This document shows, in pieces, positions 1 to 64,000 of a DNA stretch of 64,000 nt. Every line of letters starts with the position of its first letter. Positions within the stretch are counted from its first letter, which is position 1. This stretch comes from Nitrospira sp. (GTDB lineage: Bacteria; Nitrospirota; Nitrospiria; Nitrospirales; Nitrospiraceae): NCBI GenBank assembly GCA_029194675.1, contig JARFXP010000003.1, forward strand, positions 558,001 to 622,000, read 5' to 3'. The translations under genes were made by a program, and so were the position numbers. The notes under the pieces are model-generated. The model saw only the letters and a list, made by a program, of their open reading frames with translations, had not been told where the DNA came from and searched no databases.

Positions 1-1
1 C

Positions 2-2473
2 GGCACGGATGGACGAGGCACGCCGATACTTGTGCGAGACATCGCGCATGTCCAACTCGGGCCGGATCAGCGTCGGGGCATCGCCGAATTGGACGGCAAG
101 GGCCAGACCGTCGGCGGGATCGTGATCATGCGGGCCGGAGAGAATGCGCTCGCCGTGATCGAGCGGATCAAGGGGCGGCTGCAAGAAATCACCCCGGCTT
201 TACCTGAAGGAGTGCGCATAGTTCCCACCTATGATCGGTCCGATCTCATTCATCGCGCGATTGCCGTCCTCCGCGAAAAACTGCTTGAAGAAACTGTGAT
301 CGTCAGTCTGATCGTGGCGGTCTTTCTGTTTCATGTTCGTAGCGCATTCGTGGCCATCCTGATCCTCCCGGTTGCGGTATTGCTGGCCTTTATCCCGATG
401 GCTTACTTGAAGATTACGTCCAACATCATGTCGCTGGGCGGGATTGCTATCGCCATCGGAGCCATGGTCGATGCCGCGATCGTGATGGTAGAGAATGCTC
501 ATAAACGGTTAGAGCAGAATCCCCCCGGGAAAGAGGCACGTTCTATGGGAAAGGAGCCTGCTCTTGCAGGCTCAGGGCGGGAGGGTGTGACGACGCCGGG
601 GGCGGGCGGGTGTGAAAGTAACCGGGCGGACATCATCATCGCCGCCGCGAGAGAGGTCGGGCGGCCCCTGTTCTTTTCATTGCTCGTCATCGCCGTGTCA
701 TTCCTGCCGATCTTTGCGCTCGAATCCCAGGAAGGGCGGCTGTTTACGCCCCTGGCCTACACCAAAACTTTTTCGATGCTTTTTGCCGCCGCAATCTCGG
801 TGACATTGGCGCCCGTGCTCATGGTTGTTCTCATTCGCGGCCACATCCGGGCGGAAACCAAGAATCCCTTGAACCGGTTGCTGATCGCCCTCTATCGCCC
901 CATCCTCTCCGGCGCGTTGCACGTTCGGTGGCTCACACTCGGCATAGCAGTGGTGACGTTCGGACTTACGGTGTCGGCATTCATGCGACTTGGCGCGGAG
1001 TTCATGCCACCGCTGAACGAGGGGACGATTCTCTACATGCCGACTACCATTCCAGGTCTTTCGATCCCAGAAGCGACGAAGGTCTTGCAGGTCCAGGATC
1101 AGTTGCTTACGACCTTCCCAGAAGTGGAACGGGTATTCGGCAAGATGGGAAAGGCCCCGACCGCCACCGATCCCGCTTTCGTGGGAATGGCGGAGATCAC
1201 CATTACCCTGAAACCGGAGGCACAATGGCGGCCCGGCATGACTTGGGACCGGTTGCTGGATGAGATGGATGCCAAACTGCGCATTCCCGGGTTTCCCAAT
1301 ATCTGGTGGATGCCTATCCAGACCCGCACGGAGATGATCACGACAGGTGTCCGGAGCCCGGTCGGGATCAAGGTGCTGGGGCCGGATTTGAAGACAATCG
1401 AACGAATCGGTCTAGAGATCGAACAGGCCTTGGCGACCGTTCCCGGTACCAGGAGTGCCTTCGCCGAACGGTTGAACGAAGGTTATTACTTGGATCTGAT
1501 CGTCAATCGGCGTGAAGCGGCCCGCTATGGCCTGACGGTGGGCGATGTGCAAACGGTGATCACCTCGGCCATCGGGGGAGAAACCGTGACAACCACGGTT
1601 GAGGGGCGGGAACGGTATCCGGTCAACGTTCGCTACAAGCGCGAGTTGCGCGACGATCCGGACCGGCTCAAACGCGTGCTCATTCCCACGCCGACCGGCG
1701 CGCAGATCCCCCTTGGACAAATCGCGGAGCTGGTGATGACGCAAGGGCCGCCGTCGATCGCGGATGAAGCAGGAGCGCTGGCCGGTCTGGTGTCGGTGTC
1801 GGTCGGTGGTCGCGACTTGCGCAGCTATGTCCAAGACGCCCAGCAAGTCGTCCGCGAGAAGGTCACGATCCCGTCTGCGTACCGGCTGATTTGGACCGGT
1901 CAGTACGAACATCTGGTGCGGGCGGAAGAACGGTTGAAGCTGGTGGTCCCTGCGACTCTAGCCGTGATTCTGTTGCTCCTGTATCTCAATTTCCGATCGC
2001 TCGCGAAATCGCTGATCGTGCTCTTGTCCGTCCCCTTCGCCGTGATCGGAGCCATCTGGTACCTCTATTACCTCGACTATAACCTCAGCGTGGCTGTGTG
2101 GGTGGGGATCATTGCGTTGGTCGGCGTGGCGGCGGAGACAGGCGTGATCATGCTGGTCTATCTCGACGAAGCGTATGAGCGACGTGTGCGCGAAGGTCGT
2201 ATGGCCACGGTGCAGGACCTCCGCGAGTCCATCATGGAGGGTGCGGTTCAACGAGTACGGCCCAAGATGATGACCGTGGCCGCAATCATGGGCGGATTGT
2301 TGCCGATCATGTGGACGACCGGCACCGGGGCCGACGTGATGAAGCGGATTGCCGCCCCCATGATCGGTGGCATGGTCAGCTCGACGGTGCTCACCTTGAT
2401 CGTTATTCCGGTTCTCTATTCCATGTGGCGACGTGTGCAGCTCAGTTCCACGATGTCGAGTCCTGCTCCCTAG
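2..2473 (+). CDS. cusA: CusA/CzcA-type heavy-metal RND efflux pump, 3' part of gene
   Basis: Inner-membrane RND subunit of the HME (heavy-metal efflux) family. It exports metal cations using the proton gradient, together with a periplasmic adaptor and an outer-membrane channel that must lie upstream. The frame is open to the first base of the window, so roughly 220 N-terminal residues of a ~1,040-residue protein are missing; about 823 codons are present. Seen: GTPIL followed by VRDIAHVQLG, the TM4 signature GAMVDAAIVMVENAHK, a variable Gly-rich cytoplasmic loop after KRLEQN, FMPPLNEGT in the second porter domain, and the closing helix bundle with AETGVIMLVYLDEA. The family is certain. Whether the metal is Cu/Ag or Co/Zn/Cd cannot be decided from this part. 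The GTG at 32 is internal, not the start. Confidence 0.93.
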   Translation, partial: GTDGRGTPILVRDIAHVQLGPDQRRGIAELDGKGQTVGGIVIMRAGENALAVIERIKGRLQEITPALPEGVRIVPTYDRSDLIHRAIAVLREKLLEETVIVSLIVAVFLFHVRSAFVAILILPVAVLLAFIPMAYLKITSNIMSLGGIAIAIGAMVDAAIVMVENAHKRLEQNPPGKEARSMGKEPALAGSGREGVTTPGAGGCESNRADIIIAAAREVGRPLFFSLLVIAVSFLPIFALESQEGRLFTPLAYTKTFSMLFAAAISVTLAPVLMVVLIRGHIRAETKNPLNRLLIALYRPILSGALHVRWLTLGIAVVTFGLTVSAFMRLGAEFMPPLNEGTILYMPTTIPGLSIPEATKVLQVQDQLLTTFPEVERVFGKMGKAPTATDPAFVGMAEITITLKPEAQWRPGMTWDRLLDEMDAKLRIPGFPNIWWMPIQTRTEMITTGVRSPVGIKVLGPDLKTIERIGLEIEQALATVPGTRSAFAERLNEGYYLDLIVNRREAARYGLTVGDVQTVITSAIGGETVTTTVEGRERYPVNVRYKRELRDDPDRLKRVLIPTPTGAQIPLGQIAELVMTQGPPSIADEAGALAGLVSVSVGGRDLRSYVQDAQQVVREKVTIPSAYRLIWTGQYEHLVRAEERLKLVVPATLAVILLLLYLNFRSLAKSLIVLLSVPFAVIGAIWYLYYLDYNLSVAVWVGIIALVGVAAETGVIMLVYLDEAYERRVREGRMATVQDLRESIMEGAVQRVRPKMMTVAAIMGGLLPIMWTTGTGADVMKRIAAPMIGGMVSSTVLTLIVIPVLYSMWRRVQLSSTMSSPAP

Positions 2474-2625
2474 GAATGTGTCGCGTCGTGTGGATCAAGC
2501 ATGGTATGAAGAGGAGGCCGGGCGCTTTGTGAAATGGGAGGAGACCACCATCGCTGCGGCGGTGGCTGTGGGAAAGGAATCGTTCCAGAAGGAAATGCCG
2601 GAGAGGGAGAATAAAGGAGATAGCC

Positions 2626-3108
2626 ATGTCTGAAGCGAAGATCAGCGTCACGTTTGAACAGGACCACGACCGGCTCGACAATCTGTTCCAGACCTTCCAG
2701 GAAGAGAAGCGAAAGGATTTCGCTAAGGCCAAGGAGGCGTTCGTCGCGTTCAAGTTCGGGCTGCAGCGTCACATCGTGTGGGAGGAAGATCTGTTGTTCC
2801 CAAAATGGGAGGAGAACTCCGGCATGGCGGAGGGGGGGCCCACGCAGGTCATGCGCACGGAGCACCGATTGATCGGCGACTGCCTGGAGGCCATTCATCG
2901 CAAGGTGCAGGAGCAGAGTCCCGAGAGCGATCGAGAGGAGCAGCGGTTGTTGGAACTGCTGAAATCGCACAACATGAAGGAAGAGCGGATTCTCTATCCC
3001 TCGATGGATCAGGTCATCAGTGACGAAGAGCGCGCGGCGATCTATCAAGCCATGAAGGAGATTCCTGAAGAACGGTACCAGACCTGCTGTGGAAGCGAAC
3101 AATCGTGA
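2626..3108 (+). CDS. hemerythrin HHE domain protein
   Basis: Cytoplasmic four-helix protein of 160 aa predicted to hold a non-haem di-iron centre, as in bacterial hemerythrins that bind O2 or NO or sense redox state. The ligand pattern is visible: EQDHDRL (residues ~11-17), RHIVWEEDLLFP (His ~49, Glu ~53), RTEHRL (~75-80) and HNMKEERILYP (~110-120). The start ATG follows AAAGGAG. It lies 150 bp after the efflux pump on the same strand and may be cotranscribed with it. A Cys-rich tail (QTCCGSEQS) is unusual. It is convergent with the soxCD pair. The family is clear, the physiological ligand is not. Confidence 0.88.
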   Translation: MSEAKISVTFEQDHDRLDNLFQTFQEEKRKDFAKAKEAFVAFKFGLQRHIVWEEDLLFPKWEENSGMAEGGPTQVMRTEHRLIGDCLEAIHRKVQEQSPESDREEQRLLELLKSHNMKEERILYPSMDQVISDEERAAIYQAMKEIPEERYQTCCGSEQS

Positions 3109-3135
3109 GCCGCGGCACGGCGTCTGACCCGCGCG

Positions 3136-3702
3136 TCAGGGTTTGGGTACGTCCGGCCGGGGATCCGGAATGAAGCCTCGACGGTTGGGCATGGAGATGC
3201 CGGGCAGTGAATGGGCATCGAGCACGGTCTCCTCGGCAATAATGCCGTTCTGGTAGAGCAACCAAGCCACGACCGAATAGATTTCGTCCGGTGAGAGGCT
3301 TTGTGGAGCAGGAAATGGCATGGCGCGATGCACGTAATCATACAGCGTCGTTGCATAGGGCCAGTAACTGCCGATGGTTTTGATCGGGTGTTGACTCGCC
3401 AAGGTGCCGGCACCGCCGACCAGGCGGTCCATCGGGCCTTCCTGCCCCGTCGGTCCATGACAAGTTGCGCAACGTGTGGCAAAGATGGCAGCCCCTTGTT
3501 TGGCGGTCCCTTGGCCTGCAGGCAATCCCTCGCCGGTCGGGGCCACATCGATGTTCCATGCCTGGATTTCTTGATCTGTGGCGGGCCGCCCCAATCCATA
3601 GCCGTGCGTCCGTTCCGGTCTGTCCGCTTGGCCGCCGGCCCATAAGATTCCTGCGCCCAGGATGATGGTGAGTCCCACTGTAAAAATGTTACGCATGAAC
3701 AT
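3136..3702 (-). CDS. soxD: monohaem cytochrome c, SoxD/SorB-like subunit of sulfite dehydrogenase
   Basis: Periplasmic class I cytochrome c (188 aa) that should accept electrons from the molybdenum subunit encoded just upstream. The N-terminal hydrophobic stretch (residues ~5-22) is a signal peptide. The haem site is CATCH (Cys78, Cys81, His82), and Met128 in RAMPFP is the likely sixth ligand. The C-terminal GISMPNRRGF-PDPRPD is characteristic of cytochromes paired with SoxC-type enzymes. Its start lies inside the end of soxC (14-bp overlap), which indicates translational coupling. It is shorter than classical dihaem SoxD (~380 aa), so the pair may work as a SorAB-like sulfite:cytochrome c oxidoreductase. 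The gene symbol is therefore tentative. Confidence 0.82.
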   Translation of the reverse strand: MFMRNIFTVGLTIILGAGILWAGGQADRPERTHGYGLGRPATDQEIQAWNIDVAPTGEGLPAGQGTAKQGAAIFATRCATCHGPTGQEGPMDRLVGGAGTLASQHPIKTIGSYWPYATTLYDYVHRAMPFPAPQSLSPDEIYSVVAWLLYQNGIIAEETVLDAHSLPGISMPNRRGFIPDPRPDVPKP

Positions 3703-4963
3703 TGCTCACCTGCCCGTCTGCGGCAATGTGCCAACTCTGGATCGCATTGTAATGATAAACGGAGTTCACTCCGCGCACAGCCACCAAGGTCGCGCGGTCC
3801 GGTTGCCGGTACCCTGTGTCGTCCAGGCAGCGGCTCTGCAGAATCACATCCTCTCCATTCCATCGCCAATGCAAGTGAAACCTGGTATGGCACTTGGGCA
3901 GGATCGGCTCTTGTAAGGCCGCCTGCTGCCAGGATCGTCCTCCGTCCGTGCTCACCTCAACCAGCGCGATGCGGCCCCTGCCGCTCCATGCCAAGCCGCG
4001 GATCTCCACAAATCCGGGCTGGATCCGTTGTCCACCCGAGGGAGACGTAATGATGGATTTGGCCTCCATGACCATGGTGAATTGGCGGGCCGTGCCGTCC
4101 GGCATCAGATCCGTATATTGCGACGTTTCTTCGCGGGTCATGAAGGGCGCCCTGCCGAGCTTCAGCCGTCGCAACCATTTGATGCAGGTGTTGCCTTCCC
4201 AGCCGGGAATGAGCAGGCGGAGCGGATAGCCCTGTTCCGGACGGAGCGGTTCGCCGTTTTGGGCATAGCAGAGCATCGCCTCCTCCTGAATGGACGCCAG
4301 TGGAAGGCTGCGCGTCATGGCAGCCGCATCGCCGCCTTCGGCCAACATCCAGGATGCGTCGGGATGCACTCCGACTTCCTGCAGGACGGTCTTCAAGGCC
4401 ACGCCGGTCCATTCACTCGTGCTTGTCAGGCCGTGGGTCTGCTGCGCTGTCTGCCCGGCTGGTTTATGCCATTCGGGCGCAGAATTGCCCGAACATTCGA
4501 TGAAGGCCAACCGCGAAACGGAAGGAAATCGCTTCAAATCATCGAGGGTGAATGTCCAGGGCTGCTCCACCATGCCATGAATGAGGAGGTGGTGCTGTGC
4601 CGGTTGGATGATCGGCACGCCGTTGTGATGCCGCTCGAAATGCAAGGAGGAAGGAGTCAGGATTCCGTGCGAGTCTTGCAGGGGTGTCAGCGACGACCAC
4701 CAGGAACGTGGGACACGGACGGCTTTTTCGAAGGCTGATCGCTGTCCATAGGCAGTCGGTGCCGTACCGGGCACTCGCGTGGGGTCTTGGGGCGAATTCT
4801 CCGTTGCCGCCTCAGCGGATGGTGTCACCGATCCCATGAGCATCGCGCCCACCAAGCCGGCCGTTCCGGCCAGAAGGCTCCGGCGATCCAGAAGGGATTC
4901 GCCCTCGACAGCGGGCCGGCCGCCTTCATCGGCTCGTGCTTCCTCCTGCTGGTGCTTCGTCAT
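3689..4963 (-). CDS. soxC: SoxC/SorA-type molybdopterin sulfite dehydrogenase
   Basis: Periplasmic molybdoenzyme (424 aa) of the sulfite oxidase family that oxidises sulfite, or Sox-bound sulfane sulfur. A Tat signal is visible (RRSLLAGTAG, Arg27-Arg28), so it is exported folded with cofactor. The Mo-ligating cysteine is Cys157 in FIECSGNS. GYPLRLLIPGWEG, the DGTARQFT motif and the dimerisation domain from ~300 onward (RGLAWSGRGRI, VEVSTDGG, HWRWNG) follow the SoxC pattern. The start is supported by AGAGGAG just upstream. No soxXYZAB genes lie nearby, so this is probably a stand-alone sulfite-oxidising pair with the cytochrome gene that overlaps its end. Confidence 0.88.
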   Translation of the reverse strand: MTKHQQEEARADEGGRPAVEGESLLDRRSLLAGTAGLVGAMLMGSVTPSAEAATENSPQDPTRVPGTAPTAYGQRSAFEKAVRVPRSWWSSLTPLQDSHGILTPSSLHFERHHNGVPIIQPAQHHLLIHGMVEQPWTFTLDDLKRFPSVSRLAFIECSGNSAPEWHKPAGQTAQQTHGLTSTSEWTGVALKTVLQEVGVHPDASWMLAEGGDAAAMTRSLPLASIQEEAMLCYAQNGEPLRPEQGYPLRLLIPGWEGNTCIKWLRRLKLGRAPFMTREETSQYTDLMPDGTARQFTMVMEAKSIITSPSGGQRIQPGFVEIRGLAWSGRGRIALVEVSTDGGRSWQQAALQEPILPKCHTRFHLHWRWNGEDVILQSRCLDDTGYRQPDRATLVAVRGVNSVYHYNAIQSWHIAADGQVSNVHA

Positions 4964-4983
4964 GTGATGCTCCTCTATTTATG

Positions 4984-5493
4984 AGGCGGGTAACTCTGTT
5001 CTCAAGGGAGAGTACTCAACTATAGAAAATTGCCAAAGGTGTTTCAACGGCAAAGTCGAAGATCACGTGCCGTGATCTGAATGGAGCACCCGACGTTCAA
5101 GGGGGAGAGGTGGAGCGGGATGCGGAGGTGTTACGAGGCGAGAAGTTGCTGGTCATTCCGGTCGTCTCTATGACTTGGCGCCACGTTGCATCACGGATGA
5201 CTCAAGGAGGTGGAGGCCGACGGCTTGATGGACGAGAAGACTTCGGCGAGGTGCCTCCCTCACATCGAGCATAGGCTGATGTCGCTCAGGTGGTCGCTGG
5301 AGCCGGTGCTTGCGGCTATGCACAAATCGGCGATACAGCATGCTGCCGAGATCCGTCGTTCGACGAACGAGTCGCGGAAGCGTCAGTGAGTGAACTAAAT
5401 TACTCAGAAGTCAGTAATATTAGGCACCACTCGGATGCTTGAAGAATGATGGCACCAGCGCAGCCCTGTGAACGATCTCAGCCAACTGCCTGG
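4984..5493. other. intergenic region with no convincing gene
   Basis: About 500 bp between soxC and an IS630 relic. The AT-rich first part probably carries the soxCD promoter, reading leftward. One 53-codon frame on the + strand (ATG 5228 to TGA 5389; it contains PHIEHRLMSLRWSLEPVL) is possible, but it has no recognisable family and no convincing ribosome site. The rest looks like decayed sequence. Confidence 0.4.
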
Positions 5494-5829
5494 TCACGCG
5501 CTCACATCGAGCGTCTCGCCCTTCTGCAGTGGATGCAGGGCAGGGCCCGTGCGCTTGGCGTGGCTCCAGACCAGTTCGTCTGGGTTGAGGTCGGGGCATA
5601 GCCCGGCAGGTAATGCAGCGTCAGTGTGTAGTTGAGCCCCGCGACGTAGCGCGTGACCGCCGTGGTCTTGTACACCGGCAAGCTGTCTAGGATCCGACGG
5701 AGGGGCTTGCGACGGCCGCGCATCATCCGGCGCAGCAGCGTGATGAACCGCTCGCTATTCAGAGCGCCGGCATAGGTGGCAAACCAGAACGCCCCCTTGA
5801 GACTGACAGCCGAGGCGGCGCTGATGCCC
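5494..5829 (-). pseudogene. IS630-family transposase, C-terminal relic with frameshift
   Basis: The C-terminal ~110 codons of an IS630/Tc1-mariner DDE transposase are readable: GISAASAVSLKGAFWF, a middle part with LDSLPVYKTTAVTRYVA, LHYLPGYAP, then after a one-base frame change DLNPDELVWSHAKRTG with the final acidic catalytic residue, ending at TGA 5494-5496. The N-terminal half is absent. The left edge abuts an unrelated aminotransferase fragment at about 5830, so this is a truncated, inactive copy. No intact terminal repeat was found. Confidence 0.8.
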
Positions 5830-6054
5830 TGGCTATGGCCTGCCGTAATTCAGGCACGCCGTCGAAGCGAGTGTCGACATTGTACCCGTCCCTGATGGCC
5901 TTCTCTGCCCCTTCAGGAAGATCGGCGGCACTGGCGTATCACAAACACCTTGCGCCATATTGAGCCCCTTCACGCTCGCACAAGCCTGTCTCATCGCCCG
6001 AATTTTCGATTGGGCGAGATCCGCCATCCGTCGACTGGCCGTTCGGATCGCCAT
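5830..6054 (-). pseudogene. class I/II PLP-aminotransferase, N-terminal fragment
   Basis: About 75 codons read as the N-terminus of a fold-type I aminotransferase: SRRMADLAQSKIRAMRQAC, then LNMAQGVCDTPVPP, then after a single-base frame change LPEGAEKAIRDGYN and TRFDGVPELRQAIA. Family members read continuously through this segment (QGVCDTPVPP...YSRFDGVPxLRQAIA), which supports one disrupted gene. It stops where the IS630 relic begins, and the PLP-binding core is missing. The function is dead; it marks an ancestral chromosomal gene. Confidence 0.7.
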
Positions 6055-6521
6055 ACTCCTTCTTAACCATCCTGGACCGGTGTCCTTTGTGGCAGAGGAT
6101 TATGCCATGGTCAAGATAGGGCCACAATTTCGAGAGCGAAAAACTCGTCGATGCCAAGACCGGTGAGTAGATTAGCGGTTACCGTCCTACCGTTCTCTCT
6201 TCTACCGGATTCAATCCATCGTAAACAAAATTGGTCGTGGTGGGACCAGTGCTGAGCCGTGTCGACGCATTGAAGTTTTGCCGGTGTTGTAAGTGGCTGG
6301 TTGTGTGTGGCTGCACAGAACAAGATCCGACCCCATTGAATTGTGCTATTCTTCAAGTTTTATAAGATATAGGTCCGGTAGTCTTCCTATCGCTGCATAT
6401 CACAACACTCTCACCACTGAAGAAGAGCGCATGTTTTCTGACAGTCTGGCACGTATTGTAGAGTCGTCCAGCATCACCGACTGATAGAGAGTTCAACGCC
6501 TATTTGGTAATGGGCCAAAAA
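6055..6521. other. intergenic region, nothing recognised
   Basis: Roughly 470 bp between the aminotransferase fragment and the former 3' end of the DUF5131 gene. Several short frames exist on both strands, but none shows family motifs or a good ribosome site. It appears to be residual intergenic or decayed DNA. Confidence 0.4.
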
Positions 6522-6563
6522 TTAGACTTCACACAAACGCTGCTTTTCTTCCCTCTTCACTAG

Positions 6564-7744
6564 GGAACGTCTGATTAATTCACAGTTGCACGAAGCAATC
6601 TGTCCCTGGGGGAATCACTACTGGCCATCAGGTGGGAATCCGCTGGTCCGGGATCGTCTTTCTCGGGGCTCGCCCGCTCTGTCAGGCTGCCCATGACTCC
6701 GTTCGCACACGGGCTCACGAGGCTTCCGCCAGCAGCTGCCGGCGCGTCACATAGAGATTCGCCAAGCCGCAACTGATGAACAGCCAGTGGGTGTTCTTCG
6801 CCAACCCCCGGTAGCGGACGTTGGCCCACCCGAAGATCTGCTTGATCACCAAGAACGCATGTTCGACTTTCGCCCGCACCTTCGACTTCGTGCGGTTCCG
6901 GGCCCGCTCGGTCTCACTCAGGGGCCGATGGCGATGCGCTTTAGTCTGCACAAAGCTCTTAGCCCTGGGGGCGTGGTGTCGAATCACGTCGCGCTGCCCG
7001 CTATACGCGGCATCGCCCCCCACCCGCGTCTCCTGTCCATGCAGCAACTTCGGTAACCCCTGGCTGTCATGCACATTCGCGGCAGTCGCGGCCACTGAAT
7101 GAATCAGCTTGGTCTGGCTGTCCACACCGATATGCGCTTTCATGCCGAAGTACCACTGATTGCCCTTCTTCGTCTGATGCATCTCCGGATCCCGCGCCTT
7201 CTGGCGATTCTTGGTTGAACTGGGCGCACTGATGATGGTGGCATCCACGATGGTCCCGCGACTGACTTTTATGCCGTGGGTTGCCAGATACGCGCCGATC
7301 CGTGCAAAGAGCCGCTCGCCCAGTTGGTGGGCTTCCAAGAGATGCCGAAACTTGCAGATCGTCGTTTCATCGGGCACGGGCTCGCGGCCCAGATCAATGC
7401 CCACGAACTGCCGCATCGCCCGTGAGTCGTCCAGCGCCTCTTCCACGGCCGGATCCGACAGGTTGAACCACTGTTGCAGACAATGGAGGCGCAGCATGCG
7501 CTCGACGCCCACCGGTGGCCGCCCGGGGCCTTCGGCCTTGGGATAGACCGGCTCAATGGCCGCCACCAGGTCCGCCCACGGCACGACACGGTTCATTTCA
7601 TCCAGGAACTGCTCGCGGCGAGTGGGCTTGCGATACGGTTCAAACGTGACCTCGGCAAATGTCTGCTGTTGCATCGGATGCGCCTCCCGTTCAGTGCTGC
7701 GCTATCCGTAGCACATCTCGCGAGGAGAATAAATCAGACCTTCC
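6564..7744. mobile_element. intact IS5-family insertion sequence, 1,181 bp, CTAG target duplication
   Basis: The element carries one transposase gene on the minus strand and ends in imperfect inverted repeats: GGAACGTCTGATTAATTC at the left and, reversed, GGAAGGTCTGATTTATTC at the right (16 of 18 match). A 4-bp CTAG lies immediately outside each end (6560-6563 and 7745-7748), matching the 4-bp YTAR-type target preference of IS5 elements. Insertion occurred near the 3' end of the DUF5131 gene and replaced its last codons. The open frame and near-perfect ends suggest a recent, possibly active copy. Confidence 0.9.
6715..7674 (-). CDS. IS5-family DDE transposase
   Basis: Transposase of the IS5 element around it, 319 aa, full length for the family. 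An N-terminal DUF772-type domain is seen (PPVGVERMLRLHCLQQWF, ~55-75). The RNase H-like core has the first Asp in GTIVDATIISAPSS, the second in VGGDAAYSG and the Glu in KVRAKVEHAFLVIK. It ends in the usual hydrophobic helix before RRQLLAEAS. It catalyses cut-and-paste movement of the element. No frameshift or internal stop is seen. Confidence 0.93.
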   Translation of the reverse strand: MQQQTFAEVTFEPYRKPTRREQFLDEMNRVVPWADLVAAIEPVYPKAEGPGRPPVGVERMLRLHCLQQWFNLSDPAVEEALDDSRAMRQFVGIDLGREPVPDETTICKFRHLLEAHQLGERLFARIGAYLATHGIKVSRGTIVDATIISAPSSTKNRQKARDPEMHQTKKGNQWYFGMKAHIGVDSQTKLIHSVAATAANVHDSQGLPKLLHGQETRVGGDAAYSGQRDVIRHHAPRAKSFVQTKAHRHRPLSETERARNRTKSKVRAKVEHAFLVIKQIFGWANVRYRGLAKNTHWLFISCGLANLYVTRRQLLAEAS

Positions 7745-8483
7745 CTAGCAATACGCTCTTACTTCGTCTCGCCTTAGATTCAGGCATTTGATCCCATTCA
7801 AGGCCATCTAATATCCTTCCAGCCTGTTTCTTTCGTACACCACCCCACTGTTTAAAAAAGAACGGTACATTTTTCGCGACGCAACGATCACGGATTTCTC
7901 GCACCCATTCAAGTTCCATCAAACGACTGCCTGGGCCAGATTCTCCGCCTAGGATTACCCAGTCGATACCAGATAATGGAAGTCTGGGTATTGGAGCCAG
8001 TAATGGCTCAACAGAAAGAAACCTCACGGCTGCTGGAACTTTCTGTAGGTGTCCGATGCGGTACGTATACTGTGGCGACTCGACACTTACTCCCATCCAG
8101 ACGTTTTTAGGCCAAGGAAGATGCATGGCCAACTCTGCCAACCTCTCCGCTCTTTTAGTCAGGATTTGAAACACGTGCCAATGCGCAGTCACCATAGTAC
8201 GGAAGACCTTTTGAATAAAGGCGTCGGGAATGTCCTCATGGAAAAGATCACTCATGGAATTCACAAAGATCACACGTGGTTCTGCCCAGTGTAGGGGCAG
8301 TTGAACGATATCCTCCTGAAGTGCGACATCAAAGCCATTGCGATAACGTTCTTGTCCCATGGCAGCGAGCCTATATGCCATCCGCTCCGCATAACAATTC
8401 TTACAACCAGGGCTAATTTTGGAACAGCCTGTTACAGGGTTCCATGTCATCTCGGTCCACTCTATATCCGTCTTTCTAGCCAT
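7734..8483 (-). CDS. DUF5131 (phage Gp37/Gp68) three-Cys-motif protein, C-terminus rewritten by IS5
   Basis: Protein of about 249 aa related to phage Gp37/Gp68 and remotely to radical-SAM folds. The three-cysteine motif (spacing CX6CX2C) lies in [20 protein letters not shown] near the N-terminus. Other family blocks are [38 protein letters not shown] and GGESGPGSR. The start at ATG 8483 is chosen because AAGGAG sits six bases upstream; it overlaps the stop of the TcmP gene by 8 bp. The last residues (GKV, then stop) come from the IS5 end. Across the IS, the old frame continues VKREEKQRLCEV to a stop at 6522-6524, so 12 residues were swapped for 3. The biochemical role is unproven. Confidence 0.87.
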
Positions 8484-9615
8484 TAGCATCTCCTTCTAAG
8501 AATTGTATCCGGAGATTGTCCGTCTGACCAAAAGTTCCCTTGCGACGTTTCGCATCGTGGCTAAATACCTTAATACGGTTTTTCCCTTCCAAGACTTTCA
8601 ACATACTTTTAGGGTTTACGAAAGCCGTTTCATTTAAAGCAAAGTCTTTGAGAGTCTCATATGAGACAGTTTGGCCACGGAACCGATTTAATAGGCGAAC
8701 GCTGTCTACCTCTGGATCGTTAAAGCGGAAAAGAGAGGTTTGATTTGAGCTACCATCGGCAAAACGATACGTTCCATCTTGATCGATAGATTTCATCGCC
8801 TCTTTCATCTTCTCAAGTCCAAGTGGATGTTGACTTGCGAAAACTAGAAAGTAATTCAGAGCTCCTTTGGTTGTCTGCATTTCGAATGCGAAGACATACC
8901 CTATATTGGGCAAGCTTCGAAGCCTCTTTTTGTACAAATCAAGCACGGCATGACAGAGTTCAGGGAAAGGTGTGGTGCCCTTCGGAGGAAGCCTCTTCCA
9001 TGAACTGTCGCCGAAGATCGAAGTCAATGTCTCTTCGGAGTTTGCATTCTCTTCTGCCAGGAAGATACGGGCTATACCGTCTGCGTCAAGGTTGATCAAA
9101 ACTTCTGAGCAAGGACTCTTTAAGATTTCTGCAACGCTAGTAAATGGCGCACCAGTTGCCCCAAACGGGTCAATAAAAACGAATAAGGGGTGAGACCTCT
9201 CAAAGGGCTTTGGCAATCGTGATCGAAGCTCCGCCAATCCTTCCTGAAATGACATACAAAGTGGATACGTTTTTAGTCCCCTTGCGCCATCCCAACGCCG
9301 TATCTCTTGTTGAAGGTGCTCGAATCTTTTTTCATCAGCTTCAATGAACGCACAATGAACTGTACCGGCTTTCCAGTTCTGTCCATGAGAGTCTATTGCG
9401 CCTTGCCCAGCTTTTAGTGCAGCAACCGGTGAGCCTTCTTCGTAATTCTTATACTTGCCAGGCCCAGCAAAACCATCAATGTACAAAATCTCTTGATTAT
9501 GTTCCGTCAGTCCCATAATCCGGAACCAGGCATTAAGGTAGGATTTTAGAATCGTGATTTTTGCAATTGTGTGAGGAACATCGTCCCAAACAGTTTCTAA
9601 TTTCTTGGGAGGCAT
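8476..9615 (-). CDS. tcmP: three-Cys-motif partner protein TcmP
   Basis: TcmP family protein of 379 aa, known for cooccurring with the DUF5131/Gp37 protein that follows. It has a methyltransferase-like N-terminal half: [12 protein letters not shown] (~45-56) resembles an AdoMet-binding loop, [11 protein letters not shown] gives an acidic strand end, and [14 protein letters not shown] resembles a DPF/DPPY active-site motif. The C-terminal half (~280-379) is likely a winged-helix-type domain. It is translationally coupled to DUF5131. The pair is sporadically distributed and found in mobile contexts, so a modification or anti-phage role is plausible but unproven. GC is lower than in neighbouring housekeeping genes, consistent with transfer. 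Confidence 0.85.
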
Positions 9616-10197
9616 GCGCAGCCTTTCGGAATAGGAAAGTGCGATAGGTATAGCACTTTTTGAAGTAGGCTAGTTGGGAAATGTAGTGAAAGGGTAGGTA
9701 ATAGGAGGGGAATGAGGGCTAGCACCCTACGTTACGCCGCGCGGACCTGAATTTGCCCTGCAAACGGGATCACGAGGTGGTTGAGAGACGGCATTGAAAG
9801 GTTCACACTCCGATTGGGGGCACCAGGTATAAATACGTATGTCAGAGAAATCTCATGTCACCCATCTCCAAGGCAACATGTTCGGAGGCTCCGAGCCGTT
9901 TTCTGGTGCAAGCCAGCGCCATGCGGGGGTATCTCGCCTTTCATCACTTCTCTTTTGTTGCGACAAAATCTTCAAGCGCAGCGAACTAACAAACCGCAGG
10001 TCGGATCCTACCCGATTCATCTAGCGGTGGCCTGGCAGCATGATGATCGAAATAGGTTTTGTCGCGTCAGGCTGTCACCCATGGATTCCAAGATCTCGGC
10101 CAAGTTCAGCTCGAGTTGAGCTTCCTTACAGCTCCGGATCTCTTCTGGTAACGTTTTCAGAGCGCTCCAGGCGTAGAGTGCCGCCTGAAATGTATTT
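9616..10197. other. intergenic region between tcmP and an AraC gene
   Basis: No gene can be supported. The tcmP promoter should lie in the first ~150 bp (AT-rich, reading leftward). A helical 62-codon frame on the minus strand (10017-10205, containing LYAWSALKTLPEEIRSCKE) overlaps the end of the AraC gene; it could be a small protein or a gene relic, but no family is recognised. A 74-bp segment at 9757-9830 has a diverged copy at 13716-13788. Confidence 0.4.
9757..9830 (+). repeat. diverged ~74-bp dispersed repeat, copy A
   Basis: By-eye alignment with 13716-13788 gives about 70% identity across the segment. Shared blocks include CCTGNAAANGGGAT, AGGTGG, GGCATTGAA versus GGCCATTGAA, and TCCGATTGGGG. 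It encodes nothing recognisable. It could be the end of an old mobile element, since both copies sit in the IS-rich zone. Confidence 0.5.
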
Positions 10198-11088
10198 CTA
10201 AGCAACTCTTGCGGATTCGATATGTCTCAACACCGTAGTGTCACGCGCTGGTGATGCTCCGAAGAAGCGGGAATACTCCCGATTAAACTGCGAAGGGCTC
10301 TGATAGCCCACTTGATATGCGGCACCGGCTACTGAATAGCCTTCAAAAGCCATAAGGTTTCTGGCCTCCAATATCCTCAACTGTTTTTGAAACTGAATCG
10401 GACTCAGACCCGTTGCCCGTTTGAATTGACGGTGAAAGGTATTTATGGCCATACCGAATTGTGCCGCGACCTCTCCGATGTCTAGCGGCTGCGTATAGTT
10501 ATCACGAAGCCATTTCACGGTCTGGGAAATCTTGGAGAGGTTGCTTTCTCTCAAGCCCAGCTGCCTTAGATACCACCCTTGCGGGCCCAGCAGTACACGA
10601 TAAAGGATTTCGCGCTCATAAACTGGCGCAAGCGCCGGAATATCTCTCGGAGTCGTTGTTAGACGCAACAACCGCAGCCATGCTTCCATGAGTCCAAGAT
10701 CGAACGCGCAAGCGGCAAAACGTTGTGAAGACGTTGGCATCAGATCTTGAGGAATATCTCGCAGCAACCTTTGAAGAATAGTCTGGTTGAACTCAAGTCC
10801 TAGGGACATGTACGGACGGCCATCACTGCTCGGATGCACGCTCGCCGTGGCGGGAACGTGTACCGGTAACACGTAGTAACAAGGACCTTTCAGGTGCGTG
10901 TCGCGTCCACCAACTGAAAGAATCTTCGTTCCTTGCACTGTAAAGCCGATCATCGGTTTGTACAGCGCAGCCAGCTGATGGTTGGGAACGTCTCCCTTGA
11001 TCATGACTAGTCCCGGGACCGCGGTTTGAAGTGGCCGTGTTCCTGCCCCCTTTGTCAGGTCAACGATTTCCTTTAAAATTGTCTTCAT
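10198..11088 (-). CDS. AraC-family transcriptional regulator (AraC_N type)
   Basis: DNA-binding regulator of 296 aa. The N-terminal AraC_N-type domain (~15-170; FTVQGTKILSVGGRD, YYVLPVHVPATA) probably senses a small molecule. The C-terminal double helix-turn-helix covers ~195-285 (LDIGEVAAQFGMAINTFHRQ, ILEARNLMAFEG, SPSQFNREYSRFFG). It is transcribed divergently from the SDR oxidoreductase 238 bp away, an arrangement typical of a regulator controlling its neighbour. YqhC, which regulates an aldehyde reductase, is a family precedent. The ligand is unknown. Confidence 0.88.
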   Translation of the reverse strand: MKTILKEIVDLTKGAGTRPLQTAVPGLVMIKGDVPNHQLAALYKPMIGFTVQGTKILSVGGRDTHLKGPCYYVLPVHVPATASVHPSSDGRPYMSLGLEFNQTILQRLLRDIPQDLMPTSSQRFAACAFDLGLMEAWLRLLRLTTTPRDIPALAPVYEREILYRVLLGPQGWYLRQLGLRESNLSKISQTVKWLRDNYTQPLDIGEVAAQFGMAINTFHRQFKRATGLSPIQFQKQLRILEARNLMAFEGYSVAGAAYQVGYQSPSQFNREYSRFFGASPARDTTVLRHIESARVA

Positions 11089-11277
11089 ATGCTTATTTTA
11101 TGGCATCGCAGGTCTTGCTTCCAGCCTCAATTCACCAACTCGGGGAGTTTTAGGACGTCGTTGTGCCAAAAACCTATGTTTTTGAGAAGACATTTGCTCA
11201 TTCCTGGTGGTTTTAGGCAATTGAAAGGCACCATCTGATCTAGGTTATTCCGGGAAATTAAACGAAGATGGACTCAT

Positions 11278-11308
11278 CACGACCGGCGAACTTCACACGA
11301 CCGGCGAA
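11278..11308 (+). promoter_or_regulatory. 13-bp direct repeat in the leader of the SDR gene
   Basis: CACGACCGGCGAA occurs at 11278-11290 and again at 11296-11308, 18 bp apart, immediately before the ribosome site (AAAAAGGAG) of the SDR gene. Tandem sites of this kind can bind an AraC-type regulator, but the position downstream of a likely promoter would fit repression or a leader effect. A simple duplication is the alternative. Confidence 0.4.
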
Positions 11309-11326
11309 ACCAAAAAGGAGAATCCG

Positions 11327-12088
11327 ATGAAGACGAATATTGCGATCATTACCGGTGGAAGCAGCGGAATCGGAAGGGCGACGGCGCTTGAACTGGGAAA
11401 GCGCGGAACCGGGCTCATCCTCACATACAATTCTAACAAGGTTCAGGCTGAAGCAGTTGTGAAAGAAATTGAGCAAAATAGGGGAGTCCGGGCAGTAGCG
11501 CTCAAATTAGACCTGAGCCACAAATCGTCTTTCGATGATTTCACTCAGACGGTGAAAAGGTACCTTCAGGACATGTTTCACAGAACGACCTTCGACTATT
11601 TGGTTAATAACGGTGGTATTGGGGGCGGCATGGCATTCGCAGAAATAACCGAGAAATATTTCGATCAAATTCTCAACACAAACTTCAAAGGACCATTTTT
11701 TCTCACGCAACAACTCGTTAAGCTCATGGAAGACGGCGGGCGGATCGTGAACATATCAAGTTCATCCAGCAACGGCTCCTTTGTCGGCTATTCTGCCTAC
11801 GGCTCCTCAAAAGCCGCCTTGTCGTCCTGGACTCGCTACCTGGCCAAAGAACTAGCACCGCGAAAAATCCGCGTCAATGCGGTTTCTCCCGGTCCTGTTC
11901 ACACCAATCTTGGAGGTGGGGCATTCGACAAACATCCGGAATTCATTAAACCATTGGAAGCGCAGACGGCATTGGCCAGAATTGGAGCTCCTGAAGACCT
12001 CAGCAAAGTAATCGCGAGCCTGCTAGCGGATGACTTCGGGTGGATGACCGCTCAGGACATTGAAGTCTCTGGGGGGTTTTTGCTTTGA
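11327..12088 (+). CDS. SDR-family NAD(P)-dependent oxidoreductase
   Basis: Classical short-chain dehydrogenase, 253 aa. The Rossmann glycine motif is TGGSSGIGRA (~9-18), followed by NNGGIGG, the catalytic Ser in ISSSSS, and Tyr-x3-Lys in YSAYGSSKAAL. The loop VNAVSPGPVHTNL and the C-terminal DDFGWMTAQDIEVSGGF are standard. It probably reduces a carbonyl or oxidises an alcohol with NADP(H); the substrate is unknown. AAAAAGGAG precedes the start. It is divergent from the AraC regulator, its probable controller. Base composition is lower in GC than the flanking core genes. Confidence 0.9.
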   Translation: MKTNIAIITGGSSGIGRATALELGKRGTGLILTYNSNKVQAEAVVKEIEQNRGVRAVALKLDLSHKSSFDDFTQTVKRYLQDMFHRTTFDYLVNNGGIGGGMAFAEITEKYFDQILNTNFKGPFFLTQQLVKLMEDGGRIVNISSSSSNGSFVGYSAYGSSKAALSSWTRYLAKELAPRKIRVNAVSPGPVHTNLGGGAFDKHPEFIKPLEAQTALARIGAPEDLSKVIASLLADDFGWMTAQDIEVSGGFLL

Positions 12089-12167
12089 AACTGTGAGAAA
12101 CTAAAAAACGTTCGGAATAGCTAAGAAGACGAGAGCGACGCGTGAGGTTGGCGTCACACGTCGCTCT

Positions 12168-13566
12168 CACTGCTGTCCAAAATAGTCGGCTGTTTCGAGT
12201 TCTTCCCCCGTGAATGCGGCATATGAGACGGTCTCTGGTCACCCATCCAGTTCAGGTTGTCCGGTCTGCTGTCCAAGATCAGGTAGCGAATAGCCTCTGT
12301 TGGGGCGGCGCTGGTATGAGCAGCGGCCGTTCAAAGGGCGCATTGAGCCAGTCCCACAGATCCCGATAGGTCAACAGATTGAAGCGGAGCAACGCGGCCA
12401 GATTCGAGAGACTCCAGGGCCACGTGGACTTCAGCTGCAGAAATTTCAACAGCAGCATCGCGAGCAGGGCGATCCAGATTTGGACCTGTACGGCGTTCTC
12501 ACTCGTGCCCACAAACGTCTTGATCCGGAGATGCTGTTTCAAGGCCTTGAAGAGGAGTTCGATCTGCCAGCGCTCCCGATAGATGGCGGCAATCGTGCTG
12601 GCCGCAAGCTGCATGAGAGTGGTCAGGAACCGTAGCGGCCGCTGCTGTCTCTCATCCCAGATCGTCACCTGTCGCAGGGGGACCGAGCACCGGTCAGCCG
12701 CATGGGAACTGGTGAGACGGATCACCTCATCGACCAGCACCGGTCCGCGTGTCGGCACGGAGCGTTGCTCCAGCACTTCGTAGAGCATGTTGGTGCGTGG
12801 ACGGGTGACAAATCCCACCTCGTCGACCGTCCAACGATGATAGCGGGCATAGTCGAGATACCCGCGATCGATCACCACGATGGTGCCTGGCGCAAAGGTG
12901 AGCTGTTGGGCGATCCGCACGTCGTTGGTGTCGCCGTCGGTCACGAGGGCCCAGCAGGGCAAACACCCCTGGTGATCCAGCTGCAGATGGAGCTTGATCG
13001 CCCCCTTCGTCCGCTGGAATCTGGCCCAATCGAACACCGTGGCACAGAGTTCAATGATCGTTGCGTCGAGGGTGCGCAAGGGGTGCTTGAACCGGAACCG
13101 GCGGCGCTTCAAGGCCGCGACGGCTTGGCAACGGGTGAGGACTTGATAGAAGAGCGTCTCGTACAGCTGCCAGGGCCGATGCGCATTGGCATAGGCCAGC
13201 GTGGACCGAGTCGGTGTCCGACGGATGCCAAGGTGGACGAGTTTGCCAAGGGCGGTGGCCAAGCCGCCACAGATTTCTCGAAGTGAGTGCGCACTACCCA
13301 TCTGACAAAACAGCATCGCTATCAAGTGATCCCAGCAGCTGAACCCCTTGGCTGCTCGCTCAGCGGCGTGCTGTCGAACGGCCCGAGCGAAGTCCGCGCG
13401 ATCGATCAGGGCGAGCATTTGCGCAAAGCAACTGGCGACGGTTACCATACTGCACCTCCGGCTTGTGGGTGCCACGGCGCGGGAACGCCGTGGATGGATG
13501 TGCGTTGAACAACCTATCCTACTCACAAGCCGGAGGCCTGTTGAGAACTTATTTTGGACAAGAGTG
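12168..13566. mobile_element. IS4-family insertion sequence, copy 1 (1,399 bp), 9-bp target duplication
   Basis: The ends are CACTGCTGTCCAAAATA at the left and, reversed, CACTCTTGTCCAAAATA at the right (15 of 17 match). A 9-bp direct repeat CGTCGCTCT flanks the element at 12159-12167 and 13567-13575, which fixes the boundaries. One intact transposase gene lies inside on the minus strand. The second copy at 16012-17410 has exactly the same length and lies in the opposite orientation. Confidence 0.93.
12279..13448 (-). CDS. IS4-family transposase, copy 1
   Basis: DDE transposase of 389 aa when started at MVTVASCFAQMLALID, which matches the usual N-terminus of this group; the frame is open further upstream into the terminal region. 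Visible: the N-terminal DUF4372-type domain (FSCWDHLIAMLFCQMG), the DDE core with LDATIIELC (first Asp), VVIDRGYLDYARYH (second Asp) and the IS4 signature YRERWQIELLFKALKQHL (Y-x2-R-x3-E-x6-K, with the final Glu). It is intact and encoded within an element with clean ends, so it is probably functional. Confidence 0.92.
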   Translation of the reverse strand: MVTVASCFAQMLALIDRADFARAVRQHAAERAAKGFSCWDHLIAMLFCQMGSAHSLREICGGLATALGKLVHLGIRRTPTRSTLAYANAHRPWQLYETLFYQVLTRCQAVAALKRRRFRFKHPLRTLDATIIELCATVFDWARFQRTKGAIKLHLQLDHQGCLPCWALVTDGDTNDVRIAQQLTFAPGTIVVIDRGYLDYARYHRWTVDEVGFVTRPRTNMLYEVLEQRSVPTRGPVLVDEVIRLTSSHAADRCSVPLRQVTIWDERQQRPLRFLTTLMQLAASTIAAIYRERWQIELLFKALKQHLRIKTFVGTSENAVQVQIWIALLAMLLLKFLQLKSTWPWSLSNLAALLRFNLLTYRDLWDWLNAPFERPLLIPAPPQQRLFAT

Positions 13567-13894
13567 CGTCGCTCTACTTTTTCAGTAAGACCTGCTTTGC
13601 GGTTTGTTGTGGGGTTAGGTTGTCGGAGGTAGGGCTATCTGAAATTCGTAAACCGCAGGTCATCAAGTTCTAACAAAAGAGGGTTTTTCTCTCTCAGGCT
13701 GCCATCCTCATTCCCCCTGAAAATGGGATGACCAGGTGGGCCAGCGAGGCCATTGAAGGTGCTAAATTCCGATTGGGGACAATAGGCTAACACACTCGCT
13801 CGTTTGTAGGTGGGTCTGAGAACTGAGAATAGGGGTAGGCCTCTATTCTCAGTCCTCACACTCGCTCTGGCCTTTGGCCTGGTGTTCTTGAGAC
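13567..13894. other. intergenic region with dispersed repeat and hairpin
   Basis: No gene recognised. It holds the second copy of a diverged ~74-bp repeat (13716-13788; first copy at 9757-9830). It also holds a strong hairpin, ACTGAGAATAG at 13822-13832 pairing with CTATTCTCAGT at 13843-13853, with further GAG/CTC pairing outside a single mismatch. There is no T-tract, so a standard intrinsic terminator is not obvious; an element end is the alternative. Confidence 0.5.
13716..13788 (+). repeat. diverged ~74-bp dispersed repeat, copy B
   Basis: Counterpart of 9757-9830, with about 70% identity by eye. The nature of the unit is unknown. Confidence 0.5.
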
Positions 13895-14317
13895 TTAACT
13901 GGGGATAATGGTGTCCATGACCGTTTTGTTGATCGCAACCGTATACTTCCTGGCCGGACGAGCTACGGCGGTCTCATAGTAATCAAAGGTCGTCTCACAC
14001 ACGTTCTTGAGCAATGGTTCAGCCTTGTCTTGGGACGTTTGAAGGATCTCACGCGTGAAGGCCAACAATTGACTCGGTACCCCGGTGGTCTGCCCTTGGA
14101 TTTGATCCCAGGGCTTTCCGAGCCAGTTCTTATACAAGGTGAGCCATTGCTGATACGCTGACAATCCCTGTCTCACCGCTTCCTTAACCAACTGTTGGTT
14201 CTGCTCTTGCCACTGTAAGGAGGTCTCCAGTCCTTTGAGATACCCCTCCTTCCAGATTTTAGCCATGTCCATCACCTCGAACTGTCTGTCGGCGCCCGTG
14301 TTCGTGTCAGTAGCCAT
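13895..14317 (-). CDS. hypothetical helical protein, phasin-like in character
   Basis: Cytoplasmic protein of 140 aa, nearly all predicted helix, rich in Gln, Lys and aromatic residues (LETSLQWQEQNQQLVKEA, WLTLYKNWLGKPW). The amphipathic pattern and C-terminal block (NVCETTFDYYETAVARPA) recall phasins and PhaE-like granule proteins, but no definitive motif is seen. The start at ATG 14317 is preferred because GAGAGGAG lies eight bases upstream; an upstream ATG in the same frame would add 52 low-complexity residues. It sits between two IS4 copies with other small genes. Function unknown. Confidence 0.6.
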   Translation of the reverse strand: MATDTNTGADRQFEVMDMAKIWKEGYLKGLETSLQWQEQNQQLVKEAVRQGLSAYQQWLTLYKNWLGKPWDQIQGQTTGVPSQLLAFTREILQTSQDKAEPLLKNVCETTFDYYETAVARPARKYTVAINKTVMDTIIPS

Positions 14318-14582
14318 CACCGGTCTCCTCTCTGGTGTATCGCCTGGTTGTTCAAGCGGGTTGGGTGAGCCCTTCGTGGTTGCATCATCCGCAATGAGGC
14401 TCTGTCCTTGCGGTGCAGTCCTTTGGCCGTGTTTGGTGTCTTTCACACGTATTGTGGTTGTTCTTGACATCAAAATCCATTTCCTCTCGTTGCTGGCTCT
14501 TGGGAGTACATGCGCCTGGCCATGAATATCCAGTCGTAAGGTTTCGAGTGATCCCGATGCTGCCAGGCCGTGCGAACGTCAT

Positions 14583-14756
14583 TTAGATGTGTGAAAGCAG
14601 AGTCGGACTTCCATCCGACACCAGATCGAAGTGTTGAGCCATTTCTTGGAAGTAGTACTGCAGGAAGCTTCGCTCATCCTCGGTCAGCGCGAACCCAGAG
14701 GCGAGCAACTGTTCATAGGTATGCTTAAAGGCGAAAACTTCGTCGCGGATATACAT
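14583..14756 (-). CDS. small hypothetical protein (57 aa)
   Basis: Starts MYIRDEVFAFKHTYEQL at an ATG preceded by AAGAGGTGATGAA, a good ribosome site. The acidic helical sequence continues with GFALTEDERSFLQYYFQEM. The composition looks like real coding sequence, and no family is recognised. It is on the same strand as the helical protein downstream and may share its transcript. Confidence 0.55.
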   Translation of the reverse strand: MYIRDEVFAFKHTYEQLLASGFALTEDERSFLQYYFQEMAQHFDLVSDGSPTLLSHI

Positions 14757-15144
14757 TTCATCACCTCTTTTGAAAAAAAAACAGACGGCAGTGTATTTCC
14801 TGGCTTTGTCCTCAGGAAATTCGGCACGAAAACCCCTCCGGTGTCCTTTGCGGACTGAACGTCGCGGTGACACAATGACTATCACTGACCTGCTGAACCG
14901 CCTCGCGCGGATTGAGTCTGTAAAACTCTTGGAGGGTAGGCCAACCTTTATCGACTAAGAACGTTGCAGCACCCATTGTATATAGATAGGGCTCCGAACT
15001 GTCAAAAGTCCTTACAGCCCTAAGTCGGATCGCAGGCTTAATGGTGTGTGAGCCTGTTTTAGCACCAGCTTGGCACCAAAAAACGTCGGACTCGGAAGAG
15101 TCACAGCTAACTTCGTTCCCCACGAGCGACAGTGGTGGTGGTCA
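14757..15144. other. intergenic region, nothing recognised
   Basis: About 390 bp between two small minus-strand genes. A 103-codon minus-strand frame through this stretch has no family features and overlaps the upstream region of the 57-aa gene, so it was not called. Confidence 0.35.
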
Positions 15145-15504
15145 CTATTCTGCACCATTCAGAAGGGGCAACACGCGGCGTGGGACAGTTTTCCAAAAAC
15201 AAAGAAGGCCTCGGACGAACCCGAATATCAGACTTCTCATCCTGTTCCCGTAAGTAGCTAGACCCGCGCCGGGGCTGGCCAGCGGAACCCGTGGAGGGGG
15301 CTCGAGTGAATCGACGAGCCGTTTTGCCTCTTCCAAGGCTGCCGTTGCGGCTTCTTGGCGGGACGCGAAGCTCCCCTCGGGGCACCCTTTCCGGTATGCC
15401 CAGCAGGTTGGTCTGAATTCAATGATCATATACGGGCACTGCCAGAGCCCGTTGGCTCGCCGTTCAGGAGCTAACTTGATCTTGCGCGTCTTATAATCCG
15501 GCAT
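15145..15504 (-). CDS. hypothetical protein (119 aa)
   Basis: Begins MPDYKTRKIKLAPERRANG with GGGAGGA positioned eight bases before the ATG. It is basic at the N-terminus, with an aromatic/cysteine-containing block (WQCPYMIIEFRPTCW) and an Ala-rich helix (ASRQEAATAALEEAKRLVDS). The last ~35 residues differ in character and may be read-through after damage. No family recognised; the first ~80 residues are the more convincing part. Confidence 0.5.
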   Translation of the reverse strand: MPDYKTRKIKLAPERRANGLWQCPYMIIEFRPTCWAYRKGCPEGSFASRQEAATAALEEAKRLVDSLEPPPRVPLASPGAGLATYGNRMRSLIFGFVRGLLCFWKTVPRRVLPLLNGAE

Positions 15505-15818
15505 TGTTGTTTCCTCCCATCGCCACTCAGCGCATACACACGAACAATCAGGAATGCCTAGCGCTCAAGACAGGACTTTCCCATACTGAGGTTACGACGG
15601 TGTTACTGAACGGTGTTATCTTTGTAACCTTTCACGATCACGATGGTGATCGGAGGCCCCTATTTGCTCTGAACCAGCCTGGCGACTTGGCAGGCACCTC
15701 CTTCGCGAGAGACAGGATAACTCTTTCGACAGCTTAGCCGATCTAGGCTCAGGACCTATTAAATTCAGGGTTCACCAACCAGACCACATATGATTCACTT
15801 GTGAGGGGAGGTGCCGCC
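15505..15818. other. intergenic region with possible Crp-like relic
   Basis: A + strand frame ending at 15737 contains VLLNGVIFVTFHDHDGD followed by PLFALNQPGDLAGTSF. This loosely resembles the beta-roll of a Crp/Fnr cNMP-binding domain, but it lacks both a full domain and a helix-turn-helix. It could be a decayed regulator. The 3' part leads into an IS5-type transposase start. Confidence 0.3.
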
Positions 15819-16002
15819 ATGAGCCAATTGTTCCTGTTGTCGAAGAAGCAGTTTGCCCGCATAAAACCGTACGTTCCCCTGTCTCCCGGCGTTTCGCGCG
15901 TGGACGATCTGCGCGTGGTCAGCGGGATCATTTACGTCATCAAGCACGGCCTGCCATGGAAAGACGCACCGCGAGCGTACGGCTCGAATGAAAGAGAAAA
16001 GG
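15819..16002 (+). pseudogene. IS5-family transposase, N-terminal fragment
   Basis: MSQLFLLSKKQFARIKPYVP, DDLRVVSGIIYVIKHGLPWK and DAPRAYG are the N-terminal ~55 residues of an IS5-group (DUF4096-type) transposase, preceded by GAGGGGAGGTG. The family continues with GPHKTLYNRF, but here the sequence changes after AYG to the edge of a RAYT unit. It is a truncated, inactive copy, distinct from the intact IS5 at 6564-7744. Confidence 0.75.
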
Positions 16003-16011
16003 GGACATTCT

Positions 16012-17410
16012 CACTCTTGTCCAAAATAAGTTTTCAACATGCCTCCGGCTTGTGAGTAGGATGGGTTGTTCAACCAACATCCGTTCACGGCGTACCCGCG
16101 CCGTGCCACCCACAAGCCGGAGGTGCCGTATGGTAGCTGTCGCCAGTTGCTTTGCGCAAATTCTCGCCCTGATTGATCGCACGGACTTCGCACGAGCGGT
16201 GCGACACCATGAGGCTGAACGAGCGGCCAAAGGCTTCAGTTGCTGGGACCATTTTGTGGCCATGCTCTTTTGTCAGATGGGCAGCGCGCACTCGCTCCGG
16301 GAGATCTGCGGCGGCTTGGCCACCGCGCTGGGTAAGTTGGTCCACTTGGGCGTCCGACGGACGCCGACCCGCTCGACGCTCGCGTCTGCCAATGCGCATC
16401 GCCCATGGCAACTGTACGAGACGGTCTTCTATCAGATCCTCACGCGATGTCAGGCGGTCGCGGCCCTGACGCGCCGCCGGTTCCGGTTCACGCATCCACT
16501 CCGGACTCTGGACACGACGATTATTGAGCTCTGTGCCACCGTGTTCGATTGGGCTCGATTTCAGCGGACCAAGGGCGCCGTGAAGCTCCATCTGCAGCTG
16601 GATCATCAGGGCTGCTTGCCCTGCTGGGCCCTGGTGACCGATGGCGATACCAACGATGTCCGGATTGCCCAGCCGCTCACCTTTGCCCCCGGCACCATCG
16701 TGGCGATCGATCGCGGGTACCTCGACTATGCCCTGTATCATCGCTGGACGGTCGGCGAGGTGGGATTTGTCACCCGTCCACGCACCAACATGCTCTATGA
16801 CGTGCTGGAGCGGCGTCCCGTCCCCGCCCGTGGTCCGGTGTTGGTCGATGAGATCATTCGCCTCACCGGCCTGCATGCGGCCGACCGGTGCCCGGTCCCT
16901 TTGCGGCAGGTGATCATCTGGGATGAGCAGCACCACCGACGGCTCACCTTCCTGACCAACCTTCTGCATCTAGCCGCCAGTACCATTGCGGCCATCTATC
17001 GGGAGCGGTGGCAGATCGAACTCTTGTTCAAGGCAATCAAACAGCATCTGAAGATCAAGACGTTTGTGGGCACGAGTGAGAATGCGGTGCAGGTCCAAAT
17101 CTGGATCGCCCTGATCGCGATGCTGCTGCTGAAGTTTCTGCAGCTGAAGTCCACGTGGCCCTGGAGTCTCTCGAACCTCGCGGCCTTGCTCCGCTTTAAC
17201 CGGCTAACCTATCGAGATCTCTGGGCGTGGCTTGATGCGCCGTTTGAACGGCCGCTGTCGATGCCCGCCCCCACGCAAGCGCGGCTCTTTGCGTCATGAT
17301 CTTGGACAGCAGCAGGGGGAACCTCGTCCAAGAACCGAACCCCAAGCCGTCTCACACACGCTATTGACGCGGGAAGGACACTGAGGAACACATTATTTTG
17401 GACAGCAGTG
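16012..17410. mobile_element. IS4-family insertion sequence, copy 2 (1,399 bp), 9-bp target duplication
   Basis: Same element as 12168-13566 in opposite orientation: it begins CACTCTTGTCCAAAATA and ends, reversed, CACTGCTGTCCAAAATA. The 9-bp direct repeat GGACATTCT flanks it at 16003-16011 and 17411-17419. Closing the insertion restores GGGGACATTCTACTTTTC, the terminal repeat of the RAYT unit, so the IS landed in that repeat. Confidence 0.93.
16130..17299 (+). CDS. IS4-family transposase, copy 2
   Basis: 389 aa from MVAVASCFAQILALID, differing from copy 1 by scattered substitutions (for example VAIDRGYLDYALYH versus VVIDRGYLDYARYH), roughly 93% identical by inspection. The DDE residues and the YRERWQIELLFKAIKQHL signature are intact. 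The divergence shows that the two copies are not one recent duplication but separate arrivals from a pool of related elements. Confidence 0.92.
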   Translation: MVAVASCFAQILALIDRTDFARAVRHHEAERAAKGFSCWDHFVAMLFCQMGSAHSLREICGGLATALGKLVHLGVRRTPTRSTLASANAHRPWQLYETVFYQILTRCQAVAALTRRRFRFTHPLRTLDTTIIELCATVFDWARFQRTKGAVKLHLQLDHQGCLPCWALVTDGDTNDVRIAQPLTFAPGTIVAIDRGYLDYALYHRWTVGEVGFVTRPRTNMLYDVLERRPVPARGPVLVDEIIRLTGLHAADRCPVPLRQVIIWDEQHHRRLTFLTNLLHLAASTIAAIYRERWQIELLFKAIKQHLKIKTFVGTSENAVQVQIWIALIAMLLLKFLQLKSTWPWSLSNLAALLRFNRLTYRDLWAWLDAPFERPLSMPAPTQARLFAS

Positions 17411-17426
17411 GGACATTCTACTTTTC
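17410..17426 (+). repeat. left terminal inverted repeat of RAYT unit
   Basis: GGGACATTCTACTTTTC matches the reverse complement of 18115-18131 at 16 of 17 positions. The first base is supplied by the end of the IS4 copy inserted here; the original left half remains at 16002-16011. Confidence 0.75.
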
Positions 17427-18078
17427 ATTGCGCGTCCGTGGGCGCCCACGGGGATGGACACTGGCCTCCAGCCCCAGCCGCCGCGCCGTCCGCTATACCC
17501 AGGCCGTACTCCCAAACGGCGTCCCGCGGTTCACACTGTGCCGGAGCGCCGCCACCTCCGCGTCCGTCATCGGTGCATTCACCCAGTTCACCCAGTCCGT
17601 CGGTTCCGGCACGGGCACCGCCTGCAGCCACGCCTCCTTGCCTCTCCGTCCCCGCAGACTGGACCACAGCCAATCCTCTGCCTGTGCGACCAGCCCAGCC
17701 CGCAACGGATTGCGCTCGATGTACCGCAGGACTGTCAGGAGATGCTCATCCTGTTGGATGGGAAAGGCCGAAGCGGCCCTGCCAGACATGGCCGCTCAAG
17801 TGATAGTGCCGATGATAGCGTCGCACCTGTGCCGTCAGGAGCCATTGCATGAAGCGGCTGAGATCACCATCACCCCGGGGCCAGAGCACCAGGTGAAAAT
17901 GATTCGGCATCAGGCAATAGGCCAGCACCCGCATCCGCACGCGGTCTACCGCCTCCGCGAGCAGGTCGCGAAACGCCGCATAGTCCTCGGCTTTCCGAAA
18001 CACCTCCGCGCGGGCGTTCCCACGATTGATCACGTGGTAGCAGAGACCACCTGCCGAGGCGCGGGCAGCGCGCGGCAT
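17418..18078 (-). pseudogene. REP-associated tyrosine transposase (RAYT, Y1/HUH), disrupted
   Basis: Reads from MPRAARASAGGLCYHVINRG through the HUH motif in LMPNHFHLVLWP and GHVWQGRF, then shifts frame at about 17,770-17,790 into TVLRYIERNPLRAGLV, which carries the catalytic Tyr region, and WLWSSLRG. The second frame hits TAG at 17493-17495, after which 24 more coherent codons (RTARRLGLEAS...) run to the natural TAG at 17418-17420 inside the terminal repeat. With one frameshift and one nonsense codon the gene is inactive. Intact RAYTs process REP hairpins as single strands. Confidence 0.82.
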
Positions 18079-18114
18079 GCCAGCAGACTCGCAGCGGACG
18101 CAGGCTGGTCCACA

Positions 18115-18131
18115 GAAAAGTTGAATGTCCC
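18115..18131 (-). repeat. right terminal inverted repeat of RAYT unit
   Basis: GAAAAGTTGAATGTCCC pairs with 17410-17426. It lies 37 bp upstream of the RAYT start codon and bounds the unit on the right. Confidence 0.75.
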
Positions 18132-18224
18132 ATTTTTATGATCATGAGCCAACGGCTCATGAGAACTCTTCTTACCTTGTCAAGGCGATGACGCCAAAAG
18201 ATTGGCCTAATCAGACTTGGTTGA

Positions 18225-19200
18225 TCACCTTCGGGAGACCCAGACGCCGGCGTTGCCGAAGCCCACGATGTCGGCCCGCCCATCACCGGTGGTGTCGGCC
18301 AGGAACCGCGGATGTTGGTCGACTCGCCAGCCTCCGGCGTCATAGCCAAAGGTGGTGATCACCAGGCCTGGTGCCTCGAAAGTGCCGTCTCCCAGTGATC
18401 GGGCGATCCAGACGCCGGCATTACCGAAGCCCACGATGTCAGCCCGGCCATCACCGGTGGTATCGGCCAGGAACCGCGGATGTTGGTCGACCCGCCAGCC
18501 TCCGGCGTCATAGCCAAAGCCGGCGACCGCCAGCTGCGGGGCCGCGAAGGTACCGTCGGCCTGGGCGCGGGACACCCAGACCCCGGCGTTGCCGAAGCCG
18601 ACGATGTCGGCCCGCCCATCGCCGGTGGTGTCGGCCAGGAACCGCGGATGTTGGCCGACCCGCCAGCCTCCGGCGTCATAGCCAAAGTTGGCGACCACCA
18701 GCTGCGGGGCCGCGAAGGTACCGTCGGCCTGGGCGCGGGACACCCAGACCCCGGCGTTGCCGAAGCCGACGATGTCGGCCCGCCCATCGCCGGTGATGTC
18801 GGCCAGGAACCGCGGATGTTGGTCGACCCGCCAGCCTCCAGCGTCATAGCCAAAGCCGGCGACCACCAGCTGCGGGGCCGCGAAGGTACCGTCGGCCTGG
18901 GCGCGGGACACCCAGACGCCGGCGTTGCCGAAGCCGACGATGTCGGCCCGCCCATCGCCGGTGGTGTCGGCCAGGAACCGCGGATGTTGGTCGACCCGCC
19001 AGCCTCCGGCGTCATAGCCAAAGTTGGCGACCACCAGCTGTGGCGTCTCGAAGCGGCCATCTGTCTGGGCGCGGGATACCCAGACCCCGGCGTTGCCGAA
19101 GCCGACGATGTCGGCCCGCCCATCGCCGGTGGTGTCGGCCAGGAACCGCGGATGTTGGCCGACCCGCCAGCCTCCGGCGTCATAACCGAAGTTGCGGACT
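18225..19200 (-). repeat. 174-bp tandem repeat array inside the metalloprotease gene
   Basis: Six units of 174 bp (58 codons), the last one short, are near-identical at DNA level, including synonymous positions. This points to recent amplification or homogenisation. The array also creates long spurious open frames on the opposite strand. Confidence 0.85.
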
Positions 19201-20237
19201 ACCAGTTGCGGGGCCCAACCGAGGTGGCTAGGCGTGTACCCACAGAGGCTGAAGGTGTTGCCCTTCATGAGGCAGTCGACACCGGTGCCGGCAGCACAGT
19301 TCGCGCAGTTGCCGTTGACGATGCCGAAGCGTCCCCAGCCACCGCCACAATTGCACCCGCTGCTCGCATACTCGTCGGGGCAACCGAAGATGTGTCCGGT
19401 CTCGTGGGCAAACACTCGGTCGATGTTGTCGGGACCCCAACCATTGTTGTTGTAGTCCATAACAAGTCGCGGTCCGCCGATGCTCGCGTAAGCGAAATGC
19501 CCGAGCGGGTATTTCGTAAAAAAGGCGCAGTAGGTCCAGCGCGTGCCGAATCGGCTCCGAATATCTTCGATGTAGGACAGCACACCGTCCCAGTCCGCGC
19601 TGAAGCCGATTGCTCCCATCGCGGGGTTCCGCCAGTGGGCCTCCAGGTCGGGCGCCGCGGGATCTGCCGGTGTAGCCAGGTTCACATTCTGTATATCGTA
19701 CGAGAAACTGATTCCAACGATTGGATTCGTCGTCGCGAACCAGCCGAGGCCGTTCTGAACCTCGGCGATGACTTTCGTGAGCTCGGCATCCGAGAACTTC
19801 AAGACGGCCGTTGGGCCCTGGACGATGATGATGCCGACTGCAACGGTCCCCTCAAGGTACGCGCTCGTCGGCCCAGCCGACCGCGCGCCGACTCCCCGTG
19901 CTCTGGCCCGCGGGGTAGGCATCACCGTGGTACAGGTAGGCATATCCCATTGCTCACCGGCTCGTGGTCGGTCGCGCGTGGCGTTGCTGTAGGCTTGCGA
20001 TTCTCGCAGCCGCAGAGCGGCAAGCCCCAATTGCTCAACCTCGTTGAGACCATCCGGCCTGAGATCAGTCACACTAGGCGCACGTTCGGCCGTTGCCTTA
20101 TCGGGCACAGCCAGGATGCTTACCCGGCCATAGCGATGGATGGTACGTCCCGGTACTTGTCGGCTCAGTGCTGCAGCCGACGGCTGCGGTGCTCCTTCGA
20201 ACACAGCCCGTTCTGCTATGTTAAGGTCACCTGCCAT
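18225..20237 (-). CDS. metzincin-like metalloprotease with six FG-GAP/VCBS repeats
   Basis: 670 aa from ATG 20237, which follows GGGAGGTGTTCA. Residues ~80-310 form a protease-like domain with HETGHIFGCPDEY: HExxHxxGxxD, where the third zinc ligand is Asp as in snapalysin-type enzymes, followed by Cys-rich SSGCNCGGGWG and an LMKGN turn. The C-terminal ~330 residues are about six tandem ~58-residue units (GYDAGGWRV, HPRFLADTTGDGRADIVGF, GNAGVWVSRAQ) typical of calcium-binding propeller or lectin-like blades; seven blades would be usual, and the last unit stops early. No obvious signal peptide is seen. Substrate unknown. Confidence 0.75.
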   Translation of the reverse strand: MAGDLNIAERAVFEGAPQPSAAALSRQVPGRTIHRYGRVSILAVPDKATAERAPSVTDLRPDGLNEVEQLGLAALRLRESQAYSNATRDRPRAGEQWDMPTCTTVMPTPRARARGVGARSAGPTSAYLEGTVAVGIIIVQGPTAVLKFSDAELTKVIAEVQNGLGWFATTNPIVGISFSYDIQNVNLATPADPAAPDLEAHWRNPAMGAIGFSADWDGVLSYIEDIRSRFGTRWTYCAFFTKYPLGHFAYASIGGPRLVMDYNNNGWGPDNIDRVFAHETGHIFGCPDEYASSGCNCGGGWGRFGIVNGNCANCAAGTGVDCLMKGNTFSLCGYTPSHLGWAPQLVVRNFGYDAGGWRVGQHPRFLADTTGDGRADIVGFGNAGVWVSRAQTDGRFETPQLVVANFGYDAGGWRVDQHPRFLADTTGDGRADIVGFGNAGVWVSRAQADGTFAAPQLVVAGFGYDAGGWRVDQHPRFLADITGDGRADIVGFGNAGVWVSRAQADGTFAAPQLVVANFGYDAGGWRVGQHPRFLADTTGDGRADIVGFGNAGVWVSRAQADGTFAAPQLAVAGFGYDAGGWRVDQHPRFLADTTGDGRADIVGFGNAGVWIARSLGDGTFEAPGLVITTFGYDAGGWRVDQHPRFLADTTGDGRADIVGFGNAGVWVSRR

Positions 20238-20293
20238 TGAACACCTCCCTACCGTTACGAACGTTGAAGCTTGCTGCGGGTCGAAGCCTCCTA

Positions 20294-20824
20294 TCAGCGA
20301 CGGTTGACGGGTGGATCTGGTGGGAGAAAGTTCGGTGCATCCCATGAGAGGCCCTCACCGGGCCTGGTCTTGGCTTGCCGTCGTGCTTCCCAGGCGGAGA
20401 CGAACAAACGCTCCGACGGCGTGAAATCCTGTGGGAGTTCAGCCAAAGTGCCATCGATCACGCTGAGCACGCCCTCGATCTGGGCAGCACGTGCCATGGT
20501 GTCCGGGGCAACTTGGACTAGGGCCAGCCGAGGCGCGAGCACCTGGGTGACATGACCGATGGCTCGCAGGTGCGCGAGCGCTCGGTCGGCTAAACGTGGT
20601 TCAAGTACAACGAGGAATTCACGTCGGGGGTCCGGCATTGCTTGGGTACCTCCCTGGGCAGGAGCCGCGAAGGCGATCAGCGAGGAGGAGAAGACCGGTA
20701 GCATGGATCCAACGAAAACGGACGCTTGTAGCAATGAACTGATGAGTATCATTGCAAGCTTCTTTTCGCTGAGTCCGATTAATAGGACGAGGCATCCCCT
20801 GTCTACGCTTTTATCTTCCACCAT
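20294..20824 (-). CDS. secreted protein with propeptide-like domain, upstream of metalloprotease
   Basis: Up to 176 aa. A hydrophobic segment (ILISSLLQASVFVGSMLPVF, about residues 26-45) looks like a signal peptide or anchor; the true start may be the ATG at residue 25. The following ~60 residues (FLVVLEPRLADRALAHL, VTQVLAPRLALVQV, AAQIEGVLSVID) have the alternating strand-helix pattern of inhibitor I9/subtilisin propeptides. It ends 56 bp before the metalloprotease start on the same strand, so it could act as its chaperone or inhibitor. This is inference; no signature residue proves it. Confidence 0.55.
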   Translation of the reverse strand: MVEDKSVDRGCLVLLIGLSEKKLAMILISSLLQASVFVGSMLPVFSSSLIAFAAPAQGGTQAMPDPRREFLVVLEPRLADRALAHLRAIGHVTQVLAPRLALVQVAPDTMARAAQIEGVLSVIDGTLAELPQDFTPSERLFVSAWEARRQAKTRPGEGLSWDAPNFLPPDPPVNRR

Positions 20825-21009
20825 GTCAAGGTGAGAAAGCTTTCATCCGGGCACTGTCAACTTATTGAGAGCGGATAATCGGGATCAGTTCTTGTCCTTG
20901 CACCGCGTGAAGGCCTCCACTTGCCCGGTGTCAGGGTGCGGCTCTGGACCGTACTGTGCTTCTTCGAGATCCACAACGGTGAATGAAAATAACGATCTTG
21001 TACTGTGCA
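20825..21009. other. short intergenic region with small minus-strand frame
   Basis: Upstream region of the secreted-protein gene. It contains a ~41-codon minus-strand frame (MHSTRSLFSFTVVDLEEAQYG) without a recognised family, directly after the RAYT-like relic. Confidence 0.3.
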
Positions 21010-21120
21010 TCATTTTATTTCTGGGCATTTACGACTGATTGTCGAATAGCGCAAGCCGACAACACGCCCGATGTCGGACAGGCTGTAGCCAAGTTCCAGG
21101 AGCAGGGCAGATGACGGCAT
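21010..21120 (-). pseudogene. fragment resembling the DnaA-type HTH of RAYT transposases
   Basis: LLLELGYSLSDIGRVVGL followed by RYSTISRKCPEIK is like the C-terminal helix-turn-helix found on one branch of IS200-like/RAYT transposases (pattern GYSLxEIGxxLGLHYSTVSR). No catalytic domain precedes it, so it is a short relic. Confidence 0.5.
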
Positions 21121-21309
21121 TACGTCGCACGCGGTCAGCACAAGGACTGACGCCGAATAGGGGGTTCGGTGTCGGTCAGGGCGCCTCAACAGTGGCTCAT
21201 ACGATAATGTCACTTGAGACTGGTGACAGCAGGTGAGAAAAGACGACATGTGGAATCGGCGACTTATGGTTCGCTCAGCAAGACACCAAGCAGCGCGTGG
21301 TCATCACTC

Positions 21310-21930
21310 TTACGGTTTCCCCCACAAGGCTTCCAACCGCTGAGATCGGCCGCAGCTGAACTTGTAATACTTATACCGGAGCGGGTTTTCCTTGTAGTAA
21401 TCCTGGTGATAGTCCTCGGCTGGGTAGAAGGTTGAGGCCTTGACCAGCTGCGTGACGATCGGGGCAGGAAGCCGCTTGGACTGTTCAATTGCCCGCTTTG
21501 AGGCTTCCGAGAGCTGCCTTTCTTCCTCAGTCGTATAGAACACCACCGACCGATATTGATTGCCATGATCGCAGAATTGCGCGTTCGGCGTGACGGGATC
21601 GACATTGCGCCAAAAGGCATCCAACAATTTCTGATAGGTGACCTTGGTTGGATCATACGTCACTTCGATGGACTCCGCGTGGCCCGTTTGTCCGGCCGAA
21701 ACCTGTTCATAGGTGGGATTGGCAACGGTTCCGCCCATGTAACCGGACACCACCGCAAGGACTCCATCCACTTTTTCAAAGGCCTCTTCCATGCACCAGA
21801 AGCAACCTCCAGCAAAGTAGGCCTTGGCGGTAGTCGATGCGCCCTGAACTCCGCTTGAGAGTCCGCCCGTGAGAGCCGCACAAGTCACGAGACCGACCGC
21901 CATGAGTATCTGATGTCGAAGAGTCGCCAT
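21310..21930 (-). CDS. msrA: peptide-methionine (S)-S-oxide reductase MsrA, exported
   Basis: Reduces methionine-S-sulfoxide in oxidised proteins. 206 aa from ATG 21930, chosen for the AAGGAGG eight bases upstream. Residues 1-31 form a signal peptide (MAVGLVTCAALTGGLSSG), so the enzyme acts in the periplasm. The catalytic motif is GGCFWCMEEAF with nucleophile Cys43; GYMGG, GHAESIEVTYDP and NVDPVTPNAQFCDHGNQYRS are family blocks, and a further Cys near the C-terminus (KFSCG) can act in recycling. A single gene with no MsrB fusion; it stands alone. Confidence 0.93.
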   Translation of the reverse strand: MATLRHQILMAVGLVTCAALTGGLSSGVQGASTTAKAYFAGGCFWCMEEAFEKVDGVLAVVSGYMGGTVANPTYEQVSAGQTGHAESIEVTYDPTKVTYQKLLDAFWRNVDPVTPNAQFCDHGNQYRSVVFYTTEEERQLSEASKRAIEQSKRLPAPIVTQLVKASTFYPAEDYHQDYYKENPLRYKYYKFSCGRSQRLEALWGKP

Positions 21931-22066
21931 GTTCGTATCCTCCTTACCGGTAGTCATCGGAGCGGCTCGATTCTTACATCTTACTACGAGGCTCGTTGAG
22001 AGGTGGACCTGTGTACCACTCATGTGAAGCGAGGCGAGCCGGACCGGCATGTGAGTCTCTCACCCG

Positions 22067-22609
22067 TCAGACCGGAAGGTACCTGTCCAGATCTTGTTCT
22101 GCACGTTTCGCCCGTCGTTGCGGCCCATCCATGAGCTTCATGATCAGCTCAATGGCTGCTTCCGGCGAGACTGCGGTGTGGACCAATCGCTTGTCCAGTT
22201 TTCGAAAGAAAGCCACGTCGGCAGGGGAAGCTGCGACCAGAATGACCGGCTTGCCCGCTTTGACCGCCAGAGCCACCTCCGACACAGTGCCCGATCCGCT
22301 CAATCCACACACCACCACGACATGGCTGGTCAGGACATTGATGTTGTTACGGCCACTGCCCATTTCCGTGATGATCGGCACATCCACATGGCGAGACACC
22401 TTATCCTTGGCCGTCGGCAAGACGCCGATGGTCAAACTTCCGCCCACCCGCTTGGCCCCTTCGCAAGCCGCGTCCATGACGCCCACGTCACGACCGCCGG
22501 TCAAAACGACCCAGCCACGCCGTGCAATGAATTCTCCGAGGACTCGAGCATTGTCGAGATCCCTTTTCGAGGCCTTGGCCGGGCCCATCACACCAACCAC
22601 GAATCGCAT
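22067..22609 (-). CDS. LOG/DprA-fold protein (TIGR00725-like)
   Basis: Rossmann-like SLOG protein of 180 aa. Visible: an N-terminal strand VVGVMGPAKAS, LTGGRDVGVMDAACEGAK and GLSGSGTVSEVALAVKAGKPVI. The last corresponds to the nucleotide-phosphate loop of lysine decarboxylase-like/LOG proteins, although the PGGxGTxxE motif of true cytokinin-activating LOGs appears as GSGTVSE. ATG 22609 is preferred (AGGAGG upstream). It likely binds or processes a nucleotide; the substrate is unknown. It lies 31 bp after the TPR gene, same strand. Confidence 0.78.
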   Translation of the reverse strand: MRFVVGVMGPAKASKRDLDNARVLGEFIARRGWVVLTGGRDVGVMDAACEGAKRVGGSLTIGVLPTAKDKVSRHVDVPIITEMGSGRNNINVLTSHVVVVCGLSGSGTVSEVALAVKAGKPVILVAASPADVAFFRKLDKRLVHTAVSPEAAIELIMKLMDGPQRRAKRAEQDLDRYLPV

Positions 22610-22640
22610 CACTCCCTCCTACGGTCCGTTTCCTCTCCTT

Positions 22641-24278
22641 TTAAAACCGGGAGGCCGTGAGGTGCACCTCTGCATGCTCCCATGCCTGTTGCCATTCCTT
22701 TTCCACGTCGTTCGCTTCACGGCTTTTCTGCTGAGCACGGAGGCTCTGCATGAGTCCAAACTGGGCCCAGCCGTTGCGTGGATTCTTCGCCAGGTCCGCT
22801 CGGTAGACTGCTTCCGTCTTGCCGGGTTTACCGGCCTTCAGCAAGACGGCGCCGAGATAGTGGCGAATCGGAATCGGCCAGAATGGAGGTTCGTTGTACG
22901 GGAGCTCGTCCTCCAGCTTGACGGCATCAGCGAACGAGGTGATGGCCTCATCGTATCTATGGCGGTGCATCGCGAGCTCACCGGCCAACAGTCGTTCCGC
23001 GATCTTGAGCAGAGCCCGTTCGGTTTTCTCCTCCGGAGTCCGATCCGGTCCGAAGCGGTTAGCGATACCTGTCAGCACCATGTGCTCGCCCTCAGCCCCG
23101 GGCAAGCGACCTGACACCGAGAGAGCCATTCCCCTTCCCAGTCGCCAGATCCCCTGTTGCAGGCGTAGCGGCTTGGGAGAAGGCGGTTCGCGCAGCAGTT
23201 CGTCCCACTGTCCGAACCTGATCATGGACCACAAAGGAGTGGGAAGGTACCATTCCTTCCATTTATCCCTCCGCGCTTCGGCTTCGGTGATCGTTCCCGT
23301 CAGTTGACGCGCCACCTTCAAGGCCTCAGTTTTTCGTCCCTCTATCGCTAGGGAAGCCCAAAGGAAATGTAGATTGTGGGTGTAGTAACCGTCGGCATAG
23401 TCGCCGGTCAACTTTCGGCCGGCCAAATAGTTGCGATCCACGTCCACGGCATGCCTATTCCGTTCAGCTGCCTCATGGTATCGACCCAGTCTCATGTAGA
23501 TGTGGGCCGGCATATGGACCAAGTGACCGGCACCCGGCATGAGCCCGGGCAATCGTTCGGCACAGGCCAGGGCTCGGTCCGGGGCCCGGGAAGCTTCCAC
23601 GCTATGGATGTAGTAGTGGCAGGCTCCGGGATGATCCGGAAAGCGGGACAGAAGCGACTCCAATGTGGACACGAGCTCCTCGGTGCCGGGCTTTGGCCGA
23701 CCAGCTGCAGTCCATAGATCCCACGGGCGCAGGTCCATCAAAGCCTCAGCGAACAACACGCCGGCATCCGGATCGCTTGGAAACTGCCGCCAGACTACAC
23801 GCATGGCATCCGCATAGGCTTTATCGAGAGCCGGTCGTGCATGTGCGTTGACATTGTATCGCTTGCCGATCGCATCGATATAGGCCTGCTCGGCTGGACT
23901 CGCCTGGGCACGATGAGCGCGAGCCTTTTGTACGGCATCCCACGCTCGTCGTTCGGCTACCTTATCCATCGCTGCGTTGATGTTCGGACCCGACGCGAGT
24001 GCCACACCCCAATAGGCCATCGCTGCGGAGGGATCGAGACGAGCGGCTTCCTCGAAGGCCCTGATAGCTTCTTCATGGTTGAAGGCGTACACGAGCCGTA
24101 AGCCTTGATCAAAGTATTGTTGCGCTTCGGTGGAGCTCGTCGTGATGGGATGATGAAGGGTGCCGAGATCGTCAAAAAGGGGTACCCGAGAGGCCTGGCG
24201 TTCAGCTGCCGCCGCCAGATCAATCGCCAACAGCCCGAGCCACGACACAGCCCACAATAAGAGGCGAAAGATGCTCAT
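22641..24278 (-). CDS. exported tetratricopeptide-repeat protein
   Basis: 545 aa with an N-terminal signal peptide (LLLWAVSWLGLLAIDLAAAA). It starts with EAQQYFDQGLRLVYAFNHEEA and FEEAARLDPSAAMAYWGVAL, the TPR opening typical of large periplasmic proteins of this type. Further TPR-like helices follow (HMPAHIYMRLGRYHEAAERN, HRYDEAITSFADAVK, HYLGAVLLKAGKPGKTEAVY). It contains CHYYIHSVE and repeated His residues that are family features of unknown meaning. It probably scaffolds protein contacts in the periplasm; no catalytic function can be assigned. Confidence 0.8.
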   Translation of the reverse strand: MSIFRLLLWAVSWLGLLAIDLAAAAERQASRVPLFDDLGTLHHPITTSSTEAQQYFDQGLRLVYAFNHEEAIRAFEEAARLDPSAAMAYWGVALASGPNINAAMDKVAERRAWDAVQKARAHRAQASPAEQAYIDAIGKRYNVNAHARPALDKAYADAMRVVWRQFPSDPDAGVLFAEALMDLRPWDLWTAAGRPKPGTEELVSTLESLLSRFPDHPGACHYYIHSVEASRAPDRALACAERLPGLMPGAGHLVHMPAHIYMRLGRYHEAAERNRHAVDVDRNYLAGRKLTGDYADGYYTHNLHFLWASLAIEGRKTEALKVARQLTGTITEAEARRDKWKEWYLPTPLWSMIRFGQWDELLREPPSPKPLRLQQGIWRLGRGMALSVSGRLPGAEGEHMVLTGIANRFGPDRTPEEKTERALLKIAERLLAGELAMHRHRYDEAITSFADAVKLEDELPYNEPPFWPIPIRHYLGAVLLKAGKPGKTEAVYRADLAKNPRNGWAQFGLMQSLRAQQKSREANDVEKEWQQAWEHAEVHLTASRF

Positions 24279-24440
24279 TGACGGCTTTTTAGCAGACGTG
24301 CCCCACGCCTGGCTAGAGGACAGGTGTGCCTGTTGAGGGGATCGCTGTCGCGCGGGTCAGTTGGATTCGCTCTTTTTTACTCGCGAAGTGCTCAGAAGCT
24401 TCCGGAGCCGATGGTCAACCCTGACCAGATCAGGCACAGC

Positions 24441-25100
24441 TTACAGATTGAGCGACGAGCGTTCACTTGTCTGAGGAGAAAACCGATGTTCAGCTTCCTC
24501 AGGAGGATTCGGCATCTCGATTTCAGTCGGTTTCTTCCGACCGATACGGCTTCGCTTGATGGAGGCGGCCGCCGTGCCGGTTGAGGTCGTCGAAAATGTA
24601 CCGGCTTCCAGCTCTTCACCGAGATGAACGAGGACCTGTTGCTGAGAGCTGACCAAGGAGGTGAGCTCCTGAATGTGTGAAGTAAGCCGAGCAATCTCAT
24701 CCTGTTGCCCGACCAGACAGGCCCGGAGTTCAGCGACCTCTTCCGACTGAACAAGAGTTGGTGCCTGGGCCGGCTTTTGCAAGATCGTGACCGTTGCTTC
24801 CGGTGGATGATCTGCTGCCTGAACTCGATTTCCGTTCCGCTGGACGTCATCTTGGCGGATCGCCGTGTGTTCCATCGTTCGGTCTGGTAGCGCAAGCGGT
24901 TTACGGATCCGCGAAGAAGCCTCGTCCTCATACCGTGTCACGTACGCGAAGAGCTCAACTACCTTGCGCCAGCAAACAGCTCCCGCATCGAGCAGTAGTT
25001 GGCCATAGGGAGCGGGCACCGGACGAGCTTCATCGATCTGCTTCTGCGATGGAATTCGATGAATGAGGTTGATCGGTTCTTTGTTGAATCGTGGGGCCAT
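24441..25100 (-). CDS. hypothetical coiled-coil protein
   Basis: 219 aa, start after GAGAGGATCC. N-terminal part MAPRFNKEPINLIHRIPS, then a predicted helix with DAGAVCWRKVVELFAYVTR. Residues ~115-165 form a coiled coil (VAELRACLVGQQDEIARLTS, ELTSLVSSQQQVLVHLGEEL). The tail is basic and low-complexity (SIKRSRIGRKK). No family is recognised; codon usage and ribosome site support a real gene. Stand-alone. Confidence 0.6.
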   Translation of the reverse strand: MAPRFNKEPINLIHRIPSQKQIDEARPVPAPYGQLLLDAGAVCWRKVVELFAYVTRYEDEASSRIRKPLALPDRTMEHTAIRQDDVQRNGNRVQAADHPPEATVTILQKPAQAPTLVQSEEVAELRACLVGQQDEIARLTSHIQELTSLVSSQQQVLVHLGEELEAGTFSTTSTGTAAASIKRSRIGRKKPTEIEMPNPPEEAEHRFSPQTSERSSLNL

Positions 25101-25224
25101 GTGGCGGATCCTCTCCCATTCGGACCTAGTGTGATGTTACCAATGTACCTACTCCTTCACGGATGCAGGAGTCAACCCTTTTGTTCTGCAAGAGACGAAA
25201 TATGTTCGGAGTCCTTAGAGAATT

Positions 25225-26565
25225 CTAGAATCGCGTCACGCTCGAGAAATGAAACTGCGGGAGGGCCACGGCTGGAACCAGCATCTTTCCGGTTTCCGAA
25301 GTGACCGCCTCCATGGGCGCGGTCCAAGCGGTAAGGTGTCGAAATGCCTGGAGCGGACTTTCATGAAACCTGAAATTTCTTACGGCTGAGACGATTTCCC
25401 CCTTCTCGACAAGGAATGTCCCATCTCGTGTCATACCGGTCAGCGTGAGATCACGAGGATTCACGGGGCGGATGTACCAGAAATTCGTCACCAGAATCGC
25501 GCGTTCCGCACCTTTGATCAGATCCTGAATCGAATGCGCCTGGGGCCCCTCGACCGACAAGGCGGGAGCCTCGAGTGTCGGAATGGTTATCACTCCATGG
25601 ACCTTCGCCGTAAAGCGGTCGTAAGCCAGTTGTTTGAGGGTTCCATGGTCGATCCACTCTGAAGCCGTACTGGGCAAACCTTCATGTGTAAATCCCTCTC
25701 CAAGCAGGTCGGCATGATCCGCAAGGTTCCGGAGAGTCAACCGCTCGTCCACGATCGCTTGTCCCAGCTTGCCGGCGAAAGGACTTGTCCCCTTCATGTA
25801 AGACTTGGCATCCAGTGACCAAATCAGCCACGCCCAGAGGCCGGCCACGGCAGCCGGTTCAAGGATGACGGGATAACGTCCCGGCGGGAGCTCGTACGCA
25901 TCACGACCTCGCTTGGATTTGGCAATGGCCGCCAATGTCCGCTCTTGAATCCTCAAGTGATCGATCGACCGATGAGCAGCCGCGCTCCAACCGGTGGCAT
26001 CACCGGCTTGGACTGTCAGGCTGAACCGGGCGTCTGCTCGACGTTCGTAACCGAACAGTCCGTTGTCGGCGGCAATCCCTACTGCCGTCGCCGACGACGA
26101 GACGACGCCGGCCGCCATGATGTTCTCCATCCGGCAGTGCCCGATCGCTTCATTGGCATACTCCAGCCTTTTGGCCGGACCTGCCGCCATGGTTTCCGGT
26201 TTCGCCGTCTCTCGAACAGGGAACCAGCTCGGATCGGGAGGCGGAAGGTATTCGGGATCAACCGGTGAGATCCGAGCAATCCGTTCGGCACGAGCCAAGG
26301 TGTCCTGAATCGCCCCGGCGGTAAAATCAGTCGTGCCGGCGGTCCCATGTCGACCCCCGAAGGCGACCGTCACGGCCAGAGAGCCCCGTCTCGCATCGAC
26401 ATTTTGAATGACTTGATTATTGGCGAATCTCGTCGTTCCCGCATGGTGATCGCGAAGACGGACGATCGTATGATCAGCGGATGAGCGGGTCATGACCAGC
26501 TCGCTCAGAAAACGAAACTCGTCCGAGCTGGTCATCTTCGGCCAGGTGCCGTTCAGTACGGTCAT
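25225..26565 (-). CDS. TldE/PmbA-type metalloprotease subunit
   Basis: 446 aa of the TldD/PmbA superfamily. It is the non-catalytic partner type (TldE), lacking an HExxxH motif: at the equivalent position it reads PAAVAGLWAWL. Other family blocks are RFANNQVIQNVDARRG, DLLGEGFTHEGLPSTA and FWYIRPVNPRDLTLTG with VEKGEIVSAVRNFRF. With TldD it forms a heterodimeric protease that trims unfolded peptides (microcin B17 maturation in E. coli). The ATG overlaps the tldD stop (ATGA), so the two are coupled. Confidence 0.86.
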   Translation of the reverse strand: MTVLNGTWPKMTSSDEFRFLSELVMTRSSADHTIVRLRDHHAGTTRFANNQVIQNVDARRGSLAVTVAFGGRHGTAGTTDFTAGAIQDTLARAERIARISPVDPEYLPPPDPSWFPVRETAKPETMAAGPAKRLEYANEAIGHCRMENIMAAGVVSSSATAVGIAADNGLFGYERRADARFSLTVQAGDATGWSAAAHRSIDHLRIQERTLAAIAKSKRGRDAYELPPGRYPVILEPAAVAGLWAWLIWSLDAKSYMKGTSPFAGKLGQAIVDERLTLRNLADHADLLGEGFTHEGLPSTASEWIDHGTLKQLAYDRFTAKVHGVITIPTLEAPALSVEGPQAHSIQDLIKGAERAILVTNFWYIRPVNPRDLTLTGMTRDGTFLVEKGEIVSAVRNFRFHESPLQAFRHLTAWTAPMEAVTSETGKMLVPAVALPQFHFSSVTRF

Positions 26566-28019
26566 GAGCTTCCTTCTCCGCGGATCACCTGCATCTGGCG
26601 AAATCTCGCAGGAGAGGCGGCATGGGTCATCCAACCGGACTGGCCCGGCTGCCCCTTCCCACAGGTGATGAATCCGTACCGTTGTCGAAAAGAGCGGTCA
26701 GACACTCCGTCGCAGCTGTTCCAGAATTCCGGCGTGATCCCATGGTAGATGACGTCACGCAACATATGCGTTCGCCTGCCGTTTTCAATCAGCCAGAAGG
26801 CGTCACCGCCGAACTGAAAGTTGTAGCGGCGTTGATCAATGCTGTAGGATCCATGGCCTTCGATATAGATGCCGCGTTTCACGTCGGCAATGAGCTGATC
26901 ACGCGTAGCCTCGCCGGGCTCAAGTCCGATATTGGCAATCCGCACGATCGGAATATTCGCCCATCCGTCGGCCCGATTCGAGCCGCATGAACGAGACTCG
27001 CCTATTTTCGGTGCCACTTCCCGGTTTGTACAGTAACCGACGAAGATTCCGTGGCGAACGATGTCCCATTGCTGGCACATCACTCCATCGTCATCGTAGC
27101 CGGTCGCGGCCAGCGTTTCCGGTTCGGTGTTATCGGCGACTAAGTTCACATGTCGTGAGCCATAGCGAAAGTTGCCGCGCTTCTCCATCGTCAAGAAGCT
27201 GGTACCGGCATAATTGGCCTCGTACCCGAGCGCACGGTCGAGTTCACTCGGATGGCCGCAGGATTCATGGATGGTCAAGGACAGATGCTCCGGGTCGAGC
27301 ACCAGATCGTACTGGCCGGCGTCGACCGCCGGCGCCTTGACCTTTTCGACCGCCTGATCGGCAACACGTGAAGCCTCCCGTAGGAAGTCGGCTTCTTCAA
27401 TCAGTTCATAGCCTTTCCTGAGATGGGGAGTATTGAAGCTGCGCGATGCAAACTGGCCGCCGTGCAGAGCAGTCGCCGTGCACTCGCCTTGCCCGGCCAA
27501 CAGATCGAACTCCAGGTGTGTTCCCTCACTGGAAACAAACAACTTTCTGTCCCGACGCGCCCACAGGCTGGCGCTGCTCCTCGCGATACCAGACTGCAAG
27601 TGCAACACTTCCATGGTGTTGAGCAACAAGTCGGTCTTCTTCTCCAACGGCACGCTGAATGGATCGAGGCGATACGGCGTGACGACGCGATCCCGATGGA
27701 CCGGCTCCGGCGCTAAGCGTACTCGCTCGATGGCCACCGAGGCGGAACTTTTGGCAATCTCGATGGCGAGGTCCGCCACCCGGGGAACCTCTTCAAGCGA
27801 CAAAACCGAACTCGCCGCGAACCCCCAGGCTCCGTGATAGAGTACGCGCACACCGAAGCCAATATCCCGAGTATCCCGAATCGAAGCGATTCGACGATCC
27901 TCACCTTGGATGTGTTCCGTGCTACTGTCCTGAACGCGGATATCGCCATACTCGGCGCCTGAAGACGCAATGCGTTTCAGCGCAAGCTCGGCGAATTCGT
28001 CCCAAGCTGGAGTGCTCAT
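26562..28019 (-). CDS. tldD: TldD-type metalloprotease, catalytic subunit
   Basis: 485 aa from ATG 28019. The zinc site TIHESCGHPSE (His251, Glu252, His256) is the HExxxH motif of TldD. N-terminal domain with EYGDIRVQDSSTEHI and IGFGVRVLYHGAWGFA; C-terminal beta-barrel with VADNTEPETLAATGYDDDG, IYIEGHGSYSIDQRRYNFQF and a Cys-containing EFWNSCDGV. It cleaves unstructured peptides inside a TldD/TldE cavity. Directly coupled to the tldE-like gene. The two-gene operon is a common arrangement in bacteria and archaea. Confidence 0.9.
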   Translation of the reverse strand: MSTPAWDEFAELALKRIASSGAEYGDIRVQDSSTEHIQGEDRRIASIRDTRDIGFGVRVLYHGAWGFAASSVLSLEEVPRVADLAIEIAKSSASVAIERVRLAPEPVHRDRVVTPYRLDPFSVPLEKKTDLLLNTMEVLHLQSGIARSSASLWARRDRKLFVSSEGTHLEFDLLAGQGECTATALHGGQFASRSFNTPHLRKGYELIEEADFLREASRVADQAVEKVKAPAVDAGQYDLVLDPEHLSLTIHESCGHPSELDRALGYEANYAGTSFLTMEKRGNFRYGSRHVNLVADNTEPETLAATGYDDDGVMCQQWDIVRHGIFVGYCTNREVAPKIGESRSCGSNRADGWANIPIVRIANIGLEPGEATRDQLIADVKRGIYIEGHGSYSIDQRRYNFQFGGDAFWLIENGRRTHMLRDVIYHGITPEFWNSCDGVSDRSFRQRYGFITCGKGQPGQSGWMTHAASPARFRQMQVIRGEGSS

Positions 28020-28514
28020 GCAATCGATTCTCAGGTGTACGAAGAATGGGTCAGTATAACAGGTGGTGAGCAAAACGGTGAGCATATCGGATCGAATGAA
28101 CGGGACCAGCATTGCTGTCGATGGACACTGGTGATGAATTCAGCCTCAGTAACGTGATAGAACGCACCAGAGGATTCGATGGGCAGCCTGGCTTAGCGAT
28201 ATACATAGAACAAGGCCTGACCCTAATTGGGATCTCGGTTTGGGATTGGGATCATATGAACAATGGGTATGGCTCATATTATGGCTACGGATATCCCTAT
28301 GCATGCGGATACCGTGCGTACTACGGGTATCGTTATTTTGGTAGAATCGCCAGGGCGACAAGGCCCTTGGCCCGCTGTCAGAGCCGAAGGGCCGAATCCT
28401 GACGAGTCGACGATGTTCGCATCAACGAAGAAAGCCGTGATCGTCTAATCGAGAGGAAGAGGGCTGACAGAAAGTTTCGAAGCATCATAATCACTGTAGT
28501 AGGGAGGGACTGCA
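28020..28514. other. intergenic region with a Gly/Tyr-rich possible ORF
   Basis: Contains the promoters of tldD (leftward) and the small lipoprotein (rightward). A 96-codon + strand frame (28112-28402) includes MNNGYGSYYGYGYPYACG, which recalls Gly/Tyr-rich surface lipoproteins. It lacks a signal peptide and its flanks look non-coding, so it is at best a gene relic. Confidence 0.35.
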
Positions 28515-28745
28515 ATGAAGGTTCAACATATCATGCTGGTGTCGGTCTTGTTGGTATTCTTGTTGACTGCATGTCAGCGCGTGCACCTGAAAGGAGATGA
28601 GATAGTCCACAGCGGCGAGGGCAATCAATCGGGTATGATCAGCGCCGCCGGCCAGCAGGGATCATCGAACGTCGAGGACCAGAGCGGGAGAACCAAGCGA
28701 GCCAATGGACAAGGCTTACGCCATCCGGACCCGTACCGTAAATAA
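28515..28745 (+). CDS. small lipoprotein
   Basis: 76 aa preceded by AGGGAGGG. Signal peptide MKVQHIMLVSVLLVFL with lipobox LTAC (Cys20), so the mature protein is lipid-anchored. The mature part is polar (GDEIVHSGEGNQSG, GQGLRHPDPYRK) and without family motifs. Function unknown. Confidence 0.68.
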   Translation: MKVQHIMLVSVLLVFLLTACQRVHLKGDEIVHSGEGNQSGMISAAGQQGSSNVEDQSGRTKRANGQGLRHPDPYRK

Positions 28746-28906
28746 GGACCAAGGTAGGAGAACCAGGCGAGCCAACTAAGCGTAATGAAGTCGTGTCTTC
28801 CTTCGAAGAGATACGACAATGGTGACGAGGAAAACGGAGAGCGTATCGAGATCGCATAAACGGAATAGAGCCAGGAGACTGTAGCGATGAGTTCAGCCTC
28901 TTGGCC

Positions 28907-29374
28907 TCAGCGGTGAAACATCTCAGCGAGTCGAGGCGCCTCAAGGTCACACCGCAACAGTGACCCCATAAGTAGCTTTGGAATATCCGGCGGTCCGGAT
29001 GGAATCTCCCTGTCGATGGCCGTGAACATCTGAGCCGCGAGCGCGCCGGCCCCCGTAATCTCGAGCAACCGACCACCACCACTTCCGTAGCGAAAGCCAT
29101 GCACAGTTCCTCCGGGAACGTGAACGAGAGTCCCAACGTTGCAGTTGTAGGCTTTCCCCTCGAATAGGAAGTGAACTTCGCCTTTCAGGGCGTAGAACGC
29201 TTTGTCCCAATCGTGGCTATGCGGCGGTGGACCTGTTCCTTCCTGGGCCTGCTGTAAGGTGATCCCGTAGCTTTGCGTCGCCGCGTTGGACGCCAACACA
29301 GTCACCTGTGTTCCGACCACATTCAACGCAGGCTCATGCTGATCTGGTCTCAAGACAAAGGGTTGAACGCTCAT
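28907..29374 (-). CDS. cupin-domain protein
   Basis: 155 aa from ATG 29374, which has AGGAGG upstream. Single cupin barrel: motif 1 as GPPPHSHDWDKAFYALKGEVHF (residues ~53-74; metal-binding His pair and a later Glu) and motif 2 as VPGGTVHGFRYG (third His). Such proteins bind a metal and a small ligand, or act as dioxygenases or isomerases; no substrate can be named. It ends the cassette region: the first attC-like site lies just upstream of its start. Confidence 0.82.
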   Translation of the reverse strand: MSVQPFVLRPDQHEPALNVVGTQVTVLASNAATQSYGITLQQAQEGTGPPPHSHDWDKAFYALKGEVHFLFEGKAYNCNVGTLVHVPGGTVHGFRYGSGGGRLLEITGAGALAAQMFTAIDREIPSGPPDIPKLLMGSLLRCDLEAPRLAEMFHR

Positions 29375-29417
29375 GATTTCACTGCCTCCTACAAAGATGG
29401 CGATTACTTCCTTTACC

Positions 29418-29509
29418 ACCTAATGACCAAGGTAACCGGGCGGCAGCCACAAACCTTTGATTTATGAAAACGCTCCGCCCCGCCGCTCCGGTTGACCGTC
29501 TTGTTAGGT
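29418..29509 (-). repeat. attC-like recombination site 1
   Basis: On the minus strand: R'' ACCTAAC, then L'' GGTCAACCGG, a ~45-nt central region, L' CCGGTTACC and R' ATTAGGT. L'' pairs with L' except for one extra base (C), the unpaired base typical of attC folded strands. R' departs from GTTRRRY at its first base. It lies downstream of the CYTH gene, as expected for a cassette. Confidence 0.72.
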
Positions 29510-29627
29510 CGCGCGCATCATTTCGCCCTGAATTTATATGGACCAGCTTTCCATGGACCACGGGCGCGCGATAGTCGACCAGTCACCCATGACTGAAATC
29601 GGGCCACTGGCGCCCGTGACACGCAGT

Positions 29628-30305
29628 TCAATTGGGCGCCGAGCGTACGAGGCGCGCGAGTGCCCATGCGGTTTTGCCACCTTCCAACGCCTCCTCTTCA
29701 ATACCGTCCGCCCTCAGCCACTGGCGGATCTCCCTAAGGACGACGTCCTGGTATTGTCCGCGCTTCGAGACCTCGATGACGCTCTCCTCGCCCACCGTCC
29801 AGCGTTCGATCGCGACGCCCTCGGGTACCTCCCACTTGACGGACGCGATTGGGCCCCAAGCGCTGAGCTTGTCCCACGGGAGCAGTGGCCACGCGGACTC
29901 AACCAATAGCTGCTGGTGCTTGTTGAAGAACTCTAGGGCCCGCTTCTCTTCCGCCACCACGGCCCGGAAGAGATTCTCCTCAAGGTGCTCCTCCGTGACT
30001 GACCACGCCGGCACACCGTCGCTGAGACTTGCATCAACCTCGGCCTTGAAACCTGGCAGTTGCTCCCATGCATCGCGCACGGGAACGAAGGGGGAAACCC
30101 AGCGCCGCCACTTGGCGGTCGATTCTGCCTTCTTCTTCTTCCGGTTCACACGGGCACGGAGCACAACCTCCTGCTGTTTGAGCGACAACTCCGGTGTCTC
30201 GAAGAACCAGACTTCCCGCTTCTTGTCGTCGATGTTCTCTGGAATGCGCTCCTTGATCTTCGCCCAATGCTCGTCGGAAATCAGTACCTTCACTTCAACG
30301 TCCAC
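29628..30305 (-). CDS. CYTH-domain protein (cassette gene)
   Basis: 225 aa from GTG 30305 (GAAGGTGG upstream); a TTG 45 bases further upstream is less likely. The N-terminus DVEVKVLIS corresponds to the ExExK strand of CYTH/triphosphate-tunnel enzymes, with Asp replacing the first Glu. FFETPELSLKQQEVVLRARV matches the strand-helix after it, and basic strands follow (RVNRKKKKAES, KWRRW). CYTH enzymes hydrolyse or cyclise triphosphates (thiamine triphosphate, inorganic triphosphate, ATP) using a divalent metal. It lies between attC-like sites 1 and 2. Substrate unknown; changes in the first strand leave activity uncertain. Confidence 0.72.
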   Translation of the reverse strand: MDVEVKVLISDEHWAKIKERIPENIDDKKREVWFFETPELSLKQQEVVLRARVNRKKKKAESTAKWRRWVSPFVPVRDAWEQLPGFKAEVDASLSDGVPAWSVTEEHLEENLFRAVVAEEKRALEFFNKHQQLLVESAWPLLPWDKLSAWGPIASVKWEVPEGVAIERWTVGEESVIEVSKRGQYQDVVLREIRQWLRADGIEEEALEGGKTAWALARLVRSAPN

Positions 30306-30495
30306 GGCCCCACCTTCAGGTTGATGTTCTGCATCGTTATGCGTTCTCAATGCCGCATGGGTTTGACGGAACCAGACTGGCCCGCCACATCCTCAGACAT
30401 ATCACTAAGGGGTTCACGTTCTTGCGCGCCGATGGTTCTGCTTTTCTGATGCTCAGGAACATTGTCATAGTCAACATCGGGTTTTCGGAGCAGTA
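30306..30495. other. spacer between attC-like site 2 and the CYTH gene
   Basis: 190 bp without a confident gene. A minus-strand frame passing through it from attC site 2 (RKPDVDYDNVPEHQKS) could be a short cassette peptide, but it has no independent support. Confidence 0.3.
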
Positions 30496-30602
30496 GCCTA
30501 ACGCTCAGGCTGACCCGGGGGCGCCTCGTCCGTCGGGTCGAGCCTGTTGTTAGCCGAGGCACCGCGCCGCTTGTGGTGCGTCCCCTGCATGGCGTTGTTA
30601 GG
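30496..30602 (-). repeat. attC-like recombination site 2 (composite, 107 bp)
   Basis: On the minus strand it opens with GCCTAAC and closes with GTTAGGC, both fitting the R''/R' consensus. The 60-bp inner part has L'' AGGCTCGACCCG pairing with L' CGGGTCAGCCT, with one unpaired C. The stop codon of the upstream TIR gene (TAA) lies inside R'' GCCTAAC, a classic cassette arrangement. The longer outer part carries a second hairpin (GCACC/GGTGC). Confidence 0.78.
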
Positions 30603-31674
30603 CAGAAAACTTGTCAAGATCGATTTCCTCTCCGGCCTTCGAGAAGAGGTTGTCCAGTTCCCGGAGAAACCATTTGTACTCTCTATCACGATTGGCCCGG
30701 AGAACCAGCTTCGGCTTCTGTTCGTTCTGAATCTGGTAGGGATAAAATTTGATGTACAAAACCCCACACGACTCGTTAGGATCCATCGCGTGCGCGCCGT
30801 AAGCGAGTGGATATCGTGTTGTGCGTATCTGCAGTTGCTCCTTATGCTGGGTGCCCGCCTGTCCTTTTCCTCCAAGAACCTCGCGAATCTCGCGAAGCGA
30901 GTCAACGCTCGCTTTGATCTCAGCGCTCTTCAACATGAGACCGCTGTCGATCACCTCACGACTAGATTTGCGAAGAACGGCGTGTTCGATGACCGACGGA
31001 TCTGGGTCAGCGAGCAATACTCTCAGCTTAACCTGATTTCTGAGCCTATCTTTCCACGCATCTGTGTTGGATCTGAGTGTGTTCTCAAGTGAGACACCCA
31101 CTAACCAGACCTCTTTTGCGTTCGCGAGATGCTGATCGTAGTCGTTCCGCGGAAATTCGGACACGAAAAGGCTACGCCATGGCTCAACTGCAGTATCGCC
31201 AGCACGGGTAAGGACGGCATCGAGGTCAGGCCATCTCTCCACAAAAGTTTCCTTCAGAAGGTCGTCATTTTGCTTGTCCGAACGTACGTCGTTTACGCTT
31301 TGTATTAACTTGAAGCTGCCTTCGCGATCGGCACTGACTGACTGAAATTGCCGAAGTGGCTCTGGCAACTCGTCGTGGCCTAGGCCGAACAGCAAATAGG
31401 GAATGACGCGAGAGGTTTTCCCCACTGCCTTCGATATCGCGCCCGCCTCGAAGAGAATCCAAGGCTTCTCGAGCGTTTCTTCAGCAATGCATAGAATCGC
31501 GAAATCCGTAGCGTGGAGCTGGCTTGCCAAAACTTCTGCCCATCGTTCGCCTGCATGAATATCCTTTTCCGAAACCCAGCAATCCAGGTCTTTAAACCAG
31601 TGCCCGAGCCAGTCACGCAAGCCCACAGCGACTTGAAGACTCCGCTCGCCCGACCAACTCGGAAACACCTTCAT
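30598..31674 (-). CDS. TIR-domain protein with C-terminal PLD-like/DUF5919-type region (cassette gene)
   Basis: 358 aa from ATG 31674 (MKVFPSWSGERS), the normal TIR opening; an ATG 18 bases upstream would put the attC end inside the protein. The TIR domain covers ~1-140, with the WVSEKDIHAGERW loop and catalytic-type Glu76 in PWILFEAGA, so NAD+ cleavage is expected. The C-terminal ~170 residues (KEVWLVGVSLENTLRS, LRVLLADPDPSVIEHA, YIKFYPYQ) resemble the PLD-like or DUF5919-type domains fused to many predicted effectors, possibly the sensor. Likely an abortive-infection defence protein; trigger unknown. Confidence 0.78.
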   Translation of the reverse strand: MKVFPSWSGERSLQVAVGLRDWLGHWFKDLDCWVSEKDIHAGERWAEVLASQLHATDFAILCIAEETLEKPWILFEAGAISKAVGKTSRVIPYLLFGLGHDELPEPLRQFQSVSADREGSFKLIQSVNDVRSDKQNDDLLKETFVERWPDLDAVLTRAGDTAVEPWRSLFVSEFPRNDYDQHLANAKEVWLVGVSLENTLRSNTDAWKDRLRNQVKLRVLLADPDPSVIEHAVLRKSSREVIDSGLMLKSAEIKASVDSLREIREVLGGKGQAGTQHKEQLQIRTTRYPLAYGAHAMDPNESCGVLYIKFYPYQIQNEQKPKLVLRANRDREYKWFLRELDNLFSKAGEEIDLDKFSA

Positions 31675-31677
31675 CAC

Positions 31678-31754
31678 AACCAACCTCTTCATTGAAGCTT
31701 ACCTTCGAGGTCCGTGGCGCGCGTTAGCGCGTCCGCTGCACCGCCGTGTTGGAC
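31678..31754 (-). repeat. attC-like recombination site 3
   Basis: On the minus strand: R'' GTCCAAC, a GC-rich stem with apical pairing CGCGC/GCGCG, and R' GTTGGTT (one departure from GTTRRRY). The end of the upstream gene (NTAVQRTR, stop) lies within it, and the downstream TIR gene begins four bases after R'. The arm pairing is less regular than in sites 1, 2 and 4. Confidence 0.6.
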
Positions 31755-32260
31755 TGCACTGCTGACAGCAGAGCAGAGAGGTCATTGGGAGTCTGGACAG
31801 GAGGTGATGGAAATACGGCTTTGAACACCAACTCATATAGCTTAACGAGCATTTCATTGATCTGCTCCGTCCTCCTGATCGTTGGGGTAGCGATAGCTCG
31901 GCGTGACCTCATAACCTGCCGACTTGAGTGAGATCCAATCTTGTTCCGTACAGTACGATACTGCGCGCTCATCGTTCTGATCTTCGATAATAATTCTTGA
32001 GCCTGAGATTTTCTGAGACCTTTCTTCATTGCATCGATCTCCGAATCGAAGCCCAGATTCTTGTGTCCATTCTGCACTGCCGGGTCGGTAAGCTTGCACA
32101 GCAATGCGCAGTAGGAAAGACGATAGGTATACACCATGTCATTAGCCAAGAACGGAAAGCGTTTCTTGAAGTCTGTTGCATGATCCAGAGTCGTCGCAAT
32201 ATGCCATGCATCCACCATATCGTAAATTTGGTCTGCAATCAGGTGCGGCTCAGGTTTCAT
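31724..32260 (-). CDS. HEPN-like hypothetical protein (cassette gene)
   Basis: 178 aa, mostly helical. The block YRTVRNKIGSH contains R-x5-H within an R(N)xxxxxH context typical of HEPN ribonuclease domains, placed after a long helix (QAELLSKIRTMSAQ is similar in register). N-terminal MKPEPHLIADQIYDMVDAW and LTDPAVQNGHKNLGF complete a four-helix-like layout. HEPN proteins cut RNA in toxin-antitoxin and anti-phage systems. The C-terminal tail runs into attC site 3, which trimmed or extended it. No family hit is certain; the HEPN reading rests on one motif. Confidence 0.55.
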   Translation of the reverse strand: MKPEPHLIADQIYDMVDAWHIATTLDHATDFKKRFPFLANDMVYTYRLSYCALLCKLTDPAVQNGHKNLGFDSEIDAMKKGLRKSQAQELLSKIRTMSAQYRTVRNKIGSHSSRQVMRSRRAIATPTIRRTEQINEMLVKLYELVFKAVFPSPPVQTPNDLSALLSAVQSNTAVQRTR

Positions 32261-32267
32261 TTATGCA

Positions 32268-32343
32268 GTCCAACGTAGCAGTGTTAACCCGCGAAAGCCC
32301 GAGCGGAGCGAGGGTTTCGTTGGCGTTCAACACAAAGTTGGGC
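32268..32343 (-). repeat. attC-like recombination site 4 (76 bp)
   Basis: The best-formed site. Minus strand: R'' GCCCAAC, spacer TTT, L'' GTGTTGAAC, a central hairpin with CGAAACCC/GGGCTTTCG, L' GTTAACAC, spacer TGCTAC, R' GTTGGAC. L'' pairs with L' leaving one extra G, the diagnostic unpaired base. It sits 14 bp after the stop of the TIR-SLOG gene and 7 bp before the next cassette start. Confidence 0.85.
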
Positions 32344-32357
32344 AGCCCCAACACTTA

Positions 32358-33452
32358 CTAGGATTGCCGAGCTCGGACAATGGCCGTTTGTCGGACGATC
32401 AAATCGCACAGGGCAGCAGGAACGCGGGCATAGTCTTTTCGATCGTGCCGGAGGCGGTCGGCTTCGGGTTTGAAAGCGTCGTCAAGCGTACACGCAGCAC
32501 TTTGAGCGTACCCGCCCGTGAAGGCAACGGGCAGCAAAGGAATACCAGCGCGTTGAGCGAATTCAGCCTCTTGGCGTGCACGACCATCCTGCTTACCCCC
32601 CACCAGCACCGTGACGTCCGGTACTCGTCCGATCGATTCGAGAAACAGAGCGCGTGGTCCCCGGAAGGTTCGCAACGAGCCGAGAACGATGACAGGATTC
32701 GGTCTGATGGAACCATCGTCGCGATAGGTAGCTGCGGCCTCTGCTGCGGATTCGACGATATCTGCGTCCGTGGAAAGTTCCTGAGCTTGCTCGGCTAAGA
32801 GTGAACCTGCAAAGTCGTCCAGCAGCTCACTCCGGCCGAAGACACACTGCAAGCGGGCTCCAGTCATCGCGTGAGCGAGTAGGGCCATAAATCTTCGGTT
32901 GAACGCGGCTTGTTTGTTCTCCAGGCCGCTATTGGTTCCGATCAACCAAACGCACGGTCTATCGTCCGTCTCAGCAAGTGAGCTCGGAACGCGCAGTCGG
33001 GCAGCGGCGATCATTGTACGCAATTCGTTAGCGAGTTTCTTGCAATCTGCACGCAGAGGCGTGGAGGACAGTGTCTGAATTTCCGACAGGAGACGCTCTA
33101 CGTCTTGCCTATCCGCCAGGTCGACGCTCTGTTTAGACTCGTAGATATGAGGAAGCTGCGCTTTCGAGAAGCCAGAGTGACAGAGTGGGATTACTTTCTT
33201 ACGTGCCATGACTCCGTAGCCAGCCTCGATGTTTACCCAGGGCCGACCGACAGAGCGCGCCGAGAGGAGAACAAGGATTGCTTGAGCGTTTTCAAGTGCC
33301 TCCCGAATCTTCTCTAGCCAATCTGCTCCAAGGGGAACGCGGTGTTTGGCTACGAATACCTGAAAGGAATCCCCAAACGCGAGCTTAAGCGTCGCAGATA
33401 GCGCGGCTGCTAGTGGCTCCTCTTCATCGGAATGGGAAATAAACAATGCCAT
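32358..33452 (-). CDS. TIR-SLOG fusion protein, predicted defence effector (cassette gene)
   Basis: 364 aa from ATG 33452 (MALFISHSDEEE), the usual TIR beta-A strand; the frame is open 27 codons further upstream. The TIR domain covers ~1-130: VPLGADWLEKIREALENA, VLLSARSVGRPWVNIEAG with catalytic-type Glu76. The C-terminal ~180 residues form a Rossmann-like SLOG/STALD module: VWLIGTNSGLENKQ, NPVIVLGSLRTFRG, VTVLVGGKQDGRARQEAEFA and GIPLLPVAFTGG. STALD domains bind NAD-derived signals in Thoeris ThsA, so here signal binding and NADase may be in one chain. No partner gene adjoins. Confidence 0.8.
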   Translation of the reverse strand: MALFISHSDEEEPLAAALSATLKLAFGDSFQVFVAKHRVPLGADWLEKIREALENAQAILVLLSARSVGRPWVNIEAGYGVMARKKVIPLCHSGFSKAQLPHIYESKQSVDLADRQDVERLLSEIQTLSSTPLRADCKKLANELRTMIAAARLRVPSSLAETDDRPCVWLIGTNSGLENKQAAFNRRFMALLAHAMTGARLQCVFGRSELLDDFAGSLLAEQAQELSTDADIVESAAEAAATYRDDGSIRPNPVIVLGSLRTFRGPRALFLESIGRVPDVTVLVGGKQDGRARQEAEFAQRAGIPLLPVAFTGGYAQSAACTLDDAFKPEADRLRHDRKDYARVPAALCDLIVRQTAIVRARQS

Positions 33453-33846
33453 GTGCAATGCGTTTTCGGCGAGGAAGGTTTGGTCTGCCCAACTATGTTT
33501 AGACCGATCCGTATAAGAACCGGATCTGCTCATTGCTTTCCGTATAACACACCGCTACGGTTCAGGAACAATAAGCCATAACCATTGCCGTTTCAATGAG
33601 TTACGGCCGCGAGACTATTCATTACAGGTTCTTATGCGGATCGGCATAACACCTGTTCTTGAAGAAGGTCACATCCCGTTCAGCGAACTGCGGACACCCG
33701 CCAGTCTTCGATTGTTTCGTGCTGAGCCACGCTATTAGGGGAATAGGAAATCCCCATAGGTGGCAAGCCAACGAAACGACGGGCCGTGAGAACTTCTTTT
33801 GAACACAGCGCGCGGGATTAGCGGGCCGTTGTGTATCGGGTGTGAA
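33453..33846. other. 394-bp boundary region with inverted dyad repeats
   Basis: No gene. It contains GCCCAAC at 33487-33493, a possible attC R-box without a clear partner, and two inverted copies of a ~20-bp sequence (33504-33523 and 33625-33644). It probably holds the promoter of the TIR-SLOG gene and the edge of the cassette cluster. Confidence 0.5.
33504..33655. repeat. pair of inverted ~20-bp dyads, possible recombinase core sites
   Basis: CCGATCCGTATAAGAACCGG (33504-33523) and, inverted, CAGGTTCTTATGCGGATCGG (33625-33644) match at 18 of 20. The second extends into a larger palindrome reaching 33655 and contains TTATGC-GGATCG-GCATAA, the shape of a tyrosine-recombinase core (6-bp arms, 6-bp spacer). 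No recombinase gene is near. Confidence 0.5.
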
Positions 33847-34113
33847 TCAGGACTCGAAAGCGCTGCGAGGGCCGGAAAGGATACGGAGCTTACCGATGCA
33901 CCGCTTCAAAGCGGGTGACAAAGACCTGATGTGAAGCCGGCGTTCTACTTCGGCAGGGTCGGCAGATTCTAGAAACTGCTCAACCGCTTCTTTCAAATTC
34001 GCGGTAGCGGATTCAACTGTGTCCCCTTGGCTGGCTACGTCGAGTTCAGGGCAGAGCGCGACATATCCCGTCCCTTCTTTCTCTACGATCGCCGTATAGC
34101 TTCTGGATGCCAC
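33847..34113 (-). CDS. HicB-like antitoxin, apparently without HicA
   Basis: 88 aa. YTAIVEKEGTGYVALCPELDV, then GDTVESATANLKEAVEQFL, is the HicB/UPF0150 fold (partial RNase H-like). The C-terminal tail (RSLSPALKRCIGKLRI) is short and lacks a clear DNA-binding domain. HicA mRNA interferases normally sit directly beside HicB, but neither flank shows the dsRBD-like HicA sequence with its catalytic His. It may be an orphan antitoxin or act with a remote partner. Confidence 0.72.
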   Translation of the reverse strand: MASRSYTAIVEKEGTGYVALCPELDVASQGDTVESATANLKEAVEQFLESADPAEVERRLHIRSLSPALKRCIGKLRILSGPRSAFES

Positions 34114-34287
34114 GACTTCAACCTACTTCCTTAGCAGGATCTATGGAGGCCTCATCATAGATAGTCAGTATAGATAGTCAATCGCCCACCATCAACCGAG
34201 ATCACACCAGGTTGCCGATACGGGACTCATCGACGAGGATTCCGGCATCGCCGTAGACCAGCCCTTCGTGAACTTTTCCATATCCTC

Positions 34288-35838
34288 CTAAATGCTGGTC
34301 CCTGTGCGGGTGGCTTCCACAAACTGCTCGCTGGATTCGTCGAGCGCACGGCTGCGACGCCCCTTCGGAGGAAGAATATAGAGCAGTTTCGAATCGATGG
34401 TTTTATTTTCATGATGTGGCGGCGGGAGCGCCATCTCGTACGACACCGGACGTTGGTGATCGGCGATTTGGAGTTTCGGGTTGTAGACGCTGTTGAACTT
34501 CCAGAGCATCTTGATGAAATTCGTTTGCCCCCGCATGAGATGCCCTGCCGCAATCTTGGCCGTCCCCTTGAGCGCGGTCCAGCCAAGGTGTTTCTTGTTG
34601 AGCACCTGCTGCGTCTTGACCAGCTCCTCGTAAAACTCCGGTAGCGGCATCTTCGTCGGCATCACGGCATGTTGGATGTCGAAGAGGCGATAATCCCTCG
34701 TGTGAAACTTGCGCGATTCGGTGTGCCAGCTTTCGGTGCCGGGATACGGGGTATTGACGCTGATGTTCACGATCTCTGGAATTTCCAAACACCATTGCCG
34801 GATCACTTCAAACCGCTTGCGGTCCCAGTCCGGGTCGGCAATCAAATTGATGGCCACGGTGATGCCGAGGGAGCGGGCAAATTCCAGTGCCTCGAAGTTC
34901 CTCCCCAGCGAGATGCGCTTCCGGTGCATCTTGAGGCCTTCTTCATCGATGGCTTCCACGCCCAAGAACATGTATTGCAGCCCGAGGGTCTTCCACAATT
35001 TGAAGACCTCTTTATTGCGCAACAGGACGTCACCGCGGGTTTCCATGTAATATTGTTTCTTGATCCCCCGCCGAGCCACCGCTTCACCGATCTCCATGCC
35101 CTGTTTGGATTGGATGAAGGCCACGTCATCCACCAGGAAGATGCCCGGTTCTTGAACCTGCTCCAGCTCCTCCACAGCTTTTTCCGTGCTGACCGTTCGG
35201 TAGCTGCGACCGTAGAATGTCCATGCGCTGCAGAACGAGCAATCCCAGGGGCAACCCCGCGCAAACTCGATCGAGGCGCAGGGATCCAACACCCCAATGA
35301 AGTATTTGTGCCGGTTTCTGAGCAAATCACGCGCCGGACGGACATCGTCAAGATTTTCGATGAACTGCGCCGGCGGGCCCTCCCCGTCGTGCGTCAGGAC
35401 TCCCGGCACTTTCGTGATGGCGTTGCGGTCATGCTCCACTGCTTCCAACAGTTTGGGGGCTGCGGCTTCACCTTCGCCCTTGAGCACGCAATCGATGGCG
35501 CCGTTGCCGTGCTCCAAAAACTCTTTCGCCACGAACGAGGCGCTATGGCCCCCGACAAAGACGAATGAGTTCGGCAGTTCTTGCTTCGTCAGCTTCGCCA
35601 AATCCACGATCTCCGGAACATTCGCCAGGTAATTACAGCCGAATGCGACTGCGTCGGGCTTCCAGGTCCGGATAAGCGCCTCGTAGTCTTTCCACGTATC
35701 AGCCTGCAAGTCGATCAAACGGACATCGTGTCCCGCTTGGCGGCACGCCTGAGCCACCATCTCAAGTCCAAGAGGCTCCAGGCGAAGATAAATCTTGGTA
35801 TACATGAGCGGACCGGGATGGACTGCGAGGAACTTCAT
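34288..35838 (-). CDS. hpnR: hopanoid C-3 methylase HpnR (B12-binding radical SAM)
   Basis: Radical SAM enzyme of 516 aa that methylates hopanoids at C-3 in membranes. N-terminal B12-binding domain (~1-140: MKFLAVHPGPLMYTKIYLRL, GHDVRLIDLQ, FVFVGGHSASFVA). The radical SAM core has the CxxxCxxC cluster site in GCPWDCSFCSAWTFYGRSYR (residues ~197-216). Later blocks ETRGDVLLRNKEVF, FLGVEAIDEEGLK, LIADPDWDR and ISVNTPYPGTESW agree with HpnR throughout as I recall it. No other hopanoid gene is in the window; hpnR is often remote from shc. Divergent from the regulator at 36067. Confidence 0.88.
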   Translation of the reverse strand: MKFLAVHPGPLMYTKIYLRLEPLGLEMVAQACRQAGHDVRLIDLQADTWKDYEALIRTWKPDAVAFGCNYLANVPEIVDLAKLTKQELPNSFVFVGGHSASFVAKEFLEHGNGAIDCVLKGEGEAAAPKLLEAVEHDRNAITKVPGVLTHDGEGPPAQFIENLDDVRPARDLLRNRHKYFIGVLDPCASIEFARGCPWDCSFCSAWTFYGRSYRTVSTEKAVEELEQVQEPGIFLVDDVAFIQSKQGMEIGEAVARRGIKKQYYMETRGDVLLRNKEVFKLWKTLGLQYMFLGVEAIDEEGLKMHRKRISLGRNFEALEFARSLGITVAINLIADPDWDRKRFEVIRQWCLEIPEIVNISVNTPYPGTESWHTESRKFHTRDYRLFDIQHAVMPTKMPLPEFYEELVKTQQVLNKKHLGWTALKGTAKIAAGHLMRGQTNFIKMLWKFNSVYNPKLQIADHQRPVSYEMALPPPHHENKTIDSKLLYILPPKGRRSRALDESSEQFVEATRTGTSI

Positions 35839-36066
35839 TGCTCCAAACCTCCTCGTCTATAGCACGCTGGGCCGGAAGAGAACCGATTCGGAGTACGAAG
35901 GACTGACTCGGCCAGCCTGGTTAATCGTGATGTGACAATCGACGCGGAAACGGATTCTGACAGAATGGCGCTTCTGGTGCAACCCTTTAGCTTGGCGCAA
36001 GGCTATGGAAGATTGACCCGATCAGGACATCTGGCATTTGCTCGATCGCATGTTTACCATAATGCC

Positions 36067-36435
36067 ATGTTGCCTCCCGAACGGACTTCGCGTCAGCGCA
36101 TCATCGATCTTCTGACAGACGCCAGGATGACGACCGATCAACTGGCTTCAATGCTCGGTATTCCGGAACGACAGGTGGAGGAGCACTTAGCTCATGTGGT
36201 AAAAACGGTGGCTCATGACCGTTCACGACGGTTTATCCTTGAACCGTCCATCTGCTTGGATTGTGGATTTATGTTCCGCGACCGCACAAGATTGACGCGA
36301 CCAAGCCGCTGCCCACAATGTCGAAGCGAAGGGATTTCTGCCCCACGCTACGGGATCGATTCTCTTGGATCAGGGGCTACTCACGCGAACACAACAGGAC
36401 CACGACGGAAAGATGCCAGGAAAGGATCATTATGA
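36067..36435 (+). CDS. HTH plus zinc-ribbon transcription factor-like protein
   Basis: About 122 aa from ATG 36067; the frame opens further upstream but that part is not conserved-looking. Residues ~8-55 are a winged-HTH (TSRQRIIDLLTDARMTTDQL, MLGIPERQVEEHLAH). Then comes EPSICLDCGFMFRDRTRL and RCPQCRSEGIS, a CxxC-CxxC zinc ribbon. The same layout is common in archaeal-type predicted regulators. Its stop overlaps the ATG of the next lipoprotein (ATGA), so they are coupled. The target is unknown. Confidence 0.7.
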   Translation: MLPPERTSRQRIIDLLTDARMTTDQLASMLGIPERQVEEHLAHVVKTVAHDRSRRFILEPSICLDCGFMFRDRTRLTRPSRCPQCRSEGISAPRYGIDSLGSGATHANTTGPRRKDARKGSL

Positions 36436-36653
36436 TAACTGCACGACTCGTACTCTGTGCCCTTTGTTTGATGCTGCTCGGCTGCTCCGACCAGAAGGCT
36501 AAGGAGCTGTTTGAGACGGCCGCCTTCGAAGAAAATCAGGGTAATCTCCCTCATGCCAAGCAGCTCTACCAAGAACTGGTGAACGTCTACCCATCCACCA
36601 AAGTGGCCGAGATCGCTCGAGCACGGCTTGCCGATCTAGACAGCAGGAAATAG
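36432..36653 (+). CDS. small TPR-like lipoprotein
   Basis: 73 aa with signal peptide and lipobox LMLLGC (Cys ~18). The mature part FETAAFEENQGNLPHAKQLY with ELVNVYPSTKVAEIARARL is one TPR-like helical pair of the BamD/YbgF type. It is translationally coupled to the zinc-ribbon gene. Likely outer-membrane or periplasmic; no specific role can be given. Confidence 0.72.
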   Translation: MITARLVLCALCLMLLGCSDQKAKELFETAAFEENQGNLPHAKQLYQELVNVYPSTKVAEIARARLADLDSRK

Positions 36654-36680
36654 CAACGCCGTTACAACGGCAATTTTGCC

Positions 36681-37514
36681 TCAAGAACCGGTGGGCAGAT
36701 CCCGCGTTCGTCGAGGAAACCACGGGAAAAACGCATTGGTCGTCGCCTGATAGGCTTTATACTCCTCTCCCCGGCTTGATAGAGCTTGCGCCTCTGTCCG
36801 TGGAATACCCGTCAGCTTGAGCAGCGCCACCCCCATCCCGATCGGCCCGATCCAGGTAAACAGCCAGCCTGGTGCTCCCAACGTCATCACAACGTACGAG
36901 CACCAGTGCAGCCATTCGAAAAAATAATTCGGGTGGCGGGAGTAGGCCCACAGGCCTCCTCGGCAAACGCGGCCCTGATTTCTTGGATCGGCGCGGAAAT
37001 GCGCGAGTTGGCGGTCCGCCCTTGCTTCACCGGCCACGGCCACCCCCCAGATCATCAAACCAATCAACTCAACCAATGCGGAGGGAGGTCGGGGATTCCA
37101 CATCAGCGCCAGAAACGGGAGCGAAAAGACGGCCACGGCCAGCGCTTGCAGGAGAAAGTACGCAAGCATTTTGGCCGATTCCGACTCGCCCCATTCCTCC
37201 CGCAGGCGGCGATACCGGGCATCCTCTTCCTTGCCGATCACGCGATTGAAAAGAATGTGGAGACCCAGACGTCCCGCATAGAGCGTCACCAGCATCACGG
37301 GCAGAAGGACTCGCGCGAAACCGCCGCTTGCTTGTGTGGCATACCACAGCACGACGAGAATAAGTCCAAAGCACCATCCGACATCTCCAATCGAGGCGTT
37401 CCTGGTCTTCCGCTGGACGGCCCACAATGCCCCCATGACCACCGTCATGAATAGATACGCCGCCAGGACAAGCGGCAACGGATCCGATGCAAATATCCCG
37501 TTCTCTGATTCCAT
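36681..37514 (-). CDS. DUF1295 membrane protein (steroid 5-alpha-reductase-like)
   Basis: Integral membrane protein of 277 aa with about six or seven helices (LVLAAYLFMTVVMGALWA, FGLILVVLWYA, VLLPVMLVTLYAGRLGLHIL). The C-terminal motif GGLWAYSRHPNYFFEWLHW is the cofactor-binding signature of DUF1295/ICMT-like proteins, followed by GEEYKAYQATTNAFFPWF. Family members reduce steroid-like or fatty substrates or methylate prenyl-cysteines. A lipid substrate is likely and the neighbouring hpnR makes a membrane-lipid role attractive, but that is inference. It ends 15 bp after the reductase gene, same strand. Confidence 0.82.
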   Translation of the reverse strand: MESENGIFASDPLPLVLAAYLFMTVVMGALWAVQRKTRNASIGDVGWCFGLILVVLWYATQASGGFARVLLPVMLVTLYAGRLGLHILFNRVIGKEEDARYRRLREEWGESESAKMLAYFLLQALAVAVFSLPFLALMWNPRPPSALVELIGLMIWGVAVAGEARADRQLAHFRADPRNQGRVCRGGLWAYSRHPNYFFEWLHWCSYVVMTLGAPGWLFTWIGPIGMGVALLKLTGIPRTEAQALSSRGEEYKAYQATTNAFFPWFPRRTRDLPTGS

Positions 37515-37528
37515 TATCTTTTATGCCT

Positions 37529-38416
37529 CTATGCCTCAGGACAGACTGGCTCATAGTCCCACACATCGGTACCTCGATGCACCCGATCCTTCAACCAACT
37601 CCGAAAACCAGGTAAGGGAAACGACAGGTGCGTCTGGATTTTTTCACAGTTCAGCGAAAGATCGGCAGGTCGCGACGCGCCTGTATGAGAGCGAGCGGAC
37701 CCTTCCGCCAGCCGGCCTTGTAGCTCCGGATACCATGGAAGCAACGCCTGGCCAATCTCCCAGCGCGACAACCGTTCTCGACCGCCGAGGTGATACAGGC
37801 CCGGTAGGTCCTTACCGGTTAACTCCCAGATCGCACGCGCAATGGCTCCTGCCGGCAACGGACAGCGAAATTCATCGCCATAGAGCGTCACGGGCTTACC
37901 ACTCTTAGCCGCGCGACACATGTCTTCAACGAAACTCCGGTCGCCGTTCTGTGAGGTTCCCGCCGTGAGGACGATTCGAACGATCGTGTGACGAGGATTC
38001 TGCAGTACAAGCTGTTCCGCTTCACACTTCGTCTTGCCGTAGAAATTGATCGGGTTCGGGGCGTCTTCTTCCCGATACCAGCCGCGCTTGCCATCGAAGA
38101 CTTCGCCGCTCGACAAGAAGATGAAGGAGATGTCTTTGCACAGACGGGCCAGATGGGTCGTAGCTTCCACATTGACACGATACGCCAGCTGAGGATCTTG
38201 CTCGCAATCCTTTGTACGGCTTAATGCGGCACAATGAATGACGATATCGGGCTGGATGGATTGCCAGGTTCGCTCGACAGCGACGGAATCGGTAAGATCG
38301 AGATCAGCGCGGGTGAGGCCGTGAACCTGCCAGCCCGGCGCCCATCGAGAGGCGGACTTCACAACATATTGCCCGATCAATCCCGCCGCTCCGGTGACGA
38401 TGACGCGAGGTGCCAT
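37529..38416 (-). CDS. RmlD-type dTDP-sugar reductase / SDR
   Basis: Extended-SDR protein of 295 aa resembling dTDP-4-dehydrorhamnose reductase. Rossmann motif VTGAAGLIGQYVV (~7-19), DLDLTD, PDIVIHCAALSRTKDCEQDP, NVEATTHLARLC, then FLSSGEVFDG and the catalytic Tyr-x3-Lys in NFYGKTKCEAEQ. Later blocks GDEFRCPLPAGAIARAIWEL and GLYHLGGRERLSRWEI fit RmlD-like enzymes. No rhamnose operon is adjacent, so the nucleotide sugar is uncertain. It lies 10 bp after the EttA gene, same strand, probably in one transcript. Confidence 0.8.
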   Translation of the reverse strand: MAPRVIVTGAAGLIGQYVVKSASRWAPGWQVHGLTRADLDLTDSVAVERTWQSIQPDIVIHCAALSRTKDCEQDPQLAYRVNVEATTHLARLCKDISFIFLSSGEVFDGKRGWYREEDAPNPINFYGKTKCEAEQLVLQNPRHTIVRIVLTAGTSQNGDRSFVEDMCRAAKSGKPVTLYGDEFRCPLPAGAIARAIWELTGKDLPGLYHLGGRERLSRWEIGQALLPWYPELQGRLAEGSARSHTGASRPADLSLNCEKIQTHLSFPLPGFRSWLKDRVHRGTDVWDYEPVCPEA

Positions 38417-38426
38417 GACAGATGGC

Positions 38427-40109
38427 CTAGTGCCGCGTCAATTTGCGGTACCGAATCCGATGCGGCTGATCTGCTTCCTTGCCCAAACGCTTCTTTCGAT
38501 CCGCTTCGTACTCGCTGTAGTTCCCTTCGAACCAGACCACCTTGCTGTCGCCTTCAAAAGCGAGGATGTGCGTGGCGATCCGATCGAGAAACCAACGGTC
38601 GTGACTGCTGATCACGGCACAGCCGGCAAAGTTCTCAAGCCCCTCTTCGAGAGCCCGCAAAGTATTCACGTCGAGATCGTTCGTCGGCTCGTCGAGGATG
38701 ATCAGATTCGCGCCTTCTTTCAGCATGCGAGCCAGGTGCACACGATTACGCTCACCGCCCGAGAGATCCTTCACCTTTTTCTGCTGATCGGTCCCGGCAA
38801 AGTTGAACCGGGCACAGTAGCCGCGCGCATTCACTTCGGTTTTGCCCAGTTTGATGGTGTCCTGCCCGTCCGAAATGATCTCGTACACGCTCTTGTTGCC
38901 GTCGAGGCTCCGATCCTGATCGACATAGCCAAGCTTGACGGTCTCGCCCACCTTGATCGCCCCGGCGTCCGGCTTTTCCTTGCCGATGATCATCTTGAAC
39001 ATGGTCGTCTTGCCGGCGCCGTTGGGGCCGATCACACCGACGATGCCACCCTTCGGCAGACTGAAGTTCACGCTTTCATAGAGCACATTGTCACCGAAGG
39101 CTTTGCTGATACCGTTGGCCTCGACCACCACATCGCCCAGGCGCGGCCCCGGTGGAATGTAGATTTCCAGATCCTCCGCCACTTGGTCCTGCTTCTGATT
39201 GACCAGTTCTTCATAGCGGTTCAAGCGCGCCTTGCCCTTCGACTGCCTGGCCTTCGGCGACATCCTGATCCATTCCAATTCATGTTCCAGCGTCTTCTTC
39301 CGCTTCGACTCGGCCTTCTCCTCTTTTTCCAATCGGTCCTTCTTTTGCTCCAACCAAGAGCTGTAATTGCCTTGGAACGGAATCCCGTGGCCTCGGTCCA
39401 GCTCCAAAATCCAGCCTGCGACATTGTCCAGAAAGTACCGGTCGTGGGTCACGGCAATGACCGTGCCCTTGTACTGTTGAAGATGCTGTTCAAGCCACTG
39501 AACCGATTCGGCATCGAGGTGGTTCGTCGGCTCGTCGAGCAAAAGAATATCCGGCTCTTGGATCATCAGGCGGCAGAGCGCGACCCGTCGTTTCTCACCA
39601 CCTGACAGGGTCCCGACCTTTTGATCGGCGGGCGGACAGCGCAGCGCATCCATCGCGATGTCGAGTTGGTTCTCCAGTTCCCATCCATTGGCCGCTTCGA
39701 TCTTCTCTTGCAGCTGCGCCTGCTTGTCGAGCAGCTTTTCCATCTCATCAGGCCCAACCTCGCCGATCTTGTTGCTGACCGCCTCGTACTCGTGCAGCAG
39801 CGCCACCAAGTCGGCCTTCCCTTCCTCGATCACTTCCTTGACCGTTTTGTTCGCATCGAGCTGGGGCTCTTGTTCAAGCAGACCGACCGTGTAGCCTTTG
39901 GATCGTGTGATCTCGCCCGTATAGTTCGGATCGACGCCTGCGATGATCTTGAGCAGCGAACTTTTGCCCGAGCCATTCAAACCCAGCACACCGATCTTTG
40001 CGCCGTAGTAGAAGCCCAGATAGATCTCCCGCAGCACCTGCTTCTTCGGGGGATAGACCTTTCCGACATTGACGAGTGAAAAAATGACCTGCTTATCGTT
40101 CGTTGCCAT
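38427..40109 (-). CDS. ettA: energy-dependent translational throttle protein EttA (ABC-F)
   Basis: Soluble ABC-F ATPase of 560 aa that binds the ribosomal E site and gates the first elongation step according to ATP/ADP. Two nucleotide domains: Walker [10 protein letters not shown] and GPNGAGKTT; signatures LSGGEKRRV and LSGGERNRV; Walker [12 protein letters not shown] and [11 protein letters not shown]. The linker (P-site tRNA interaction motif, ~245-305) is rich in charged residues ([33 protein letters not shown]), as in EttA. Length and the N-terminal [16 protein letters not shown] match the family. No transmembrane domain. Confidence 0.94.
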
Positions 40110-40272
40110 GAGCCCTGCCGCCCTCCTTCGTCAGAATAATCGTAATAGGGCACCATACCAGACACCTTTATCTATCACAACCGAGGGCACCGACGAACAG
40201 CGGTCACTTGCATCAGACTCTCGGAGAGAAGAGAATCATAGAATAGACTCCAGCTCGAACCGAGGATGTGCC

Positions 40273-41010
40273 ATGACGATCGTTCGATGGGTAAAGCTTT
40301 TCGTGTTGTTCCTCGTCTTGTCAGTCATACCGGCGCCGCTGCTTTCTGCGTCGGACGTCGAACAAGAGAACATTGTGGATCAGTCCAGGATGACGTTGCG
40401 CAGCTTCCTCGCAGACTCAAACATGGGGTGGTTTCGTGACCACATCAAGGAGGCGAAGGGCATTTTTATCGTACCCCAACTGCTCAAAGGAGCCTTCTTC
40501 TTCGGCGCTGCGGGGGGAAGCGGCGTCTTCCTTGTGAAGGATGAAAAGACCGGGGAATGGAGTGAGCCGGCCTTCTACACAATGGGGGCGGGCAGTTTTG
40601 GGTTTCAATTCGGGGCCCAGGCTTCGGAAGTGGTCCTGCTCGCCATGTCGCAGCGGGGAGTTGAATCGATGCTCTCCAGCACCTTCAAGCTCGGCGGTGA
40701 CGTGTCCGTTGCCGTTGGGCCGGTCGGCGCCGGCATCGAGGGCGCGACAGCCATGAACCTCAGCGCCGATCTCCTCTCGTTTGCCAGAGCCAAGGGGTTA
40801 TTCGGTGGGATCTCGTTGGAAGGAGCCGTCATTGCCACCAGAGACGAATGGAATCGGGACTATTATGGCCAGGACGTCAGGCCGATCGATATCCTCGTGA
40901 AACAAACCGTGACCAATCCTCAGTCATCCATCCTGCGAGCCGCGCTGGCTCGTGCAGCGACGGGAAAATCTTCAATGGACCAGAAGACTGAACAGACTCA
41001 CAGACCGTAA
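40273..41010 (+). CDS. exported SYLF/Ysc84-domain protein
   Basis: 245 aa from ATG 40273 with a signal peptide (VKLFVLFLVLSVIPAPLLSA). The SYLF lipid-binding domain fills the rest: IKEAKGIFIVPQLLKGAFFF, GAAGGSGVFLVKD, FYTMGAGSFGFQFGAQASEV, VAVGPVGAGIEGAT and KGLFGGISLEGAVI. In eukaryotes the domain binds phosphoinositides; the bacterial role, at the periplasmic side of the envelope, is poorly known. Divergent from ettA. Confidence 0.86.
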   Translation: MTIVRWVKLFVLFLVLSVIPAPLLSASDVEQENIVDQSRMTLRSFLADSNMGWFRDHIKEAKGIFIVPQLLKGAFFFGAAGGSGVFLVKDEKTGEWSEPAFYTMGAGSFGFQFGAQASEVVLLAMSQRGVESMLSSTFKLGGDVSVAVGPVGAGIEGATAMNLSADLLSFARAKGLFGGISLEGAVIATRDEWNRDYYGQDVRPIDILVKQTVTNPQSSILRAALARAATGKSSMDQKTEQTHRP

Positions 41011-41123
41011 TCAACCGTTCCTCTCAAGCGGCCATTCTTTCCCCCCATTCCCTTGTCTACGTATGAAGTTTCGGGTACCGTACGTATCCGAAGTTACTGG
41101 CTTTCACCCGACACAGACCTGTC

Positions 41124-42107
41124 ATGCCCAGTGTCTTTCTCAGCTACTCACGCACCGACTTCCCGCTCATCGAGCAGCTTGAAGCACAACTCAAGGACCA
41201 TCCTGAGATTTCCATCTGGCGTGATCAGGAGAAGATTTACGGCGGGCAGAAATGGCCGAAGGTGCTGGGTGAAGCCATTGCCGATCAGGACGTGTTTCTC
41301 CTGGCGTGGTCGAAGCATTCTGCCGCCTCGCACTTCGTCGAGCTGGAGTGGAATACCGCCATCGCGCTCAGGAAAATCATCGTGCCCTGCCTGCTAGACG
41401 ATACACCGCTTGCTTCATCTCTCCGGACATTCCATGGGTATCGTCTCAATGATGCGACTGGACTCATCCAGTCCGTGCGAGGCGCGCCGCTTGCCGATGT
41501 GCAAAGACGGGAACCGGTCATTCGCAAGCTGAGTGACATCGCCGCGACAGACGAAACAACCGTACTGGCCCAGGCTAAGTCCATCTTTGCCCAGCAACAA
41601 TGGACGGTTCAGGGGAACGTGTACCAGGCCGGTGGCGATATCCACATTCACAGTGAGCCTTCGACTCCAAGGGCGCCAGAGAAAACCAAACCACTCATCG
41701 AGAAATGGCAGGTCTGGATAATGCTCATCGTAGGGGCGTTGACAGCTTTATCCCTAGCCGTTGATTTTCCTGGCAAGCTCGGCATCCACATCTTCCCGAA
41801 TACCGAGCGCACTGGAGGAGACGGCCAAAATCGGATGCTGGATCAAGATCTCGCGGGACAAGTAGTGGACGCCGATACGCCGAACCTTGAACCACTGGCC
41901 GATGTCCAGGTCTCCTTGCTCGGCTTTGCTCGAGAAACCACGACCGATCAGAACGGCGTCTTTCGTTTCGACAAAGTCCGCGCGGCAAGGGAAACGCCAA
42001 TCAAGTTTACGCTCCGAAAGGATTGCTACGAGGTTGAGACTTACGAGGCCACGCTTGGCAATACCGGTTTACGCCCCCCGCTGAGCAAGTCTGGAGCATG
42101 CAAATGA
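41124..42107 (+). CDS. membrane-anchored TIR-domain protein with CarboxypepD-like tail
   Basis: 327 aa. TIR domain ~1-130 (MPSVFLSYSRTDFPLIEQL, YGGQKWPKVLGEAIADQD, HFVELEWNTAIALRKI; catalytic-type Glu73 or Glu75). A linker GNVYQAGGDIHIH is the type often found between effector and sensor modules of conflict proteins. One TM helix (~198-215, VWIMLIVGALTALSLAV) is followed by an extracytoplasmic beta-domain (ADVQVSLLGFARETTTDQNG) like a carboxypeptidase-regulatory fold. So TIR is inside, the sensor outside. Its stop overlaps the next start (ATGA). Confidence 0.78.
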   Translation: MPSVFLSYSRTDFPLIEQLEAQLKDHPEISIWRDQEKIYGGQKWPKVLGEAIADQDVFLLAWSKHSAASHFVELEWNTAIALRKIIVPCLLDDTPLASSLRTFHGYRLNDATGLIQSVRGAPLADVQRREPVIRKLSDIAATDETTVLAQAKSIFAQQQWTVQGNVYQAGGDIHIHSEPSTPRAPEKTKPLIEKWQVWIMLIVGALTALSLAVDFPGKLGIHIFPNTERTGGDGQNRMLDQDLAGQVVDADTPNLEPLADVQVSLLGFARETTTDQNGVFRFDKVRAARETPIKFTLRKDCYEVETYEATLGNTGLRPPLSKSGACK

Positions 42108-44059
42108 TGCGCGCCCTCCTCTTATTTCTCATTATGCTTTACCCGATGGTAGATCCCAATAGAGTTTCGGCCAAGCAATTTGAGCAGCGGCGGCTCACTG
42201 GTCAAATCTTCCAAAAAGAAAGCGGCTCAGGTACGAGACTCGTTGCCGGCGCCGCCGTATGGATTGTTGGTGTAGGAAATGTCTATACCACCGGCTCAGA
42301 CGGTGAGTATCGCGTTGTTGTGCCGGATGTCTTCCAGTTCGGACAAACAATCCGGCTCCATGTCAAAAAGAGAGGCTGGGGGATAGATCAGCCGAGAGGT
42401 GGCGAATTTGATCTTCCCAAAGCTCTGATCAAGGACCTCTTCCTCTTACCAGTAAACTCTTTCGAGTTCTTATCCGACGAGCAAATCGATGAACTGCTGA
42501 AGAATTTGCTCAAGAACATGACGGCACAGGTACAATCCGGCGCTAAATCAGAAGAGATTGATCCTACCAAGCTCGTGCAGGAATACGCATCTGATCACGG
42601 TATCGATTATGCGGAGGTGCGAGTCAAAGTAGAACACAGAATTCGGCAGTACGAAGCACAAGACGATCCGCGCTGGCAATGCTTAGCGGCTGTCTATCGA
42701 AATGACCGCGGTAAAGCAATGGAACTTTGCCAGGAGGACAAGGCAAGGGAAAAAGGGAATACAGAGCTAAGAGAGCAGAGGGAGAAGGTCAAAGAATTAT
42801 CCAAGGCAACTCTGAGAGGCCAACGAAGTGACGATCGAGTTCCCGAAAGCTCTCGGTCTACCACTATCTCACCGACTTTTCATGTGAGTCAGCCACGGTC
42901 GTTCTCAACCGGCATCAAACTCTCTTTGCTCGTCGAACAGTCCCGGGGGGATACCAGGATTGTGCTGACCCAACGGACTCAGACGCTATCTGAGCTGGAA
43001 CAAGCGAAACGCAAGCTCGTGCAGCTGATCGAAGAAGTCGTGGGCGATTTCCGGCTGGCGGGCGATACGTACTACGTCAACTACGAATTTACCAAGGCAT
43101 TAAGAGCATATCAGGAAGGGTTGCAGTATGTAGAAAAGGACGAGCTCCCCACGCTGTGGGCCGATATGCAGATACTGATTGGAAATGCAAACAACGAAAT
43201 CGCCATTCGTTCCGAAGGTGCTCCAATTCATCACTATCGAAGGGCTGCCCTCGCGGCGTACCAGGAATCGCTGACTATATATACGAGGCACGAGTTTCCA
43301 CAAGCATGGGCCGGCGTGCAAAACAATCTGGGGAACACGCTCAGCGAGCAGGGCATCCGCACCGGCGGCGAGGAAGGGCGCCAGTTGCTCGCCCAGGCCG
43401 TCGCCGCCTATCGCGCGGCCCTCGAGATTCGCACCAGGAAATACTTACCGGAAGGCTGGGCGCAAACTCATAACAATTTGGCAAAAGCCGCGCTGTTGCT
43501 TGAAGACTGGCCAACCGCCGCCGAGTCCTATCGCAATGTGCTCATGCTTTACCCTGATTATGAAGAGGCCTATCAGTCAGCCCACTTCGTCTATCACGAG
43601 AGGCTTTTTGACTACACATCGGCTTTTGAGGTCACGGAGCAGTGGCTGAAACGTCATCCGAATGACTTGTCTGGTCAGGCCAATTTTGCGGAAGCGCACC
43701 TGACGACGGGACACTATGGAGAAGCAGAACGTCGGCTTGCGGAGCTGCTGAAGAAGCCTGACCTCGATCCCAATGTTTCGGTTGGGCTTCGCATCGTGGA
43801 TATTGTCACGGCCCTCGCCCTGAAGAAGGCCAACACCGTTCCCCAGAAACTCCAAGACCTGCACGCGTTGGTTTCAACGCAACCCGAGAGTTTTCATGCC
43901 GATTGGAGTTTTGATGGAACGACACACTTTGTCCAGACCGAACAGGCCTTTGCTCGATACCGCACTTGGCTCATGGACCTGTTCGCGATTGTACAATCCA
44001 AGGATCGCGCCGCGCTCTTGGCCGCCCTGGATCGCGTGCAAGCCAGCTTTAAACCTTGA
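42104..44059 (+). CDS. secreted CarboxypepD-like/TPR protein coupled to TIR protein
   Basis: 651 aa from ATG 42104 (GGAG seven bases upstream). Signal peptide MRALLLFLIMLYPMVDP. Residues ~25-115 form a carboxypeptidase-regulatory-like beta domain (VAGAAVWIVGVGNVYTTGSD), then a charged helical region, then TPRs from ~320 onward (EFTKALRAYQEGLQYVEKDE, WAGVQNNLGNTLSEQGI, WAQTHNNLAKAALLLEDW). The second domain type is shared with the TIR protein just upstream, so the pair probably touches in the periplasm. Function unknown; no TPR-effector enzyme domain is seen. Confidence 0.78.
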   Translation: MMRALLLFLIMLYPMVDPNRVSAKQFEQRRLTGQIFQKESGSGTRLVAGAAVWIVGVGNVYTTGSDGEYRVVVPDVFQFGQTIRLHVKKRGWGIDQPRGGEFDLPKALIKDLFLLPVNSFEFLSDEQIDELLKNLLKNMTAQVQSGAKSEEIDPTKLVQEYASDHGIDYAEVRVKVEHRIRQYEAQDDPRWQCLAAVYRNDRGKAMELCQEDKAREKGNTELREQREKVKELSKATLRGQRSDDRVPESSRSTTISPTFHVSQPRSFSTGIKLSLLVEQSRGDTRIVLTQRTQTLSELEQAKRKLVQLIEEVVGDFRLAGDTYYVNYEFTKALRAYQEGLQYVEKDELPTLWADMQILIGNANNEIAIRSEGAPIHHYRRAALAAYQESLTIYTRHEFPQAWAGVQNNLGNTLSEQGIRTGGEEGRQLLAQAVAAYRAALEIRTRKYLPEGWAQTHNNLAKAALLLEDWPTAAESYRNVLMLYPDYEEAYQSAHFVYHERLFDYTSAFEVTEQWLKRHPNDLSGQANFAEAHLTTGHYGEAERRLAELLKKPDLDPNVSVGLRIVDIVTALALKKANTVPQKLQDLHALVSTQPESFHADWSFDGTTHFVQTEQAFARYRTWLMDLFAIVQSKDRAALLAALDRVQASFKP

Positions 44060-44094
44060 AGCCGTAGTGGAATCGCACACACCTTCCGTGCGGT

Positions 44095-44361
44095 TCAGTA
44101 GGTTTTCTGAAAATCCGGCTTGCTGAGGATGCGTGCGATATCGATGCGGATCCCGGACCGCTTGAACACGACTCGATAATCACCGGCCCTCAATCGGTAG
44201 AGCACTTCCTTAAAGCCTTGCAACTTCTTGATGCGTTTTCCGTCGGGGATGGGATTACCGGCAAGACGGGCGCAGTCGGTGAGAATCTGATTCACGATCT
44301 TGTCAGGGAAACTGTCGAGGTCTCGTTGGGCCTGTTCGGAAAGAAAGACCTGGAAGGTCAC
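44095..44361 (-). CDS. RelE/ParE-family toxin (mRNA interferase type)
   Basis: 88 aa from GTG 44361. TFQVFLSEQAQRDLDSFPDK, DGKRIKKLQGFKEVLYRLRA, then GDYRVVFKRSGIRIDIARI fit the RelE fold; Arg and Lys residues in the central strands are the usual catalytic or RNA-contact type, and the C-terminal Tyr is present (PDFQKTY). It cuts mRNA on the ribosome when free of antitoxin. The start overlaps the antitoxin stop (GTGA). Confidence 0.85.
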   Translation of the reverse strand: MTFQVFLSEQAQRDLDSFPDKIVNQILTDCARLAGNPIPDGKRIKKLQGFKEVLYRLRAGDYRVVFKRSGIRIDIARILSKPDFQKTY

Positions 44362-44633
44362 GCGCGCCGGACCTTTTTCCTAATCCGCTTCACCTTGTAG
44401 TCGGACAACGCCATCGTTCGGCCCGCACGGATATCTCTGAGGCCTTCTTCGATCTTCTTGCGAAGCTTTGGACTATAGGCCAGCAAGGCATCCTCGATGT
44501 CGTCTTCGGTCACAGGAACCAGCATCGCAGTCGGCCGCCCGTGCGTGGTCACGAGGACCGTATTGCCTCGCTCGACGGTTCTGAGCATTTCGGAAGTCTT
44601 GGTCTTGAGTTCCCGCACGTTGGTAAATTTCAC
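44358..44633 (-). CDS. Phd/YefM-family antitoxin
   Basis: 91 aa from GTG 44633, preferred because AGAGGA lies five bases upstream and the protein then starts VKFTNVRELKTKTSEML, like YefM (MKFTNVRELK). DNA-binding N-terminus with NTVLVTTHGRPTAMLVPV; the C-terminal helix DIEDALLAYSPKLRKKIEEG and the basic tail (YKVKRIRKKVRR) wrap the toxin. The antitoxin and complex are expected to repress the shared promoter to its right. Confidence 0.83.
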   Translation of the reverse strand: MKFTNVRELKTKTSEMLRTVERGNTVLVTTHGRPTAMLVPVTEDDIEDALLAYSPKLRKKIEEGLRDIRAGRTMALSDYKVKRIRKKVRRA

Positions 44634-44925
44634 GAGTTCCTCTTCTGTGGTTACAAGTGTGACCACATGGTAAAGTCTCACCCTAACGAAGTCAAGGACG
44701 TGTGGGCTATGGAGAAGGCAGATACTGGATTGTAAAGAATATGTCCCAGGAGACCTCATCTCGGACGCCCTCGTACAAGGAGGCGAGAGTTGTTCTATTT
44801 CAAGCCGTCATGGTCCGGTTTGTGATGCCACTACCATCCCGACGGCCCGACCATAGGTCGCCGACGATCCAGCTTTTGCATATAATGCTTCGCGATCCGC
44901 TTTCTCCATATCTATCGGAGCTGTG

Positions 44926-45890
44926 ATGCCTGAAACCCTGTCGGTCCAGTGTTGCATTGCCGGAGGAGGGCCGGCCGGGATGATGCTGGGGCTCCTGCTG
45001 GCCCGGGCCGGCGTCTCGGTGGTTGTCCTGGAAAAGCACGCGGATTTTCTCAGGGATTTTCGCGGCGACACCTTGCACCCCTCAACGTTGGAAATCATGC
45101 ACGAGTTGGGCCTACTCGAACGATTCCTGCGATTGCCTCACCAAAAGGTGATGCGGATCAACGCGCGGTTCGGAGATCTGGAATTCACGGTGGCGGATTT
45201 CTCTCATCTGCCGACCCAATGCCGTTACGTGGCCTTCATGCCACAGTGGGACTTTCTCAACTTTCTCGTGGAGGTGGGGAGCGGGTATCCAAGTATTCAC
45301 GTCCGAATGAGTGCGGAAGTGACGGATGTGATCGAGACCGGAGGTTCAGTCGTAGGGCTTCGCGCTGAAACGCCGAAGGGGCCGCTGAACGTTCGGGCCT
45401 CGCTCGTTGTGGGGGCCGACGGCCGATACTCTGTTGTCCGCAAGAGAGCGGGGCTTTCTGTAGAAGAATTCGGTGCTCCGATGGATGTGCTCTGGTTCCG
45501 ACTGTCACGCAATCCCGAGGACCCGGTCGATCCGATGGGCCGTTTCGATGCCGGCCGGATCTTCATCATGTTGAACCGAGGTGACTACTGGCAGTGCGGC
45601 TTCGTCATTGCCAAGGGAACACTGGGCGAAATTCGAGCGCAAGGCCTCCCGCTGTTCCGCGACAGTGTGGCGAAGTTGGCCCCGTTTGCCGCAGACCGCG
45701 TACACGAGCTACAAGACTGGGAACCGATCAAACTGCTGACCGTACAAGTCGATCGGTTGCGGCAGTGGTATAAGCCTGGGCTGCTCTGTATCGGAGATGC
45801 GGCTCACGCCATGTCGCCGGTCGGGGGAGTCGGAATCAACCTGGCGATTCAGGATGCGGTGGCGGCGGCTAATCTGCTGGACCAACCGTT
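44926..45890 (+). repeat. ~965-bp homogenised segment, copy 1
   Basis: Nearly identical to 48028-48992 (offset 3,102 bp). I see only scattered changes, for example GGGCCGGCC versus GGTCCTGCC early on. Similarity drops sharply after GCGGCTAATCTG and upstream of the ATG. Confidence 0.85.
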
Positions 45891-46155
45891 GCGTGAAGGG
45901 CGAATGACCGAGGCGGATTTGGCCAAGGTGCAGGCCCGCCGTGTGTGGCCTACTCAGCTGACTCAACAGGCCCAACTCATCATCCAGAATCGCGTCATCA
46001 GACATGTGCTGGATAGCAAGGGTACGCTGCCAGCTCCTTGGGCCGTCCGGCTCCTTGCGCGGTTTCCCTTCCTTCGGCGTGTCCCTGCTAGGCTGATTGG
46101 CCTTGGCGTCCGGCCTGAGCGTGTACGAACGCCGGTCGGCTATCCCTTAAGCTGA
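44926..46155 (+). CDS. FAD-dependent monooxygenase, copy 1
   Basis: 409 aa group A flavoprotein hydroxylase. The dinucleotide fold CCIAGGGPAGMMLGLLLARA (GxGxxG type, ~8-27) is followed by VVLEKHADFLRDFRGDTL, a substrate-side DG motif (VGADGRYSVVRKRAG), and GDAAHAMSPVGGVGINLAIQD (FAD ribityl site). It resembles UbiH/PHBH-like enzymes; the substrate is unknown. A near-identical paralogue lies 3.1 kb downstream. The 3' end overlaps the HipA gene by 16 bp. Confidence 0.86.
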   Translation: MPETLSVQCCIAGGGPAGMMLGLLLARAGVSVVVLEKHADFLRDFRGDTLHPSTLEIMHELGLLERFLRLPHQKVMRINARFGDLEFTVADFSHLPTQCRYVAFMPQWDFLNFLVEVGSGYPSIHVRMSAEVTDVIETGGSVVGLRAETPKGPLNVRASLVVGADGRYSVVRKRAGLSVEEFGAPMDVLWFRLSRNPEDPVDPMGRFDAGRIFIMLNRGDYWQCGFVIAKGTLGEIRAQGLPLFRDSVAKLAPFAADRVHELQDWEPIKLLTVQVDRLRQWYKPGLLCIGDAAHAMSPVGGVGINLAIQDAVAAANLLDQPLREGRMTEADLAKVQARRVWPTQLTQQAQLIIQNRVIRHVLDSKGTLPAPWAVRLLARFPFLRRVPARLIGLGVRPERVRTPVGYPLS

Positions 46156-47447
46156 TCCAAGCGCCCCATCACACCCCTACTGACTGATGCATGAAGAACT
46201 GTTGGGAAATTCTCCGGCAACACGCTCTCAACTTTTTGAAGCGCGTGCGGCGCAGTCTCCACCATTTCTTCGATCACAGCCAGCACCACCGATTCCGCCA
46301 GGCCCGTCGCTTTCCCTGTCTGGACGAAATGTCGACCCCGGATCTCGCCGATCCGATAATGGCGATTCGTGCCGACCGACATGGAGAGCCTCATGTGTCT
46401 ACGGTCGATCTGTCGCCCATCGAAGCTCGGCTGCGCGGTCAGGACATCATAGAGCGGCGTCAGGTGATAGCGGCCCCCTGGGCTGAGAAAGATGCTGAAA
46501 TTCTTCGCGTGCCCGTCTGTTGCGCCAATCAGCCAGAAAAATATCTGTGCCTTCAAGACGGTGATCCGGTCTACTGCCGGCTGATCGCTCCCTTTCAACA
46601 AGTCCAGAATCCGGACCAGTCCAGGTCCTCCCTCGCTTTGATATTTTCTGGTTGGCGGAACGGACAATGCCTGACAACAATCCTCCTGTGGCAAGCGCAA
46701 GAGTCGTTTGTCTTTCGTCCACCGCCGGTCGAATCGCTCGATGACCAACGCTCGGCTGTCCCCAAATGTGTGCATCTCCGCCTTGTTCACCGGCAAGCCG
46801 AAGGCTTCTCCCAGTTTCAGGCAGTAAAACTCGTTCTCGACACTGTCCGATAGGTCGAGGCCGTTGGGTAGACGCCCAATCTGTTTCTTGATGATATGCG
46901 TGGTCGGTGTAGTACCTGTCGGCTTCCACCACCGGCCTTTATGCCGCAGCAGTGCGGTTTTTTCCTGTGCCCCGGCCACAGAAATCCTGAACGCCTCATC
47001 GCGGCTCAACCCCAGTGGGGCCTGCGAAAGGCCACGGAGCAGTTTTTCAATCGCGGTATCAGTAATGGTTTCTCCCTTGATCGTGGCTGTGTCACCCTCA
47101 TCGGCATCATCGATCCCCGTGAATTGCAACGCGCCGACGCAATCCCGACCAATGGCCGCGAGCAGGCTATAGAAATCCGTTCCAGCCGCTCCTACTCTTT
47201 CGGCGACAAGCCGCCTCAGCACGTCGGAATCCGGCAAGAGATTCTCGAACACCGCCCCGACAACCTCTCCTCTATAGGCATCCTCCCGCAATGGAAGCGA
47301 CAACGAGACTGGTAGCGCGTGCTCCCACTCCAACCAATGAGCGTCATACTGAAAATCGATCGCGCCGGTGGACGATTTGCTGAGCCGACCGACCAGCCGG
47401 TTGTTCAGCAGCACGCGCAACGGCGCATGGGTGCGGCGGCGTGCCAT
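46140..47447 (-). CDS. hipA: HipA-family kinase toxin
   Basis: Serine/threonine kinase of 435 aa whose E. coli relative phosphorylates glutamyl-tRNA synthetase and causes growth arrest. N-terminal part (LNNRLVGRLSKSSTGAIDFQ, LPVSLSLPLREDAYRGE, FFENLLPDS-like block). Core: ISVAGAQEKTALLRH (ATP-binding loop), FIGATDGHAKNFSIFL region (catalytic Asp in TDGHAKN), then HLTPLYDVLTA (metal-binding Asp). Full length. The start overlaps the end of HipB, so it is coupled. It sits between the two FAD monooxygenase copies. Confidence 0.88.
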   Translation of the reverse strand: MARRRTHAPLRVLLNNRLVGRLSKSSTGAIDFQYDAHWLEWEHALPVSLSLPLREDAYRGEVVGAVFENLLPDSDVLRRLVAERVGAAGTDFYSLLAAIGRDCVGALQFTGIDDADEGDTATIKGETITDTAIEKLLRGLSQAPLGLSRDEAFRISVAGAQEKTALLRHKGRWWKPTGTTPTTHIIKKQIGRLPNGLDLSDSVENEFYCLKLGEAFGLPVNKAEMHTFGDSRALVIERFDRRWTKDKRLLRLPQEDCCQALSVPPTRKYQSEGGPGLVRILDLLKGSDQPAVDRITVLKAQIFFWLIGATDGHAKNFSIFLSPGGRYHLTPLYDVLTAQPSFDGRQIDRRHMRLSMSVGTNRHYRIGEIRGRHFVQTGKATGLAESVVLAVIEEMVETAPHALQKVESVLPENFPTVLHASVSRGVMGRLDQLKG

Positions 47448-47698
47448 CAGAAAATCTCCTCAATATCGGCCGCCCGGCCTTTGGATCGCGGCGCAATTTG
47501 GAATTCCAATTCGAGCGCAGCCAGCACGCTGAGGATGGTTTCCATCGTCGTCGATGGATTCCCCGTCTCGATCAGAGAGATTGTCTCCTGCCGAAGACCG
47601 GCCTTTTCTCCCAGTTGCGTTTGACTGAGTCCCTGTTTCTTCCTGATACGCCTGATCAGATTTCCTATCTGTCTCGGATCTCGTGCAAGATCACCCAT
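47447..47698 (-). CDS. hipB: HipB-like XRE-family antitoxin
   Basis: 83 aa from ATG 47698 (AGGAG upstream). HTH_XRE: QIGNLIRRIRKKQGLSQTQL, then GEKAGLRQETISLIETG, NPSTTMETILSVLAAL. It binds DNA and holds HipA inactive. A perfect palindrome just upstream is a likely operator. The stop overlaps the HipA start. Confidence 0.88.
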   Translation of the reverse strand: MGDLARDPRQIGNLIRRIRKKQGLSQTQLGEKAGLRQETISLIETGNPSTTMETILSVLAALELEFQIAPRSKGRAADIEEIF

Positions 47699-47712
47699 AA
47701 CTCCTCCGTTGT

Positions 47713-47725
47713 GCGCATTATGCGC
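47713..47725. promoter_or_regulatory. hipBA operator palindrome
   Basis: GCGCATTATGCGC is a perfect inverted repeat around a central T, 15 bp before the HipB start. HipB-type repressors bind such sites upstream of their own operon. A related half-site (AACGCATATG) lies about 40 bp further out. Confidence 0.6.
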
Positions 47726-48027
47726 CATTCACGATATCATGACAATATAGCGATTAACGCATATGTCCTATTTATGAACCAAAGGCGATAAGTTCAACGC
47801 TTCGGGGGTTCCGGTGAGTTCGACGGCATATACAATGTGACAGGGCAGGAAACCTAAAAGGCTGGTGCGACAGCGAGGACGACGCAGCTGCAAGCTATAT
47901 CCCCAGTTCTTCCGATAGTCGAACTTCCGACTCGTCGAGAATCTCTTCCAGGCAGATGAAGCAGGGAAAGGAATTTTCAGCTTATAATCCCCGCTATCCG
48001 CTTTCTTCACTTATGGTCGGAGATCTG

Positions 48028-48992
48028 ATGCCTGAAACCCTGTCGGTCCAGTGTTGCATTGCCGGAGGAGGTCCTGCCGGGATGATGCTGGGGCTCCTGC
48101 TGGCCCGGGCCGGCGTCTCGGTGGTTGTCCTGGAAAAGCACGCGGATTTTCTCAGGGATTTTCGCGGCGACACCTTGCACCCCTCAACGTTGGAAATCAT
48201 GCACGAGTTGGGCCTACTCGAACGATTCCTGCGATTGCCTCACCAAAAGGTGATGCGGATCAACGCGCGGTTCGGAGATCTGGAATTCACGGTGGCGGAT
48301 TTCTCTCATCTGCCGACCCAATGCCGTTACGTGGCCTTCATGCCACAGTGGGACTTTCTCAACTTTCTCGTGGAGGTGGGGAGCGGGTATCCAAGTATTC
48401 ACGTCCGAATGAGTGCGGAAGTGACGGATGTGATCGAGACCGGAGGTTCAGTCGTAGGGCTTCGCGCTGAAACGCCGAAGGGGCCGCTGAACGTTCGGGC
48501 CTCGCTCGTTGTGGGGGCCGACGGCCGATACTCTGTTGTCCGCAAGAGAGCGGGGCTTTCTGTAGAAGAATTCGGTGCTCCGATGGATGTGCTCTGGTTC
48601 CGACTGTCACGCAATCCCGAGGACCCGGTCGATCCGATGGGCCGTTTCGATGCCGGCCGGATCTTCATCATGTTGAACCGAGGTGACTACTGGCAGTGCG
48701 GCTTCGTCATTGCCAAGGGAACACTGGGCGAAATTCGAGCGCAAGGCCTCCCGCTGTTCCGCGACAGTGTGGCGAAGTTGGCCCCGTTTGCCGCAGACCG
48801 CGTACACGAGCTACAAGACTGGGAACCGATCAAACTGCTGACCGTACAAGTCGATCGGTTGCGGCAGTGGTATAAGCCTGGGCTGCTCTGTATCGGAGAT
48901 GCGGCTCACGCCATGTCGCCGGTCGGGGGAGTCGGAATCAACCTGGCGATTCAGGATGCGGTGGCGGCGGCTAATCTGTTATGGCAACCATT
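48028..48992 (+). repeat. ~965-bp homogenised segment, copy 2
   Basis: Counterpart of 44926-45890, in direct orientation, separated by the HipBA module. Confidence 0.85.
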
Positions 48993-49245
48993 GCGTGAAG
49001 GGAGAGTGACCGAGGCGGATTTGGCCAAGGTGCAGGCCCGCCGTGTGTGGCCTACTCAGCTGACTCAACGGGCCCAGCTCATTATCCAGAACCGTGTCAT
49101 CAGGCCTGTGTTGGATAGCAAGGGTCCGCTGCCGCCTCCTTGTGCCGTCCGGCTTCTGGCACGGTTCCCCTTTCTACGCCGTATCCCCGCCAGGATGATC
49201 GGGCTTGGAGTCCGACCTGAGCATGTACGGACGGCGGTGTACTGA
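48028..49245 (+). CDS. FAD-dependent monooxygenase, copy 2
   Basis: 405 aa; same enzyme family as 44926-46155 and identical at protein level until about residue 320 (AAANLL), then about 85-90% identical (WQPLREGRVTEAD, VLDSKGPLPPPCAVR). All FAD motifs are retained, so both copies should fold. The end differs (RTAVY versus RTPVGYPLS). It lies upstream of the DapF-like gene, 91 bp away. Two functional paralogues or a dosage effect are possible. Confidence 0.86.
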   Translation: MPETLSVQCCIAGGGPAGMMLGLLLARAGVSVVVLEKHADFLRDFRGDTLHPSTLEIMHELGLLERFLRLPHQKVMRINARFGDLEFTVADFSHLPTQCRYVAFMPQWDFLNFLVEVGSGYPSIHVRMSAEVTDVIETGGSVVGLRAETPKGPLNVRASLVVGADGRYSVVRKRAGLSVEEFGAPMDVLWFRLSRNPEDPVDPMGRFDAGRIFIMLNRGDYWQCGFVIAKGTLGEIRAQGLPLFRDSVAKLAPFAADRVHELQDWEPIKLLTVQVDRLRQWYKPGLLCIGDAAHAMSPVGGVGINLAIQDAVAAANLLWQPLREGRVTEADLAKVQARRVWPTQLTQRAQLIIQNRVIRPVLDSKGPLPPPCAVRLLARFPFLRRIPARMIGLGVRPEHVRTAVY

Positions 49246-49336
49246 ATCATCTTCGCCCATTGACGATTCCGTATCCCCACAGTATTGTTCCCCCGCTTCA
49301 CGCGGCACGAACGATGAGACACCAAAGGAGCTTGGC

Positions 49337-50206
49337 ATGAAGAACGGTTTTTTTCGAGGACATGGGCTCGGCAATGACTATTTAGTAGTGGATCCCAAGG
49401 AAATGACCGTTAAATTGACTGCCAAGAACATCAAAACTATTTGCAACCGCAACTGGGGAGTAGGCAGTGACGGGATTTTAGCCTTGGTCCCCTCTAAGAA
49501 GGCCGATTTCGGACTGCGCATTTTCAACCCGGATGGCAGCGAGGCGGAAAAATCGGGGAACGGCCTCAGAATCTTTGCGCGCTATCTCCACGCGACCGGT
49601 AAAACGAAGAAGAAGCATTTCACAGTCGAGACCAGGGGTGGCCTCGTCACAATCGACCTGCACCTCGATCGGCTCGGGGATGCGAGCGCGGCAACCGTTG
49701 AGATGGGGATCGCCACGTTCAAACCGGATGCTCTCCCCTGTTCACTTGACGTGCCCGAGTTGATTCAGCAGCCGATCGAAGCAGCCGGACGAGCCCTGAC
49801 TTTTACCGGCGTGAGCGTCGGCAATCCCCATTGTATCGTCTTCAAGCCCGCCGGAGAATCCTGGTCCCGGGAAGAACTCGTGGCGTTGGGGCCGGCCCTA
49901 GAAAACCACGAGCTGTTTCCTAAACGGACGAACGTGCAGCTGGCTGTTCCAACCGGACCTAAGGAAATCTCCATTCTGATTTGGGAGCGTGGCGCAGGCG
50001 AGACGCAGGCCTCTGGCTCTTCATCCTGCGCTGCTGCCAGCGCCGCGGTACGCCTAGGACTCGTGAGGAGCCCCGTCACCGTGAAGATGCCGGGTGGGGT
50101 TCTGAATATCGATGTGGCTCCAGACTTCAGCCTCACCATGAAAGGGCCGGTGGCCGAAGTCGCGCGAGGCGCGCTGAGCCCCTCGTTCGTGCGCGGGCTC
50201 AAGTAG
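49337..50206 (+). CDS. dapF: diaminopimelate epimerase-like protein lacking both catalytic cysteines
   Basis: 289 aa from ATG 49337 (AAAGGAG upstream). DapF fold: FFRGHGLGNDYLVVD, NWGVGSDGILAL, NPDGSEAEKSGNGLRIF, VSVGNPHCIVF, and ERGAGETQASGSSSCAAA. DapF interconverts LL- and meso-diaminopimelate with two cysteines (E. coli Cys73 and Cys217). Here both positions are serine: Ser73 in KSGNG and Ser226 in ASGSS; the next Cys (231) is retained. The symbol marks the family only. It may be an altered epimerase or racemase, or another isomerase. Downstream of FAD copy 2. Confidence 0.78.
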   Translation: MKNGFFRGHGLGNDYLVVDPKEMTVKLTAKNIKTICNRNWGVGSDGILALVPSKKADFGLRIFNPDGSEAEKSGNGLRIFARYLHATGKTKKKHFTVETRGGLVTIDLHLDRLGDASAATVEMGIATFKPDALPCSLDVPELIQQPIEAAGRALTFTGVSVGNPHCIVFKPAGESWSREELVALGPALENHELFPKRTNVQLAVPTGPKEISILIWERGAGETQASGSSSCAAASAAVRLGLVRSPVTVKMPGGVLNIDVAPDFSLTMKGPVAEVARGALSPSFVRGLK

Positions 50207-50558
50207 AGCCGACGATGTGCAGGTTATGGCCCACAGGGCGGCGATCCGGATGCGCGATCTTTGAGCTCTGTCGCACGCTAGCCCGCATTGCTCATAACGG
50301 TTCGTCGCGAAAACGCGAAGACGCGTCGTGAGACGGGCAAGCGCAGCTACGACGGAGGGAGTCATACTTGAAACAGTATGTTGACCGACTGAGCGGCGAG
50401 CACGCCCGTTGCCACAGCGTCTTCGCGTTTGCAGCAGAAGCGGTCATAATTATCCGGGCTAGGTTTGCCCGTTGTGAGCGCGTATAATAGGCCCGTCTAT
50501 CCTGGTCGAAGGAATAATCGAGCCATCTGAAATCCCACCACCGCGCGACGAGGGGAAG
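50207..50558. other. intergenic region holding a large palindromic element
   Basis: Between the DapF-like gene and a sensor kinase. Its main content is the palindrome listed separately; no gene seen. The last ~90 bp should carry the kinase promoter. Confidence 0.55.
50293..50450. repeat. ~158-bp imperfect palindrome (MITE/REP-like)
   Basis: Two-fold symmetric about 50371: AAACGCGAAGACGC at 50311-50324 pairs perfectly with GCGTCTTCGCGTTT at 50417-50430, and an inner hairpin CATACT/AGTATG closes a 6-nt loop. The outer arms match at roughly 70%. It codes for nothing and could fold as a long stem in RNA or single-stranded DNA. Confidence 0.7.
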
Positions 50559-52532
50559 ATGGACGATCCGCTCGACTCCGCACAAGACCTCTCCACCGAA
50601 CTCCAACAGCTACGCTGCTCCGTCCTTGAGCTCCAACGAGAGCTGCTGACGCAGAAGAGCAAGGAGACCAAACCGGTAACCTCGCTGGCACACTTCACGG
50701 CGCTGTCCCATATGCTGGAATCGGCCCTCCTCTTCGAAAACGCCGCGCGGCGGATTACCTTCATCAACGAAACATTCTGCGCGATGTTCGACATCTCCGA
50801 GCCCGACTCCCTCATCGGCCTGGACAGCCGGGCCGCCATCGAGCGGGTCCAAGCTTTCTGTGCGGACCCGACCCGCTTTCTGTCCCAAATCGAGCGCGTG
50901 GTGGGCGGGCAGGTGCCGCTCAATGGCGAAGAGATCCGACTCGCAGACGGTCGATGGCTGGTGCAGGATTATGCCCCCGTCATGGTGGACGGGACCTGCG
51001 CGTGGCATGTCTGGAGCTATCGGGACATCACTGAGCGCAAGCGGACGAAGATAGCCCTGAGTGAGAGCGAATCGCGGTTCAGGATGATGGAGGATACCGC
51101 GCAGGTTCTGATCTGGGTGGCAGGTCCCGACAAGCTCTGTACCTATTTCAACCAGGGCTGGCTCGATTATACGGGCCGGACGTTGGAGCAGGAACTCGGC
51201 AACGGCTGGGCCGAGGGCGTGCACCCGGACGATCTTGCCCGCTGTCTGAAAACCTACGAAGAGGCCTTCGATCGCCGGGAACCCTTCCAGATGGAATACC
51301 GCCTGCGCAAGGCGAACGGCGAGTATGGATGGATTCTCGATAGCGGCACCCCTCGCCGGCTCCCGAACGGCGGGTTCGCCGGCTACATCAGCTCCGGCAT
51401 CGACATCACTGAACAGAAGCAGGCGCAGGCGGTGCTGGAAAGCATCGTGAGGGGAACGGCTTCCGTGACGGGCGAGGAGTTTTTCCAGGTCCTGGTGCAG
51501 CAGCTCGCCGCAACGCTGGATGCCCGCTTCTCTCTCGTCACCAAGCTGGTCGGCGGGTCACGAACCAGGTTGCGCACCCTCGCTGTGTGGCATGGCGCTG
51601 GCCCCGGACGGAATTTCGAATACGACACGCGCGGCACTCCTTGTGAAGTCGTACTCGCACAGGGCTCTGCCTGTTATCTGACGGGGGTCTGCGCGCTGTT
51701 TCCCGACGATCAGGATCTGGTCAAGCTGGAGGCGGAAGGGTATCTTGGGCATGTGCTGCGCGACGCACAAGGCGTGCCGATCGGACATCTCTGCGTGGTG
51801 ACGAAGGCACCGTTGCGGATCGGAGACCAAGGCTTGTCCATTATGGCGGTCTTTGCCGCCCGCGCCGCGGCGGAACTCGAGCGCAAGCAGGCCGAAGAGA
51901 CGCTGCGCCGATCGTATGAGGAGCGCGAGCGGATCAGCCACGATTTGCACGACGGTATCCTGCAATCGCTCTATGCGATCGGGCTGGGGTTGGAAGCGAT
52001 GAAACGACGTGTGAAACCCGCCACGCGAGTCCTGCTTGAGCAGCTGGACGACTCCATCATGCAGCTCAATGCCTTGGTGCGGGAAGTCCGTGGTTTCATC
52101 ACCCACATGACGATGCCCGCCGAGGATACCTGGGACATTACCCAGACGCTTCAGGCGTTGAGGGGAGCCTTCGCTGCGACGGAGGCCGGCGACATCGCCA
52201 TCCAGGTCGAACCTGCCGTCGCCGCTTCGTTCTCATCTGAGCAATCTGCCCACCTGGTGAAGTTCGTCAGGGAGGCGCTGAGCAACAGCATGCGGCATGC
52301 GCACGCCGCGCGCCGGTCCGTCACGCTGGGCCGGTCTCGCAAAGGGATTCGCCTGGAAATTCGCGACGACGGCGTCGGTTTTCGCGTGAGCCAGCGTCGA
52401 GGGGTCGGCATGGGATTGTCCACGATGCAGGCGCGGGCGAAAAAACTGGGAGGCCGTCTCTCCATCATCTCGCGACCGGGACGCGGCACGCGCGTGGCGC
52501 TCGATCTCCCCCGCAACCCGCCTTCATCATGA
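50559..52532 (+). CDS. multi-PAS/GAF sensor histidine kinase (NarL type), orphan
   Basis: 657 aa, no membrane segment, so probably cytoplasmic. N-terminal coiled coil (~8-35), PAS 1 (~44-165), PAS 2 with PAC (~170-295; TYFNQGWLDYTGRTLEQELG), a GAF-like domain (~300-450), HisKA_3 with phospho-acceptor His464 in ISHDLHDGILQSLYAIGLGL, and the HATPase ([43 protein letters not shown]). No regulator gene is adjacent; the NarL-type regulators at 59-63 kb are candidates. The signal is unknown. Confidence 0.88.
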   Translation: MDDPLDSAQDLSTELQQLRCSVLELQRELLTQKSKETKPVTSLAHFTALSHMLESALLFENAARRITFINETFCAMFDISEPDSLIGLDSRAAIERVQAFCADPTRFLSQIERVVGGQVPLNGEEIRLADGRWLVQDYAPVMVDGTCAWHVWSYRDITERKRTKIALSESESRFRMMEDTAQVLIWVAGPDKLCTYFNQGWLDYTGRTLEQELGNGWAEGVHPDDLARCLKTYEEAFDRREPFQMEYRLRKANGEYGWILDSGTPRRLPNGGFAGYISSGIDITEQKQAQAVLESIVRGTASVTGEEFFQVLVQQLAATLDARFSLVTKLVGGSRTRLRTLAVWHGAGPGRNFEYDTRGTPCEVVLAQGSACYLTGVCALFPDDQDLVKLEAEGYLGHVLRDAQGVPIGHLCVVTKAPLRIGDQGLSIMAVFAARAAAELERKQAEETLRRSYEERERISHDLHDGILQSLYAIGLGLEAMKRRVKPATRVLLEQLDDSIMQLNALVREVRGFITHMTMPAEDTWDITQTLQALRGAFAATEAGDIAIQVEPAVAASFSSEQSAHLVKFVREALSNSMRHAHAARRSVTLGRSRKGIRLEIRDDGVGFRVSQRRGVGMGLSTMQARAKKLGGRLSIISRPGRGTRVALDLPRNPPSS

Positions 52533-52643
52533 TGGGTCGCTGCCAACTTGCTCCCGGCAGACGCGCGGTTCAGCAAAAGGGTTCGTCAACCGTGGAGAAG
52601 AGCGAACGAGTTTCTTGATGCCCTTTCGATTGACGATTGACGC

Positions 52644-54449
52644 ATGACGCTCGACGTTCTCCAATCCAAACTCGCCCATCTGCCCGGTAGTCCCGGCGTC
52701 TACCTCTTCAAGAGCGAGCAAGGAGAGATCATTTACATCGGAAAAGCCGCGGTGCTCGCAGATCGCGTCCGATCCTATTTCCAGAAGGGAGCGGACCACA
52801 ACCCCAAGACCAGTCTTCTCGTCAGCCACATCGCCGACGTAGAGACGATGGTGACCCGATCCGAGCTCGAAGCACTGATTCTTGAGAGCAACCTGGTCAA
52901 GCGGCACAAACCCCGCTTCAACATCGTGCTGCGGGACGACAAGCAGTACCCCTATGTGCGGCTGCCCATCAAAGAAGATTTTCCCCGGCTCTCGATCGTG
53001 CGCCGCGTGCAAAAAGACGGGGCGTTGTACTACGGCCCCTATACACCGGCGAACGCACTTCGGGAGACGTTGAAAGTCATCAAACATGTCTTCCCCCTTG
53101 CCACGTGTACGATCGATATCGACGGGACCGCCGCCCGCGCCTGCATCGAATTTGAGATCAAGCGGTGCATGGCGCCCTGCACCGGCAATCAGTCGAAGGA
53201 GGAGTACCATCAGATCGTCAAACAGGTCCGCCAATTTCTGGAGGGCCGGGATCGCGAATTGCTGGACGATCTCCGTGCCCGCATGGAAGCGGCGGCGGAG
53301 CGGGAAGAGTTCGAAGAGGCAGCCCGACTGCGTGACCGCCTCTTCAAGATCGAACGGATGCTGGAAAAGCAGCGGATCACGCAGACCTCGGCAACCGATC
53401 AGGACGTGATCGGCTTAGCCAGACAAGGTTCGGCGGTGGACCTCCAGATTCTGTTCGTGCGCGGCGGCCTGCTGATCGGACGGAAAGATTTCTTCTGGCC
53501 TCAGTCGGCTGCGGTGGCTGACGAGGAGCTGGTGCATTCCGCCATCGAGCAGTTCTACAACAAGGACGGGCAGCCACCGAGAGAAGTCCTCGTCCCGACC
53601 GACATCGAGGACGCCGCGCTGATTCAACAATGGCTCTCCGACAAGCGAGGCGAATCCGTTCATGTCCGTTCGCCTGAGCGAGGCGCCAAGCATCAACTCG
53701 TCCTCTTAGCTGAAGAGAATGCAGCGGCGGCGGTCGCCGATCACTTGCGGGACGAGGAACTTGACCGGCAAGCCGGTGAGGAACTGAAACGGCTGCTGCG
53801 TCTGGTGCACGCTCCTCGCCGGATTGAAGGGTTCGACATCTCTAATACGATGGGGAACCAATCAGTGGCCTCGATGGTCGTCTGGGAAGACGGACAGATG
53901 AAGAAGGCGGACTATCGGCGGTTCAAAATCCAAACGGTGACGGGGGCCAATGACTTCGCAAGTATGAAAGAGGTCGTCACACGTCGCTACGGGCGGGAGG
54001 AGAACCTCGCTCAGCCGGATCTGATTCTCATCGACGGCGGGTTAGGCCAGCTGGCTGCCGCTCTGGAGGGGCTCAAAGAAGCCGGACGCCAAGGTCTACC
54101 GATCCTTGGGCTGGCCAAGGCCCGCGGTGACAAGGAGGAGCGTGTCTTTCTGGCCGGAAGAAAGAACCCGATCGTGCTCAAGCCGCAATCTCCTTCCACC
54201 CATCTACTCCAACGCATTCGTGACGAAGCCCATCGTTTCGCGATCACGTTCCATCGCAAGCTGCGCGGCAAATCACTGGTCGGCTCCAAACTGGATCAGG
54301 TCATCGGAATCGGTGAGATTCGGCGCAATCAGCTGTTGGAGAAATTCGGCAGTCTTGACAACCTGGCCTCGGCCAGCGACGAAGCCCTACGGGAAGCCGG
54401 ACTCACTGCAAAGACCGTCTCAAATCTCCGTCGAACACTTGATAAATAG
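52644..54449 (+). CDS. uvrC: excinuclease ABC subunit C
   Basis: Nucleotide-excision repair endonuclease of 601 aa making both incisions around UvrB-marked lesions. GIY-YIG domain at the N-terminus (SPGVYLFKSEQGEIIYIGKA), UVR domain ~205-240 (EREEFEEAARLRDRLFKIE), RNase H-like 5'-nuclease domain (EGFDISNTMGNQSVASMVVW, LILIDGGLGQL) and C-terminal HhH (IGIGEIRRNQLLEKFGS, LREAGLT). Complete and ordinary. It starts 111 bp after the kinase gene. Confidence 0.95.
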   Translation: MTLDVLQSKLAHLPGSPGVYLFKSEQGEIIYIGKAAVLADRVRSYFQKGADHNPKTSLLVSHIADVETMVTRSELEALILESNLVKRHKPRFNIVLRDDKQYPYVRLPIKEDFPRLSIVRRVQKDGALYYGPYTPANALRETLKVIKHVFPLATCTIDIDGTAARACIEFEIKRCMAPCTGNQSKEEYHQIVKQVRQFLEGRDRELLDDLRARMEAAAEREEFEEAARLRDRLFKIERMLEKQRITQTSATDQDVIGLARQGSAVDLQILFVRGGLLIGRKDFFWPQSAAVADEELVHSAIEQFYNKDGQPPREVLVPTDIEDAALIQQWLSDKRGESVHVRSPERGAKHQLVLLAEENAAAAVADHLRDEELDRQAGEELKRLLRLVHAPRRIEGFDISNTMGNQSVASMVVWEDGQMKKADYRRFKIQTVTGANDFASMKEVVTRRYGREENLAQPDLILIDGGLGQLAAALEGLKEAGRQGLPILGLAKARGDKEERVFLAGRKNPIVLKPQSPSTHLLQRIRDEAHRFAITFHRKLRGKSLVGSKLDQVIGIGEIRRNQLLEKFGSLDNLASASDEALREAGLTAKTVSNLRRTLDK

Positions 54450-54473
54450 CATTCATCAGCCCAGATCCGCCAT

Positions 54474-55847
54474 CTAGAATAGAGTGCGCACACTGAAGGT
54501 TCCCAAATGCACGAACGCATGGTACGTCCCGTTGACGGTCGGATTCAGATTGTCAACAATCGTGCGTGATTCGTAGAACCACTCCTGATAGGCTAGGTCC
54601 AGTCCGATGCCCTTCGGCCAAAGAGCTGATCCTCCGCTGCAGGGAATTATCCCCAGAAATCGCCCTGCGCCCTTGCACAGAAAGCCGGTGCCAAGAGACA
54701 GGGTATGAGCCGGCAGGGAAATGGTGGCAGGACTGAAGGTCCGATCGGGAACGGGATCATCCGTGTACGTATAACCGGACCGAACGGCTATCTCCCAGTA
54801 AGGCAGCCAGGCAGGATTCAGCCATCGGTACTCGGTTCCCAGTGCGATGACCGGCACATCCTTCCACTCCTGAGGCTGTGGAATCGTTGCTCCGTTCGAC
54901 AGGCGGACATCAAGATTCTTATTTGAACTCCAGCCCACATACTCGATATCAAGCTCCACCTTCCACTCTCGTTCGCTCGTACGCACCGGCCAAACAGCCA
55001 CAGCTCCAGTAAATATTTGTGGGAGCACAAGATCGGTTGAGGCATCGGCGATCTTGGCTCCGTTGACCAACAGAGATCCATTCAAGGGCACCACCGCCTG
55101 AGAGCGGTAGACGAATCCGACGGAGACGAGCGGTCGACCGGCCTCGTTTCTCACAGGCGTATAGAGCAGGCTGGCTTTTACGCCAGCGCCCGTCCCGTTC
55201 CCGTTCAGTTCGATAGACGCTCCGGCTGGGATTCCCAAGGCTCCGGAGCTCACCTGTTTCTGCTCCACATGTCCTTCGCCCAAAAAACTCGCAAACGTGT
55301 AAATATCGGCGCCCACACCTACCGACAGATTCTTGGTTACCCTGTAAGCGATGGTTGGCTTGATATCGATCAGCGGCAGCGCAGCCGAGGTCACAGCCGT
55401 GTTGAGGGGACCATCGACCGGGTAGCTCGTATTTGAGCCGAACGGAGAAGTTAACCCAATCCCGACGGTCACGGAGGAAAGAATGGGCAACCTGATAGGG
55501 GAGAGGTTGGCGCTTAAATAAAAGTGGCTGGGAGGGGGCCAGTTCACGCTGCCGTTGAAATCACCGCGACTGTCAACGCCAGAGGGGCTCTGGTATTCGA
55601 CAGAGCCACCGACCGCAGTGGAGCCGAACAGGCTTTGAATGCCTTCTACTTGGGCCAAACCGGCGGGGTTGAAGTGGATAGCTGATGGATCATCGGCCTG
55701 GGCCGCAAAGGCATTCCCCTGTCCTGCGGCGCGTGCCCCTTGAGGCTGAAAGCGAAGCGCCTGAGCTTCAGCACCCGTCGACTTCATGAGACAAGACAAG
55801 AGAGTGACTAGGACGATACCTCTGCCGAGATACGATGAATGCGTCAC
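54474..55847 (-). CDS. OmpP1/FadL/TodX-family outer membrane transporter
   Basis: 457 aa with signal peptide (LGRGIVLVTLLSCLMKSTG). The N-terminal hatch has the family block ALRFQPQGARAAGQGNAFAA, DDPSAIHFNPAGLAQVEG. The remaining alternating strands (KNLSVGVGADIYTF, EWKVELDIEYVGWSS, ALGTEYRWLNPAWLPYWEIA, SGYTYTDDPVPD) form a beta-barrel. Such porins import long-chain fatty acids or aromatic hydrocarbons. Convergent with uvrC. The cargo here is unknown. Confidence 0.88.
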   Translation of the reverse strand: MTHSSYLGRGIVLVTLLSCLMKSTGAEAQALRFQPQGARAAGQGNAFAAQADDPSAIHFNPAGLAQVEGIQSLFGSTAVGGSVEYQSPSGVDSRGDFNGSVNWPPPSHFYLSANLSPIRLPILSSVTVGIGLTSPFGSNTSYPVDGPLNTAVTSAALPLIDIKPTIAYRVTKNLSVGVGADIYTFASFLGEGHVEQKQVSSGALGIPAGASIELNGNGTGAGVKASLLYTPVRNEAGRPLVSVGFVYRSQAVVPLNGSLLVNGAKIADASTDLVLPQIFTGAVAVWPVRTSEREWKVELDIEYVGWSSNKNLDVRLSNGATIPQPQEWKDVPVIALGTEYRWLNPAWLPYWEIAVRSGYTYTDDPVPDRTFSPATISLPAHTLSLGTGFLCKGAGRFLGIIPCSGGSALWPKGIGLDLAYQEWFYESRTIVDNLNPTVNGTYHAFVHLGTFSVRTLF

Positions 55848-56081
55848 AATGTGAACCTTCTCCTAAAGCGTTTCTCTCGCTTGAGGAACGGCTACAATGC
55901 CCGGCTGTGATCCTCGTCAATGCGTTTCATTTGATGTTAAGCGTAATGGTGGTATAGGTCTCAGGTATAGAGGCGATCAGCTCTAGACGAAAAATTGGAC
56001 GATCCTAGTAAGATTTGTTGTGATTCTTGACTTGCTCGTGTAGTATGTTTTACTTGTACTGTCAGTTCTGGAGACTTCCCG

Positions 56082-56906
56082 ATGTCTCATACACCAACGA
56101 GACTACCCTTCCCGCACAAGACGTTTGATACGCTCTCCAAGGCTGAGTGCCGGGACTTCATGGAGATTCTTCATTTCGTGATGCAGGTTGAGACTCCTGA
56201 TGACTTGCGGGACGTGCTTATTCGATCCCAGAATTATTTCTCCTTTACAAGGGCCCTTGGGGGACTCGTTCGTCTTGGACCAAATCGAACATTTGCCGGT
56301 TTCAGTAATGTCGTCAACGCCAGTTATCCGGATGACTGGCTCTACATGTACTGGAAAAATGGGTTTGCCGACGTCGACCCGGTGTTCAAGGCAGCCTTAA
56401 CATCACCAGGTACGCAACATTGGCAAGAGATCTATCAGAACATGTCCTCCGAAAAAGAGCAGGAGTTTATCGTCACCGCGCGTCGATTCGGTCTGAATGA
56501 CGGCATCACCACAGGCTCCGTCGATCAGGCCTGTGGAGTCGCTACCTTCTGTTCGTTTGCCAGCGAGCAGTCGCTTGATGCGAAACGAGTGATGCCAGTT
56601 GTCGAATACCTCGGATATTACATACATATGGCTCTGCTCAGAACCGCGCCGAAATCGGCGCCGGCAACGAATCGATGCGTCAAAGAGCTTTCTTCTCGAG
56701 AAGTCACGATTCTCAATTGGATGAAGAACGGAAAGACCAATTGGGAGATCGGCAAGATCCTCGGAGTCAGTGAACGAACCGTACGATTCCACATCGAGAG
56801 CATCTTTTCCAAGCTAGAGGTGACCTCCCGCTCTCAGGCCGTTGCGACCGCCATCGAACACGGCCTACCCGCCCTTCATGGGTTGCCAACCGCCAGCCAG
56901 GCATAA
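56082..56906 (+). CDS. luxR: LuxR-family AHL-responsive regulator
   Basis: 274 aa. Autoinducer-binding domain ~25-185 with the conserved residues for AHL contact: Trp86, Tyr90, Asp99-Pro100 and Trp114 (DWLYMYWKNGFADVDPVF, HWQEIY). C-terminal HTH ~205-265: ELSSREVTILNWMKNGKTNW, then EIGKILGVSERTVRFHIESI. It should bind lux-box palindromes when loaded with signal. Convergent with the synthase gene. AHL quorum sensing is known in Nitrospira. Confidence 0.88.
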   Translation: MSHTPTRLPFPHKTFDTLSKAECRDFMEILHFVMQVETPDDLRDVLIRSQNYFSFTRALGGLVRLGPNRTFAGFSNVVNASYPDDWLYMYWKNGFADVDPVFKAALTSPGTQHWQEIYQNMSSEKEQEFIVTARRFGLNDGITTGSVDQACGVATFCSFASEQSLDAKRVMPVVEYLGYYIHMALLRTAPKSAPATNRCVKELSSREVTILNWMKNGKTNWEIGKILGVSERTVRFHIESIFSKLEVTSRSQAVATAIEHGLPALHGLPTASQA

Positions 56907-56960
56907 ATCGCAGCAGTTGCGGGGTACCTACAACTACTGCTGTCGGTGCACTGATAGCGG

Positions 56961-57716
56961 CTAGGCGGCGCGTACCAGAAGCCGATCTTCTGCCAATTCC
57001 GCATATTCTCCCATATCGCTTTCCTGGCCGTTTCTTAGGGACGATAGGTGTGCCGGGCTGGGGACCGGATTCGTTGTTGTGAGCCAATCGAGCATGCTGG
57101 GACGACACGCTGAAGCTTGCAAGCGAAATTCGTCCAGATCGAGTAACCCTCCGATAGAAAGAACCTCGGCCGGTGGTAATGCTACCGGTTCCCCTATGGC
57201 CCGGCATGGCCATCCCATGCGCTGGACCACCCGCAAGAGCCTGTGTTCCACCACCATATAGGTGTAGCGGACATCATGAAGCAGGCACCATTGATACATG
57301 CCCTTGAAGATTGTTTTCATCAACCTTGCCGAAAGGCCACGATCCGCGATCGCTGGATCAACGGCCAGTCGGGTAATTTCCGCCGTATCAGTTTCCTTCC
57401 GAACACGGTGGCTACCCACAAGACAGGCGCTGAATTCACTCTCCAACATGAACGGGACAGGTGCATGGGTCATGCGGACCAATCCCAGCAATCTGGTTTC
57501 GTCTGCAAATACTCCGATTGAAGTACTCCACGTATCGTACACATCGGCTTCGAGTCGGTCTGGCTGTTCAGGTACCCACTTCAGCCGTTCAGCGAATACG
57601 CGATGCCGCAACTGATAGGCCTGGGTCATCTCCTCCTTTGTTTCGAGCGTCTTGACGAAAAACTCTCCTTCGCAGAACGCAATTCCTCTTTCCTCTCCGA
57701 TTGCCGTGGCTTGCAT
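56961..57716 (-). CDS. luxI: LuxI-family acyl-homoserine lactone synthase
   Basis: 251 aa; makes AHL from SAM and acyl-ACP. Conserved residues seen: Arg37/Arg39 and Phe41 in LRHRVFAERL, Trp47, Glu56 and Asp58 in LEADVYD, Arg81 in LVRMTH, and Glu113/Arg116 in TAEITRLAV. AGGAGG precedes the ATG by seven bases. It is slightly longer than typical (200-230 aa). A PEP-CTERM-associated acyltransferase is the main alternative, but the PVPFMLESEF block and the adjacent LuxR favour a true synthase. Confidence 0.85.
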   Translation of the reverse strand: MQATAIGEERGIAFCEGEFFVKTLETKEEMTQAYQLRHRVFAERLKWVPEQPDRLEADVYDTWSTSIGVFADETRLLGLVRMTHAPVPFMLESEFSACLVGSHRVRKETDTAEITRLAVDPAIADRGLSARLMKTIFKGMYQWCLLHDVRYTYMVVEHRLLRVVQRMGWPCRAIGEPVALPPAEVLSIGGLLDLDEFRLQASACRPSMLDWLTTTNPVPSPAHLSSLRNGQESDMGEYAELAEDRLLVRAA

Positions 57717-57835
57717 GTGGAGCCTCCTTTTAGGTTAGGGCCCGATATAGACCCCAATTTATTTGCGGACATAGGGTCATTCGGGATTGGTTGGCCAGAT
57801 GGGTCCGGATAGTTTCATCTCAGTAGAAATACGTC

Positions 57836-57855
57836 ACCTGGCGTGTCAGCCAGGT
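57836..57855. promoter_or_regulatory. lux-box-like palindrome upstream of luxI
   Basis: ACCTGGCGTGTCAGCCAGGT, 20 bp, perfectly palindromic except the central bases, 120 bp before the luxI start. Its shape matches the classical lux box (ACCTGTAGGATCGTACAGGT). It is the obvious binding site for the neighbouring LuxR. Confidence 0.75.
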
Positions 57856-58047
57856 GTTTTACTAGTCTATTTAGCCTACAAGTACTGACCATTCGGACCT
57901 GAATCTGTCGATTTTTAGATAAGAACGTGAAAGGGGAACGCTGGAGTACCAGAATGATGTGGGTATCGCACTCTTATATGACTAGGCTTTCATTTGTTGA
58001 GGCACCAGGTGTTTTACTTGTCGCTTTGGCGTAAGTACCGTCCATTC
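57851..58047 (+). repeat. imperfect direct repeats next to the lux box
   Basis: 57851-57894 and 58006-58047 share CAGGTGTTTTACTNGTC and AAGTACNGNCCATTC, 155 bp apart. A related GTTTTACTTGTACTGTC precedes luxR (56047-56063). They suggest a duplicated promoter unit; only the first copy keeps a full lux box. Confidence 0.6.
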
Positions 58048-58107
58048 AATTTCGAACGAGTGGGTCTATTTGAAGAAACACAGAGGAAGTGAAAGGCAGG
58101 TGGTGGC

Positions 58108-58308
58108 ATGATAGCTGACAAGATCATTGTTCAATTGCTGGACGGTCACCTTCGATCCACCTCAGCACTTTCTGTCTCACGGTCTGTTCCACCTCTAAAG
58201 GAATCTTTGGGTCTGCGCCGGTTGGAGTCATGTACCGATGAGTTATCGACCGCCGCCAGGCACCCCCTGGCGGATCCGCCAGGTGATTTCCGGTCCGAGA
58301 TGCACTAA
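58108..58308 (+). pseudogene. truncated N-terminal duplicate of the downstream kinase
   Basis: 66 codons (IIVQLLDGHLRSTSALSVSR, ESLGLRRLESCTDELSTAA) align with the start of the kinase at 58388 (RFQLLHGKLRSSSAGSA, ASLDLHQLKPCAGELTTAI). The frame ends after crossing the palindrome at 58265-58284, without histidine or ATPase domains. It could be translated as a small peptide but is most likely the remains of a tandem duplication. Confidence 0.68.
58265..58284. promoter_or_regulatory. second lux-box-like palindrome, upstream of small kinase gene
   Basis: CCCTGGCGGATCCGCCAGGT contains an 18-bp perfect palindrome (58266-58283) and differs from an ideal 20-bp box only at the first base. It lies 104 bp before the kinase ATG at 58388. 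Confidence 0.65.
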
Positions 58309-58387
58309 ATATCCAACCTGCATCTGGGTGGTTTAGCTTGGTAAGGCTCGAATATGAAGATGAAGATCAGGAACAAAGGAGGGAAGC

Positions 58388-59191
58388 ATGAGAGAAGGTA
58401 GGACACGATTTCAATTGTTGCACGGTAAACTTCGATCGAGCTCGGCAGGTTCAGCTGCCCCGTCGGTCCGATCGTCGGAAGCATCGCTGGACCTGCACCA
58501 GTTAAAGCCTTGTGCAGGCGAGTTGACGACCGCGATACAAGCGACTGAAAGCCGCTTGAACACGCTCCTGGAAGATCGCACCCGTATCGGGCGAGATCTC
58601 CATGACTGCGTGCTGCAGTCGTTGTATGCCATCGGCTTGAACATTGGAGCGGATCAGCGGGCCCGGAGAAATCAAGCGGCGGAAGCAACAGAGGCCGACG
58701 ACCAGGTAATCCTGCAGCTCAATCAACTGATTCATGAGGTCCGTGGGATGATTCGAGAGTTGGAATCGGGAAGTGTCCAGGCGTTTGACTTGTCGTCAGA
58801 GCTCGTCGCTTTGTGCGCGACCTATGAGCAAACAGGACGACTACACATACAGCTGGATCTCCAACGCAGCGCTATTGATGTTCTCACGAATGAGGAAGAG
58901 CGAGAGATTCTGAATATCGTGCGGGAAGCCCTCAGTAACAGCGTCCGCCATGCCCACGCGACCGAGATCGTCGTCTCGCTTCGCATGCGAGGAGCCAGAA
59001 TTCGGGTGAGTATCCTTGACGACGGCATTGGATTTTCGACGGCGGATGGACAGCCACGAGGATATGGGCTGGCCAATATGGAGGCTCGAGCGAAACGACT
59101 CGGTGGGACGTTGAAGCTCCAGTCCAGGGCCGGAGAGGGTACGCAAGTCATCGCAGAGTTTTCTTTGGAACCCCTTCTAGTGTCCGTATGA
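58388..59191 (+). CDS. small NarL-type sensor histidine kinase without sensor domain
   Basis: 267 aa, cytoplasmic. N-terminal ~60 residues Ser-rich, no PAS or TM. HisKA_3 with phospho-acceptor His72 (IGRDLHDCVLQSLYAIGLNI). HATPase: [20 protein letters not shown] (N box), ILDDGIGF (G1), GYGLANMEARAKRLGG (G2). AGGAGGG precedes the ATG. It lies 9 bp upstream of its probable response regulator. A lux-box-like palindrome upstream suggests quorum control. The input may come from protein contact. Confidence 0.86.
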   Translation: MREGRTRFQLLHGKLRSSSAGSAAPSVRSSEASLDLHQLKPCAGELTTAIQATESRLNTLLEDRTRIGRDLHDCVLQSLYAIGLNIGADQRARRNQAAEATEADDQVILQLNQLIHEVRGMIRELESGSVQAFDLSSELVALCATYEQTGRLHIQLDLQRSAIDVLTNEEEREILNIVREALSNSVRHAHATEIVVSLRMRGARIRVSILDDGIGFSTADGQPRGYGLANMEARAKRLGGTLKLQSRAGEGTQVIAEFSLEPLLVSV

Positions 59192-59200
59192 GGTGTCCGT

Positions 59201-59881
59201 ATGAAACAGTCACAGACCAGCATCGTTCTCATTGACGACCATGAGATGGTCCGTAGAGGGCTACGGGCCCTGCTTCATCTCGAACCGGATATGGCGATCG
59301 TCGGAGAAGCCGCAACCGTGGCGGCAGGTGTGGCGCTCGTTGAACGTCTGACCCCCCACATGGTGCTACTCGACGTGAAGCTTCCTGACGCTTCGGTTAC
59401 CGAGGCCTGCCGACGGCTTCTGGCCGTTGTACCCAAACTTCGGATTCTCGTCCTCACCAGTTACGCTGAAGATTCCACAGTGATGGCAGCAGTCCAGAAT
59501 GGTGCCCACGGATACGTCCTCAAGGATGTCCGAATGGATGACCTGATTCGTGCCATTCGTACCGTCGCGGGCGGCCATGGTTATCTCGACCCGCGAGTCA
59601 CCCAGCAGGCTCTGCACTGGATTCGGACCAGTTCACACCTTGGAGAGGCCTCCAATGGGACTTCCCGACTGTCTCCACAAGAGCGCTTGATCCTGCCCCT
59701 TCTGGCTGAAGGAAAAACAAATAAGGAGATCGCCGTCCATCTTCGCTTGAGCGACAAAACCGTGAAAAACTACCTGGCCAATATCTTTGATAAACTTCAT
59801 GTTAAGCGCCGTACGGAAGCCGTCGCCTGGTTCATGAAAGAGGCCCATGTGCCAGGTGCTGCGCGAGGTCAAACCTTTTAG
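59201..59881 (+). CDS. NarL/FixJ-family response regulator
   Basis: 226 aa. Receiver: Asp12-Asp13, phospho-acceptor Asp58 in HMVLLDVKLPD, Thr86 (LTSYAED) and Lys108 (YVLKDVR). The C-terminal LuxR-type HTH covers ~155-215: RLSPQERLILPLLAEGKTNK, then [24 protein letters not shown]-binding transcription factor activated by phosphorylation; partner kinase immediately upstream. Targets unknown. Confidence 0.9.
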   Translation: MKQSQTSIVLIDDHEMVRRGLRALLHLEPDMAIVGEAATVAAGVALVERLTPHMVLLDVKLPDASVTEACRRLLAVVPKLRILVLTSYAEDSTVMAAVQNGAHGYVLKDVRMDDLIRAIRTVAGGHGYLDPRVTQQALHWIRTSSHLGEASNGTSRLSPQERLILPLLAEGKTNKEIAVHLRLSDKTVKNYLANIFDKLHVKRRTEAVAWFMKEAHVPGAARGQTF

Positions 59882-60065
59882 CGCTTCTGTAACCTGTTCG
59901 TGCCCTTGGTGCGTCCGCCTTCCTAACACCTCCTGACTGCGACGCCCCCCTCTGGCATCGGTAGACCCGCTGGTTCTATACTACCCCTCCAAGATAGACT
60001 CACCTGTGACGGGAAGCGGACTAACCCTTATAGCTTCCCCATGTGTAACGCCTAGACCCTTCTCT

Positions 60066-62750
60066 ATGACTGTGCCGCTGGATACCGACAGCTCAATGTC
60101 AACCGAACTTGCTGATCTCCGCCGCCAGGTTTTCGAATTGCAACAGACGTTGGCTGACGCCGAACGCAACCGTGTCCCAGAACACATCTCGGCATGCAAA
60201 GCGTTGGAACGGGCCGTCGGCGAACTCAAGCAGGAAATCGAACGGAGGCAAGAAGCTGAATCAGCGCTCAGGACAAGCGAGCAGCAATACCGGTTGCTCT
60301 ATGAACAGAACCCTTTCATGTGTTTTACCCTCACAACCGACGGCACCGTACTATCCGTAAACCGCCTGGGAGCTGATCGTCTTGGATACCTGAAGGAAGA
60401 TCTGATCGGCCAATCTATCGTGAAACTGTTTGATTCACATGACCAACAAACCGTGCTGGCACACCTGCGGGACTGTGCCGACAGTCCCTACCAGCTCTTT
60501 CAATGGGAAGGTCCAAAGCTCCGGAAGGACGGAGTCAGACTGTGGGTCAGAGAACGAGCGCGGGCAATTCATGACCAGACAGGCCACATCCTCGTTCTGG
60601 TGGTCTGCGAAGACATCACGGAGCGCAGGGTGATGGAAGGTCAGCTCAAACAAAACTCAAGGCTGCTCCGTACCCTCGTCAGAGAATCAGCGCTTCCGCT
60701 CGTCAGCCTCGATCAAAACGCGCGCGTGACCAGCTGGAATCAAGCCGCGACACGCCTGTTCGGTTGGTCGGAAGAGGAAGTGTTGGGGTGCGAACTCCCC
60801 TATATCCAGCCTGGCGAAGAGGCAGCCGCCGATACACTGTGGCAAGTAGGCACGCGAGGGCAGCTGGCAGGCCCGATCGAGCTGAAACGCCAACGCAAAG
60901 ACGGTGTCATGCTCGACCTCCTCCTCTGGCCCGTTTTTATCTACGATGAGTTCAAACAGGTCTCGGGCGCCGTCGGCATCTATGTGGACCGGTCGGACCT
61001 GAAGCGGGCCGAGGAAGCCAAGATCAAGAGCGAAGCCCGACTCCGCTCATTTCTGGACGCCTTGGACGACCTCGCCTTTGAATTCGATGAGAACGGACGA
61101 TATCTCAATGTGTGGACGCGCAATGATGACAAACTGCTGTTGCCGAAGCAGGATTTGGTCGGCAAGCGATTGACCGACATCTTTGGACCAGAGACTGGTT
61201 CCCACTATCTTGAAACGATTCGTCGCGTCATTACGACAGGCGAACCCGAGACCGTTGACTATACCTTGTCGATGGGTGGGGAGTTACGGTATTTTTCAGG
61301 GATTCTGACGCTTATTCCGGGGAGTGGGGCCGATCGCGCCACGGTCGGGTGCATCGTGCGCGACATCTCCGGTCGCAAACGTTCTTACTCGCTCCTTCAA
61401 GCCGCCATTAATTCGGTCGCGGACGGCCTGCTCGTCATAGACCGACAGGGCAAGGTGACCAGCGCCAACCAACGCTTTCTACAGTTGTGGCATATTCCGC
61501 AGTCCCTGGCCGACTGCCGAGACGATGAGGCGTTGCTGGCGTTTGTCTTGGACCAACTACAAGATCCCGATGCTTTTCTGCACAAGGTTCGAGAGCTGTA
61601 CGAGAATCCCAATCAAGAGAGCTTCGATGTCCTTCACTTCAAGGACGGACGGGTCTTCGAGCGCTATTCTCGGCCACAGATTCTCGATGGTGAAATCGTC
61701 GGCCGCGTCTGGAGTTTTCGAGACATCACCGAGCAAAGACGCACTGAAGAAGCCTTGCGTGCAAGCGAGCGTCGGCTTCAGCGCTTCGTGGCCGAAGCCC
61801 CGGTCGGGCTCAATATCCTCGACGAAAACTGGCGAATGGTCACCGTCAACAAAGCCTTTTGTGAGCTGACGGGATATGAAGAACATGAACTTATCGGCAG
61901 TACCTATGCACTGTATACACACCCGGAAGATCTTTCCGCCAACATCGTGCTGACGGACGAATTTTTCCGCGGGATTCGATCGGAATATACCTACGAAAAG
62001 CGATACATTCGTAAGTCCGGTGAAATCATTTGGGTCTCAGTCAAAGCGACTCGGGTTGAGTTATCAGGCCATGCCGGGCCGCTCCTTCTTGCCGCGGTTC
62101 AGGACATTACTGAGCGCAAACTGGCAATGGAGGAACGTGAGCGCTTGAGCCGAGACCTGCACGACAATATTTTACAAGCCCTCTACGCGGTCGGTATGCA
62201 GCTGGAAGCCGGCAAGTTGTCGCTGGGCAAATCATCCCGGCGGTCCAAAATCCACATGACTCAAGCCGTTGACCAACTGAATAACCTCATGCTCGATGTT
62301 CGCCGGTTCATTGCCTTGCTGACGCACAGCACCACCAGGGAGCCGGATTTTCGGCAGGCTCTCCGGCAGCTCATCGTTTCGATGACCGGCGCCGGCCAAT
62401 CCGCACCTGAACTGGACGTCACAAACCCGGTCCTGTCCTTCATCACCCCCAAGCTGGGAGAGCAGTTACTCAACATCGTACGAGAAGCTCTTAGCAACAG
62501 CACTCGTCATGCTCGCGCGTCCCGTCGGTGGGTTCAACTCAGTCTGGCGGATAACACGATCCATTTGATCGTCGGCGACAATGGGGTCGGATTTTCCTCC
62601 AAGCGCAAACGTCGAGGCGGTAATGGATTAGGCAACATGGCTGCTCGAGCCAAGCAAATCTCCGCCGTCTTTACGCTGGAAAGCGCGCCGGGGAAGGGAA
62701 CCACGGTCCTGGTCGATGTTCCGCTGAAGAAGGGACATCTGTATGAATAA
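60066..62750 (+). CDS. five-PAS sensor histidine kinase (NarL type)
   Basis: About 894 aa from ATG 60066; a GTG at 60006 would add 20 residues, and the ribosome site is weak for both. No TM helices. An N-terminal coiled coil ([19 protein letters not shown]) precedes five PAS units: [63 protein letters not shown] and [16 protein letters not shown]. HisKA_3 carries the His in [20 protein letters not shown]; HATPase: [19 protein letters not shown] and GDNGVGFSS. It overlaps the regulator gene by 8 bp. Signals unknown; probably redox or small ligands. Confidence 0.88.
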
Positions 62751-63477
62751 GCCCAGACCCATTCGGCTCGTCCTTGTGGACGATCATGAGGTTGTGCGTA
62801 TCGGACTCTGTGCGGTCCTCAATTTGACGACCGGGATGAAGGTTGTGGGTCAAGGTGGGCGGATGGAAGAGGCGAAACAACTCTGTTATCGCCTTAAACC
62901 GGATCTCGTATTGCTCGATATCCGACTGCCCGACGGCAGTGGGGTAGATGCCGCGCGCGAGATTCTCGCGAGGCGTCCCAAAACTCGCATATTGTTTTTG
63001 ACGAGCTTTGCCGATGATCATACTGTGATCGAGGCCGTTCTTTCCGGCGCTCAGGGCTACATTCTGAAGGACATTGCGTCCGATGCTCTGATCCGTGCCA
63101 TTCGGACTGTAGCCTCTGGTCAAGCTCTCATCGACCCTCGCTTGACGAAACATACACTGGAACGGCTGAGTAATGTGTGTAGTGAGCCGGGGCAATCAAA
63201 ACGCTCTCTTCTTACTCCACAGGAGCAACGTCTTCTGCCGTTGGTGGCCAAGGGCCTGACGAACAAAGAGATCGCCCATGATCTGCGGTTAAGCGCAAAG
63301 ACCGTTAAGAACTATCTTGCGAATGTCTATTCAAAACTGAATATCGGACGCCGATCCCAGATTGCGGCCATCTATGCCGGAAGCTTTAAGGGCTCAGGGT
63401 CACTTTACCCATCGAGACTCGCTGAACCGATCAAGCCTGACCGCGAGAGGACGACTCCCCATCTCAACTCTTGTTGA
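62743..63477 (+). CDS. NarL/FixJ-family response regulator, coupled to five-PAS kinase
   Basis: 244 aa. Receiver with Asp13-Asp14, phospho-acceptor Asp59 ([13 protein letters not shown]), LTSFADD and YILKDIA (Lys); [23 protein letters not shown], then [20 protein letters not shown]. The ~25-residue tail ([15 protein letters not shown]) is unusual and unstructured. Very similar in layout to the regulator at 59201, suggesting duplication of the pair. Confidence 0.9.
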
Positions 63478-63685
63478 TGCTCACCGGTTACCGCGAGGAA
63501 AGGCGCAGCCCGATCGCAGATCAAATCCCCATCCGTCCAGATGGCGATCTCTCTCTACGCCACTCACGGAACCCGGAAACGCGGCGATGCATTGAATTGA
63601 CAGCGTTGAACTCGCTGACTAGGATACGCCTCGCCGTCGATTCGTCATTGACGGCATGTCATCGTTGTACTGTGAGGAGGTGTTC

Positions 63686-64000
63686 ATGTCCGATTCGCAT
63701 TCGCTCGAATCCCGAGAGGCCCACAGATCACCGAAGCCCCATCACTCGGCCAGCAATCAAGTCGAAGCGGTTTTTGAGACGATCGTCTTTGCCAGTCGAT
63801 GGATTCAAGCTCCGCTCTATGCCGGACTCATCGTGGCGGAGCTACTCTACGCCTACAAATTTCTCATCGAGCTCTGGCACATGGTGGCGCATGTCCACCA
63901 GATGGAGGAGACGGTGTTCATGCTGGGAGTCCTGGGACTCATCGACGTCACGATGGTCGCCAATCTGCTGACCATGGTCGTTATCGGCGGGTACGCGACG
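63686..64000 (+). CDS. UPF0114 (YqhA-like) membrane protein, 5' part
   Basis: Starts at ATG 63686 with GAGGAGG upstream and runs off the window (105 codons present of about 180-200). Hydrophilic N-terminus, then ETIVFASRWIQAPLYAGLIV and ELLYAYKFLIELWHMV (TM1), and the VLGLIDVTMVANLLTMVVIG block (TM2) typical of UPF0114. Function of the family unknown; inner membrane. Confidence 0.85.
   Translation, partial: MSDSHSLESREAHRSPKPHHSASNQVEAVFETIVFASRWIQAPLYAGLIVAELLYAYKFLIELWHMVAHVHQMEETVFMLGVLGLIDVTMVANLLTMVVIGGYAT

Follow-up and report, generated by a model that had tools for sequence, protein, structure and literature searches.

DapF, the DAP epimerase, is regarded as being defined by its two-cysteine mechanism. 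The catalytic cysteines sit directly before helices, the dipole of which is thought to help, and aziridino-DAP and similar DapF inhibitors act by bonding to them (PMC12039745). In the C. glutamicum enzyme, which has a mobile catalytic loop, the cysteine pair is redox-sensitive and its oxidation switches the enzyme off (PMC5296763). Cys-to-Ser mutants of HisR, a related two-cysteine racemase, lose most of their turnover (PMC11602996), i.e. serine is no innocent swap for cysteine.

Hydroxyl residues at catalytic cysteine positions have been described in (i) the Ser/Cys trans-4-hydroxyproline 2-epimerase Avi_0518 (B9JQV3), a protein of related fold that carries a natural serine at the first position and retains epimerisation, the serine being the acid/base on one face (PMC4113996), (ii) the Ser/Thr trans-3-hydroxyproline dehydratase B9K4G4, a member of the proline racemase superfamily that has a catalytic serine at the first position and neither cysteine left, and is not an epimerase (PMC4113996), (iii) aspartate/glutamate racemases with a Cys/Thr pair (EcL-DER, MMP0739), in which a natural hydroxyl residue replaces one cysteine (PMC8142540), and (iv) engineered H. 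influenzae DapF C73S and C217S (PDB 2Q9H, 2Q9J). No description of a natural Ser/Ser DapF was found in the open-access literature searched.

The gene described here, from Nitrospira sp. (GCA_029194675.1), lies in a window of 64,000 nucleotides (the whole stretch of DNA analysed) and encodes serine at both positions. Unlike its product, Avi_0518 keeps the second cysteine, acts on hydroxyproline and belongs to a different family (the proline racemase superfamily), while the second residue of B9K4G4, threonine, is non-catalytic and the reaction is a dehydration. EcL-DER and MMP0739 are likewise of a different family and keep one cysteine. The H. influenzae proteins share the fold and each carry serine at a single one of these positions, but they are laboratory single mutants and not a natural conserved double replacement.

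A DapF protein with serine at both catalytic positions

The dapF-type ORF encodes a protein of 289 aa (Table 1). Alignment with E. coli DapF bore out the sequence-only reading, which had equated Ser73 and Ser226 with the two catalytic cysteines. In profile searches the product passed the cut-off of the DapF equivalog TIGR00652 (114.65 bits) and scored 177.6 bits against PF01678. It fell short of the cut-offs for the CntK/HisR histidine racemases (NF033599; 11.1 bits versus a cut-off of 300), the bifunctional DapF/glutamate racemases (NF038284; 58.6 versus 350) and the PhzF-like isomerases (PF02567; 13.9 versus 27).

Table 1. Features of the Ser/Ser-type dapF locus (window coordinates).
Feature	Position	Strand	Basis
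Ser/Ser-type dapF	49337..50206	+	TIGR00652 223.5 bits; sole PF01678 (DAP_epimerase) gene of the source genome (G000)
Shine-Dalgarno-like AAAGGAG, six bases before ATG	49324..49330	+	direct sequence reading
Lys72 codon AAA	49550..49552	+	alignment counts: Lys in 92/92 Ser/Ser; Met/Phe in 67/67 Cys/Cys
Ser73 codon TCG, equivalent to E. coli catalytic Cys73, directly before helix	49553..49555	+	alignment; model helix 74-86
Ser226 codon TCT, equivalent to E. coli catalytic Cys217, directly before helix	50012..50014	+	alignment; model helix 227-239

An AlphaFold model built from 33 sequences (mean pLDDT 80, residues 125-140 being poorly modelled) has the DapF fold over its whole length, and both serines directly precede helices, as the cysteines of DapF do. 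The closest solved structure is P. aeruginosa DapF (Z 28.9, 263 residues aligned, rmsd 3.0). DapF enzymes head the structural ranking, level with O-ureidoserine racemase, and are followed by PhzF, proline racemase and hydroxyproline epimerase/dehydratase. The residues that we take to contact DAP (Asn11, Asn64, Asn157, Asn190, Glu208 and Arg209 in E. coli numbering) are all kept, as N13, N64, N163, N199, E217 and R218, in 31 of 31 aligned Ser/Ser sequences. The position of E. coli Gln44 is occupied by glycine in Ser/Ser sequences, as it is in 23 of 58 Cys/Cys sequences. The earlier view that the rest of the fold and the substrate motifs are intact thus agrees with both the model and the conserved contacts.

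The protein resembles canonical DapF (TIGR00652, PF01678) in fold, length, DAP contacts, equivalog score and the accompanying DapL/LysA/MurE pathway. It differs in having serine at both catalytic cysteines, Lys72 for Met/Gln and Ile for Cys79, and its gene lies outside the lysA operon. It is therefore a variant subfamily of DapF, to which profile scores, fold, contacts and pathway assign it, and not a canonical DapF, the two cysteines (Cys73, Cys217) being replaced.

Conservation and phylogeny of the Ser/Ser type

When one genome per species was scanned, 46 relatives came up: 44 loci of the Nitrospira type at 69-91% identity, among them one labelled Gemmatimonadetes, plus two Clostridia (about 37%). 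Every Nitrospira-type locus has EKSGNGLRI at the first site, and SGSS at the second wherever the second motif is present. The addition of further Nitrospirota genomes brought the totals to 92 full-length Ser/Ser loci (drawn from two collections, so that some genomes are possibly represented twice), 67 Cys/Cys loci and 5 Ser/Cys loci, which between them represent two genes. Outside Nitrospirota, sampling consisted of a single genome-contig scan with the query's own peptides, which detects close relatives only and barely touched other phyla. No close Ser/Ser relative was present in plasmid records (all below 39% identity among the matches listed), and a motif scan of viral contigs gave no match.

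Both serines were found in all 92 full-length members of the clade, the finished N. moscoviensis genome included. Ser73 is encoded by TCN in 77 cases and by AGY in 23 (counts that take in truncated loci and the Ser/Cys variants); the use of both serine codon families indicates that serine itself is kept. Pairwise dN/dS values against other Nitrospira dapF genes ranged from 0.03 to 0.13, and dapF is under purifying selection. These three observations rule out a sequencing error or a pseudogene and support the earlier argument that the paired change is not chance decay. Sequencing error and the presence of cysteines in close homologues, the two outcomes named as refuting, were both excluded by the alignment of DapF across Nitrospirota.

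In Nitrospira sp. CG24C (L038) two Ser/Ser copies lie about 1.35 kb apart (motifs at 5009 and 6357), reflecting either a tandem duplication or an assembly artefact, and two Ser/Ser copies are also present in a genome of family f14 (G028). In Nitrospira isolate YR-XLJ-1 (L043, 5001-5453) only the first 151 DapF residues match, possibly owing to a frameshift or an assembly break.

When the columns surrounding the two catalytic sites were left out of tree building, the Ser/Ser proteins formed one clade on one side of a single branch (SH-aLRT 99); the tree tool flagged long branches meeting, which leaves the clade's position in the tree less certain than its unity. The Ser/Cys pair forms a separate branch within a different DapF type. 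These two proteins come from sister genera of the same family (G060, G143; L080, L083) that are without the Ser/Ser gene; their operon-borne DapF combines Ser73 with the second cysteine and Phe72 and, judging from these sequences, is an independent natural Cys-to-Ser change. In the genomes read from this order DapF is Ser/Ser or Ser/Cys, never Cys/Cys.

Beyond the catalytic sites, clean or near-clean differences between the Ser/Ser and Cys/Cys types were observed at positions 60, 65, 72, 77, 79, 101 and 155. They include Lys72 (Table 1) and the isoleucine found at the Cys79 position in 92/92 Ser/Ser proteins. Catalysis is unlikely to have been taken over by another cysteine, as Cys36 alone is invariant in the clade and is found in most Cys/Cys enzymes too.

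Pathway requirement in the source genome

The source genome (5.2 Mb, 99.2% complete) encodes DapL (616.5 bits, cut-off 593.25), LysA (545 bits, cut-off 297.9) and a MurE that scores over its cut-off and has the DNPR motif, the mark of DAP-adding MurE. Whether the organism has a second dapF or uses the DapL route had been posed as a question. A PF01678 search of this genome found no second dapF, and DapL is indeed present, but it is no alternative: its product is LL-DAP, which still needs epimerisation, so that DapL does not bypass DapF. The only other DapF-superfamily gene found was a weak PF05544 match with PhzF-like motifs (by eye).

No DAP dehydrogenase was detected in the source genome by TIGR01921 or by a type-II dehydrogenase query, and N. 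moscoviensis and most other relatives searched gave no match to the type-II-like query; our searches thus revealed no dehydrogenase bypass in either of these two organisms. Three relatives have below-cut-off TIGR01921 matches resembling solved meso-DAP dehydrogenases, e.g. 3wb9. Six of the relatives searched have a type-II-like gene. Sporadic meso-DAP dehydrogenase-like genes occur in some relatives with Ser/Ser DapF (L119, L120, L121, G009:C5:264256, G123:C34:193100 and G129:C6:193389, the G129 match being split in two), and in some relatives a DAP dehydrogenase could bypass the epimerase step. Meso-DAP is required for lysine and the cell wall. The step from LL-DAP to meso-DAP is needed in the source genome, where DapL, LysA and MurE are present and no other known enzyme for it was detected, and the Ser/Ser protein is the only candidate.

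This requirement bears on the idea that the protein is an inactive DapF retained for binding to another protein, e.g. to an RppH-like RNA pyrophosphohydrolase, in the way that RppH is bound by the E. coli enzyme. The loss of both catalytic cysteines and the match of the model to solved RppH-DapF complexes would fit such a role. We nevertheless consider it very improbable, since the organism would have no epimerase at all, the substrate-contact residues are all kept, and the same hydroxyl residue replaces both cysteines in 92/92 sequences.

A search for glutamate racemase (PF01177, TIGR00067) in the source genome was also negative; elsewhere in the order there was one weak match, below cut-off, and several other Nitrospirota families are also without the enzyme. 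D-glutamate may come from a D-amino acid transaminase whose score narrowly passes the cut-off (G000:C3:410022-410822). In view of this transaminase, of relatives with Cys/Cys DapF that also have no MurI, and of Ser/Ser family f14, which has MurI, we find no support for Ser/Ser DapF as a D-glutamate source replacing MurI. A general removal of thiol racemases is not supported either, because the GCTHYP cysteine is present in those MurI sequences of f14 that were read; in one complete sequence the first-site cysteine is also kept (AACFT versus ACNT elsewhere).

Operon slot and gene neighbourhood

Cys-type relatives and the Ser/Cys genomes share the gene order lysA, dapF, dapA, dapB; argH lies upstream of the operon where the fetched stretch extends that far, and in some cases a gene for a small membrane protein separates lysA from dapF. 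In five Ser/Ser genomes (G000, N. moscoviensis, G137, G019 and G028) the order is lysA, dapA, dapB, and dapF is absent from its slot. No unrecognised enzyme was seen inserted in the lysA operon, the three genes being contiguous in the source genome. The Ser/Ser gene is found outside the operon: several of the Nitrospira loci read have it between a glyoxalase-like gene (by eye) and uvrC, and in the window a sensor kinase gene separates it from uvrC. Just upstream of dapF, the segment 44915-49245 contains a pair of nearly identical FAD monooxygenase genes (99% identity over their first 300 nt), with a HipA-like gene and a helix-turn-helix gene between them.

The plain reading of this arrangement is that the Ser/Ser enzyme appears to have displaced the operon Cys enzyme. 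Three genomes of family f11 (G006, G016, G025; L097/L098, L109/L108, L203/L202) carry two types of dapF, the Cys/Cys gene within the lysA operon and the Ser/Ser gene at another site, adjoining rsmB-like and rpe-like genes (names by eye). Such genomes may be in transition, or the Ser/Ser protein may have, or may once have had, another function beside the Cys/Cys copy.

These two-copy genomes would also suit a reading in which the protein is a racemase or isomerase derived from DapF that acts on another compound, in which case some unrecognised enzyme would supply meso-DAP. The block of group-specific positions listed above would suit it too, as would the precedent that, among proteins of the proline racemase fold, substitution to Ser/Thr or Cys/Thr accompanied a change of reaction. 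Several observations make this reading unlikely: the DAP-contact residues are all kept, the source genome is without any other epimerase candidate or dehydrogenase, the one other DapF-superfamily gene is PhzF-like by its motifs, the operon slot is empty where the Ser/Ser gene is alone, and no specialised pathway was seen among the neighbours of Ser/Ser dapF. The earlier proposal of a Ser-based epimerase or a different isomerase reaction is supported, the genome context favouring the epimerase.

Proposed mechanism and implications

We infer that the Ser/Ser protein epimerises DAP. The gene probably encodes a working DAP epimerase in which Ser73 and Ser226 would form the acid-base pair in place of thiol and thiolate. 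This reading draws on (i) the invariant Ser73, Ser226 and Lys72, (ii) the DapF fold and contacts, (iii) the presence of a single DapF-family gene, (iv) the pathway need and (v) the empty operon slot. LL-DAP from DapL would be converted by Ser/Ser DapF to meso-DAP, which would then serve LysA and MurE. Each serine hydroxyl, placed at a helix N-cap, would act as acid or base on its own face of the alpha-carbon. Lys72, beside Ser73 at a position corresponding to the mobile catalytic loop of C. glutamicum DapF, may lower the pKa of the serine or accept the proton itself.

A compatible mechanism with the same function seems rather doubtful: here Lys72 itself would be the base on one of the two faces, and Ser73 would just pass the proton on. 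Lys72 is found in 92/92 Ser/Ser and 0/67 Cys/Cys proteins, and no basic residue lies within 4 angstrom of the cysteines in Anabaena DapF (PMC12039745). Against it, residue 72 precedes the helix, its side chain may not reach the alpha-carbon, and the independent Ser/Cys variant has Phe72, so that serine at position 73 needs no Lys72.

On balance, we lean towards a thiol-free, cofactor-independent epimerase in which two opposed serines, with Lys72 assisting, would carry out the 1,1-proton transfer, a reaction for which DapF is held to require thiol and thiolate, and which would have taken the place of the Cys enzyme across most of the order as well as in family f14, Cys73 having also been lost independently in the two sister genera. 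Such a Ser/Ser DapF would extend the natural-serine precedent to an epimerase without cysteine at either site. We can only guess that selection favours the Ser/Ser pair where conditions are oxidising or nitrosating. If the proposed mechanism is true, a pair of hydroxyls moves the alpha-proton of an amino acid without a cofactor, and the enzyme would be predicted to resist both thiol oxidation and cysteine-directed inhibitors.
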